Below are positions 1 to 64,000 of a DNA stretch of 64,000 nucleotides, piece by piece; positions within the stretch are counted from its first letter, which is position 1, and the number at the start of each line of letters is the position of its first letter. Below the pieces are notes generated by a model. The model had not been told where the DNA came from. It saw nothing but the letters and a program-made list of their open reading frames with translations, and searched no databases. The DNA lies in contig NC_089738.1 of assembly GCF_035083965.1 (NCBI RefSeq), positions 7,981,734 to 8,045,733 on the forward strand, written 5' to 3'. Source of the stretch: Branchiostoma lanceolatum. Its lineage: Eukaryota; Chordata; Leptocardii; Amphioxiformes; Branchiostomatidae. Made by a program: the position numbers and the translations under genes.

Positions 1-665
1 CATGCATTTACAATACTATATTTTGTGACTCATTCATCCAAAATGTCAACATTTTTTGTCTGGCCCATCTTTTCCCCGCCCCCTCTCATCAGTTTCAAGT
101 GTCTGGAGGATGCCATTCATGAAATCAAGTCATCATAGCAAACATGTACAAAATATTTGTACAAAAGTATTGCATATTCATTAAAAAGGTTGTAAAACAT
201 TGTGCATGGTTCCGATGCTCCAAAGGCTTGTCACACAAAATAGATTAAACTTCTTAGACGAGCCAAAATAGCTAGACATCCAGGTAATAAGATAAGCCAA
301 AAATCGATAATGGAGCTTCACTGTATAGAGGACTACTCTGTATGGCGGACTACCTCGGCCGATTTCTACTATTTTCCCAGCGACAGGACGGGGCCTGGTA
401 GAGGCTAGAAAATAGTTACTCAAGCAACTAGTACTGGATAAAATGTTGAAACAGTCAGACGTTTTAGACAGCATCCGCTGTCTTTCGTCAGTCTATTTCA
501 AAATCTTATCCAGTTGCTTTAATAATTATTTTGGCTTATCTTATTCCCTGGATGTATCACCTTAATCAACGCAATTTCTTAGACGGTAGTCCAGAATACA
601 GACCACAGAGACGAAATGCTTCTGGAAGATTCTAGAGAGCACATGCAGAGGATACAGCATCTGAA
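1..665. repeat. 3' flank of the channel gene with dispersed MITE-like repeat and nested insertion
   Basis: No gene is seen. A dispersed repeat runs from about 262 to 570. Its signature phrases, a TAGACATCCAGGTAATAAGAT-like start, a GTCAGACGTTT core and an inverted copy near 535-560, recur at 31780-31880, 42990-43080 and 50840-50960. Between about 305 and 412 it is interrupted by a piece of another repeat family (GGTAGAGGCTAG end) that is seen whole at 34091-34727. Confidence 0.5.
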
Positions 666-1015
666 ATGATCAAGTACGATATAGAGTCAAGCAAAACAAT
701 GGTCAGTACGAAAGACCTAACCACAGTAAAGAAAAGAAAGCTGATCATGTGGTGCGGCCACATGTCACAGTATGCGCGGTCACCAAGACTAGCCGCCAAA
801 ATAATCACGCAAGTTACAGCACAGAAAAGAAGAAAGAGGGATAGACAATGGAAAAGATGAGAGTATAATATGAGAGAATGGACAGGCATGGCACTAAGTG
901 AAACACTAAGAACGGAAAACAAAGAAGAGTGGAGACAACTGGTTGTCAGATCGTCTGTAACCCAACGTTCAAATAGTCAGACTTCGGGTTAGATGAGATG
1001 ATGATGATTCTAGCC
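666..1015 (+). mobile_element. Degenerate non-LTR retrotransposon 3' fragment
   Basis: The plus strand encodes a decayed C-terminal tail of a LINE polyprotein. It has a VKKRKLIMWCGHMSQ-type block, a basic RRKRDRQWKR stretch, then after stops a REWTGMA- and EEWRQLV-like tail, typical of reverse-transcriptase open reading frame ends in non-LTR elements. The fragment ends in a GATGATGAT-type microsatellite near 995-1010, the usual 3' tail of such insertions. It carries in-frame stops and is 5' truncated, so it is dead. Confidence 0.65.
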
Positions 1016-1189
1016 GTGGCGACTGTTGCAGGGTTTACTTTTACTTGCTGCCTTGTATATAGCCCGTATATAGCAAGTAAGTAAAAGTAAGCCATGTAAC
1101 AGTCGCTACGGCTAATGATGAGTCCAACTTTGTGACCACGCATGGATAAATGAATCGCATGTATGGGATTGGAAACGTGACAAAACGGT

Positions 1190-4100
1190 TTACCACTTGA
1201 GGTTGGTATTGCTTGACTCTCCCAAATACATGGTCATGGGCACGGCTGCCGCGATACTAACGATGTACATGACAAGACAAAGCCTGTCCAGCACCTGAGC
1301 CAGCAGGGTGTAGTCGGACACCACCTCCTCGTTCCTAATGGCCTTGGTCAGCTCCTCTGTCTGGTTGTTAACCGCCCTGGTCAACTCCTTCACAATGGAG
1401 GTCAGCTTGCGAAGGCGGGAGGAACCGGTGGTCTCGTCCAGACCTGTTGGAGGCGGTTTGGGCTGCCCGGCCCTCACTTTGTCACCGCCGAAGACCGCCG
1501 CCATGTCATCGCCTTGAAAGGCGTAGTTGGTCATCTCGATGGCACTTGCACCCTTCACCTTCGTCAGGTCTCCCAACAGCATCATCCTGGATAACAAACA
1601 TAAACAAAATGATGTCAAAGCTTCTCACTTATGTCCATATGAATGCATAGTCATTTATTGAGTCTTACGTGGAGAGCTTAATTTTCAGATGATTTTATGT
1701 TGGATAAGATGAACTGAGAGAATGCTGGTGATTTTTTTATTAGAAGAATAAAGCAAAACTAATATGAAACTTTTTAGAAAAATATAATTTCAAAGAATCT
1801 GCAGATGAAGTGACGCATCAGACCATTGTGTGTTATAGTATACACAGATATCATGGAAGCCAAAAATGTCGAAACAAATAGTAGGTACTTTGAAATGTAG
1901 CGGAGGAAAATTATCTGAGCCAACGGGGGCAGGCTTCCCTCCCGGTCGTGAAGAATGATGATGCCCATGGTGAAGAAGAGGAACAACCCCATCAGACCCA
2001 TGCACACGATGATCAGCGAAGCTGTAACATAGTACATGGTAAACAGTTACCAGGATGCTTAAGGATTCATTTGAAAGCAGCCTTTAGTTAAAACTATATT
2101 GAACAAATGGTTTTGAAAACATCACAGTCATATCAGTCATTATTTCGGTGCTCAAAATCCTACAATGCCCTTCCACATCACATCAGATCATTTTCGCCTT
2201 TCTCATTCAAAATACTCATCAAAGACAGACTGAAAACGGACACAAACATATCCTTACAGAACTGGTAGCAAATTGAAATTGATGTTGTAAATATGTATAT
2301 ATTGTGTAATGTTATGTGTATGTTTTCCAATGTAATGTGTATGTTATGAGACACCAGGAAGAATAGTACACAAGTGTACTTCACTAATGGAGGTCTTTTT
2401 ACCAAGAAACCAAGAAACCAAATCTAATTTCACTCACCGAAAAAAGGTAAAAACCCCTTGACAGGAAGTACTTCTGTCACAAATACAAGAGACACGACCA
2501 TGGAGAGTAGAATGGTCACTCCAAACGAGATCCGGTCTCCCCTGTCTAATGGCATGAAGAAGGTGATGGTCATCAACACAACGAGGATGACGCAGGGCCC
2601 AACTGTAGTGGCAATGTGGAACAGGGGGATCCTCTCCAGACGAACAGCAAAGCACGCTTCCCTGTTGTCTTTCGCGAAGGTCTTGTCTTTACGGTACCAC
2701 TCACCCTCCGTTGTTGCGTTAGAAGAGGAGTTGCACGGATTGTATCCTATGCCTGATGCACGCCTCCCCCCTTGGCATTCTATGTTCAACACATCATTAT
2801 AGAAATCGTCAATTATATCTATTGCAATCAATTAGCAAGACAATATGTACCATGTATTGAAAACATGTTATTGGATCAAAGGTTTAAAATAGCGCAGTTT
2901 GATCTACTATTCAAGCAAAATACTATAGTTACAAAATCTCGTCTCCTGCTATCTAACTACGTTTCAACTATACTACAGTTAGTTGAAATATATTTTTTCC
3001 CTGATGTTTCTACTCTTTGTCCTGTCAAATCTTCAAATCGATTCATCTCTGTCAACCAAATGACCTGAAATTTAGCACAAGGGCAGATTGGGCAAATAGC
3101 TAATTTCTTATTCTTTATTTATGGCTTTAGAATGTTTTTTTTTAAATTGTCAGACCAAAAATGTATGTTTTGGCCCTCTGTGCCCTGATATTATATCCAA
3201 ATGACCTGAAATTTGGTGTAAAGATGCCTTGGACATATATTCCCATATGCATTTATTAACACTTTTGTGATGGATTATTTCAAAAATGATCAATTTGGCG
3301 AATTTTGACCAAAAATATGAATTTTTGGCCCCAGTGCTTTTTTTAAAGCAATTTTCAGACCACTTTGAAATGTAATTTTTTCGTTCCTACGTCCTGGTAT
3401 TATCAGAACTTGTAATCATTGCCACACATTATACCATGTTTGCACAACATTTTAAAGAACGACAGAAATTGTCATAGACAGCAGTTAAGAAGGCTTACTA
3501 ATTGTGTGATTGGTCGCTGTTGTTAAAAAGAAACAAACGTGACATTCCATGATGTCAGCCGGAAAGAGGAAGGGGTGTGCATCACACACGGTGGTGGTCA
3601 GGGTTTCCACGCCCCATTCTACCACGCCATCGTTGCTCAATCCTACCGGTACATCCCTCTGTAGTTCTTTGTAGATCGGATCAGCACTGCGAAGTAGCCA
3701 ACAAGTTTTGGTTATTATCTCCATGAAAAATGGAGATATATTTTTGGGTGTGTCTTTCTGTGTGTTTGTATTTCCGGATTGTTGTCATCAGCATAACTCA
3801 AGAGCCGCAGGATGGATTACAATGATACATGTATTTGGTATGTGGGTAATTGTTGGTAAGACAAATGTCAATGTGAATTTTGGGCCATCTGGTATGTGAC
3901 CTTGGTACTGCAGCAAAACTTCAATTTTTTATCTTTTGACCTGGACGTGCTATGGTCTTGATTTTTTTGTGGCATAGCTTGCGATACGTGGAAGTGTATG
4001 TGGTTAATATATGTTTGAGCACCCTAGCAGCTTGCTCTGGAACTGCAGGGGCGTTTTTGTCAAAATCTTCTAAGGAGATTAACTGAACAAAGGAACGACA

Positions 4101-7100
4101 GTTTGTATTTGGTATGCAGGTAGCTTAGACAGAGATGTACATAATGAAGTTCAAATTATGCAAATTGAGATTACATTTGCAGAATTAATGAGGGAAATGT
4201 CTATTTGCAGTGTTTTCATTATAGGACTCAAATATATGTGACATATGTAGTTTATGGCAGGTGGAACATTAACAGATACCAGTTATGCAAATACATTTCT
4301 AATTTTCATAATTGATGCAGAAGTGAATTTTCATAATTCATCTAAGTGATAAATGGTTCGACTGTCAATATTGTGACATGTGTAAGTTAGTTAAAGGTCT
4401 ACATGACCAGGCGTATATATATATTTTGTGTTGAAATGGTGGCTTCTTGTGTTAGTACATAACATTATAGTGTACAAGACTGGAATAACGTAGAACCACG
4501 CTATGTTTGACCATTGGTTTGGTTAGTAAAAAAAATCTTTATCCATTTTTTTTCATGAGCGACATTTTAATCATGAATTTACTACTTAAAAGTGGGTTAA
4601 TTAAAGAAGAGACAACATAATTTTTCTTAAGAGTCAATGTTGGAGTCCAAATTTCGTTGTCCCGAACGCTGAGTGTATCGATGTCATCGTAGTATTCCGG
4701 ATCCCAACTCAGTCGGCTGTCTTGCCATGTCTACAAAAAGAACACTTAATTGTGAAGAAAATGTGGATGAAATTAGCGTCCATGGGCCAAAATGACGTCA
4801 CAATAACATTCTCTTATAACTATGCCAACACGGGGCTTCTTTTATAACTGTGGCAACTTACCATATCGATGACGACAGAAGCAACAAGCTGTTCCTTCTT
4901 TTCATCCTGAAATAAAAGACACAGCATGAATCAAGATGTATTTTTGCTCCCATAATTAATGTCATAATGGAAACCAAACTTTGAAAGAGATAAAAATACT
5001 TACCAATTCTACTATTAGGTCCACAGCGCCTTTGAAGTTGATGGTGACATTCACGGGTGGCAGAGTCTCAGTGTACGTCTCCAGTAGCTCCTCTCGCAGC
5101 CTTTGCCAATGGTTTACTACAGGAGGATGTGTGTGTAAAATTCATACTGATGAAGATAATCAATGGGAGGAAACTTGTAAATTTCAGATTGATCATGACA
5201 TTGTTTTGTGCCCATATGTTGTCTAAAAGAATGGATTTTTAAGATGGTGTAATAGTTCTCATTCCAGCATGGTAGATCTTGCAGAATTTACCAAACTTAT
5301 TCAAAACAGCATTGCCTTTGGACGAAATAGTTTGTAGTCTTGCGGCAAGTGAAGTTGATATTTCGGCTCTGCATATTTCTTTACCATTCAAACGTTAACC
5401 TACCAATATTATTCTGCAGACGTGCAGTACTCTCCAAGCAGAGGAGTGGTTCTGGCTGGTTTTTGATGTGACTTTAGGCGTTTTTGTCGGGCTGTCTACT
5501 TTGTCCTTTTTTAAATCTGTAAACCACACAGGTTTATTAGGCATTGATCGTTCCATCTGCCGGCAGAGGTGTGGTTTAGAGAAAAAAAAACCATGACAAA
5601 GTAGACAGCCCGACAAAAACGCCTAAAAACATGTCAGAAACCAGCCGGAACCACTCCTCTGCTTAGAGAGTAGCGTGCAGCAAATACAGTTTTAGGCTTT
5701 ACTAAAATTGTGTGCAATTCACCTGTTGCAAAAAGATGACGCTCTTAACAATTACCTGAGCAACTGGGCTTATCAAATTCCCATCTGCCTCCTTCGATGC
5801 ACCTCACTTCCCCGTTGTACCCGGACTTAAGTGTGTACCCTTCGTTGCACGTGTAAGTCACCCTTTCTCCTACGTAGAAGACCCTCTTGTTTGGACTTCT
5901 AAGGCCATAGTTTGGAGGACCCCTGTCCCAGCAGATTTCGGCATCTGGTGCAGTAAGATGTAACAGTTAGTGGTAAGATCATCATCCAACTAGCACACTT
6001 AAAATGTATATGGTCAAAAAAGAAAATGATGAACGGTTCGGGTAAGCAAAGCATATTAATAAGTATAATTCGCAATGTTTGTCTTTAAATGTAATCAGCT
6101 GTGCATTGCATAATCAACAAAATCAACAAGAAATAAAATCATATACCTTTAAATAAGTGTTATGAAACATTTTAAGTTATGATGCGTATTTCAATCAGTA
6201 TCTCCTTGCACAACTTACCACACGGAACGACGTCACAATCCTGCTGCCTATCGTCTTGGTCCAAACAAAATGGCCGGTTGAGACCGGTAGGGTTGCGACA
6301 GTAGTTGTTATCCAGGTTAGCCCAGGGGTACTTTTTCAGGTAGTAACCATCTTCCGCAGTTGTCCACTCAACACAAACTGCCCCAGTTGCAGTTTTACTC
6401 CATGTACCACGGTAGTTCATGCCATTGCCATGGTAGCAAACTGAGGAAGATAAAAGAACAAATAAGGTGATGGTATACACGTACAAAATTATGGTAAATA
6501 AATAAATAACTATATAAAAATAACGCTTCTCTGATAAGTGTCATGAATTCCGTTGGCGTGTCGAAATTAAACTAACGTTATGGTTATGACAGTTGTTAAT
6601 ATAAAGTGAAATGGACCGAGAATCTTAGATACTATTTCCAGTGGAAAAAAACAAACAAATGAAGTCTTTCGTTTCACCTTCTTTTCCCTTAATGGATGAA
6701 TACTGATTCCAGCAACCATCTTTGGATGATGGAAACAGGTTACATGGAGGCAGCAGTTCTTTTATCCAGTCATCAGCCTCGTTGAGCACTTCCTCACACC
6801 ACGAGCGGCATGGTGCCAGTTGTGTGCCACTAAGAAACATACAAGCAGATTTAGTACCGATAGGTTAAAGTTCAGCAGTTACCTTCGCCAAGAAGTTTAT
6901 GTTTTACAGAGCGTGGTTCTGTGTGTGTTTGTTAGTAGACACGATGTATCTGACAAATAGAGGGGCATTGATAGATGAAGGTTATACAAATGACGACCTA
7001 ATTTGCAAAATCAATAAGACTATACAGTAATTCCACATTGGTAAAGAATTGGAATTTTATACATTTGAAAGTTATGTGAAGGTGAACATGGTTGAGTATA

Positions 7101-10100
7101 TATCACGCAAACTATAAAAACAAAACATTGCCGTAACGTTTTTTTCCAACTCACTTGCATGAGTCTGCGCTAGTTGCAGTTGGAGACGACAGGCAGGCAG
7201 TCTCGTTTCCTTCCGAGACGTTGCATCGCGGAAAAATGACCGCCGAGGCAAATTTCCTTAACTCTAGGTGGTGCTCCCCAGGGATGCTGTACGAACTGTC
7301 GAGAAGCTCCACGGCAGAGGAATTCTGGATCTCCTCAAACGTCATCTGGTCCAGCTGATTAGGTAGCATTGTCAGTCTACTGTCGAGTTGAAAACCCTCA
7401 GGCATTGGCAGGCACACTGAAAAGTTTTAAAAAGAGTAGTTTATTTCTGTGCTTACGATATTGATTGAGAAGAAGACAAGCGTTTGGAACCGTAGGTAAC
7501 TGCAGCATAGAAAGGAGATAAATTAGACGATATCAGGCGTTTGTTTTGTTTGAGAAGATATATACAAGAGCCATTCAAGAGAAATGAGTATTTTTCTCAG
7601 TCTTTTGCTGATTAGACATAGCAGCAATGTTTAAAAATAAATAGGAAATGTTAAAATAAAAATATATTTGGAGATTCGGACTTAAGTCTGCAGTAGCATG
7701 AAACATCATGTTCGTGACACAACAATGATAAAAATATTACAGAACCTGTATTTCATTCTTGACTTATGTCGAATTCATGAGTTCATGAGTTCATAATGTA
7801 CAGTGTACAGTCAAGCTTATCTATAGGTACCACCTGTATGACAATTTTTCCACTTTCTTCTAGTCGAGTGGTCACTTCAAACAGGCTCGACCGTGCATTT
7901 TATATTATAAAATCATGGATTCAGAAATGCTTCAACATTGTCATAACACGAGTCTTTACAAATAACGCAGGTTTACCAATCTAGTACAATCTTTATTTCT
8001 TTCACGATGATCTAACACTGCCCTCTTTGATAAGAAATACCCGGCTGGTGTTAAGCTATCAGTGCTATTTAAGTTGGAAGGATATGATGTCTACTTGGAC
8101 TACAACTCTACGAGCAACTGCAAAGTGTATGCACAGCAAGACCTCTACCTGGGAGCCCAGACTGGGACAGGGCCGCTAGCGGTTTCTTCGGTGGTCCAAG
8201 ACATTCAGCCCGCCCGATCTTAATCAACGCTCCGGGGAGTTGTAGCCCGGGGGGAGTAGGGCCGGTCATCTCTTGGGCTAGAACTCCACGGTGCGCTAAT
8301 TATGGTTTCGGCGGGCTTGGGGCTCTGGGCCGCCGAAGGAATTGGCTAGAAGGAACCGGCGAAAAGGAACCGGCTAAAAGGCCCGATAAATAGTCTGGAT
8401 CCCAGGGTACATGACCTCATGACAGTGACTCACCACAACCTTCCTCATCACTCCCGTCCGTACAGTTCATGACCCCATCACAACGATTCCACGACAGGAT
8501 ACATGCGCGTCCGTGTCCACAGCGGAAGTATCCTAGAGAGCAGCTGATTCCTATGTAAAAAGTTTACAAATGGAGTTCATTAGAATTTTGAAGTAATCTG
8601 ATATTTGTTCTGAAGAAAACGATCATAGCATACGTACAACAATCACGCAGCGATCCACAGAGAAACACTAACCTATACTAAGTGTTAGCTGCCATATGAA
8701 ATGATGAGTGATACACATAAAGAGTGTGTTTTGATAAAACAGTCTTTAACCGGGTCTAATTCTTCTACCAGGGCAGTGAAGGAACATATTCCTCGATATA
8801 TGCCAAACAATGAAAGTTAGGCAAGGACGTTGACTATCTAAAGATGGGGCAAAGTCAATTTGTTTGATTCATGTCTTAAAGCTTCGAATGGGTTTAGTAA
8901 CTCACTTGTATATACGGACAGTTAAACAGGAAATTTCAACCCTGACCAATGATGTTAATTTTACCTCGATGTTTACAAGTTGGTGTAGCATCACTCCATG
9001 TCCCGTTAGACTGGCAGGTTATATTGGCAGTCCCCAACAGCTGGTACCCATCCACACAGGTGTAGCTGACTGTCTGTCCTGATGCAAAGTTGTCGTTGTT
9101 ATCCCTGGTCCCATTGGAAGGCATACCTGGATCCCAGCACTGGCCTGGGGTACTGCCTGAGAAACAAACGATGCAAAGTTATTAATCTCCTTCCCCACAG
9201 TTACTGTTTCATCATTTCTTCACTTTCCTCAGCAGGCCCGACTAGCTCTGCATGTTACCTGCCGCATCGGCCCTGCCTTGCCTACCAATGGGCGCTCATT
9301 CTGGCTCCTGGCGACGTTACCATCAAAATCTTTCCGCTTTTTGTGTGGCAATCAAAGGATCACTACGTTTATTTTGATTTCACCACATTCGTTTTGTTAA
9401 ATTCTTAGTTAACCAATTGTATAGTTTTTGTTTCATTTTATTTATTTGTATAGGGACTCAAGGAAGAATAGTGCATATTGTATATCACTAATGGAGACCA
9501 AAATAAAACAAACAAACAAACAAACTTTGGGATTAGAACAAAATAACGGCTGTTTGTGCCAAATAAGGCTAAATCGTTAATTATTCATGAGCAACCGCCA
9601 GTTACGTCACCGGGAGCCAGAAAGAGCGCTTAGAATAGCAGGGCCGATGCGGGAGGTAACGCGTAGAGCGAGTCGGGCCTGCTGAGGAGGGTGCATTTCT
9701 TTAAATAGCATACAAATTCAGGAGACAGAGCCCCTTCCCCAAAAAAATTATACTGACAGCATTGACAGCCCACCAAATGATTACATGTATACTGTGAAAA
9801 GTGCAATCTAAGACCTTACTTATGTAGGAGAACTGGAAACCCCGACGCGTTCCATCGCCGCTAGATGTAAACCTCAGGAACATGATGTTAGATGTACTGG
9901 TGACGGGGCTGACTGACGGTTGGCCTGTTAACCTGGAGAGGAAGAAATAAACAAGGTTAGAAACGCAAAATATCATAACATTTCTCGGATTCAGGTCTGT
10001 TATTTTTTTCCATTCCGTCATCCAGAATAAATGGAAGTTTTAAGAAAGGCAGCTTGTATATCCCATAATGATTGGTCATCACAATATCCATAGTTGCACC

Positions 10101-13100
10101 TACCCTGGGAGTCCAGGCACCGTAATCGGAGCGCCACGGAGCACCGCACGCGCGCCCAAGCTTTCACGGCCCACCCTCCCGCTGCCCCCCGAAGACCGAC
10201 CCCGCCCCACTCTCCGCTGCAAACCCAAGCTCCGCTATCCGAATTTGGGTTTGCAGCGGAGAGTGGGGCGGGGTCGGTCTTCGGGGGGGGGGGGTAGCGG
10301 GAGGGTGGGCCGTGAAAGCTTGGGCGCGCGTGCGGTGCTCCGTGGCGCTCCGATTACGGTGCCTGGACTCCCAGGGTAAGTTGCACCATAAAAAGGTGAG
10401 AGCTTTATCAGTATATGTCTTATATGATTACATGTATATGTTTAGAAAATGATACTGGAAACGCATTTACGTTTGCGTGGTTTTAATTTCGCACTAAGGG
10501 GAAAATGGTGTCTTCGCGGTGGTTTTGAGTTCGCGGCAGCGCTACAGTCACATACTGCTACACTATTGAAAAAAAATGTTCGCGGTGAAACGGTCGCCGC
10601 GAAAACCGCAAACATAAAACCACCGCGAACATTTCTGCATTTACAGTACCGTTGTAACTCTGCAGCACTATCACTGGATCCATCGTAGATGGTCAGAACG
10701 TCATGACCGTTCTCAGTGCTGAAACTGTCGAACGTAAGTCGAATGATGCTTCCTTCTGGTACAGTGATCGACCACTCGCAGTTCTCATTGTTGCCATAGT
10801 TACTGGGATAGTTCGGTGACGTCACAGGGCCTCCTGAGGGTGCCGTCAGGTTACCACAACATCCAGTCGCGCTGGTTCCTGAGGAATGAGAAATACCATC
10901 ATCAGGGCAAGTAATGTCACGTCACTTTGTGAAAGGATAGCCTGGAATCCAGACCTATTATAGCTCCCGAGTCTCTCTCCGCAAATCTCCGCGGAGAGAG
11001 ACTCGGGAGCTATAATAGGTCTGGATTCCAGGCTAGTGAAGGGAGGCCATGGGCCACAGACAGGTTATTGACGCAGGCGCAGAATCCCCACTTTTAGCCT
11101 ATGGTTTGGTTTGGTACCCTTGGTAAAATTAGCTATAAAGGGCTTTAATTTGGGATATTTTGGAGCTGGATGTTGCAGGTAAGGGTTTTTACCTTGTGTT
11201 GTGTTGAAAAATTGACTTTCCGCCATGTTTGTGGTGTCCGTAGGTTGTAGAAGTTTGTTACCAAAAGATGTTATGTGGATTTGCTCAGTTGATGTTTATT
11301 GTGGTGCCTCCGTGTGCCCATACATAAGGCTTCCGAGCTGTTGAACTTTTTCATATTCTTGCTGTATCTATTCTCATTGTTATCATTTACCTTTTGTATA
11401 ATTATTAGTGGTAGTAGTTGCATTTTAGGTTTTCCTTATATTTCTTCGTTCATTTCATTCTATGTTTTGTAAGGAGCCGGCCTTGAAGAGAAATTTCAAT
11501 AGGACCGTCTGTGGCTAAAGTTTTGCGACAAACAGAGGAGACAACATAGCATAAGGTCCCTTGCCTTGGCTTCTGCACACACAGAATCAGTTACCTATGT
11601 TCATTTGTGCCCCATGACAACCCAGCGTCATGCATTGACATCATCGCCACTAATATGATCACTTCTTTTGTTCCCTACCTATCGCGGTATCAATTTGAAA
11701 TATGAATAAATAATGTCGTTCTGTACAACACACTGATGGCTGTCATATGACTACTCGTCAGCTTGTATTGAAACCCAACATTGAATTCAGTAAATAAAGA
11801 TGTATTTGTAGTGGTGTTTATTTTCTCATATCACATATCAAAGGATGTAACTGTACGACACTACATGACAAGGCGGATCTATGTTTGTATCTTTACAAAT
11901 CTACAACATTAGATACTACACGAATTTTAAAGCTTATGTAATATCTTAGGATAAATACTGTGTTATCTTGTCAGATGGGCCACAACCCAAAACCTCAAGA
12001 TTGCTATAAATCCGTAGAAAAATTTCCCATTCAGATCTAAACAAATGTCTATATATGTGTGACGAGCAAGGGGGAAAAACGTACATTTCATAAAGTTACT
12101 GGACAAAAAACGTTACTGCAAAATGGAAACGCACTTGCAGCAAATAAAGAGAGGGTGAGTCACGAAGCCCGCTACATCCTCATCACTGAACCAGTGCATT
12201 TTAAGACCTTAATATCAAAGGCAACCAAAGTAATATCAGGGCCCAAAATATGGAAATAAAAAAAATGCTGATATCTTTATGGTAGTGACATTTACTAACA
12301 CTATTTAGCACATTTGTGTAATAACTTTGAGTATTTCAAAACCTCACAAAAGCATGCCGTACGGTAATCACCTTAGTTTCACGAGCCTACAAAAATCCCA
12401 GCGACAATTTTCAGTGAGTTCTTACATCACAACGACGTCGTATTTATGCATGATGGACGTTGCTATACATTGTGTTAGTGTTGTTTGAACTAATCATTGT
12501 ATAGAAATTACTAAATAATTTGACTTTCAAAATCCAATTTTCGGGCCCTAATATTGCTTGGGTTTCCTTTAACCAGGCGAACGAACACTACTTATGGATG
12601 TACCCAGATCGCCAAACAACGTAATGCAAAACTGTTAAGATATGAACGACAAACCGGCTAGCTGATTAAGGGGTTGACCGTTCCCCCAAGACGCACAGTC
12701 TCGACCAGTGCCAGAGATTATGAATCAACAGTACCTTTCTAAAATTTAAAAAAAAAATGCTTTTGGATAGACAAGTTAAGGACGACGTCGCACTGCATTT
12801 ACATTTTTATATCCTATTTTAAACATGCCTCGTACAGAGAAGAATAACCCGTTTTTACACCTTGGTGGAGTGGGGAAAGTGACCCGTGTAAAGTGCATTT
12901 CTCAAGGGCACAACATCGGTGGTGTCAGGGGATTCGACCGAGGAACCACTGGGTTCTGGGCCGAACACCCTGCCGTTACGCCATACGACCCTTGTTACGT
13001 GACCATATCCTGGCTTGTCTACGATAATAAACTGAACACACTAGCTGTATTCCTCAAAAAGTTTCAAACGTTCTAAGAAAGTACCTCGAGCGCCCTAACA

Positions 13101-13288
13101 CAGTGCTAGCAATCGCGACATGTATATAAAATTCCCCATTTCAGCCATAGACTTATTTTCAACTCCAAAGCTTTATATATCTCGAACCGTCTGTCTACAA
13201 ACTTACAAATAGATATAACCCCTAGCGCCCTACCTGTGGCAAACATCAGCGAACAGATGATTGCAGCCGAGAGAAGTTGCCCTCCCAT
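1190..13288 (-). CDS. Chimeric CUB/sushi/LDLa/Frizzled/kringle Cys-loop ligand-gated ion channel
   Basis: Sixteen exons, read high to low: 13288-13234, 10878-10650, 9932-9820, 9156-8965, 8550-8434, 7416-7155, 6829-6678, 6440-6219, 5944-5756, 5116-5004, 4906-4862, 4730-4621, 3686-3499, 2818-2438, 2021-1889, 1586-1190. They total 2898 nt, or 965 residues plus TAA. Every junction keeps phase, and all but one are GT-AG; the donor after 4621 reads TT. The start is the ATG at 13288, opening a signal peptide (MGGQLLSAAIICSLMFATG). About 500 residues of extracellular modules are followed by a full pentameric channel subunit with four membrane segments. Known family: Cys-loop receptors are neurotransmitter-gated plasma membrane channels. 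Inference: this is a channel with a large adhesive or Wnt-binding-like head. I know of no described receptor with this set of modules. Two fused neighbouring genes is the alternative, but phase continuity across 5756-5116 and the lack of any stop or second signal peptide argue against it. Confidence 0.85.
3700..4400. repeat. Dispersed repeat with terminal hairpin (intron of channel gene)
   Basis: The segment begins with a short hairpin (TATCTCCATGAAAAATGGAG with its inverted partner) followed by a thymine-rich body. The same hairpin in reverse orientation is at about 35005-35030. Related bodies, with phrases like 'gcataactcaag' and 'tttggtatgtgg', lie near 6880-7060, 20770-21600, 25470-25900, 29560-30190 and 40650-40860. 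No coding capacity is seen, so it is probably a non-autonomous element family. Confidence 0.5.
4619..4622 (-). other. Non-canonical 5' splice site (TT in place of GT)
   Basis: On the minus strand the exon 4730-4621 ends in AA and the intron begins TTATGT. Phase (two bases of a codon completed by T from 3686), the conserved 110-nt exon length, and gap-free alignment to nicotinic receptors all put the junction exactly here. A single change, G to T at +1, turns the ordinary donor GTATGT into TTATGT. No GT nearby gives the required phase. It could be a sequencing error, a null allele, or true non-canonical splicing. Confidence 0.7.
5428..5672. mobile_element. MITE with about 32-bp inverted ends and 8-bp target duplication
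   Basis: The ends are inverted copies of TACTCTCCAAGCAGAGGAGT and continue with few mismatches for about 32 bp. Inner inverted segments (GACAAAGTAGACAGCCCGAC and partner) make most of the 245 bp foldable. Flanks read ACGTGCAG on the left and GCGTGCAG on the right, an 8-bp duplication with one mismatch, suggesting a hAT-type origin. It lies in the intron between the second sushi exon and the first channel exon. Confidence 0.75.
8146..8409. mobile_element. MITE, TACCCTGGGA family, 9-bp target duplication
   Basis: The left end reads TACCTGGGAGCCCAG and the right end is the inverse of TACCCTGGGATCCAG. Flanks are CAAGACCTC and CATGACCTC, a 9-bp duplication with one mismatch. The interior is GC-rich and has no open reading frame. 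The right end lies about 25 bp from the donor of the LDLa exon. Confidence 0.7.
9227..9687. mobile_element. Palindromic MITE with roughly 90-bp inverted ends
   Basis: The left arm starts CCTCAGCAGGCCCGACT and continues through a CCGCATCGGCCCTGC block; the right arm carries the inverse of both and ends AGTCGGGCCTGCTGAGG. The central part is AT-rich. It lies in the intron between the CUB and sushi 1 exons. Confidence 0.65.
10101..10378. mobile_element. Foldback MITE, near-perfect 278-bp hairpin, 9-bp target duplication
   Basis: Two arms of about 130 bp are near-exact inverted copies starting TACCCTGGGAGTCCAGGC, with a loop of about 17 nt near 10229-10246. They differ mainly in the length of a G/C run. 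The flanking 9-mer AGTTGCACC is identical on both sides (10092-10100 and 10379-10387). It lies inside the intron that splits the CUB domain. Arm identity suggests recent insertion or conversion. Confidence 0.85.
10453..10648. mobile_element. MITE of the TACTGTAAATGC family abutting a CUB exon
   Basis: The minus strand begins TACTGTAAATGCAGAAATG and is rich in TTCGCGG-type repeats; the other end reads TACTGGAAACGCATTTACG. Sister copies lie at 44460-44653, 53026-53250 and 54773-54981, with a partial one near 23700-23860. Its terminal T is the T of the GT donor of the CUB exon ending at 10650. Confidence 0.7.
10938..11035. mobile_element. Short hairpin MITE, TACCCTGGGA family
   Basis: Perfect inverted arms of about 45 bp start TAGCCTGGAATCCAGACC and surround a loop of about 8 nt. 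Flanks GTGAAAGGA and GTGAAGGGA form a 9-bp duplication with one mismatch, matching the two larger elements of this family in the same gene. Confidence 0.75.
11040..12824. other. Intron 1 of channel gene, no gene seen
   Basis: AT-rich intron between the signal peptide exon and the first CUB exon. One partial copy of the tandem repeat found at 13425-15000 is present at about 11600-11830 (shared phrases CTTCTTTTGTTCCCTACC and GAATAAATAATGTCG). No exon-like conserved segment was recognised in the rest. Confidence 0.4.
12825..13015 (-). mobile_element. tRNA-derived SINE fragment
   Basis: Read on the minus strand, the segment at about 12930-13000 has a tRNA-like head (ATGGCGTAACGGCAGGG, A box-like) and GGTCGAATCCCC (B box-like). 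It is followed by a conserved body (a TTTTTACACCTTGGTGGAG block on the plus strand) that recurs near 41690-41820. It lies in intron 1 of the channel gene. Confidence 0.55.
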
Positions 13289-13424
13289 CTCGGCACACCC
13301 GCGCCCGGCTGGGCGGATGCTTGGTCGTTTTCCGCCGATAGCGCTGTGGTGACGTTACCTTGTGTTGTTACGGAATGTTGTATATTCCGTAGAAATCTAC
13401 TTCACACGGTCATACTCTCCTCGT
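13289..13424. promoter_or_regulatory. Putative promoter and 5' UTR region of the channel gene
   Basis: Sequence just upstream of the channel ATG. No convincing TATA or known factor site was found, so the call rests on position only. A 5' noncoding exon further upstream cannot be excluded. Confidence 0.25.
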
Positions 13425-14946
13425 GTGTTACTTCAATCTAACAGGACTGCTGATATGAAATTCATACCATGGAAAGCAGTCCAGGAAAACCACCAAATCG
13501 AAGAAAAAATGCGTAACTGGACGAAGGACTGAATATCGATATACAATGCTGTTGTTCCAAACACGGGCGGTGAAATGGCATATGAACCAAGCGTCATGTA
13601 TTGGCATCTTCGCCATTATTATAATTGCTTCTTTTGTTCCCTACCCATCCAACGGTATAAAATTAAAACATGAATAAATAATGTCGGTCTGTCTCAAGCA
13701 AACACTAACGGCTGTCATATTACACATGGTCGTCCCTTTCGCAAGTTACTTCAATCTAACAGGACTGTTGAAAGATATAAAATTCGTCCCGTGGAAAGTA
13801 GTCTGGCGAAAGTTGGGAAAACCACAGAATACTGTGTGACTGGACGAAGGACTGATATGAATATACAATACTATTGTTCCAAACACGAGGGCGGTGAAAT
13901 GGCACAACAACCAAGCGTCATGTATTGCCATCTTCGCCACTAATATGATTGCTTCTTTTGTTCATGTACTCCTTACCTATCTAACGGTATCAAATTGAAA
14001 TATGAATAAATAATGTCGTTCTGTACAACAGAATGACGGCTGTCAAATGACTACTCGTCATCTTGTCTTGAAACCCAACTGTTGTTCCAAAGAAGGGCGC
14101 GGTGAAATGGCACAACAACCAAGCGTCATGTATTGCCATCTTCACCACTAATATGATGTCTTCTTTTGTTCCCTACCCATCCAACGGTATCAAATTAAAA
14201 CATGAATAAATAATGTCGCTCTGCACAACACACTGACGTCTGTCATATGACTACTCGTCAGCTTGTCTTGGACCCAGCGTAATGTGTTGACACATCTTCG
14301 CCACTAATATGATTGCTTCTTTTGTTCCCTACCCATCCAACGGTATCAAATTAAAACATAAATAAATAATGTCGGTCTGTCCCAAACACTAACGGCTGTC
14401 ATATTACACATGGTCGCCCCTTTCGCAAGTTACTTCAATCTAACAGGACTGTTGAAAGATATAAAATTCGTCCCGTGGAAAGTAGTCTGGCGAAAGTTGG
14501 GAAAACCACAGAATACTGCGTGACTGGACGAAGGACTGATATGAATATACAATACTATTGTTTCAAACACGAGGGCAGTGAAATGGCACAACAACCAAGC
14601 GTCAGGTATTGCCATCTTCGCCACTAATATGATTGCTTCTTTTGTTCATGTACTCCTTACCTATCTAACGGTATCAAATTGAAATATGAATAAATAATGT
14701 CGTTCTGTACAACAGAATGACGTCTGTCACATGACTACTCGTCATCTTGTCTTGAAACCCAACTGTTGTTCCAAAGAAGGGCGCGGTGAAATGGCATAAC
14801 AACCAAGCGTCATGTATTGACATCTTCGCCACAAATATGATTGCTTCTTTTGTTCCCTACCCATCCAACGGTATCAAATTAAAACATAAATAAATAATGT
14901 CGTTCTGCACAACACAGTGATGGCCGTCATATGACTACTCGTCAGC
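13425..14946. repeat. Complex tandem repeat array, units about 150-330 bp
   Basis: The anchor phrase TTGCTTCTTTTGTTC recurs near 13625, 13947, 14160, 14310, 14632 and 14838. It is followed each time by a CAACGGTATCAAATT block and AATAAATAATGTCG. Longer copies also carry a TTCAATCTAACAGGACTGTTG module that makes three similar 60-64 codon minus-strand reading frames. The arrangement of long and short units suggests unequal exchange. A detached copy lies in intron 1 (11600-11830), and the remainder of the array continues after the LINE insertion to about 15380. The matching reading frames reflect repeat identity and are not genes. Confidence 0.6.
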
Positions 14947-14954
14947 TTGTCTTG

Positions 14955-15245
14955 GATGCAAGCAACGGATGACCTTCCTGGGTCACGTCTCCAGGGCGGT
15001 TCCTACTCAGGACGTCATCAAACTGATCTCATCGGAACCAAACCCGTCTTGGAAGCGACCTAGAGGTCGCCCTAGAGGAAGATGGGAAGACCAGATCTTC
15101 AACACGCTCCAGGGGCTGGAGATCACCAGAACCGACTGGAGGGTCTACGCCGAGAGCAGACCAGCCTGGCGAGCCCTATGCATGTCTGTAGCCGCCATGC
15201 ATCAGACACTGATGCCTGCGAATGATTGATTGATTGATTGTCTTG
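14955..15245 (+). mobile_element. LINE 3' fragment with TGAT tail and target duplication
   Basis: The reading frame 14969-15229 encodes a non-LTR retrotransposon C-terminal segment. It has MTFLGHVSRAVPTQDVI, a basic KRPRGRPRGRWEDQI block and a WRALCMSVAAMH ending. It is followed by a (TGAT)n tail at about 15222-15240. The octamer TTGTCTTG flanks it at 14947-14954 and 15238-15245, consistent with a target-site duplication. It is 5' truncated and inserted inside the tandem array. Confidence 0.75.
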
Positions 15246-15380
15246 AAGTTAAAACACAATATTAATTTCAGTAAATAAAGATGAATTTGAGGTGGTGCTT
15301 ATCTTCTCATATATCATATATCAAGAAATGTAACCATGACACACATATAGCACTAGATGACGAGGCGGATCTATGTCTGT

Positions 15381-16548
15381 GTCTTTAACAAATCTACAAC
15401 ATTTGCTAGATAATACACGGATGGGTGAAATCTCGCTAAATCTCGCGGGACTGTATGATGCATATCCCGACATCAGTACTGTAAGTTTAGTGTTCCACAA
15501 CAAAAGTACAAAGTCCACACTCTCAAACGATATCAGTTAAAATTCATTATGATTATGATATACATAAATCCTATGGCGAAATTGCAAATTTCTTTAAAGA
15601 TTGTTTCATAGCACCTGGAGATTTTCTTCGAAAGATCCATGCATAGATTTTATTAAAAGCCTACTGAGATATTCTAAATGCCTTTTGAGATCTTTCCAAA
15701 TTGTCGTGAGATTTTTCAAAGCATCTTAGAAACAGCTCAAGACCAAGCACAAAATCTCAAGATGTTTGGTAAATATCACAAGATTTTTCAATTTCTAACG
15801 AAGCGTGAAGACCTCCCCTGGGAGTCATTATGATCCATTGTGTAACATAGAAGTTGAAAAAAAAAATCAGATATATAAGTATAAGCTGTACAATGCGAGA
15901 AGCATTAGTCCAAAGTGCTCACAGTCCAAAAATAATCTGCTAAATTTGGTTTTCAGGGTGCCTTGAGGTGAGAGCAGGATAACTAATCAAGGATAACTAA
16001 TTAAGTTAAAACTTAGTGGCAGTAGTTAAGACTAGAGTAAACATTTGTTATACTGTTCATTATTGTCTGTCCGTCCACTTCGTGTTACATGTACATGTAC
16101 TTGCAATTAGCCTACGGGCAGGAATTTGTAATAAACTTTTCAATGCTAATCATGTTCTGGTGGTGAGCAGGAAGTAAACTAGTACTGTGTTTAGATACTG
16201 TATAATGGTTGGATATACTGAAGAACATGGTATTTTGGAATGGTATGCAAAAGGGGCTCAAGCTGGGACCTGTTCTTAATCAATTCATTCTTTTTCACTG
16301 ACAGAAACAACACTTTCTACTGCAGGGGACACAGAACCAATTATGAAGTAAAACTAAATTAAAAGACTGGAGGTATTTCCTCTAACGCCAAAGTATGGGC
16401 CTCCAGCCAATATCATATGTAATGTTGCGAGACACCGATCATGATTAAAGCAGTCTTGGCTCGGTCCAAGTGTTACAAGATGTTACCGTCCTCCCTGCTT
16501 GCATTAGAAAGCCCTATCTAGTAATAAAGTGCGACGTTACGATTGGCG
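15381..16548. other. Intergenic, no gene seen
   Basis: AT-rich sequence between the tandem repeat and a SINE. It contains short internal near-repeats (several 'agatttttc' and 'tctcaagat' phrases near 15600-15790) but no coding or RNA gene signal that I recognise. Confidence 0.4.
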
Positions 16549-16695
16549 CGTGACGTCGGCGTGGCGTAGCGGTTAGAGCGTTGAACTCGGAAGCAGTATG
16601 TCCCGAGTTCGATACTCACTATGGGGTCCCCCGAAAGTGCGAAATGGAAGGAAATGGAACGAAATGGAGCGAAATGGAACGAAATGGAACGAACT
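16549..16695 (+). mobile_element. tRNA-derived SINE with simple tail
   Basis: The head contains GGCGTAGCGGTTAGAGCG (A box-like) and GAGTTCGATACTC (B box-like) with about tRNA spacing. A tail of about five GAAATGGAAC-type 10-mers follows (16635-16692). The cloverleaf is imperfect, so a SINE or tRNA pseudogene is more likely than a working tRNA gene. Confidence 0.6.
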
Positions 16696-17155
16696 AAAAC
16701 ATATGTAACATTATGAAATGAAATACCAGTAGATAGCGAAAAATAAGGAACGTTGTAACATTCACAGTAGACGAGAACATGTCAGTTTCTATGATCAAAT
16801 GTTCTTCCCGTCATATCAACAGATCTTTAACCAGCACCGTGGCCTTGTTCGGGAATACTGATTCATTCGCCACTGACACCAGAACATAAACAGAGGTCTT
16901 AAATGCAGATATGTGCTTAATTTCCTGGTTACACTTTTTTTACACTTAGAACATCAAGAATTTGGTAGCTTCGAACTTCGCTAAGCAATTCACGTCCACG
17001 GGTCCTCCTACTTATTGATTAATGTATAAAAGTGTAAAGTCAAGACTAAGTATTTCACACATTTTTCTAACATTCGAGGTATCTTGGCAATACATGTTTT
17101 ACTACTTCGACATGCCAGAGGCTCTGAGCGATAATTGATGCCGGTATGTCTCATG

Positions 17156-25461
<8,306 letters not shown>

Positions 25462-26015
25462 CTGGTATGTGGGTAGGTCTTCTTGAGACCTCGAAATGAT
25501 TAGATTTTGTGCCCCTAGCGGCTTCCTATGGTACTCCAGCGGAACTTCCGGGTTCGATATTTCGTGTTCTGGACATGATCTGGTTATGATTTAGTAACGT
25601 TAGATGGCTTTTTGGAGGAGCAAACTTTGAAAGGGCATGACTTAAGAAGGAGCAGACGGATCGTCATGACATTTGGTATGTAATATGTGGCATATGTGAT
25701 GACAAGATCGCAGGCTTATTATCTGATATGCATGATTATTGAGGAAAATTTATTGTCCGGTGCATCCATTATAGGACTCTAAAACCCGTGACATATGCAA
25801 CTGAGAATAAGAGGTATATATGATGATATCAATTATACAAATAAGGACCTAACTTGCATAATTAATCACAAAATACTATAAGTCTATAGTTGTAAAAGAT
25901 GGGCATTTCATTCTTGCAGCCTTTGAAAATTAAGTAGACGTTGAAAATAAGAGCCATCAAAGAAATATAATCATAGAATCATGATATTCTAACTTAAGTC
26001 AACCTTTTTTTCTAG

Positions 26016-26471
26016 CTTTTCGGCGCTGTCATAGGTAGAACATCATGCTTTCGTCAAGCTGGTGAAAAACGGACAACATCAGGTTGGTTCTCTGGTTTTT
26101 TTTTCAGAAATATCTTTGGTTGTTATTTCTAACATCCTCATTGTCATATCAAGTGCCACCAATAGGATGATGTTCAAATTACTTTCTTTACAGAGATTTA
26201 CAAACGTTTGGAGCCACTCTATATGAATTGTCATTCCTTTTGTCCACCAATCTTTGACTTAAATGATTTCTTTCTCTTTCAGCTTGCCATGTGGGCGGGG
26301 CAGATTTCTAACCCAGCAGCTGCCACTAGCAGCGGGTCGAACACAGCAGTACTGGAGTTGGAGCAAGGGGACCGAGTCTGGCTGGCTATCGGGTCTCCGA
26401 ACAGCTATGCCATACACAGTAATAGCAACCGCTATATTAGCTTTACAGGGGTTCTGTTGTACTCTACTTAA
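26016..26471 (+). pseudogene. Partial C1q-domain gene copy with in-frame stop
   Basis: Two exon equivalents, 26016-26082 and 26283-26471, match the last two exons of the intact gene at 28987-31158, with the same 67-nt length for the first and the same acceptors and donor. The second encodes LAMWAGQISNPAAATSSGSN then TAVLELEQGDRVWLAIG and ends FTGVLLYST like the intact copy. In the first, the codon equivalent to CAG of the intact gene is TAG, directly after SFSALS. I find no copies of the earlier exons between 25500 and 26010. Homology continues into the 3' flank to about 26760, so a genomic segment was duplicated and the 5' part lost. Use of the last exon alone cannot be excluded. Confidence 0.8.
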
Positions 26472-26764
26472 ATGGTGTGGTACAGACTCCTACAACCGTT
26501 GTCTAAAGACAACGTTTTCTCAGTTATGACATAACTGATGGAGGATTGAACTGTGCTGTATAAATTTCAAAAAACAGAATACTAATTCGTAACATAGCAG
26601 CCTATTGACATAAAGCACAACCTGAGATACACCATATGAAGGCTGTTTCAATTCATGAGGGTTTTTTCAAATAATTAAATGATAGGGCAAAAGGTTTAAT
26701 TTGACTGTTGTGTCGCTAATTTCTTGGGTGTTAGTATAATGCTATTCCAGCTAACACTTGGTTA

Positions 26765-26984
26765 TAAAGTATTCCTCACTATGAAAACAGCAACTTGAGA
26801 AGGGATTATTATGATGAATTTGATTATTACAATGTAAAATGATTATCATACGTATCATGATTGATACTCCTACATTTAGAAGAAGCTCCAAAACCTGACT
26901 TTCAAACAGCAAAGATATTCGCCAAATAGCAGCAACTGGATTATTTTGAAAACGGTCAGACATTTCAATGAGAAGAGTTCAACA
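26765..26984. repeat. Dispersed repeat shared with 31550-31800
   Basis: Phrases such as TATTCCTCACTATGA and GATATTCGCCAAATAGCAG match sequence near 31545-31760. This marks the end of the duplicated C1q segment plus an older repeat related to 262-500. Confidence 0.45.
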
Positions 26985-27725
26985 CCAAGGACAGTGTTGT
27001 TAGTGTGGGACGTGTTCAGCCCCTAGGACAGTGTTGTAATTGTGGAAAGCGTTTAGCACCAGGGACAGTGCTGTTTGTGTGGAAAGTGTCCAGCCCCAAG
27101 GACAGTGTTGTAATTGTGGAAAGCGTTTAGCACCAGGGACAGTGCTGTTAGTGTGGAAAGTGTTCAGCACCAGGGACAGTGTTGTTAGTGTGGGACGTGT
27201 TCAGTGCCAAGGACAGTGTTGTCATTGTGGAAAGTGTCCAACACCAGGGACAGCATTGTTATTGTGGAAAGTGTTCAGAACCAGGGACAGTGTTGTTATT
27301 GTGGAAAGTATTCAGCACCAGGGACAGTGTTGTAAGTGTGGAAAGTATTCAGCACCAGGGACAGTGCTGTTAGTGTGTTAAGGGTTCAGCACCAGGGACA
27401 GTGTTGTTGGTGTGGGACGTGTTCAGCACCAGGGACAGTGCTGTTAGTGTGGGACGTGTTCAGCACCAAGGAAGTGTTGTTAGTGTGGAAAGTGTTCAGC
27501 ACCAGGGACAGTGTTGTTACATATACTGTGAAAAGTGTTCAGCACCAGGGACAGTGTTGTTAGTGTGGAAAGTGTTAAGCACCAGGGACAGTGTTGTTAG
27601 TGTGGAAAGTGTTCAGCACTAGGGACAGTGTTGTTACTGTGAAAAGTGTCTAGCACCAGGGACAGTGTTGTTAGTGTGGGGCGTGTTCAGCACCAGGGAC
27701 AGTGTTGTTGGTGTGGGACGTGTCT
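26985..27725 (+). repeat. Minisatellite, about 19 units of roughly 37 bp
   Basis: The unit approximates GTGTTGTTAGTGTGGAAAGT followed by GTTCAGCACCAGGGACA. Variation is mostly GGACGTG for GAAAGTG and point changes. Long reading frames are by-products of the repeat. It lies between the C1q pseudogene and the intact C1q gene. Confidence 0.95.
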
Positions 27726-28986
27726 GAAAAGCAAGAGAGAGGGAGGGGGGGAAGTGACAAGCGACGAATCCAACTGACCAAATAAGCTGAGTTTATGTAT
27801 GTATAAGCAAGCTTAACACGTGCGCCATTATACAGGAATGTTATGTATGATATGTTTACCAAGGGCTTGTATTCATTAATTTTCACAGGATGACAATAAC
27901 TGTAACTGCATTAAGGGCACATTCTATTCTATCGTAATCATTCACAATCAAAGATTGTATTCACAATCAAAGATTATAATTTTCAGCCAGACATATGAGT
28001 GTTAAAACAGGTGGACACTCGACGTACGTACTAAATAACCTTCTGGGATGGCGTTTTGACAAAAACGTCCGGTCGGCACTACCAATAAAATACTTCAATA
28101 CGATGATGACAAATAAGATCTCGGACTTTTTAAAGAGCTTTATGGCTGGTGAAATTTATTTTTGAAAACTTTAGTCTCGTTACTGGCGTAGAGTTAAAGG
28201 TCAAGACGACAATAGAAGACGGGAATTACAATAAAGACCATATGGGCCACTAGGGGAAGCACTTTTAATTACGGTTTGCAACACGTAACCAATCGGTATA
28301 AATATGACCAGGTAGCACGCCGTGACTAGAGTCATTTCTTCATCACTTCTGCAGCTACCTACGGAGGGTGAGTTAAAATCGTCCCCTTTGTTTTTTAAAA
28401 ATCTCTGATACAATTCTCGTTAATCTTAAATTATTTCAATACTGTTAAACAAGACCAAATATCCATAGTATAACGTTATGTATAAACTGTAATGTATTGC
28501 GTTGTGTTGTGTCATTTTTATAATTTTGTTACCTAGAAAAGCAGCGCTGCGAATTGTATTCATTGCATGTTGTCTTGACTTGTTAGTGAACAAGATAACT
28601 AACCTTTTCTTGAGGAAGAAAAGTGTTAGAATGTTCTAACAGATCTGAGCTTATATACTACTTCGATTTTCTGACGAAGTATACATTGTGGGATTATGCT
28701 TCTCGGAAGGAAATAACGTCAACTTCTCGTCAATTTTCTTGTACTTCGTGCGATAACGATGAAATTGTATTCACCAAGTGCAAAGCAAGGCAATACTACT
28801 TATAAAAACATTTTCCCACTTTGTGTTTCCAAATTCACCTTTAGACAATGATTGACGTGTGAACAACATCCGCAACAGTTCTCAGGAAGATTTCAAGACA
28901 CGACGTAAGTTCAAATCAAATTTGGATGCCACTGTATTAACATTTTTCCATATGCTGTTCACAGTTCGACTTCTACAGATACAAGA
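27726..28986. other. Upstream region of the C1q-domain gene
   Basis: AT-rich sequence with no reading frame that I recognise. The first C1q exon begins at 28987 and a noncoding 5' exon could lie here. A TATAAATA-like sequence near 28299 and TATAAAC near 28481 are candidates only. Confidence 0.3.
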
Positions 28987-31158
28987 ATGGCCGTGTGGAC
29001 GATCGCAGTTCTTCTTACCGTTTTTCAGGGTAGGTCATAGATATTGTAAGGTAGTCCGTAGAGATGTAAAGTATATAGATGACGTTCAAATGAGTTTCAG
29101 GAGTTTCGAGTATTCACCAACATTGTGTAGTTACTTCGTTTCAAGGGAAGTGCTTAAATGAGTACGTTGCAATAGTGTGTGCGTAACTTTGTACCATTTG
29201 TGTCCTGTTGATTCACAGCCCTGAGGTTCTGTAGTTGGGGGTGAATAAAAAATAATTGATAAAAGTAACCTTTTTGTTCTCAGCTGGTCTGTATGAACTA
29301 CAGCATCCCGAAATTGAAGTTCAATATCGCATGCGGAGTTCACTGCATAATTTCTTCTTCATTTTTCCCAGTGACGTCAGGGGACATTGGTGGCCCTACG
29401 ATGATTTGCACCCCTACGATGATTTGCACATCTACATCAAGTCCCCGTGTAAGTTAGAACTTCATGATTTTGGCGACGCCTCAGGGGCGAGCCTAATGGC
29501 ATACATATTGTGTGCAGTTTGCAAAAATTCTAGGAGTTGACAGGAATGTGAAAGTCCACGGAACGATAACTCAAGAATGCCTGGATGAATTGTTTTTATA
29601 TTTAATAGGTGAGTACGTCTTTGTAAGACCTTGAAATGATAAGATTTTGGCCCCCCTAGCAACTTTCTATGGTCCTGCAGGGGAACTTTCGCTTTTGAAA
29701 TCTCGTGTTCTGAACATGCTATGATCATGATTTTCATACATACAGACAACTTGTGTTATTTGGATAGAGAAGGTGATCAACTGGTGTAATCTATGCAAGT
29801 GAGGTCCTTATTTGCATGTGGGCTAAAAAAGGAAAACATTAACAGAGACCACCGTCGCCATGGCAACCTCTTTTTCCGTTGCCAATCTTATTCTTCGTGT
29901 ATTGTTAGCTGTCACTGTCTATGTCATCGTCATTCAATAACCACAACTTAAAAATGTTTTTGGTGCCATGAACTGCTGAATTCGAATGTTGTATGGCTTT
30001 GAATTTTCAGAATGCAATCTCAATTTACAAATATATCAAAACCGAGATTTCGGCTGCAGTACAGTAGAAAGACGCTAGGAGGTCCATTAGTGAAGTTGTC
30101 CTTTTCCTCAACACCTACTCATCTATTTGATAACATAAGGATCCATCCACAGCTTCCGGAAGTATGCTGTACACAGACACAAATGACGAAGGTAAAATGA
30201 ATAAATTGAGGTGTGAGGTTCTTACAAATGGCTGCCACAATGTGTGCACCTCTTTACCTGTTGCATCAAAATAGATGTTTTCATTTTTCAGGTTGCCTTC
30301 ACCCTGACCCGTTCGAGTGACCTGGGCCCGGTGTCTAGTACAGCTGACCTGACCGTGACCTTTGACCATGTGCTGACTGACGTCGGCGGCAGCTTTACTG
30401 ACGTCACCAACCCGTCTGTCTTTAACTGTCAACATCCGGGTGTCTATCAGTTCAGGTATTGTTGATTTCAAATCTTCTTTCAGTCTATCTTTCCTCTTCT
30501 TTTCTTCCTTTCTTAATATTATTCCCTTTAATTCCGTCGCCTTGCCTTTTAACTTAACTATATTCCTAAGATGTTTGAAAAAATGATGGGCATTAGGAAA
30601 TGCAAATGTAACGATATGTACATAAAAAGTATATGTCATTGCAGTGTAAAGAAATATAGCCACGAATCACGATATTCTTATCACAGCCAAACTCTGTTTT
30701 CCAGCTTCTCTGCACTGTCACAGAGGGAGCGTTCTGCCTTCATGCAGCTGATGAAAAACGGGCAGTTCCAGGTTGGTTCTGTGTTTATGGTTACTTTAAG
30801 TTGTCATTTCTTACATCATCATTGTCACAGACATTGTCATAGAATTCGGAAGCTGTGACCTACTAGTACATAATGATGGTCAAACATCTTTGCAGAGATG
30901 TACAAAAGTTCAGTGCCTTCCTACGTAAAGTTGTACACTCTTTCGTCCACCAATCTGACTATAGTCCTTTCACTACTTCAGCTTGCCATGTGGGCTGGGC
31001 AGAGTTCGAGCTCTGGCAGCGGGTCCAACACAGCAGTGCTGGAGTTGGAGCAAGGGGACCGAGTCTGGCTGGCTATCGGGAGTCCTGACAGATACGCCTT
31101 ACACAGTAATAACCACCGCTATATCAGCTTTACAGGGGTTCTGTTGTACTCTACCTAA
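28987..31158 (+). CDS. Small secreted C1q-domain protein
   Basis: Exons: 28987-29029 (signal peptide MAVWTIAVLLTVFQ), probable 29284-29448 (AGLYELQHPEIEVQYRMRSS onward), 30292-30455, 30705-30771 and 30982-31158. The last three give a C1q fold: VAFTLTRSSDLGP, an FDHVLTDVGGSF strand, NCQHPGVYQF, FSALSQRERSAFMQLMKN, NTAVLELEQGDRVWLAIG, and FTGVLLYST at the C-terminus with Tyr-His-Ser-Asn residues before it. No collagen repeat is visible, so it resembles the short C1q-like proteins that are numerous in lancelets and act as secreted pattern-binding or cell-signalling proteins. Phases match across the last three exons, but exon 2 ends in phase 1 while the next starts in phase 0. An exon is therefore missing from my model or the second exon boundary is wrong. 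Confidence 0.8.
29560..30190. repeat. Dispersed repeat in C1q intron
   Basis: Shares phrases with 20770-21600, 25470-25900 and 40650-40860, for example ATATCAAAACCGAGATTTCG at about 30031 and CTGCAGTAC after it. It breaks the intron where a missing exon would be expected. Confidence 0.45.
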
Positions 31159-31401
31159 ATGGTGTTGTACAGACTCCTACAACTTGTCTAAAGACAACGT
31201 TTTCTCAGTTATGATATAACTGATTGAGGAATGAATTCTGCTGTACCCCAGTTCATCTTCCAAAGAAACAGAATGTAAAATCATCTAACATGATTTTACA
31301 TGTTGTATTTGTGGTTAAGCAACCTATTGACATAAAGCAGAACTTAAGTCACATCATACAAAGGCTGTTTCAATCTAATGAGTAACATATGATTTCAAAA
31401 G

Positions 31402-31407
31402 AAATAA
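31402..31407 (+). terminator. Candidate polyadenylation signal of the C1q gene
   Basis: AATAAA about 245 bp after the C1q stop codon and the first such hexamer downstream. Position and motif only. Confidence 0.45.
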
Positions 31408-32137
31408 ATGTTATGGCAGAAGGGCTGACTGTTGTCTTTACTTGGGTACTAGTACTGAAATGATACTATGATATCACATATACTATGATAATATATACTA
31501 TGATACTTGTCTAATAATACTTACAGTTAACACGTGGTTATACAGTATTCCTCACTATGATTTTTTTCATCAATTTGCCAGTCTTTCCAGTATGTCAGTT
31601 AGCCAATTTATCTTATGTTTGCACATATAAAAAATGCAACAAAGGTGATTCTCATAATGCATTTATCATAATGATCATAATCATGATGATTGATACTCGC
31701 ATATTCAATACAAGCTTCAAAGCCTGACTTTTAAACAATAAAGATATTTGCCAGATAGCAGAAACTGGATATGATTTAGGAAACGGTCAGATGTTTCAAG
31801 TAGCCTGCATTACCTTTCGTCAGTGACACTGTAACAGCTATTTGGCATATCTTATTACCTAGATGTCTAACCTTCATCAACTAATAAAGAAATTCACTTA
31901 ATTGAAAGTTCATCTGTGTTGGTAGAAGTTAAACAGTTACTGTAAATTTTTAACCAATCAGCTCCAGTCCTTATCAAGCAATGATAAGGATTAATTACAT
32001 TCCTTGATACGGACTGGAGTTCAGTTGAAAATTTGGGTAAGATTAAATTCTTGTGTTGGAAATTGCAGTTTAACTCTAATTCTGACTAATAAAGATATTC
32101 TCATGAAAAATGAAAAACATGAATGGTTTTCTTAGCT
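31408..32137. repeat. Intergenic between the convergent C1q and serpin genes
   Basis: Contains a dispersed repeat near 31780-31880 (same family as 262-500) and a 17-bp inverted repeat, CTCCAGTCCTTATCAAG near 31963 with its inverse (one mismatch) ending near 32012. No gene is seen. Confidence 0.5.
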
Positions 32138-35100
32138 TTACAGTTCATCCTTTGTAGTTAGTCCTTCTGGTCGCACCAGTCGACCAAGAAACAGGATAGA
32201 GTTTGAGTCATTGTCTCTGATCAGAAACAGGAAGGGGTGGTCGGCAAAGAACGTCTCCCCATCCAGTGATCGTTTCATCATGTTCACCGCCGTCGCTGCT
32301 GCGGCCTCGCTGCCCTCCTCGTTGACCTCTACAAACGCCTTGTGGATGACCTGGCTGATGTGAAGGTCACGCGAACCCGTGATCCCAGACAGGTCGGCGT
32401 CCGCCATGCTGAACAAGTCCGTCATCCCCATGTCCGCTAGCTTTTCATTCAGGACGAAATCGTGAACGAGTTTGAACTTGGGGATTTGGACCATGGTGGA
32501 AACCTCGTCCATAGACTTCTGCCAGCGACGGAGTAAGTCTGGCGTCAAGGACGTCTCGATGGTGCTCAGAGCGTCCATCTTTTCCGGCAACACAAACAGC
32601 ATGCTAAGATGTTTGCCTTGGTAAGGCATCTCTAGGATTTGGCAGTTGAGGTCCTCGTCGTAGGCGAGTTTGAACCGGCCTTGCTGATGCATCATGGGTA
32701 CTTCGACCTTCTCGTCGCGGCTGACGTGGAAGGTACCGAGCCTCGTACGTGATTTGTCGAACTTGCGTTCCCAGCTGCCCTTGAAGTAGATGGCGTTGAC
32801 CAGCACTAACATGGTAGCAGGGGTCACGGTTCCTTTAAGAAATGAAATGTAAGACGCCAATCTAAGAAAAGTTTCAAAATTGACAAAGATTGTAAACTCC
32901 ATTTGAAAAAATGCCATGCTATTTAAAGGCAATGTTGATTTGATTGTATGGATGACATCCTCTGGGCATGTAAAAACTGATGCCAGCATGCGAATGAAAA
33001 AGAGGCAACAAAAAGATTCCCTTCATTATGAAATCAAAGTGGTCATGAAGGTTATTTTGTTCTTTCACATCTTCTTCTTTGACTTTGGAATTGACTTTGG
33101 CATTCTACAAAACTAGTATCCGTTTTCCGATATTTCTGTCAAAATTTACTTCGTGGGATTTACAGTATGGTTGAAAATTATCATTTTTTTAACGGACAAA
33201 ACTTGATACGCGCGAGGGGATGTCATCCATATAATCAAATCAACATGGTCTAACTATGAATGAGTGAATGAACGAATGAACCATAAAAAAATGAACAAAG
33301 AAATAAAGAACAAATGAATGAATGAACTGTCTCCTTATACCTGGTGCTAAAAGATCTTGTATTTTGTTCTCTGTTTGTTCCTCCACCCAGTAGTTGATAG
33401 TTTGCCGTGCGCCCTCTGTGTTTCCGTGGAAGTCTACGGGAGCCAACTGCGCCCTGTAATGTCTGGACGTTTCATCCAGAAACTTTTGCGCAAACTCGAA
33501 AGAGTTCTGACTGAAGAGCCGGTTTGCGGTCTTGAGTGTGTATGGCCTGTCTGAGTGGTGCAGCTGGGTCAGAAGGTCGTGGAACAACACGTGAAGGTCG
33601 GAGGCATCCATCTTGTGAAAGCGAAGCACTCGACTCATCTGTGAAAAGTACAACACTGAAGTTGTAGTATCGAAAAGCCAGTATATGTCATATCAAAACT
33701 AGTCTCTACCAGACTAACAGCGTCGGCTATAGAGAGAACATTTGCCGGGGTACTTTGGCCATGGAGGATAACATTCCCATCCGCTGTTAGTCTGTCTTAT
33801 GTCGGCGAGAAAAAAGGCAATAAAATTAATCCGCTCATTTCCTGAACAAAGGCAGTAGCTTTGGAGTTCAGATCATTTAGGCCATAAATCAATTAGGGCA
33901 AGACCAGCAGACTGTAGCTTTTTCAGTTACTCTCGGCAGACTAACTATTCTAAGTGATGTTTTGGCCCTTATAAACCCACTAAAAACGTCTAAAAATCTT
34001 CTGAAATTAACGTTAAAACCTCACGTTAATAGTAGAAACATTGTCTGCCGCTGATCACGGCTTGGGCGTGCGGCCTGGGCGTGCGGTTTGTAGGCTCTAC
34101 CAGTCTCCGAGGGTCACTGAGAAAATAGTAGAAATTGACCAAAATAGAGTCAATTGTATGAAGGGAGTTGGCTACGGAGACGGCCAAAGTCCCCCGGCAA
34201 ATGTTCTCCCTATACTGGGCCGGCGCGGCTAGTCTGGTAGAGACTAGCGGTATGGGCGTGCGGTTTGGGCTTGCAGCTTGGGTGCCATTTTGAAACAGTA
34301 CAGCCCGTATTCTGCCTTGTCGATCAGCGAAGGTTAGCAAACATGTAACAAGTCTGCAAGGTACGACTATTGTAACAAATATCAATGAGATTTGTCCTTT
34401 TTTTGGCCAACCCAACGTGTTAGAGTGTTGTTTTGATGGGCAAAACAAATTCTGATGACAGACAAGGCACTTCCTGTTACAATATTGTCCTGGGCTTGTC
34501 TGTTCTGTCAAGGTCTGCTCGCAGAGCAATAAAAGGATCATTTAGCTACTTGGCACCTATTAGATACTAGTAGTGATTAGTGCCGATCAAAGAAGGCACC
34601 GACATAAGACAGGCTCCAGGGTTGCATATTTGACCCTCTCTCCATAGCCGACTCCCTTCATACAATTGACTCTATTTGGCCAATTTCTACTATTTTCCCA
34701 GCGACCCGCAGAGACTGGTAGAGGCTATATCAAAACCCCCATAACAGGGAATGTTGTACATGTGCAATGGAAGCTGACCAAACCTTCTTATAGTCTTGAT
34801 GGACAAAACTTGTAGAACAAGGACACATATGAAAGAGCCCAAACATGACCTTGACCTTTGTCTTCCCAAGACCTACCCACATACCAAATACTAGTATCAT
34901 CACAATCCATCTTGTGGTTCTTAAGTCATACTGACCATGTGACACAGATATCCGGGAACACAAAGAACCAAACCCACAAACACAGGCAGGTCAAAAACTA
35001 TACCTCCATTTTTCATGGAGATAACAAAAAAATGGCATCATGTACAGTGTCTATACCAAAGGGCAATAATACTGGCTGTACTGAGATACAGATATACACC

Positions 35101-35544
35101 CCAGTAAATTCTTTTCAGCAGAGTCCTAGGTAATCTCCAAGCAGATTAATTGGTGGCAAGGCAGGATCAAAAGGACAACGAGTTGATCCAAAGCCTAATT
35201 GCCACAGATAAATATGCTTGGAGATAATACACCACCACCAGAATACAGCTATTGTTAAAATGAAGTAATCATAACTGAAATAATGATTATCCTGAAAACC
35301 CAGAAGGAGAATGGTTTACCTGTTGCGCTGTATCATTCCTTGCCCCCAGGTAAGTCATGGCCAGACAGGTGGAGATACTGAAGGGTGAGAAGAAGATGTT
35401 CTCGGGACGATCCTTGTGGAGCGTCTTGTACAGCTCCAGGCCAAACTCGCTGTTGATGTCAGCCAATGGGGTGGACTCTTGTGATGCGGAGCTTCCTAGA
35501 GTTGCCATGGCAACCAGGAGGCCAAAGAGGCAGTGTCCAGGCAT
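32138..35544 (-). CDS. Secretory-pathway serpin with C-terminal KDEL
   Basis: Coding exons 35544-35320, 33638-33341 and 32832-32138 (1218 nt, 405 residues, phases agree). A 5' noncoding exon probably ends at 36675 and joins an acceptor at about 35560. The signal peptide is MPGHCLFGLLVAMATLGSSA. Serpin landmarks are FFSPFSISTCLAMTYLGA, a NAIYFKGSW strand, and the hinge EEGSEAAAATAV, small residues expected of an inhibitory serpin. Counting from the hinge Gly (P15) puts P4-P1 at Met-Met-Lys-Arg and P1' at Ser, a dibasic site suited to furin-like convertases. The shutter and C-terminal FFADHPFLFLI are intact, and the protein ends TTKDEL, a retrieval signal for the endoplasmic reticulum. Known: a lancelet serpin with this signal inhibits proprotein convertases. 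I infer that this is its ortholog or a close relative. Confidence 0.93.
33697..33800. mobile_element. Fragment of the TCTACCAG repeat family
   Basis: AGTCTCTACCAGACTAACAG on the left and CGCTGTTAGTCTGTC on the right are inverted around a short middle with GAACATTTGCCGGGG. Related to the larger element at 34091-34727. In intron 1 of the serpin. Confidence 0.5.
34091..34727. mobile_element. MITE-like element with roughly 90-bp inverted ends
   Basis: The left end TAGGCTCTACCAGTCTC is the inverse of the right end GAGACTGGTAGAGGCTA. Inverted similarity continues through a CAATTGTATGAAGGGAGT block. Target duplication was not resolved and the interior has no recognisable coding sequence. It lies in the serpin intron. 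Confidence 0.6.
34731..35031 (-). repeat. Dispersed hairpin-ended repeat, reverse copy
   Basis: On the minus strand this matches the start of the 3700-4400 repeat, with the hairpin TATCTCCATGAAAAATGGAG at its right edge and 'tttggtatgtgg' in the body. Confidence 0.5.
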
Positions 35545-36674
35545 GGTTCAATATGTCCCCTGTAAAGGAGAAAGAAAATCTAATCAGGTAAAAAATAAAT
35601 GGTCCTGGCATTGCTTCAATGCATTGAAAGTTGTTGTTTGAGTAATAAGCCTGGTGAGTTCATGATGATATTCTAATTCAATATATTAAGCAACAATTGT
35701 GCAAGTGGATTACAATATGAGAAATACCAGCCATTTTAGATGTCCTTCCTTCCTTCTGTTTGCTGATGAAAGATGTCGGATGGACATCTGAAACGTCTTA
35801 TATATCTCCTATTGTAATACACTTGTATAGATAAATATTCATTTCCTGGATGGCTAATCTTCACAAACATGGTTCATGGTTTGAGTTGTGCATGCACAAG
35901 GTCAAATGTGAAGGCCTCTTAAACTTGTTAACAGTTCACTTGGCTTGACACCATATCCTTAGGATTTTAAAGTGTTTGTTCGTGTCTCAGGGGCCTCACA
36001 TAAGCCACAACACGTGTACAGTATATTATGCCGCTTATAGGCAACCTCTCCAATGCAGAAAAGCCATAATCCTCCCCCATTTGTGTCTGTCACAGTATAT
36101 ACATGCAAATTGATGTGAAAGCAAAGAGAGAAACTTGTGACATTATACTGATAGCCCCCCTCCCCAGCTTCTAATAATATATAATAATATATACCTGGAA
36201 ATCAGTTCCCTCTTTAGCTGTACAAGCGGTGCTTTGTCTGCAATGTTTAGTTTAACATGTCATAAGAACACAGTGTGGAAAAGCTAGCTACAACGTTATG
36301 TCACTAAGTTTATGTATACGTGTCAAACAGGCATAGGATGTGTACTCAATTACACGTGGCAGTTTCTAGTTCTCCAATTTGTGCACTTTGTAAGCAAAAA
36401 TTCCGCTGAACACTAGTGTGGAATTCCATCTTAAGACCGGCTTAAAGTTTCATATGTCAACGTTTTAAGTTGACACGTTTTAGAAACGTTCAAACTTTGC
36501 GCCGCAATTTATAAAAAGAGATGATATAAATATCTTGCCAGCTGATTTTCGAATTCTATGAAGCATTCGACATCACCGTAACGTAGAATGATCCCTCGTA
36601 CCTTCAAGGTTTATTTGGGACAAATACGCCCCACAAAAGAGCCAATAGCAGGACTAAAACCGTGGGAAACTCAC

Positions 36675-37046
36675 CTGTGCAAAAAAACAAACTTCACTTC
36701 CGGGTCGCACCACTTCCGGGTTCCGCCAGGTAGCCCGCGTCAAAGCGAGGCTCCAACCTCTGACCTTTCACCGCCCCGCCCTGAGTCAGCCGACATTTTG
36801 TTTCCGTGTGTTGTCTGAGATTTTCTTCCCAACACCACAAAAATGGTCTAAAAACGTCTTTTTTCACCTTCCCGCTCGCCGAACAAGCCGGATTTCCGTC
36901 CCTAAGACATTCAAGAAGTGCCTTAAAGACTGGAACGTGTTGTAGATTGTGTGGAGTTTGTGTAAAATCCATTGTTTGCTTTCGTTTTTTTTCTGCTGGG
37001 GTGCTTGAAGTTTTTGTTGATCGTCCAGAGACTGGGTGCCGAAGAT
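36675..37046. promoter_or_regulatory. Divergent promoter of serpin (minus) and PDCD10 (plus) with two ETS-type sites
   Basis: The minus strand has a good donor (GCACAG then GTGAGT, exon ending 36675), giving the serpin a 5' noncoding exon that must start in this interval. The PDCD10 ATG is at 37047 on the other strand. ACTTCCGGG occurs twice, at 36696-36704 and 36712-36720, 16 bp apart; this is the consensus of GABP/ETS factors common in TATA-less bidirectional promoters. The region is GC-richer than its surroundings. Confidence 0.6.
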
Positions 37047-40000
37047 ATGACCATGGGTGACGATGCAGAACACTCTACAGTTGTCTCACTACCACTGCAT
37101 GTCGTCTTGTATCCAGTATTGGACGAGGTACGTCGTTTCAAAACACAATTTATACTGTTAGAGATTTTCCCCGTACACGTATCATATATAGTGTACTAGT
37201 AATTAAGGGCGTTTTCCGTCTTCGTGACACACTAAAAATAAACATCCAAATTTTGTTTGCCAGAAACAAGATATCCCTGTAGTCCTGCAGACAAATATAC
37301 ACGATATTTATAGGTTATAGATTTAAACTCTTTCTCAACATATATAGCATAGTGCAAGTAAAATTCTATCAGTGTTAATTTACTGTACTTAATACTGTAT
37401 AATTAAGTCATAGTTGTTAGGGTAGTGATATAATTTTGTATTTCTCACATTTTCACCTATTACGTCTCAAGTGATATGTAGTAATCGTCACATTAGCAAG
37501 CCTTACTTGCGGAAAATATGGAAAAATGCTTTGCAGTTGTAAAACTTAAAGGGAACCATAATTTTGCATTGTATCCATTCCACTGTTGCTAACAGAATTA
37601 AGGTAAATGATCTATAGACTTACAAATATGGAGATTTGTTAAAGATTGTGGCAAGTTTGGTGTAGCATAATTTTTGTAAAATAGAAAATCACCCAAGCTT
37701 TCAGTTTCATAAATTATAAACCGGTAATAATCTACCGTCCATTTAGTATAAAATATATTTTGAATTGTTTTGGATATTGTTGTTTTGTTCCCGGAAAGTA
37801 TTGAAGTAGACGTCATCTATCTAACGTTGCATAAAGTATGATTCTATTTCGATATGCTTGATTTTTACACTTGTACATAGGCAACTTGCCACATTGCAGG
37901 CTGTTTTGTACAATATACTGTTAACAACAGTTTTTATAAAGGAGTTTTTTTCTAAAATTCTATTTAAAAAGGGGACAAATGTTGGATATTCTAGATAGTA
38001 GAGTATTATAGATACAGAAAAATACATATGACTGCGCCACTGGGCAATCTACTAGTAGTAGGAGGCCAACATGTATGACTATGAAATATAAACAATTTTG
38101 GTTTTCTGTTTGATATAGAAAAGTACAGTTTTTCAGCAGAAATTGAAAAAAACAAACATAGTATTTCTATTTCTATTTCAGATAAGTTAGCTTGTAGTAG
38201 TACCAATGCTATTGACATCATTCATTATACATGTAGGAAAAATTCTACATACATGTATAACTTCCTTTGCAAGCAATGGGACCCATGTGTCTAGTACTAG
38301 TAGACCAATCTCTATTGACGTCATTGCTTGTTTTTGTTATTGGACAAAGTGAGACCTATCTAGACTTAAAGAGAACAATCAATATATCAATATATTGATA
38401 TCCATCCATCATATTTGATACCAAGATGAAGGAAAGTAGTTTTAATATGAACTGACAGGGTCTGTTATAAAAATAAATAAAAATTGCTATGGCAACATAG
38501 AGCATTTGCATATATGACTAACTACTAGTACATTTGTATGTTTTTGTTGTTCAAAGTTTCAAACATTCAAATTTTAAGGGACATTTGTTAAATACCCTTT
38601 GTAACTTCATGCTTTTGCAAAACATCTAAGTATCATTTTATTATTGGTGAAAGAAATGGTGAGAAAAGATACTAAATGTCTTATTTGAATCTCTTAAGTC
38701 TTATATAACAATAACTTGCATTTGTTTACATGGACTTTTGTTTGTTATTTTGGCTGTATGCAGTCCAAAGGTCTGTGCCCTAGAAGAGGGTATTTTTGTT
38801 AGGGCCAAGGACTAAGATTAAGAGGCAGCAACTTTGGTGCCATATTATGATTTTTTTCATAATCATATCCTGATTGGTATATGTAATCTTTTTATTTTTT
38901 TCAAATCAGAAATATAGTGAAGTTGAAGTATCGATCCGAGAAGCAAGAAATTAAAGCATTGTGGCTAAGTTAGAACAATTACTAAAAGGTGCCGTTGATT
39001 GGTGAACTGTTTCATCATTGTCTATTTGTTGTTGTTGTTCTTAAGGTTCAGAAAAAGGATGCAGCAGCCGCACAGACACTCAGGGCAGCGTTTAACAAGG
39101 TGAGAGAGAGAGAGAGAGAGATGTTTTTATTTATAACCTTAAGATGTCATGCAATTAAATGTACATTACAACATTTGTACACAAGAAGTATGACTATGAG
39201 TTGATGAGCTATCATAATTTAATGGTGTTTGGTGTTTTCAAACTGTGTCGCAAGATGACCTTTCCATCACAGGGTTTCACTTTGTGAAGGAGAATTTGAC
39301 TAGGTTTAGGTCTAAATTAGAACAGGGCTGTCTCCAGTTTTAATTTTTTTCTGTCCGACTCATTGTTTGTAACCCATGTTGTTGATTTTTGTTGTTACAT
39401 TGAACTAAATTGGTCATTTTATCTAAGCTTACGAAAATAAATTTCATTTCAAATTTATGTCATGAAGTTTTGATTTTTTGGACGGACAATTTGAATTTTT
39501 TTCCATCCCTGTTACAAGCTAATCTCCATCCTGTGACGGGGGGACAGGTCCCGGAGATAGCTGTGGTTTAGAACATAGATTATTTGTTCAAGTGATGCAA
39601 AAATGTTAGATATACCATGACATTTCAAGTTGTATACAGATCTAGAAGAGGGCAACATTCATAAGATTGGCGACTATTTTCAGCGATAAAAGATATGTAG
39701 CCTGAATTCAATCAAGCCTCTTGTGACCGCTCGTGGCCCTGTAACCAACTCGCAACCCACCGCGGGGAGGGGAGAGAAACCCCCGGACAGCTGGAGTTTG
39801 CGTTATACAGACTAAAAGATATGAGTCAGATAATACAGTTTTGAAAGGTCATGTGTCATATATGTTCCCTTAAAGTTTATAGGTATGTTTTCCCAAATAA
39901 ATGAGCTTGCCTTGTAGAATGCAGCCTAGCAACGTTCTACTTGCAGACTGGATGCAAATAAAACACATACTCAGTATGAAACGTTATCATACTTAAAAGA

Positions 40001-43000
40001 GCTGTTTCAATTGCTAGATACAGGCATAACATTTGTGTATCTAACAATAGTTTTGAAAATAAGCAGATTTCAATACATTGTACAAATATAAATTCATAGT
40101 TGCTACAAAGTCAAGTTGACTTGTGTTTAGAAGATGAAAATACTAATGTTCCATGGTTGTACGCTGTTGGAACTGAAAGGTATTTGGCTCACTGGTAGCG
40201 AGGCATGTTGAGCCACCTTTCTTACCCTGGCTGCCTGTGCTAAATTAGACGTGCGAACACAAGTCCATATTGGGCGGGGCATTCAAGTCCAAAGCCATTA
40301 TGGTAAAACCTGCTTATCAATGGGGTTGGGTGGGATAGGCCTTTTGATGTAGGTAATATAAACATTGGCTGCGGCTTGGCTGTGAAGCTAGGGTGGTTAT
40401 TTTAGCTGGAAGATTCAAATAGACCAGCAAAATTGTTAGCCGTATTGGTTTAGCTGTCGCACCAACTGGTCTATACACTGCCAGTTGGGGAGTTGTTAAG
40501 CTAATTTGACTGGATTTCAGGCCAACAAAATAATTGCTACAACCACAAACATTACAGGCAAGTTTTGTTATCAGCTTTTAACATGACATCATGCTGGTTT
40601 TTTTTCAAACTGGAAGAGTCAGACCTAAATTTTGGATGTGTTGTGACTAACATATACATGAGATATCAAAACCAGAAGTTCTGCTGCAGTACCATAGAAA
40701 GCTGCTGGGGTTCTAAGATTCTACTCATTTTTAGGTCTCAATAAGACATACCCACATATCAAGTATCAAGACAATCCCTCCAGGCAGTCTCGAGTTATCG
40801 TGGTGATAGACAGACAGACGGAACAACAAACATAACCTTCTCAGCGAAGGTAATGATTCAGATTTACTTAAAGCAACATCCATAGCCAGGTTTAACCATC
40901 CAAGATGGCCGACAATACTTGCTCCATAGTCACAAAGTGCAAACACTCTTCACATGCTATGTTTTTGTGTCTTTATTTTTCAGGCTGAGCGAGAGAACCC
41001 TGGTTTGACCCAGGAAGTGATTATGGGAGTTCTACGGGGTCAGGGGTCAGATGTCAACCTGGTAGAAAGCCTACTAAGGATGTCTGCCGACGATTGTGAA
41101 GGTAGTGTTAAAAGTTTTTATTCCAAGCTATACCATTATGAAAGTAAAATATGATAGTAAGAAATATTATGCCCCCTCCTCTTCTTTCTATGTCTTCAGC
41201 ATAAAATTAAAACTCTTTTTGGATTAGAAAAAATCCCGACTTCCACATTAAATGTTAAGTCTTGGCTTCCACAAAACATATTATTGCCTTGGTACAGCTT
41301 TGAAGCAAAGTTTGCAAATAGGGTGTGGCTTGTGTACTTTGTACTCGCTTGTTTTATTTTTAGGTAATCAATGATGTGTAGTGTAAACATATATGATGTA
41401 ATCTACAAAGTACGTATTACATTTATTTACATCCAAGGGTTGCTGCAACCGGATACTGTGATGTTTGAGACTTTCAGTATTACAGTATTACTGTAGCTAT
41501 ATGTAATAGTCTTATTAGACTAGCCATTCTTGGAGTAAAAAGGTAAAGATATAGGTAGTCCTATAGCCTTTTTGAGGCTGTAGGGGCAGTGGGTTGTTAT
41601 CCACTGTGTCTAGGGTACAGTATTGGAAGGTGAAGCCTAACCCTCTCCTTTTACCACCTTTTACATCCCCAACTTAAGTCAGGTACCCATTTTTACACCT
41701 GAGTGGAGGGAGGAAAGTGACAAGTGTAAAATGCCTTTCCCAAGGATACAACGTATAGCTGGGAATGCCAGAAATCGAACATGTGACCCCTTGATCTTGG
41801 GTCCGCTAGCGTAGCCACTACATTTTTGGAGTAGTTAGGTCATTTTGTATGTGTGTAACAGAAAGTTGCATTTGGTGATTTTGTTCTTGTTCCCAGAGTA
41901 CTCTCTGCATCGTCCGGAGAGGGAGTTTGTTCGTCTCAACGACAGGGCGCGGACGCTGAAACAGATTCTCAGTAAAATCCCTGACGAAATCAACGACAGG
42001 TCCAAGTTCCTACAAACAATAAAGTAAGTATCCCCACGCTTCGTATTTCATACTGTTGACTGCAAGTCTTAGAACAAAGTACATTTTATGTATTGAAAAC
42101 CATTAGCAAATGCGTACACCTTAGAATAGACTTGTCCCTGTAGCGCAACTAGTAGCAGCTTCACGGTTGAGCTCCTGATTCCAATAAGATGCTAACCGGG
42201 AGACCTGGTTCAAATCCTGGGACAGGACATCTCGGTTGGGGCTGCACCCATCTTTCGGATTAGGGAAGTAAAATGGGGGTCACATGTTTGAGAAGGTGCC
42301 AGGCTTTAGCATGTCAAAGGGGAAGTACTAGCAACCCCTTCCTGTTAAAATCTACCCTGCCAAAGAAACAGCAAGGAAACTTGCTGACCTGCATGTATGT
42401 GCCACTAGGCACTACTACAAGGCAAACAACAACATAAAATATACATGAATGATCAAAGAAATTGGAGTCAAAGAATTAATTACATGAACAGTAATTTTCA
42501 TATTTTATTAAAAAGATGTTTGATTAGTCTGGGAAATATGTGGATGTGTTTTTCATATTCATTGTGTTGTGTTCACAAAACTGTGTGTATTATCTTAAAC
42601 TAAATATAAAATTGTATTGTATAGAACTAGACATTAAAAATTTTTTATTATTGCATTTAGCACTGTTTTAGTTATGTTTCAGATTCCAGTTTTTCTATGG
42701 CCTAAAGCTCCGTTTGACTTATTTTCAGGGACATTGCCAGTGCGATTAAGGAACTTCTGGACGCTGTCAACGAAGTCTTTAAAAGTCAACAGAGTCTTCA
42801 CATACAGGGGCATAAAAAGGTAAGGGAGGCCTCATTGTTCATGCGTGTGGGAGAATTATTCAAGGGGAGACTCATTTTGTATGTGTATAGGCCGATTGCA
42901 TATCCCCGCCCACCACCGCCAAAACGTAGAAATGCAAAATAAAAACATAAAATACCCCAAAAAACAGATTGGCGTACTACTGATTGGAAGCAATTGATAA

Positions 43001-44314
43001 TAGTTATCCAGTTGCTTGAGTAACTGTTTTTTTGGTGTATCTTATTACCTGGATGTCTAACTTTCATCAACCTACAAACATAAAATGTTACACGGACATG
43101 CAACCACACTCTCATTGGTCGAACCGCTAATTGTGATGGACAGTCAGGATCGGTCTACTGTGCATGATTGTCAACATTTTAGAGGAAATCATTTGCAGTA
43201 AAGCTTCAAATAAAGCATAGGCATTTGATGTGATTCTATCCTTGATTCTCTAAACCTTACTCTTAGAGTTAGGATATTCAACAATTGTTCTTTGTTCTGC
43301 TCTATGCACTAATCTTAATAATTAATATCTAGTAGCAAATTGTAGGAAGTGACTTCGTAAGATTTTGTAATGAATGGCCTCTAGATCTTCCAATGCGTTT
43401 GCTAGAAAATGTCTTTGATTCAACAGAATAAACGAAAAGCTACCTTTTTAATGTGCCAAATTTGGTCAGAATTAAACTACACAGCATAGTACTATTAGTA
43501 CTAGTTGACTTGTCCCTTGGTTGTATTTCTAGATTGTTCCTCTCTTGACATAAATGTCTTACATTTTTCCATGTCTCTTACCACAGCAACTTGAGTACCA
43601 GAAGAAGGAGTTTGTGAAACACTCGAAGCACTTCAGTGACACTTTGAAGGGGTACTTTAAGGACGGCAGGTTTGTGCCTCTTATGTTTCTTTCTGCATAA
43701 TTTTGTGAAACATTATATTTTTTTTAGAGTTTATAATATATGATCCTACAGCAGAGCTCAAAATTCATTTTTGGGAATAGGTGCACATGCACTGGTGCAC
43801 CTAACCTAAAACCTAAAGATTTAGGTGCACTGAGAGAATTTTGGGTGCACAACATAGAATAAAGTAGAATGTCAGCAAAACACAATTACAAACCCCCTCT
43901 CATATTTGTTGCATCACTTTTTCTGATTTGTGTTGCAAAAAATTATCGGAAAATGGATAATAATGTTGTAGTATGCCAAAGTCAATTCCAAAGTCAAAGA
44001 AGACGATGTGAAGGAACAAATATATTCTTATTTAGTATACCGTATTATGTGTTCAGTCATTTGTTCAACCTTCCTTATCACTTAGATTTTATGGTGTAGG
44101 CAACTCTTTTGCCTACCGTTTGTTTTCTTTGCATGCTCACAACAATTTTGTGGTGGCCAGAGGATGTCATCCATATATTTAAATCAACATGGCCTAATAT
44201 TGTGCTACTATTTGTGATTCCAGGGAAGTCAGTGTGTTCCAGAGTGCGAATCGTCTCATCCACCAAACCAACGTCATACTGCTCACCTTCAAAAACATCG
44301 TAGGAAGGGCATAG
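37047..44314 (+). CDS. PDCD10: Programmed cell death protein 10 (CCM3)
   Basis: Seven exons: 37047-37127, 39046-39099, 40984-41101, 41897-42023, 42729-42819, 43587-43669, 44224-44314. The 645 nt encode 214 residues (human 212), phases all agree, stop TAG at 44312. Role from the family: an adaptor in STRIPAK complexes that binds GCKIII kinases (MST4, STK24/25) through its N-terminal dimerisation helices and CCM2, paxillin and phosphoinositides through its C-terminal FAT-homology domain. Seen here: [108 protein letters not shown] and [20 protein letters not shown] chose the ATG at 37047 because it gives [10 protein letters not shown], like the vertebrate start; the next ATG two codons on is possible. 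Conservation is very high. Confidence 0.97.
37128..39045. other. PDCD10 intron 1
   Basis: About 1.9 kb of AT-rich intron. Small repeats occur but no exon, RNA gene or long open reading frame was recognised. AGTACTAGTAG-type phrases near 38050 and 38297 recur, and a short ATATCAATATATTGATAT palindrome lies near 38386. Confidence 0.4.
39102..39121 (+). repeat. (GA)n microsatellite inside a splice donor region
   Basis: About nine GA units begin two bases into the intron after PDCD10 exon 2 (donor GTGAGAGAG), so the donor consensus is partly made of the repeat. Confidence 0.85.
39123..40983. other. PDCD10 intron 2
   Basis: No exon recognised. Holds a dispersed repeat at about 40650-40860 (same family as 29560-30190, with ATATCAAAACCAGAAGTTCT) and otherwise ordinary AT-rich intron. 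Confidence 0.4.
41640..41825 (-). mobile_element. SINE-like repeat in PDCD10 intron 3
   Basis: CCATTTTTACACCTGAGTGG and AAATCGAACATGTGACCCC match the SINE at 12825-13015 in order and spacing. The minus strand has a weak B box-like GGTTCGATTT equivalent. In intron 3. Confidence 0.5.
42125..42440 (+). mobile_element. tRNA-derived SINE in PDCD10 intron 4
   Basis: The head has CTGTAGCGCAACTAGTAGC (A box-like) and CTGGTTCAAATCCTGGGAC (B box-like). The body has TCGGTTGGGGCTGCACCCAT and a GTGCCACTAGGCACTACTAC-type end. A related body occurs near 55286-55395. Confidence 0.65.
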
Positions 44315-44459
44315 CAACGTCAGAGCGGGGGCGGATGGCAAAGCATTGTGGGATAGAATACGCCGACTCCCTGTCGGAAGTGGAGGTTGTTATCAATCTG
44401 CATGACACAACCGGGGCTAGACCACTCCATCTGTAGGGGTGGACAAAATATCCTTCATC

Positions 44460-44653
44460 TACTGTAAATGCGTTTAAGTTTGCGGCGATTTAATTTTGCT
44501 GTAGGGAGAAAATGGAGTGTTGGCGGCGGTTTTACGTTTTCTATTAAAACAAAGGGGTAGGCGGGCAGGAGACAAAACAAGCATGTTGTGTTTTGAGGTG
44601 ACCGCGAAAACCGTGAAATTAAAATCACAGCAGAATTAAATGCATTTAGAGTA
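44460..44653. mobile_element. MITE of the TACTGTAAATGC family
   Basis: Left end TACTGTAAATGCG, right end the inverse of TACTCTAAATGCA, 194 bp, with the family's 'gtttgcggcgatttaa' and 'accgcgaaaaccg' phrases inside. It lies about 145 bp beyond the PDCD10 stop, so it may be within the 3' UTR. Confidence 0.7.
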
Positions 44654-47485
44654 TTCCCATGCTTTTGTAATCATCAGTACATGCACATATGCCTTATTGG
44701 CTAAAGGAATAACAGTGCAAAATTGCCCCCTCAAGTATTGTACATTTGACCCTGAAAAATATGCAAACAAATCTTCAATTTTGGAGATTGGAGACTGGAC
44801 TTGTTCCTTCTTAGAAATTTTCAACGCAGATCTGTAAATAACCCGAGAACCTTGCCTCACAAGAAAGCTTCTTACATTTTGCACTGATTTTGCAAACCAG
44901 AAAAAAGTGGTGTGGGGGTCACATGAAAAGCTCCCCCGTGCAGGTTGATAACAAATTGGAACTGAAGTCTTGTTTCGCCTTAACATATTGAGTCCACATG
45001 GGTGTAGAGTATAGGAAAGCCCACAGAAGTTGTAAATTAATATAGGGTGGACATGATATTGATAGTATATTCTTATGATGTATGTATTCTATGAAAACAA
45101 GACTATGCTTGTAGCTTCTACATGTACATGTACCTCAGTTGTGATTTTATTGGTAGAGAGAGGGGTCTGTGAACATGGAACTATGTCCATACTCGTAGTT
45201 GTATCTTGTTGTCTTAACAAATAGAGTCTTACTAATACAAAATATCATATTGTGAATCCGGGAGAAGGGGAGATTTAAAACTTATGTAAGACCTTAGGTT
45301 TTTTTTTAGGCATAATTGTTGTGTACAGTTTCTAAATACATGTAAATGTCTATTACACTTGTCCATGTAGCCTGGGTAGAAATACATGTATTCTGTCATT
45401 ATGAAAGAATTGTACAGTTTCAATTATTTAATCAGCACACACATCTTTGTAGCAATGCTCGTTTAATTGTTGTCACTACAATATTTCTGTAGGCTGTTTT
45501 TTTTTGTCGGCAATGCACAATGCACTGGAGTGCAACGCTTTTGTACTATGATAGACTGCTACGGAAAAATGTGATCGTTCATCATTTGAAAGCTTCTAAA
45601 TTCTAGCAAATGTCTTATCTTTTGAGAGGTATGTATGTCTAAGATTGAATTTGAAGGGTGTACTCAAGAAAGATGACTTGTAGTTTTTCAGAATTATTTT
45701 GACATTGACTGGATTTTTAATTGACTTCCCCCATGACCCTTTTTTGATGTTATACAGCAATTGTATAGACAGGGGGGTGTTCACATTGCACCATTGCTTT
45801 GGGAATGCTTCAGACATTGGGCACTAGTTGAAATATTGAACTAGTTGAAGAGGCAGTCATTCCTTTCTTTCAGTTTCTCTTTAAATTTATTTGTTTAAAA
45901 GAAATCTTGCCATCTCTGTTGGCTTTTAAAATAGTTTTCCTGTGGCACCCACCACTAAGACTCATGAATAAATTCATGTTAAAAGTGTTCACTGAAAATT
46001 ACATGTTGAAAGAAATGTGCTCAACATAAAGAGTATCTTGGTTGAAATGGTCAGCTTATTTTTCTTTTCATATTCTATATAATTTCTATTCAATTGCATT
46101 GACAGTGTGTGCTTATGCATTGTAGCGAGTGTTGTGCAAAACAGATGTGGCAAAATATTGAATTTCCCAAGCTTGTAAGTTTCCCTGTCAATGTTCTTAT
46201 TTATCCAAAGCCTAGGATGGTTGCAAAGTTGTAGAAAGAGCATCTTTTGAGCAATATCTCCTCGCACTAGTGAAGAAACAGTGGTGTAACTTATGCTAAA
46301 TTATAAGTGGTGCATTACATGACAGGTTGGTCTAGTGGATAAGGTGTCATACATGTAGCTGTATTGTGTTTTTTCTTTGGCCAGTTGTAGTTGTGTCATT
46401 GGTGCTTGGGGAATGGCAACAAGAAGCATTGTTTTATGCAGAAACAAACATTTCTTTACAAAAACATGTAAGAAATTTGCAGTTAATTAACTGATGAATG
46501 TCATTTCTGTCAACTTTCAAACACGTTCTAACTATTTTGCATTTACGTGCACTCCTTTGAATGCATTAAATGTGTATCTATTATATTTGAACGGGTTCGA
46601 AGGTGGCCCGAAATGGCATATGTCAACCCTGTACTACAATGCAGTTTTAGTGTCATATAGAGCTTCGCTTCGCTGGTTTTTGTCCTTGTCTGTCGGAGTT
46701 TCTTTGATAACATTCCAAGAGAACTTGTCCGCTGGAAAATAAACGGGTTGTGAAACACACATTACTTAAAAATCATTGCCAACTGTGTAATTTTACTGAT
46801 CTGAGTAATACATGTATTTTGTTTGAACACTAATTTGAAAATAAAGGAAAAGGAGACAACTTTCAGTGTTTTTTGTTTGTTTTATACTTAGCATTGTCAT
46901 ATGACGTCAGTAATCTATTATGAACAAGAAAATGCCTACTATGTAGTATGTAGTACGCTGGATTTCACTCAAATCTTTCACCCACAATGTATGTCTGGAA
47001 GATTTATATATTATATGTGCGTTCCCTTTCTAGGCACATTTGTTAATGTCATCACAGCAGCAAATATTCAAACTCTAGGATTAGTTACCTTCACCAGAAG
47101 GTTATGTTTTTGGGATTGTGTGTCTGTGAGAACACTATATACATGTAACTCCAGAATGGTTACAAGTGTGGATTGGCTGCTGACACACTGGGACAAATAT
47201 TCCCTTGCTGCCACCACCTGTCCCCAGGGGCCCTACAGTGGTCAAAACACTTTGACAAAGGGTTAGGGCAGACAAAACCTGTGACTTGGTGGAAACAGGA
47301 GTTTTACTTTTAAAAGTTTTACTTCATTGTGTTGTCTGGAAGACCTCTCACCACCCGCAGAATTGAACAACATGAAGATTTTACATTTTGGCAAAGGTAT
47401 GGGTTCCTGGAACTTAATTTTTTCATGTACTTTTGGCAGTTTTCATCTGGAAGGATCGTTTTCTCAGTGTCAGCAAAGCTAGACT
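44654..47485. other. Intergenic between convergent PDCD10 and MUT
   Basis: About 2.8 kb, AT-rich. No gene, RNA gene or conserved exon was recognised. It includes the 3' UTRs of both genes. AATAAA occurs at several places (for example near 45967 and 46842) but too far from the PDCD10 stop to assign with confidence. Confidence 0.4.
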
Positions 47486-53824
<6,339 letters not shown>

Positions 53825-54521
53825 TCTGCTGGTAGAAACAGCAGAAAAACAGAGTTTCTCTTCCAGATGATCGTCAATCTGTGACCTCGTGTGTTTTCGT
53901 CAGATGTACACAGCTTATGGTGATGTCATAATTGAGGGTCTGCATGAAGGATACCGACAACGCGAATCCCTTACATTTTTCGCTAAAATCACGGTTAAAA
54001 TCAGGGAAGGTAATACTTTTGCGTAAGTTTAGCGAAAATTTTATCACTCGCTAAGAATAATAAGAATGAGACAGTCTTTTAATTACAGGAAATCAAAATA
54101 GCCTACGGAAAGGAACATGCAGACCCTCATAAACACAACAACAGACAGTCCAGTTTCGGTATTATTCCTCTGAAATTAGCTACTGATGACCCTATTTCAA
54201 TTAATAGAAAATTATCGTTATTCTCTGATAAATATCATTTTACGGCTATCTTTTTGATAATATTGTACAAGCCCCGCCCCCACTACGCCCTTTCGTGTGT
54301 GTATCACGTGATGTATGACGCAATATTCCCCAAAATTAGAACCAGACAGATCACCTGCTAGTGGGCGGGAGTGTTGGGTGTCCCTGCCAAAAATTCCATA
54401 ATTCCGGCAAATTCCAGCTGATTATCCTTTTCTAACTGATCCGCATATTTGTAGGATCCTTGACGGAAGGAAAGGGTTCGGTCTGTGCTGCTGTCGTCTT
54501 ATTTATTCCAAGAAAAACGTC
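53825..54521. promoter_or_regulatory. Divergent promoter region between MUT and an ACSL 5' noncoding exon
   Basis: The MUT start codon faces left at 53824. On the plus strand a good donor (ACGTCG then GTAAGTT) ends a probable noncoding exon at 54521, which would join the ACSL acceptor at 58901-58902. TCACGTGA, a palindromic bHLH-zip E-box, is at 54304-54311 and is followed by TGTATGACGCAAT. Both transcripts are inferred, not shown. Confidence 0.45.
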
Positions 54522-54772
54522 GGTAAGTTGCATATTTTTTTGTGACGACGTGACACCATGCCGTTGTTTTGATGATGTGATGTAAACTTGTACGTCATAT
54601 TAAACGTTCAAGATCGGTGTCACTAATTTCTCCTCATGATTTCCTCAAGAACTTGATTTTGCATTTATAAATTATGCTCTTTCAAGCAGAAATTCGAGCA
54701 AAATATAAAATATGACGGATCGGTATCGCTTCCTGTTTTTGGACACGTAAGCTTTCAGCTGCTTTATGAAAA

Positions 54773-54981
54773 TACTGTAAATGCCTTTAAGTTCGCGGGG
54801 ATTTAATTTCGCGGTAGGAAATAAAATGGAGTGTTTGCGGTGTTTTTTTTATTTCGTGGTTGAAACAAGGAGGTTGGCAGGCAGAAGACAGAAAAATTTG
54901 AACAAGCACTTTTGCTGCGTTTTGATTTCACGGTAAAGATGTTACATTTGAACCACCGCAAAAATGTGAACAGTTACAGTA
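54773..54981. mobile_element. MITE of the TACTGTAAATGC family
   Basis: 209 bp, left end TACTGTAAATGCCTTTAAGTT, right end the inverse of TACTGTAACTGTTCACATTT. The interior has the TTCGCGGGGATTTAATTTCG block shared with 44460 and 53026. It lies in the presumed first ACSL intron. Confidence 0.75.
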
Positions 54982-55285
54982 TTGCAGCTTGGATGCATGC
55001 TGTTTTCTCTCCCCTTGACTTTGGCCTTGGACTCAAATGTGCCTCTGAACGTGAACTAGTACACGTAGAAGCCTAACAAGGGCCAAGGAAGGTGAAACTC
55101 TGTATACATGACCTTCAATTTGCCTGGATGATAATTCAATCAGGGTTTGTTAGTTGGTTAGTATGTTGGCTTTGCTTTCCCCAGGGGATGTGGCAAAGAA
55201 ATAATAAACGTTTTGAAAGTATATCCCCAGATCCAGGATCTTGTTTTAGAGTTAGAAAGATTTGTCGACACAGATGTAGTGGGAG

Positions 55286-55395
55286 ACCCGGTGAGATCCA
55301 AGGAAGGGCATTCTGGTTGGAGCTGCAGTCATCTTTTGGAAGGGACGTAGAATTGGGTGTCATGATTGCAAAGGTGCTTTGAGTATGTTAAAAGG
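55286..55395 (+). mobile_element. SINE body fragment
   Basis: GGGAGACCCGGTGAGATCC, then GGTTGGAGCTGCAGTCATC and TGTCATGATTGCAAAGGTGC, match in order the body of the SINE at 42125-42440. The tRNA-like head is lost. Confidence 0.5.
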
Positions 55396-55575
55396 CATTG
55401 TAACAGCCTCGTTGCTCAGATGGGTGTGACCAACTGATACATACTTCACGTGAAAAATTACTAATATAAGATAGGGTGATTTGACCCCCTGGCAATTCCC
55501 TTTCAAACTGCAGACAACGTCCATGTAAAAGCTCAACAGTGGTCCTGCCATTGCGGAAGTTTTAACTCTTGAAGT

Positions 55576-55616
55576 CCTCATTGTGCATATGTATCAGATA
55601 CATATGCACAATGAGG
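55576..55616. repeat. Perfect 41-bp palindrome
   Basis: CCTCATTGTGCATATGTATC is followed by one A and then its exact inverse. Arms of 20 bp with a single central base; no target duplication seen. Confidence 0.9.
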
Positions 55617-55845
55617 AAATCAGAGGTCGGGTAGTTTAAGTCTGGGTTTTTATCATTTGCAGATGTAATGACAAACCTCAAATGTACAATATGTTTGCAT
55701 ACACTAATGGAACTTCTGATTAACTTCTGATAAGAATTGTCACTGTAAACATTTTAGATAAGCAGCTGGTTGCATGTGAGAAATTCCCTTGCATATAACA
55801 CAAACTAGACATCATCAGTTATCCTTTATCTTAACCAACCCTTAA

Positions 55846-56060
55846 AGGAAGGCCTGCATGGGGGGGTCCCGACAACGCTCTACGCTAAATTCGGAGGGCC
55901 GGCTACGTAATACGCTAAATTCAGAAAGCCTCCCTACGCTCTACGCTAAATTCAGAAAGCCCCCCTACGCTCTACGCTAAATTATGGAGTGGTCGGCAAC
56001 GCTCTACGTAAAATTAAAACGGCCGATTACACTCTACGTAAAAGGGGCATGCAGGCCCTC
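55846..56060. mobile_element. Short TTAA-flanked MITE with iterated TACGCTAAATTC motifs
   Basis: Bounded by TTAA at 55842-55845 and 56061-56064. Inverted ends AGGAAGGCCTGCATGGGG and GAGGGCCTGCATGCCCC. The interior is a run of about eight repeats of CTCTACGCTAAATTC and its TACGTAAAATT variants, with GAAAGCC spacers. Same family as 22042-23616. Confidence 0.75.
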
Positions 56061-56885
56061 TTAAAGACTTTGGTTAATTGGTAGATTGGTGTGGCAAAAA
56101 TTCCTATCACAACCATGTAATTTTACATTCAAGAGCTACTGTATTTTTAAAGATGCATGGATTGTTAACTTTCACGGCTGCATGTGGAAATGACCAATCT
56201 ATTCTTATTGGCGAAATCCATGCCCATGAAGGGATTTAGTGACAATTATTTTCTGTTGTTGCAAATACTTGGTAAAGACATGTAGAGCATAATGATGTGA
56301 AATTCTTCATTGATAGAAAAGGGGGTGTTGTCACTGACAATTGTGCAGACAATGTTCAATCTGGGTCACTAAATAAATCTAGTTCGATGTCCAGGGTGGC
56401 TTGCTTTAGAATTGATACAGAACACTAGACATATGGCGGCAAAATTAAGAAGAAGGAAAAAAACCCTGCTCAATGTGATGTGAGAAAGATTGTAAAACTG
56501 TCTGGAACAACAATTGTATAATTTGCATTACAATCAAACTAGGTTGGTTTAGTAGGACAGTCTAATCATTTTTGAATGACAGAAAGGGGGCAGTTGTCAA
56601 CAGACAATTGAATGAGAAAAAGTGAAATTAACACAGTTCAATAGACAGTGAATCAGTAGGACAATTAGCATCCCTAGGCCTGGTAGTGAAGTTAATTACC
56701 AAGAGTGGTCAATTCCACTGTGGAAGTCAACAATCTATGTTCTTTGGATATACCTGGATTCACTGATAAAATCTTACCATTACTATCTTAACGTTGAAGG
56801 AAAGACTTAAAAGCAGTGAGTGTAGTTAGCAACATTTTGTAACATTTTTACTTTGGCCAAATCAACCAATTTGTTTTGACTATAT

Positions 56886-57190
56886 GTCCTCGTTGCACAA
56901 GTGGTAAAGCAACCCCGATGCTTCACCATCTGGATCAAATTCCGTGAATCCTAGGGCCTGAGTTTGATACTGGGGGTCGACTTCAGCTCGTACATGTTAC
57001 AAGGGATTGCATTCATCATTTTGGATGGTGACGTAAAGCCGGCGGTCCCGTGTATGAGGGAGCTTCAGGCATTACCTCTGCACGTAAAAGAACCTAACAC
57101 ACTTATCGAGAAGAGTGACCTGGTGTGCTTGGCCAAAAAAAGCAAGCCGTGGCGAAGCCGCATTGCACTACCACTAGCTACTTGAAAAAG
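56886..57190 (+). mobile_element. tRNA-derived SINE
   Basis: The head has TTGCACAAGTGGTAAAGC (A box-like) and CCTGAGTTTGATACTGGG (B box-like). The body has GACGTAAAGCCGGCGGTCCC, a block seen in tRNA SINEs of several invertebrates, and a long 3' part rich in AGCAAGCCGTGGCGAAGCC. The reading frame inside it is not a gene. Confidence 0.65.
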
Positions 57191-57240
57191 CATCATGCTT
57201 CACCTCAAATGAGGATGCCTTGAAAAATGAAACCATTCAT

Positions 57241-57724
57241 GTCATTTTATTTAGGAAATAACATCTGTGAACTTGTGATGACAATTCTGAAAGAGCTGTT
57301 TTATTATATGCTGCATTGGCAAATGTTGATGTCTTTGAGAAAACAATAACTTTTCAAATCGGAAAACAACCACAAAAGGTCATGTTGACTGTAGCATTGT
57401 TGTAGATGGGGTGATGGTCAGCTGTTGTTTTCCACCAATGAAATGCATCTGTCCCTGTAAATTTAGAAGTAGTCCCACATTGTGTCATTTTATTTAGGAA
57501 ATAACATCTGTGAACTTGTGATGACACTTCTGAAAGAGCTGTTTTATTATATGCTGCATTGGCGAATGTTGATGACATTGAGAAAACAATAACTTTTCAA
57601 ACCAGAAAACAACCACAAAAGGTCATGATGACTGTAGCATTGTTGTAGATGGGGTGATGGTCAGCTGTTGTTTTCCACGAATGACTGCATCTGTCCCTGT
57701 AACTTCAGAAGTAGTCCCACATTT
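57241..57724 (+). repeat. Direct tandem duplication, two 243-bp units
   Basis: GTCATTTTATTTAGGAAATA starts both units (57241 and 57484) and the two are nearly identical to the end, with a few substitutions and small indels. Confidence 0.9.
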
Positions 57725-58902
57725 GTGTACAGATACAGACAAGCTGTTGGCATCAATCAAAATGTCATTTTTCATATCCCCATGCTACATTATAAGTTCT
57801 AAATCCACAATGTAAATCTCAATTTTCTCTTGTTCAGATATTAGGAAAAATGTACTGTATTTGATGATTGTAGATATCATAAGATTAAAGATCTATCAAC
57901 AGCTTCTCAAATTATGCTGTCTACTAACAAACAAGCAAACAAACACAGTTCAGTTCAGTTCAGGTCATCCTCATACGAGGTGCCATTCACAATGTCTAAC
58001 CATGCAAAACAAACACATCTAACAGTAACCACAAACAGCTCTAAAACCATAACCATATTGCCAAAGGTAATAAGACCATAGTACATACATGTATGTTAAA
58101 CTTCAAACAGAATGTTAGTCATACAGTAAACATAAACGATAAGAAAGTAGTGACTTTCAATGGCAGCAATTGCTCTTGATATTTTTCTGTCTATCATTCC
58201 ACAAGTAGATATTATCCTGTCACTCATGTGTTGCTAGTCCTGTAATTTTTTCTTGTTAGATACAATATAGTGACTGCTAGTGACATTTGTGCATACATTA
58301 ACTTAATGATTAAGTTACTTAGTAATAGTCAATTCCATGGGTGCAGGTGGTTGATATACCATGATGTCATCACCGACCTCATGTGACCTCATTACTATGC
58401 AGCCTTTGTTTGCCAAACACACACAGATTATGTCATTGACCTTGTGAAATAATAGACATTACTCAATATATCCTAACCTTAACATTAAGCTGAAAGATTT
58501 GTATGAAATTCATTCATGACATACATGTATTAAGACTTTTCTTAGTTCTGTTTTGCTATTTTTTCCATCATGATAAATTTCATAAATGTTGGTTTAATTC
58601 TAGTGTGCATATCATAATTAGTCAGCTTTCAACAATATTTTTTTCATTGTTTAATTAACACTTATAAACCTTCATTTATTTTTTGTGGGCATCTAATTCC
58701 ATGTCAAAACATAATGTATTAACAGCATTTCCTTTTGTTCTTTTTTTATTATCCTATTTTATTATTTTTTTTAGATATAATTTCATATTTTGCAAATAAC
58801 ACAGAATACTATATATACTAGACAGTCTGACACAGTACTAGAAGGCTAACGTAGTCCCTCCATGTTGCAACCCCCCTACTAACAGCATGGTCTCTTCCAC
58901 AG
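57725..58902. other. Intron upstream of the first ACSL coding exon
   Basis: AT-rich, with short T-rich runs near 58640-58790. Nothing else recognised. The acceptor for the coding exon is CTTCCACAG ending at 58902. Confidence 0.4.
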
Positions 58903-58917
58903 GCCACGCCCACCACC

Positions 58918-61900
58918 ATGCCCTGGCACATGCTCAGTGAACAGCTTGCCAGTGTGCTTCAGTATCTGCCTGCCTCCCCACTCCTCCTCTTAGCTGTCCT
59001 CTCTCTCACCTCGCTTCTGCTCATATCCGTCGTACTAGCCGCCCTCAAGCTCAAGATGTCGCGGAGAATCCGCGCCCGCCCCCAGGACGGGAACCTGGCG
59101 GCGCCGTACCGCAGCGTGGACTCCCCCGAGCTGAAGACGATGATGTTTGAAGAGTGTGACACGATTGATAAGCTGTGGTCGCGTGCCGTGGGTCTGTACG
59201 CTACCAAGAAATGCCTGGGAACCCGGGAACTACTAAATGAAGAGGACGAGGTCCAACCCAACGGGAAGGTTTTCAAAAAGGTGAGAAATCGACTCTCCAA
59301 TTACCCCATTTACAGCCTTTTATGATATTTAAAAGTATTGATTTGAAACCGACCCCTGGTAAATTGATCTTAAATTTCCAGTCAATTGATTGGCATTTAA
59401 GGATTGCTTCGTAACATTGCAAGATAGTTCAATGGAATAGCACTGTCACTACAAATGGTCAAATTCAAGATTTCAGCCTAATCAATACATGTAGATGTAG
59501 TGTCTTTATATATATATCTTAGCTTAAACTGAATATATTTTTTACAAAAAGCCCCCAAAACATTATCTTATCCACTGATTATTTTTTATTTTATGTGAAA
59601 CTTTTGGTGCTTAGTGTTTTACTAAAAAAGAAGCCTTTTTGTAGTCCTATCTTCTACATCTTGCGTGTTCCCATAATTTTTGTGTGCTCAGTTACTGTAA
59701 ACATTGACGAATTACGTTGTGTACACATTATTAGATACCATTTCAACTCCGCTAACTGTATTACAATGGCTTATCCCACCCTTACTATGTCCTGGACCAA
59801 TAATTATGAATATACGAAGCATAATTCTATTCGGACCAGTAACTGAGACTCAAGCTATATTATATGATTGAAATTGGTTTAATTTATCATCTAAAACAAT
59901 ATTGTAGTTTATAGAAATCTCATGGTTTATGTTTGTGAAAGATGAAAATGTTGGGAAATGGTTTAAAAATTCCTTGATGGAATCACGATATGGAATCTGG
60001 AAGGATGGAATCAATGCGAGATTCCATGTGTACGTGTCCCGGTCACGCCCCGCTTCCCCATGAAATTTTCATGGAATGCAATTCCCAATAAAGCCGGGCG
60101 CGGGAAGGAATTATACCGGTTAGGGTAGGGGTTTAGTTCATGTCCTTACAATGTGTTGGAAAAAAGGAAACAATCTATTGGGAATTCTCAATGAATGGGA
60201 GAATTCATAATTTTGGAAATGTCAGGTCAATGTCTTTTACTATGATGAGAGTTCTAGCAGATGGCTTTCATAGGATTCTTATCTTACATGTTAATATGTT
60301 TATCCAAAGTAAGCAACAATTATATCAGATGCAATTATTATGATTGCTTCCGAAAAGTACCTTTTTCAAACTTGATTCTTTGTAATTTTTTTTCTTATAT
60401 TCCAAACAAATATTGCTATAAAGATGAAAGAAACATCCTATACATGTAGATGCACCCTTCCATAAATGCAAATGTATGAATCGAAAAGCTTGTACGTCTG
60501 TTAAAATTTGGCATTGAAATCAGCTTGGTATTTGCTTTGATCATGACGTCAATACTAGGGTAAGTAGAATATAAACGAAGTCATTAACGTAGTGCTTTGT
60601 CCACGATAAAGGTTTTCTCAGCTGTCGCTATTTGCATACTGTTTGCAGTGACCGTAGGAAGGAATACTCACCACAAAAGAATGCCGCTGCCTTAGATATA
60701 CCACAGGGTTCACTAAGAATGTCCCCCTATTAACACTCGAGGCTTGGGCATAACATATGGAGAACCCCGGGGAAATAGCTTGTTCACTAAATGGACATGT
60801 CAGATTGTCAGCCATCCCTTTGTGTGCGCAAAAAGCATGTGTTTGAATCGTGTTCGGTTCTCGCAGGGTCGTGATGGTATAGGAACACCCACGCACTTTG
60901 GAGGAATACGTTTCAAAATATCTCAATGCTTCAACCCTTAGTGTGTAAGATTTATATCTTACTTATACAAGAGCCAAATTTAAAGAAAACAGTCTCTTTA
61001 TAATATTTCCCTCCTTGTACCCTGTTCAAGAATTAGAGAAAAACGATCATGGCTTTTTCCAAATCTTACATCTCACCAACACAGGGTCATTAACCACCAT
61101 GGTAAATTTAAAAAAAAGGGGGTTGTGAGATCTTTTATTAAAAAGTAGGCTCTGCCTCTATTATATTATAAGCACACAGGCTCCTGGAAATAAAGAAAGG
61201 CTTTTTTTCCAAATCTTACATCTTAAATCTTACAGTCACAGGTCATTAACCACCATGGTAAATTGACAAAAGGTTGTGACAATATTTTATTAATCACTAG
61301 GCTCTGCCTCTATATTATAAGCACACATGCAGGCTCCTGGAAAAAAAGAAAGGCTTTTTTTCCAAATCTTACATCTTAAATCTTACAGTCACAGGTCATT
61401 AACCACCATGGTAAATTGAAAATAAGGTTAAACGTTGTGACAATCTTTGATAAAGCACTAGGCTCTGCCTCTATTATATTATAAGCACACAGGCTCCTGG
61501 AAATAAAGAAAGGCTTTTTTTCCAAATCTTACATCTTAAATCTTACAGTCACAGGTCATTAACCACCATGGTAAATTGACAAAAGGTTGTGACAATATTT
61601 TATTAATCACTAGGCTCTGCCTCTATATTATAAGCACACATGCAGGCTCCTGGAAAAAAAGAAAGGCTTTTTCCAAATCTTACATCTTAAATCTTACAGA
61701 CATGGGTCATTAACCACCATGGTAAATTGAAAATAAGGTTAAACGTTGTGACAATCTTTGATAAAGCACTAGGCTCTGCCTCTATATTATAAGCACAGGC
61801 TCCTGGAAAAGAAAGAAAGGCTTTTTCCAAATCTTACATCTTAAATCTTACATACATGGGTCATTAACCACCATGGTAAATTGACAAAAGGTTGTGACAA

Positions 61901-63885
61901 TATTTTATCAAGCACTAGGGTCTGCCTCTATATTATAAGCACACAGGCTCCTGGAAAAGAAAGAAAGGCTTTTTCCAAATCTTACATCTTACATCTTACA
62001 GACATGGGTCATTAACCACCATGGTAAATTGAAAAAAAGGTTAAACGTTGTGACAATCTTTGATTAAGCACTAGGCTCTGTCTCTATGTTATAATCACAC
62101 AGGCTCCTTGAAAAAAAGAAACAGCTTTTTCCAAATGTCACATCTTAAATCTTACAGACACCGGTCATTAACCACCATGGTAAATTGACAAAAGGTGGTG
62201 ACAATATTTTATTATTAATATTAAGCACTATGCTCTGCCTCTATATTATAAGCACACAGGCTCCTGGAAAAGAAAGAAAGGCTTTTTCCAAATCTTACTT
62301 TCGTGACATACAAATGTAACTCCCATCTTGGCAATGTATTCTAAGGGTGATCTTAGCGATAAGGTACATCCCAAAGCTTTGTTCTTATAAAGTATAATCA
62401 CCATTGTGGTGACATTTTGTATAATTTTGTTGTACGTCCAGAAAATCTTCCAACTTAAAGTATGAATCGGGTCAAAGTCTTCACTTCCCAAAGAAAAGGA
62501 TGGTTGGCTGAAACGATTAGCTATTTTTACCCCACGGCCACCAATTCCTTATTATGCTGTAAATAGTAATCATTTGCACAATGTCTTATGTTCCTTTGTA
62601 ACAATAAGAAGTGAAATGTCAAGGATAGATTTTTTTAGCTATAAAAAGAATGAACCAAGATATTGTTTTGCTTGCAATTTATTTTCAAGAGAAAAATAGC
62701 ATCCAGGCCTTATGTTATACATGTATGCCCAGGTCATAGAGTTGAACAGCTATTTTAGTCCACGGTTGCTATTTTAAACAGGCATTGTGCCAAAAAAAGA
62801 CTTAAGTACTGAAGACTGGCAAGTGCAATGTAATTGTCATCATTACTAGAGATGATGATAGTTCGCACTAACTTAATTATGTTTGGTCCAATGAAAAACA
62901 ATGAAGCAATTATTCAAAGCCGTACACCCGAGCCATTTAGAATTTAACAGTTCTACATGACAGGCAGAATTTTTATTTCTACGATGACTGTATCATTATT
63001 TTTTAGTCATAACTCAAATACTTTGGTGTTGATGGAGTCGTCTGCAGGTGTTTGGGGAGGGTAGGGGGTCTTGTTTTCATTTTATTGATCGAATCAGCAG
63101 CATGACCATATATGGGCAGGGCACAAGGCCGTTGGGAATTTCATTCTAGCTGGGTCCTGAGTTAACTGTAAATCACTGTATAGACCCATAAAATGGAATT
63201 TTGTGGTTTTCTTGCGGAAAAATCATGTTAAAGATGTAGTTAATTCAGGAAATGATGGCATTTCTTCAACCTTTCACTTTGTAAATATAATTTTGCTTGC
63301 AAATAAGTCACTGATATTGACACAAATTTTAAAAAACATGATATGAACGATGTAATAACAATTATCATATCAGAATAGCAAATGTATTAAAAGAAAATTG
63401 TCTAACTATTACAGATGTAGATTAATCAGCACTGTATATTTTGTTTTTAAGATATGTATTTATCAATTCCATACATTAATTTTTTTCTTAAATCTATCAT
63501 TTTTAGGTCAAACAGTCTAAATGCCTGAATAGCTAATTTTTGATATTAAAAATAAAATTAGATAACTAATTAAATGCAATGTCTATTTACTATGTTTAGT
63601 TTCATTTTTGTCACCTATTTTCTTAAGGCAGAAATTATGACAGCATGGCTTAAGATTATCATAACTTAAAGTTAAAAGAATTTCTAAAAATATTTTTTTC
63701 ATCACAGGTGATTCTAGGGGAGTACAAATGGCAGACGTATACAGAGGTGGACCGGCGTATAGTCAGCCTCGGACAGGGCCTCGCCGCCCTCGGACAGAAG
63801 CCGCGCAACAACGTCCTGATGCTGGCGGAGACGCGAGCGGACTGGATGGTCACAGCGCAGGCGTGCTTCAAGTTCAACTACCCCT
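58918..63885 (+). CDS. Long-chain acyl-CoA synthetase, ACSL3/ACSL4 type (5' part, continues past the right edge)
   Basis: Two coding exons are in view: 58903-59280 (ATG at 58918) and 63708-63885; the donor after 63885 leads out of the window. Role from the family: ATP-dependent activation of long-chain fatty acids to acyl-CoA on endoplasmic reticulum and lipid droplet membranes. Seen here: an N-terminal membrane anchor around residues 22-42 (LLLLAVLSLTSLLLISVVLA), then basic MSRRIRARP, APYRSVDSPELK, DTIDKLWSRAVGLY, CLGTRELLNEEDEVQPNGKV and FKK; exon 2 continues VILGEYKWQTYTEVDRR, GLAALGQKPRNNV, and AETRADWMVTAQACFKFNYP. EVQPNGKVFKK and ILGEYKW are typical of the ACSL3/4 branch rather than ACSL1/5/6. 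The ATP-binding and catalytic motifs lie downstream and cannot be checked. A single ACSL3/4 ancestor is expected in invertebrate chordates, so I do not choose between the two symbols. Confidence 0.92.
59281..61019. other. ACSL intron, unique part
   Basis: AT-rich intron. Near 60600-60930 a stretch of average GC content holds a minus-strand reading frame of 102 codons that resembles nothing I know. No exon signal. Confidence 0.35.
61020..62300 (+). repeat. Satellite-like tandem array, eight units of about 150-160 bp in alternating types
   Basis: AACCACCATGGTAAATT recurs at about 61092, 61248, 61401, 61561, 61712, 61866, 62014 and 62170. Each unit holds a GGCTCTGCCTCTATATTATA block, AGGCTCCTGGAAA and a CCAAATCTTACATCTTAA block. 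Two variants alternate: one with GACAAAAGGTTGTGACAATA, one with AAGGTTAAACGTTGTGACAA. It lies in the intron between the two visible ACSL coding exons. Confidence 0.93.
62301..63707. other. ACSL intron, remainder
   Basis: AT-rich sequence after the satellite array. No exon or RNA gene was recognised up to the acceptor ending at 63707 (ATCACAG). Confidence 0.4.
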
Positions 63886-64000
63886 GTAAGTGTCCTTTAA
63901 GAAAATAAAATCAGTACAGGTCAAGTACAGCAAGAGCATCCTCACTAGAACGCTTGCAGCCAGATATGCAAACGCTAGGTGTGACAGGTTATTCAGTGTG

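What the first reader, a model, noticed from the sequence alone, without database searches (positions are those of the whole stretch)
1190..13288. A Cys-loop ion channel carrying a CUB-sushi-LDLa-Frizzled-kringle-sushi extracellular head
One continuous, phase-consistent 16-exon model joins a signal peptide and six shuffled extracellular modules to a full nicotinic-receptor-like channel with Cys-loop and four membrane segments. Cys-loop receptors normally have nothing but a short leader before the ligand-binding domain. The head is of a kind found in proteases, complement proteins and receptor kinases. This suggests a channel gated or localised by a protein ligand, matrix or pathogen surface rather than only by a small transmitter.
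Basis: partly seen in the sequence, partly recalled or inferred. Interest (0 to 1): 0.95.

Follow-up and report, generated by a model that had tools for sequence, protein, structure and literature searches.

The report
Lancelet ion channels with shuffled heads
In lancelets, a large family of nerve-type ion channel genes carries a long, exchangeable head built from modules usually found in adhesion and immune proteins, so these channels probably sense or attach to large molecules or surfaces rather than acetylcholine.

The parts
13234..13288 (-). exon 1: start codon and signal peptide (MGGQLLSAAIICSLMFAT), ends in phase 1
   Evidence: donor score 8.1, hydrophobic core 2.53; resembles N-terminus of P0015 MAAQLSWAAVICWLVFATV
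10650..10878 (-). exon 2: CUB, first part
   Evidence: Pfam CUB E=1.1e-23
9820..9932 (-). exon 3: CUB, second part
   Evidence: Pfam CUB
8965..9156 (-). exon 4: Sushi 1, phase 1-1
   Evidence: Pfam Sushi 3.4e-17
8434..8550 (-). exon 5: LDLa, phase 1-1
   Evidence: Pfam Ldl_recept_a 1.1e-7
7155..7416 (-). exon 6: Frizzled-like domain, first part
   Evidence: no Pfam hit here; FZ by family profile: 43 of 43 PDB hits are Frizzled, sFRP or sizzled
6678..6829 (-). exon 7: Frizzled-like domain, second part
6219..6440 (-). exon 8: Kringle, phase 1-1
   Evidence: Pfam Kringle 1.2e-13
5756..5944 (-). exon 9: Sushi 2, phase 1-1, last head module
   Evidence: Sushi precedes the LBD in 114 of 118 relatives
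5428..5672 (.). fold-back (MITE-like) element inside the intron between head and channel
   Evidence: 85-nt arms, 88% complementary; the label MITE-like is my inference
5004..5116 (-). exon 10: first exon of the ligand-binding domain, enters in phase 1
   Evidence: structural match to nAChR starts at residue 1 of the chain 5kxi_B
4862..4906 (-). exon 11: LBD, 45 nt
4621..4730 (-). exon 12: LBD, 110 nt; donor is TTATGT, not GT
   Evidence: donor score -0.6 against 4.4 to 10.8 for the other 14, which trained the matrix
4023..4042 (-). 20-nt mini-exon of NCBI model P0001 (adds YFQSKLLG with the changed exon 12 end), doubtful
   Evidence: absent in the 10 other lancelet and 3 outgroup rows of A4; residues 594-607 have pLDDT under 50
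3499..3686 (-). exon 13: Cys-loop (C-x13-C) region
2438..2779 (-). exon 14: end of LBD, M1, M2 (GDRISFGVTILLSMVVSLVFVTEVLP), start of M3
   Evidence: acceptor revised from 2818 to 2779
1889..2021 (-). exon 15: M3
1190..1586 (-). exon 16: intracellular loop, M4, stop

Best explanation
A real fused gene from a lancelet multigene family of cation-type Cys-loop channel subunits. SHOWN from sequence and model: a head of about 490 residues (variable tip plus constant LDLa-FZ-Kringle-Sushi stalk) is joined in cis at the point where a mature nicotinic subunit begins; pore and Cys-loop are conserved; the residues that form the nicotinic acetylcholine box are lost. INFERRED: in the assembled pentamer up to five heads crown the receptor; the tip binds a macromolecular, matrix-bound, cell-surface or microbial ligand, and the stalk holds or pulls on the channel, so that binding localises the channel and/or opens or tunes it and yields a cation current. 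NOT KNOWN: ligand, tissue, partners, and whether the head gates or only tethers. The window copy itself may be impaired by a lost splice donor.
Against: No transcript, protein or current seen in any call. All relatives are gene models, mostly NCBI; PMC4967905 (section 12 read) shows that lancelet chimeras can be prediction errors, and some rows here look like that (reverse transcriptase, P450, long LRR arrays). 35 of 64 lancelet hits have no near-full LBD, many of them membrane part only: partial models, or headless fragments. Five lancelet hits have head modules without channel; two of them (P0187, P0188) end right after the last Sushi, so head-only products may exist. The 5-HT3A-like outgroup P0139 also lacks Y93, W149 and C190, so box loss argues against a nicotinic site, not against every small ligand. 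15 of 72 relatives have a Trp three columns before the W149 column, so that loss depends on the alignment. Exon 12 of the window copy lacks a GT donor. CUB and CTLD tips also occur in non-recognition proteins (recalled).
Confidence: 0.6

Rival explanations
1. Tethering only: the head replaces in cis the extracellular clustering scaffold that other animals supply in trans (CUB-LDLa LEV-10 and Sushi LEV-9 cluster nAChRs in C. elegans). The channel is opened by a conventional small ligand, perhaps at interfaces with other subunits, and the head only places it.
For: The head modules CUB, LDLa and Sushi are those of LEV-10 and LEV-9 (passages of PMC9083331); the stalk is constant across most of the family; CUB-LDLa-FZ-KR-Sushi rows lie near the base of the channel tree; box loss does not exclude another small ligand, as the 5-HT3A-like outgroup shows.
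Against: Nicotinic box residues, including the W55 position, are lost in the 72 rows examined; the repeated exchange of tips fits diverse ligands better than one scaffold.
Confidence: 0.25
2. Acetylcholine-blind chemoreceptor: like octopus chemotactile receptors, the ligand-binding domain itself binds a new small or hydrophobic molecule; the head is a pre-filter or anchor.
For: Octopus receptors are nAChR-derived, expanded, and do not bind acetylcholine (PMC11526382 passages); here the LBD diverges more than the membrane part in most identity bands and carries four extra cysteines conserved in every row with a residue there.
Against: The exchange of modules is in the tip; nothing shown for an LBD pocket; no site-selection test was possible (no DNA for relatives).
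Confidence: 0.15
3. Gene-prediction artefact: a head gene and a channel gene lie side by side and are wrongly joined.
For: Known problem in lancelets (PMC4967905 section 12); an intron of 639 nt with a fold-back element separates the parts; two relatives are modelled as head only, ending after the last Sushi.
Against: Same order in proteins labelled with three species and two hybrid crosses; no own signal exon found; stalk and channel co-diverge; continuous phase-1 frame.
Confidence: 0.04
4. The window copy is a decaying member (compatible with the main reading): the exon 12 donor is lost and most transcripts read on to a stop at about 4540, giving a secreted head with part of the LBD and no channel.
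For: Donor score -0.6; alternatives -5.1 and -2.8; read-through translation stops after 26 further codons; end branch 0.27 against a median of 0.087.
Against: All other exons open; P0001 departs from only 8 of 229 conserved columns, rank 40 of 45; could be a single-haplotype or sequencing error.
Confidence: 0.35

Closest known systems
Nicotinic acetylcholine / 5-HT3 receptor subunits (Cys-loop, cation clade)
   Different: a head of about 490 residues in front (exons 2-9); nicotinic box residues lost; extra conserved LBD cysteines
DeCLIC, bacterial pentameric channel with N-terminal domain
   Same: extra N-terminal domains on a pentameric channel that can modulate it (PMC9897478 passages)
   Different: DeCLIC has two beta-rich domains and is prokaryotic; here CUB, Sushi, LDLa, FZ and kringle modules in a chordate; relation of the heads not tested
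LEV-10 / LEV-9 / NETO auxiliary proteins
   Same: CUB, LDLa or Sushi modules working next to ionotropic receptors (PMC9083331 passages)
   Different: those are separate polypeptides; here the modules are in the channel chain, with FZ and kringle added
Octopus chemotactile receptors
   Same: expanded nAChR-derived channels that do not use acetylcholine (PMC11526382 passages)
   Different: no head is mentioned in the passages read; independent lineage (inference)
Neur_chan_memb architecture 269420_PRF0 of B. belcheri (PMC4967905)
   Same: named in print as a Branchiostoma-unique architecture containing a channel domain (section 12)
   Different: no head, family or function described in that section; its sequence was not compared and the supplement was not seen

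Membership tests
Pentameric Cys-loop receptor superfamily | LBD plus transmembrane domain by Pfam | tested here: met
   PF02931 1.2e-26 and PF02932 1.5e-18
Pentameric Cys-loop receptor superfamily | Cys-loop cysteine pair | tested here: met
   both cysteines in 72 of 72 lancelet rows of A5
Pentameric Cys-loop receptor superfamily | fold with four membrane helices | tested here: met
Pentameric Cys-loop receptor superfamily | assembles as a pentamer and conducts | not testable with these tools
   needs expression
Cation-selective subgroup | acidic residue at M2 -1', Leu at 9' | tested here: met
   D and L in 72 of 72 lancelet rows with the motif; 3 lancelet rows had none
Acetylcholine-gated nicotinic receptor | aromatic box (W55, Y93, W149) at the aligned columns | tested here: not met
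   V, K and T in P0001; lancelet rows 0 of 70, 1 of 72, 0 of 70; 15 rows have a Trp 3 columns from W149; the 5-HT3A-like outgroup also lacks two of the three
Acetylcholine-gated nicotinic receptor | vicinal cysteines in loop C (alpha subunits) | tested here: not met
   C190 column 0 of 71; one row (P0024) has an adjacent CC elsewhere
Kringle / CUB / Sushi / LDLa modules | Pfam score above curated cut-off | tested here: met
   51.7, 84.1, 63 and 32.4 bits against 34.3, 21.4, 20.7 and 24.1
Frizzled CRD | Pfam Fz hit in the window protein | tested here: not met
   no Fz row at E<=1e-3
Frizzled CRD | homology to FZ by family profile | tested here: met
   43 of 43 PDB hits Frizzled-type, best 5.4e-15, profile of 9 segments including the window's; 41 of 44 proteins in A6 hit Pfam Fz
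Lancelet head-channel family | LDLa-FZ-KR-Sushi directly before LBD | tested here: met
   P0001 map; 79 of 118 near-full relatives have the whole order
LEV-10/LEV-9-type auxiliary protein | separate polypeptide without channel | tested here: not met
   head and channel in one frame
DeCLIC-type N-terminal-domain channel | same NTD fold | not tested
   head was not folded alone; fold list covers 503-948 only

The most novel reading that the evidence does not exclude
Ionotropic recognition receptors: a chordate family in which exchangeable lectin, CUB, discoidin, pentraxin or scavenger-type tips turn binding of proteins, glycans, matrix or microbes straight into a cation current through a pentameric channel; this would be the first N-terminal-domain class among eukaryotic pentameric ligand-gated channels.
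Probability: 0.35. Interest if true: 0.96.

Novelty: new variant of a known kind. Interest (0 to 1): 0.86.

Why it matters
A 2022 structural paper states that extra N-terminal domains are not observed in any eukaryotic pentameric ligand-gated channel (PMC9897478 passages). Here they occur in 130 database clusters from one animal genus, on a pore that is almost invariant. That makes it testable whether a Cys-loop channel can be gated or placed by a large ligand through its apex, and offers natural chimeras whose tip differs on nearly the same channel (for example P0017 with a discoidin tip and P0025 with CUB plus discoidin). It also bears on how chordate synapses or immune surfaces may recruit channel modules by exon shuffling.

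Tried and rejected
Own-genome search: no genome is held, so gene counts per genome and DNA of relatives were not available. A separate signal peptide for the channel in the 5755-5117 intron: none at donor score 4.0 or more and hydrophobic core 1.9 or more. The hydrophobic stretch MINLKFTSFLPLIIFISMNF just before exon 10 is in another frame; its next GT overlaps exon 10's acceptor, so it could not lead to exon 10 (reasoned; that junction lies outside one search's scan). Further family copies in the window outside the gene: 0 of 913 tblastn rows above 13400, queries being the 87 proteins. Decay test on conserved columns: only weak sign. Rejecting the finding as a chimera: considered, see rivals. 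Papers: 10 searches; kringle + Neur_chan 0 papers, Branchiostoma + acetylcholine receptor + kringle 0, amphioxus + Cys-loop receptor + kringle 0, pentameric ligand-gated ion channel + CUB domain + Sushi 0; the library holds only open-licence papers and no supplements could be read. Find-in-text in PMC6071037, PMC4284660, PMC12373286, PMC2575513 and PMC6896357 gave no head-channel passage for the terms asked. The structure list says nothing about the head: its rows span 503-948 only; the head was not folded alone. Selections: searches returned 178 lancelet proteins; 173 were mapped for family counts, and the 5 without a listed channel domain (P0187, P0188, P0189, P0207, P0214) were mapped apart and are not in the counts. 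One search took 52 of the 56 proteins new (P0132, P0133, P0136, P0140 left out). The tree used 80 of 139 proteins (near-full LBD and TM only). A5 is 72 of 173 lancelet proteins picked by me plus 3 outgroups. Searches scored only the 8000 and 7999 candidates sharing most words, and a shrimp nAChR (P0131, 768 aa) in the length range was missed though found, so absence outside lancelets is not proven.
Full report
WHAT IS THERE. On the minus strand between 13288 and 1190 a 16-exon gene can be read from the DNA. I assembled it and revised it: 2859 nt including the stop, 952 residues, no internal stop, 15 of 15 acceptors AG and 14 of 15 donors GT. Pfam places CUB, two Sushi, LDLa, Kringle, Neur_chan_LBD and Neur_chan_memb in it, each above its curated cut-off. 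The order is signal peptide, CUB, Sushi, LDLa, Frizzled-like, Kringle, Sushi, ligand-binding domain, M1-M4. Each head module sits on one or two exons that begin and end in phase 1, and the first channel exon enters in phase 1, the pattern expected of exon shuffling (PMC4284660 passages describe a 1-1 phase bias in lancelets).

THE SPECIES AND THE SAME GENE IN A DATABASE. The protein matches NCBI protein P0001 of Branchiostoma lanceolatum with 0 mismatches over 942 alignment columns, 8 of them gap columns. So the window very probably comes from that species. NCBI's model differs from my first model at three places: a first exon without visible signal peptide (11226), a changed exon 12 end with a 20-nt mini-exon (4042-4023), and exon 14 starting at 2779. 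The last agrees with relatives and I adopted it.

WEAK POINT OF THIS COPY. The site after exon 12 reads TTATGT. It scores -0.6 on a matrix made from the gene's other 14 donors, which themselves score 4.4 to 10.8; NCBI's substitute donor scores -5.1 and an in-phase cryptic one -2.8. The ten other lancelet rows of A4 join the two exons directly, and the model has pLDDT under 50 at 594-607, around NCBI's extra residues. Without splicing, the frame reaches a stop after 26 further codons. This could be a haplotype difference, a sequencing error or real decay. P0001 departs from 8 of 229 conserved columns, rank 40 of 45, and has an end branch of 0.27 against a median of 0.087, so decay is possible but not shown.

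IT IS A FAMILY. Three protein searches gave 173 lancelet proteins with a channel domain (90% clusters), labelled B. lanceolatum 31, B. belcheri 61, B. floridae 39 and two hybrid crosses 22 and 20. 130 of 173 carry a kringle together with LBD or TM. Of 118 with a near-full LBD, 114 have Sushi directly before it, 106 Kringle-Sushi, 79 the full LDLa-FZ-Kringle-Sushi. favour long or headed proteins, so the fair count comes, whose query was the channel alone: 64 lancelet hits, 29 with near-full LBD, 27 of these with Sushi before it and 2 that start at the LBD; 35 have no near-full LBD and were not counted. Pfam on all 87 proteins: LBD 87, memb 79, Kringle 80, Sushi 80, LDLa 60, Lectin_C 33, CUB 11, Fz 8. 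On the 44 proteins of A6 (P0079 and 43 proteins new): Kringle 43, LBD 42, LDLa 42, CUB 41, Fz 41, memb 40, Sushi 14. The low Pfam Sushi count there, against my family profile which finds Sushi in most, means that these Sushi modules are divergent.

HEAD WITHOUT CHANNEL. Five further lancelet hits list no channel domain. P0187 and P0188 run CTLD-LDLa-FZ-KR-Sushi and end right after the last Sushi, P0189 breaks off inside that Sushi, P0207 after FZ, P0214 has kringles only. In the window, reading on past exon 9 also meets a stop within a few codons. These may be cut models, or a secreted head made by intron retention; I cannot tell.

OUTSIDE LANCELETS. All 87 hits are Branchiostoma. One search had 13 other hits, listed with channel domains only. 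One search, with stalk plus LBD as query, had 23 hits from other animals (plasminogen, HGF, corin, Daphnia and others), 0 of 23 with a channel domain listed. The searches were capped and missed known channels (see Tried and rejected), so lancelet restriction is likely, not proven.

FRIZZLED PART. It is FZ by descent: a profile of nine family segments finds 43 PDB sequences at E<=0.01, all Frizzled, sFRP-type or sizzled. In the subfamily with CUB tips the FZ is canonical (P0079 Pfam E 4.9e-15). In the window's subfamily several of those cysteines are replaced.

EVOLUTION. On a channel-only tree (80 rows, 5 outgroups) the lancelet rows stand apart from the outgroups; CUB-LDLa-FZ-KR-Sushi proteins branch near their base (long branches meet there, so the root is unsure). 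The module next to LDLa changed at least 8 times and the whole tip at least 15 times on 42 rows (incomplete models can inflate this, and no shuffled control was run). Some heads are repeated whole: P0165 and P0169 have three CUB-LDLa-FZ-KR sets. Stalk modules and LBD co-diverge (r 0.80 to 0.94, 86 proteins; in the window's subfamily of 49, r 0.39 to 0.48 against TM), as expected if they are inherited as one gene. Several members share contig lengths and neighbouring locus numbers, which suggests local arrays (inference).

HOW IT MOST LIKELY WORKS. A near-invariant cation pore, a lost transmitter site, a constant stalk and exchangeable tips are what one expects of a receptor family that keeps one output and varies its input. 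I therefore favour a recognition or tethering head on an acetylcholine-blind channel (0.6 for this broad reading). Whether binding opens the channel or only places it is open. Auxiliary proteins with CUB, LDLa and Sushi modules do place receptors in trans in C. elegans, and nAChR-derived channels have lost acetylcholine in octopus, so each half has a precedent.

NOVELTY. The parts are known kinds; the combination is, as far as my ten paper searches show, not described, beyond one locus named in PMC4967905 as a Branchiostoma-unique channel architecture that might be an artefact. PMC9897478 states that N-terminal domains are not observed in any eukaryotic homologue. Automatic database entries already exist. 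I rate it a new variant of a known kind.

Noticed in passing
window 33692-32141, minus strand: Serpin exons (Pfam E 4e-25 and 7.8e-82).
   Followed up: partly
window 49387-47489, minus strand: Methylmalonyl-CoA mutase with B12-binding domain (Pfam E 3.8e-128 and 1.1e-20).
   Followed up: partly
window 18965-18660, minus strand: Zinc-binding dehydrogenase exon (ADH_zinc_N 1.6e-11); upstream ORF at 19480-19100 gives no Pfam hit.
   Followed up: partly
window 26973-27723 and 50090-50600: Tandem arrays: 37-nt unit x20 and 67-nt unit x7.6.
   Followed up: no
window 61051-62298: Tandem array of a 313-nt (or 156-nt) unit, about 4 (8) copies.
   Followed up: no
window 5428-5672: Fold-back element with 85-nt arms in the intron between head and channel.
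   Followed up: partly
P0187, P0188 (relatives): Models with the complete CTLD-LDLa-FZ-KR-Sushi head that end just after the last Sushi, without channel: cut models or secreted heads.
   Followed up: partly
P0032, P0052, P0061 (relatives): Reverse-transcriptase domain listed in three B. belcheri models whose LBD is split: transposon insertion or bad model.
   Followed up: no
P0024, P0072, P0084, P0086 (relatives): Unusual tips beside the channel: GON, pentraxin, LRR array, SRCR repeats; some may be wrong fusions.
   Followed up: partly
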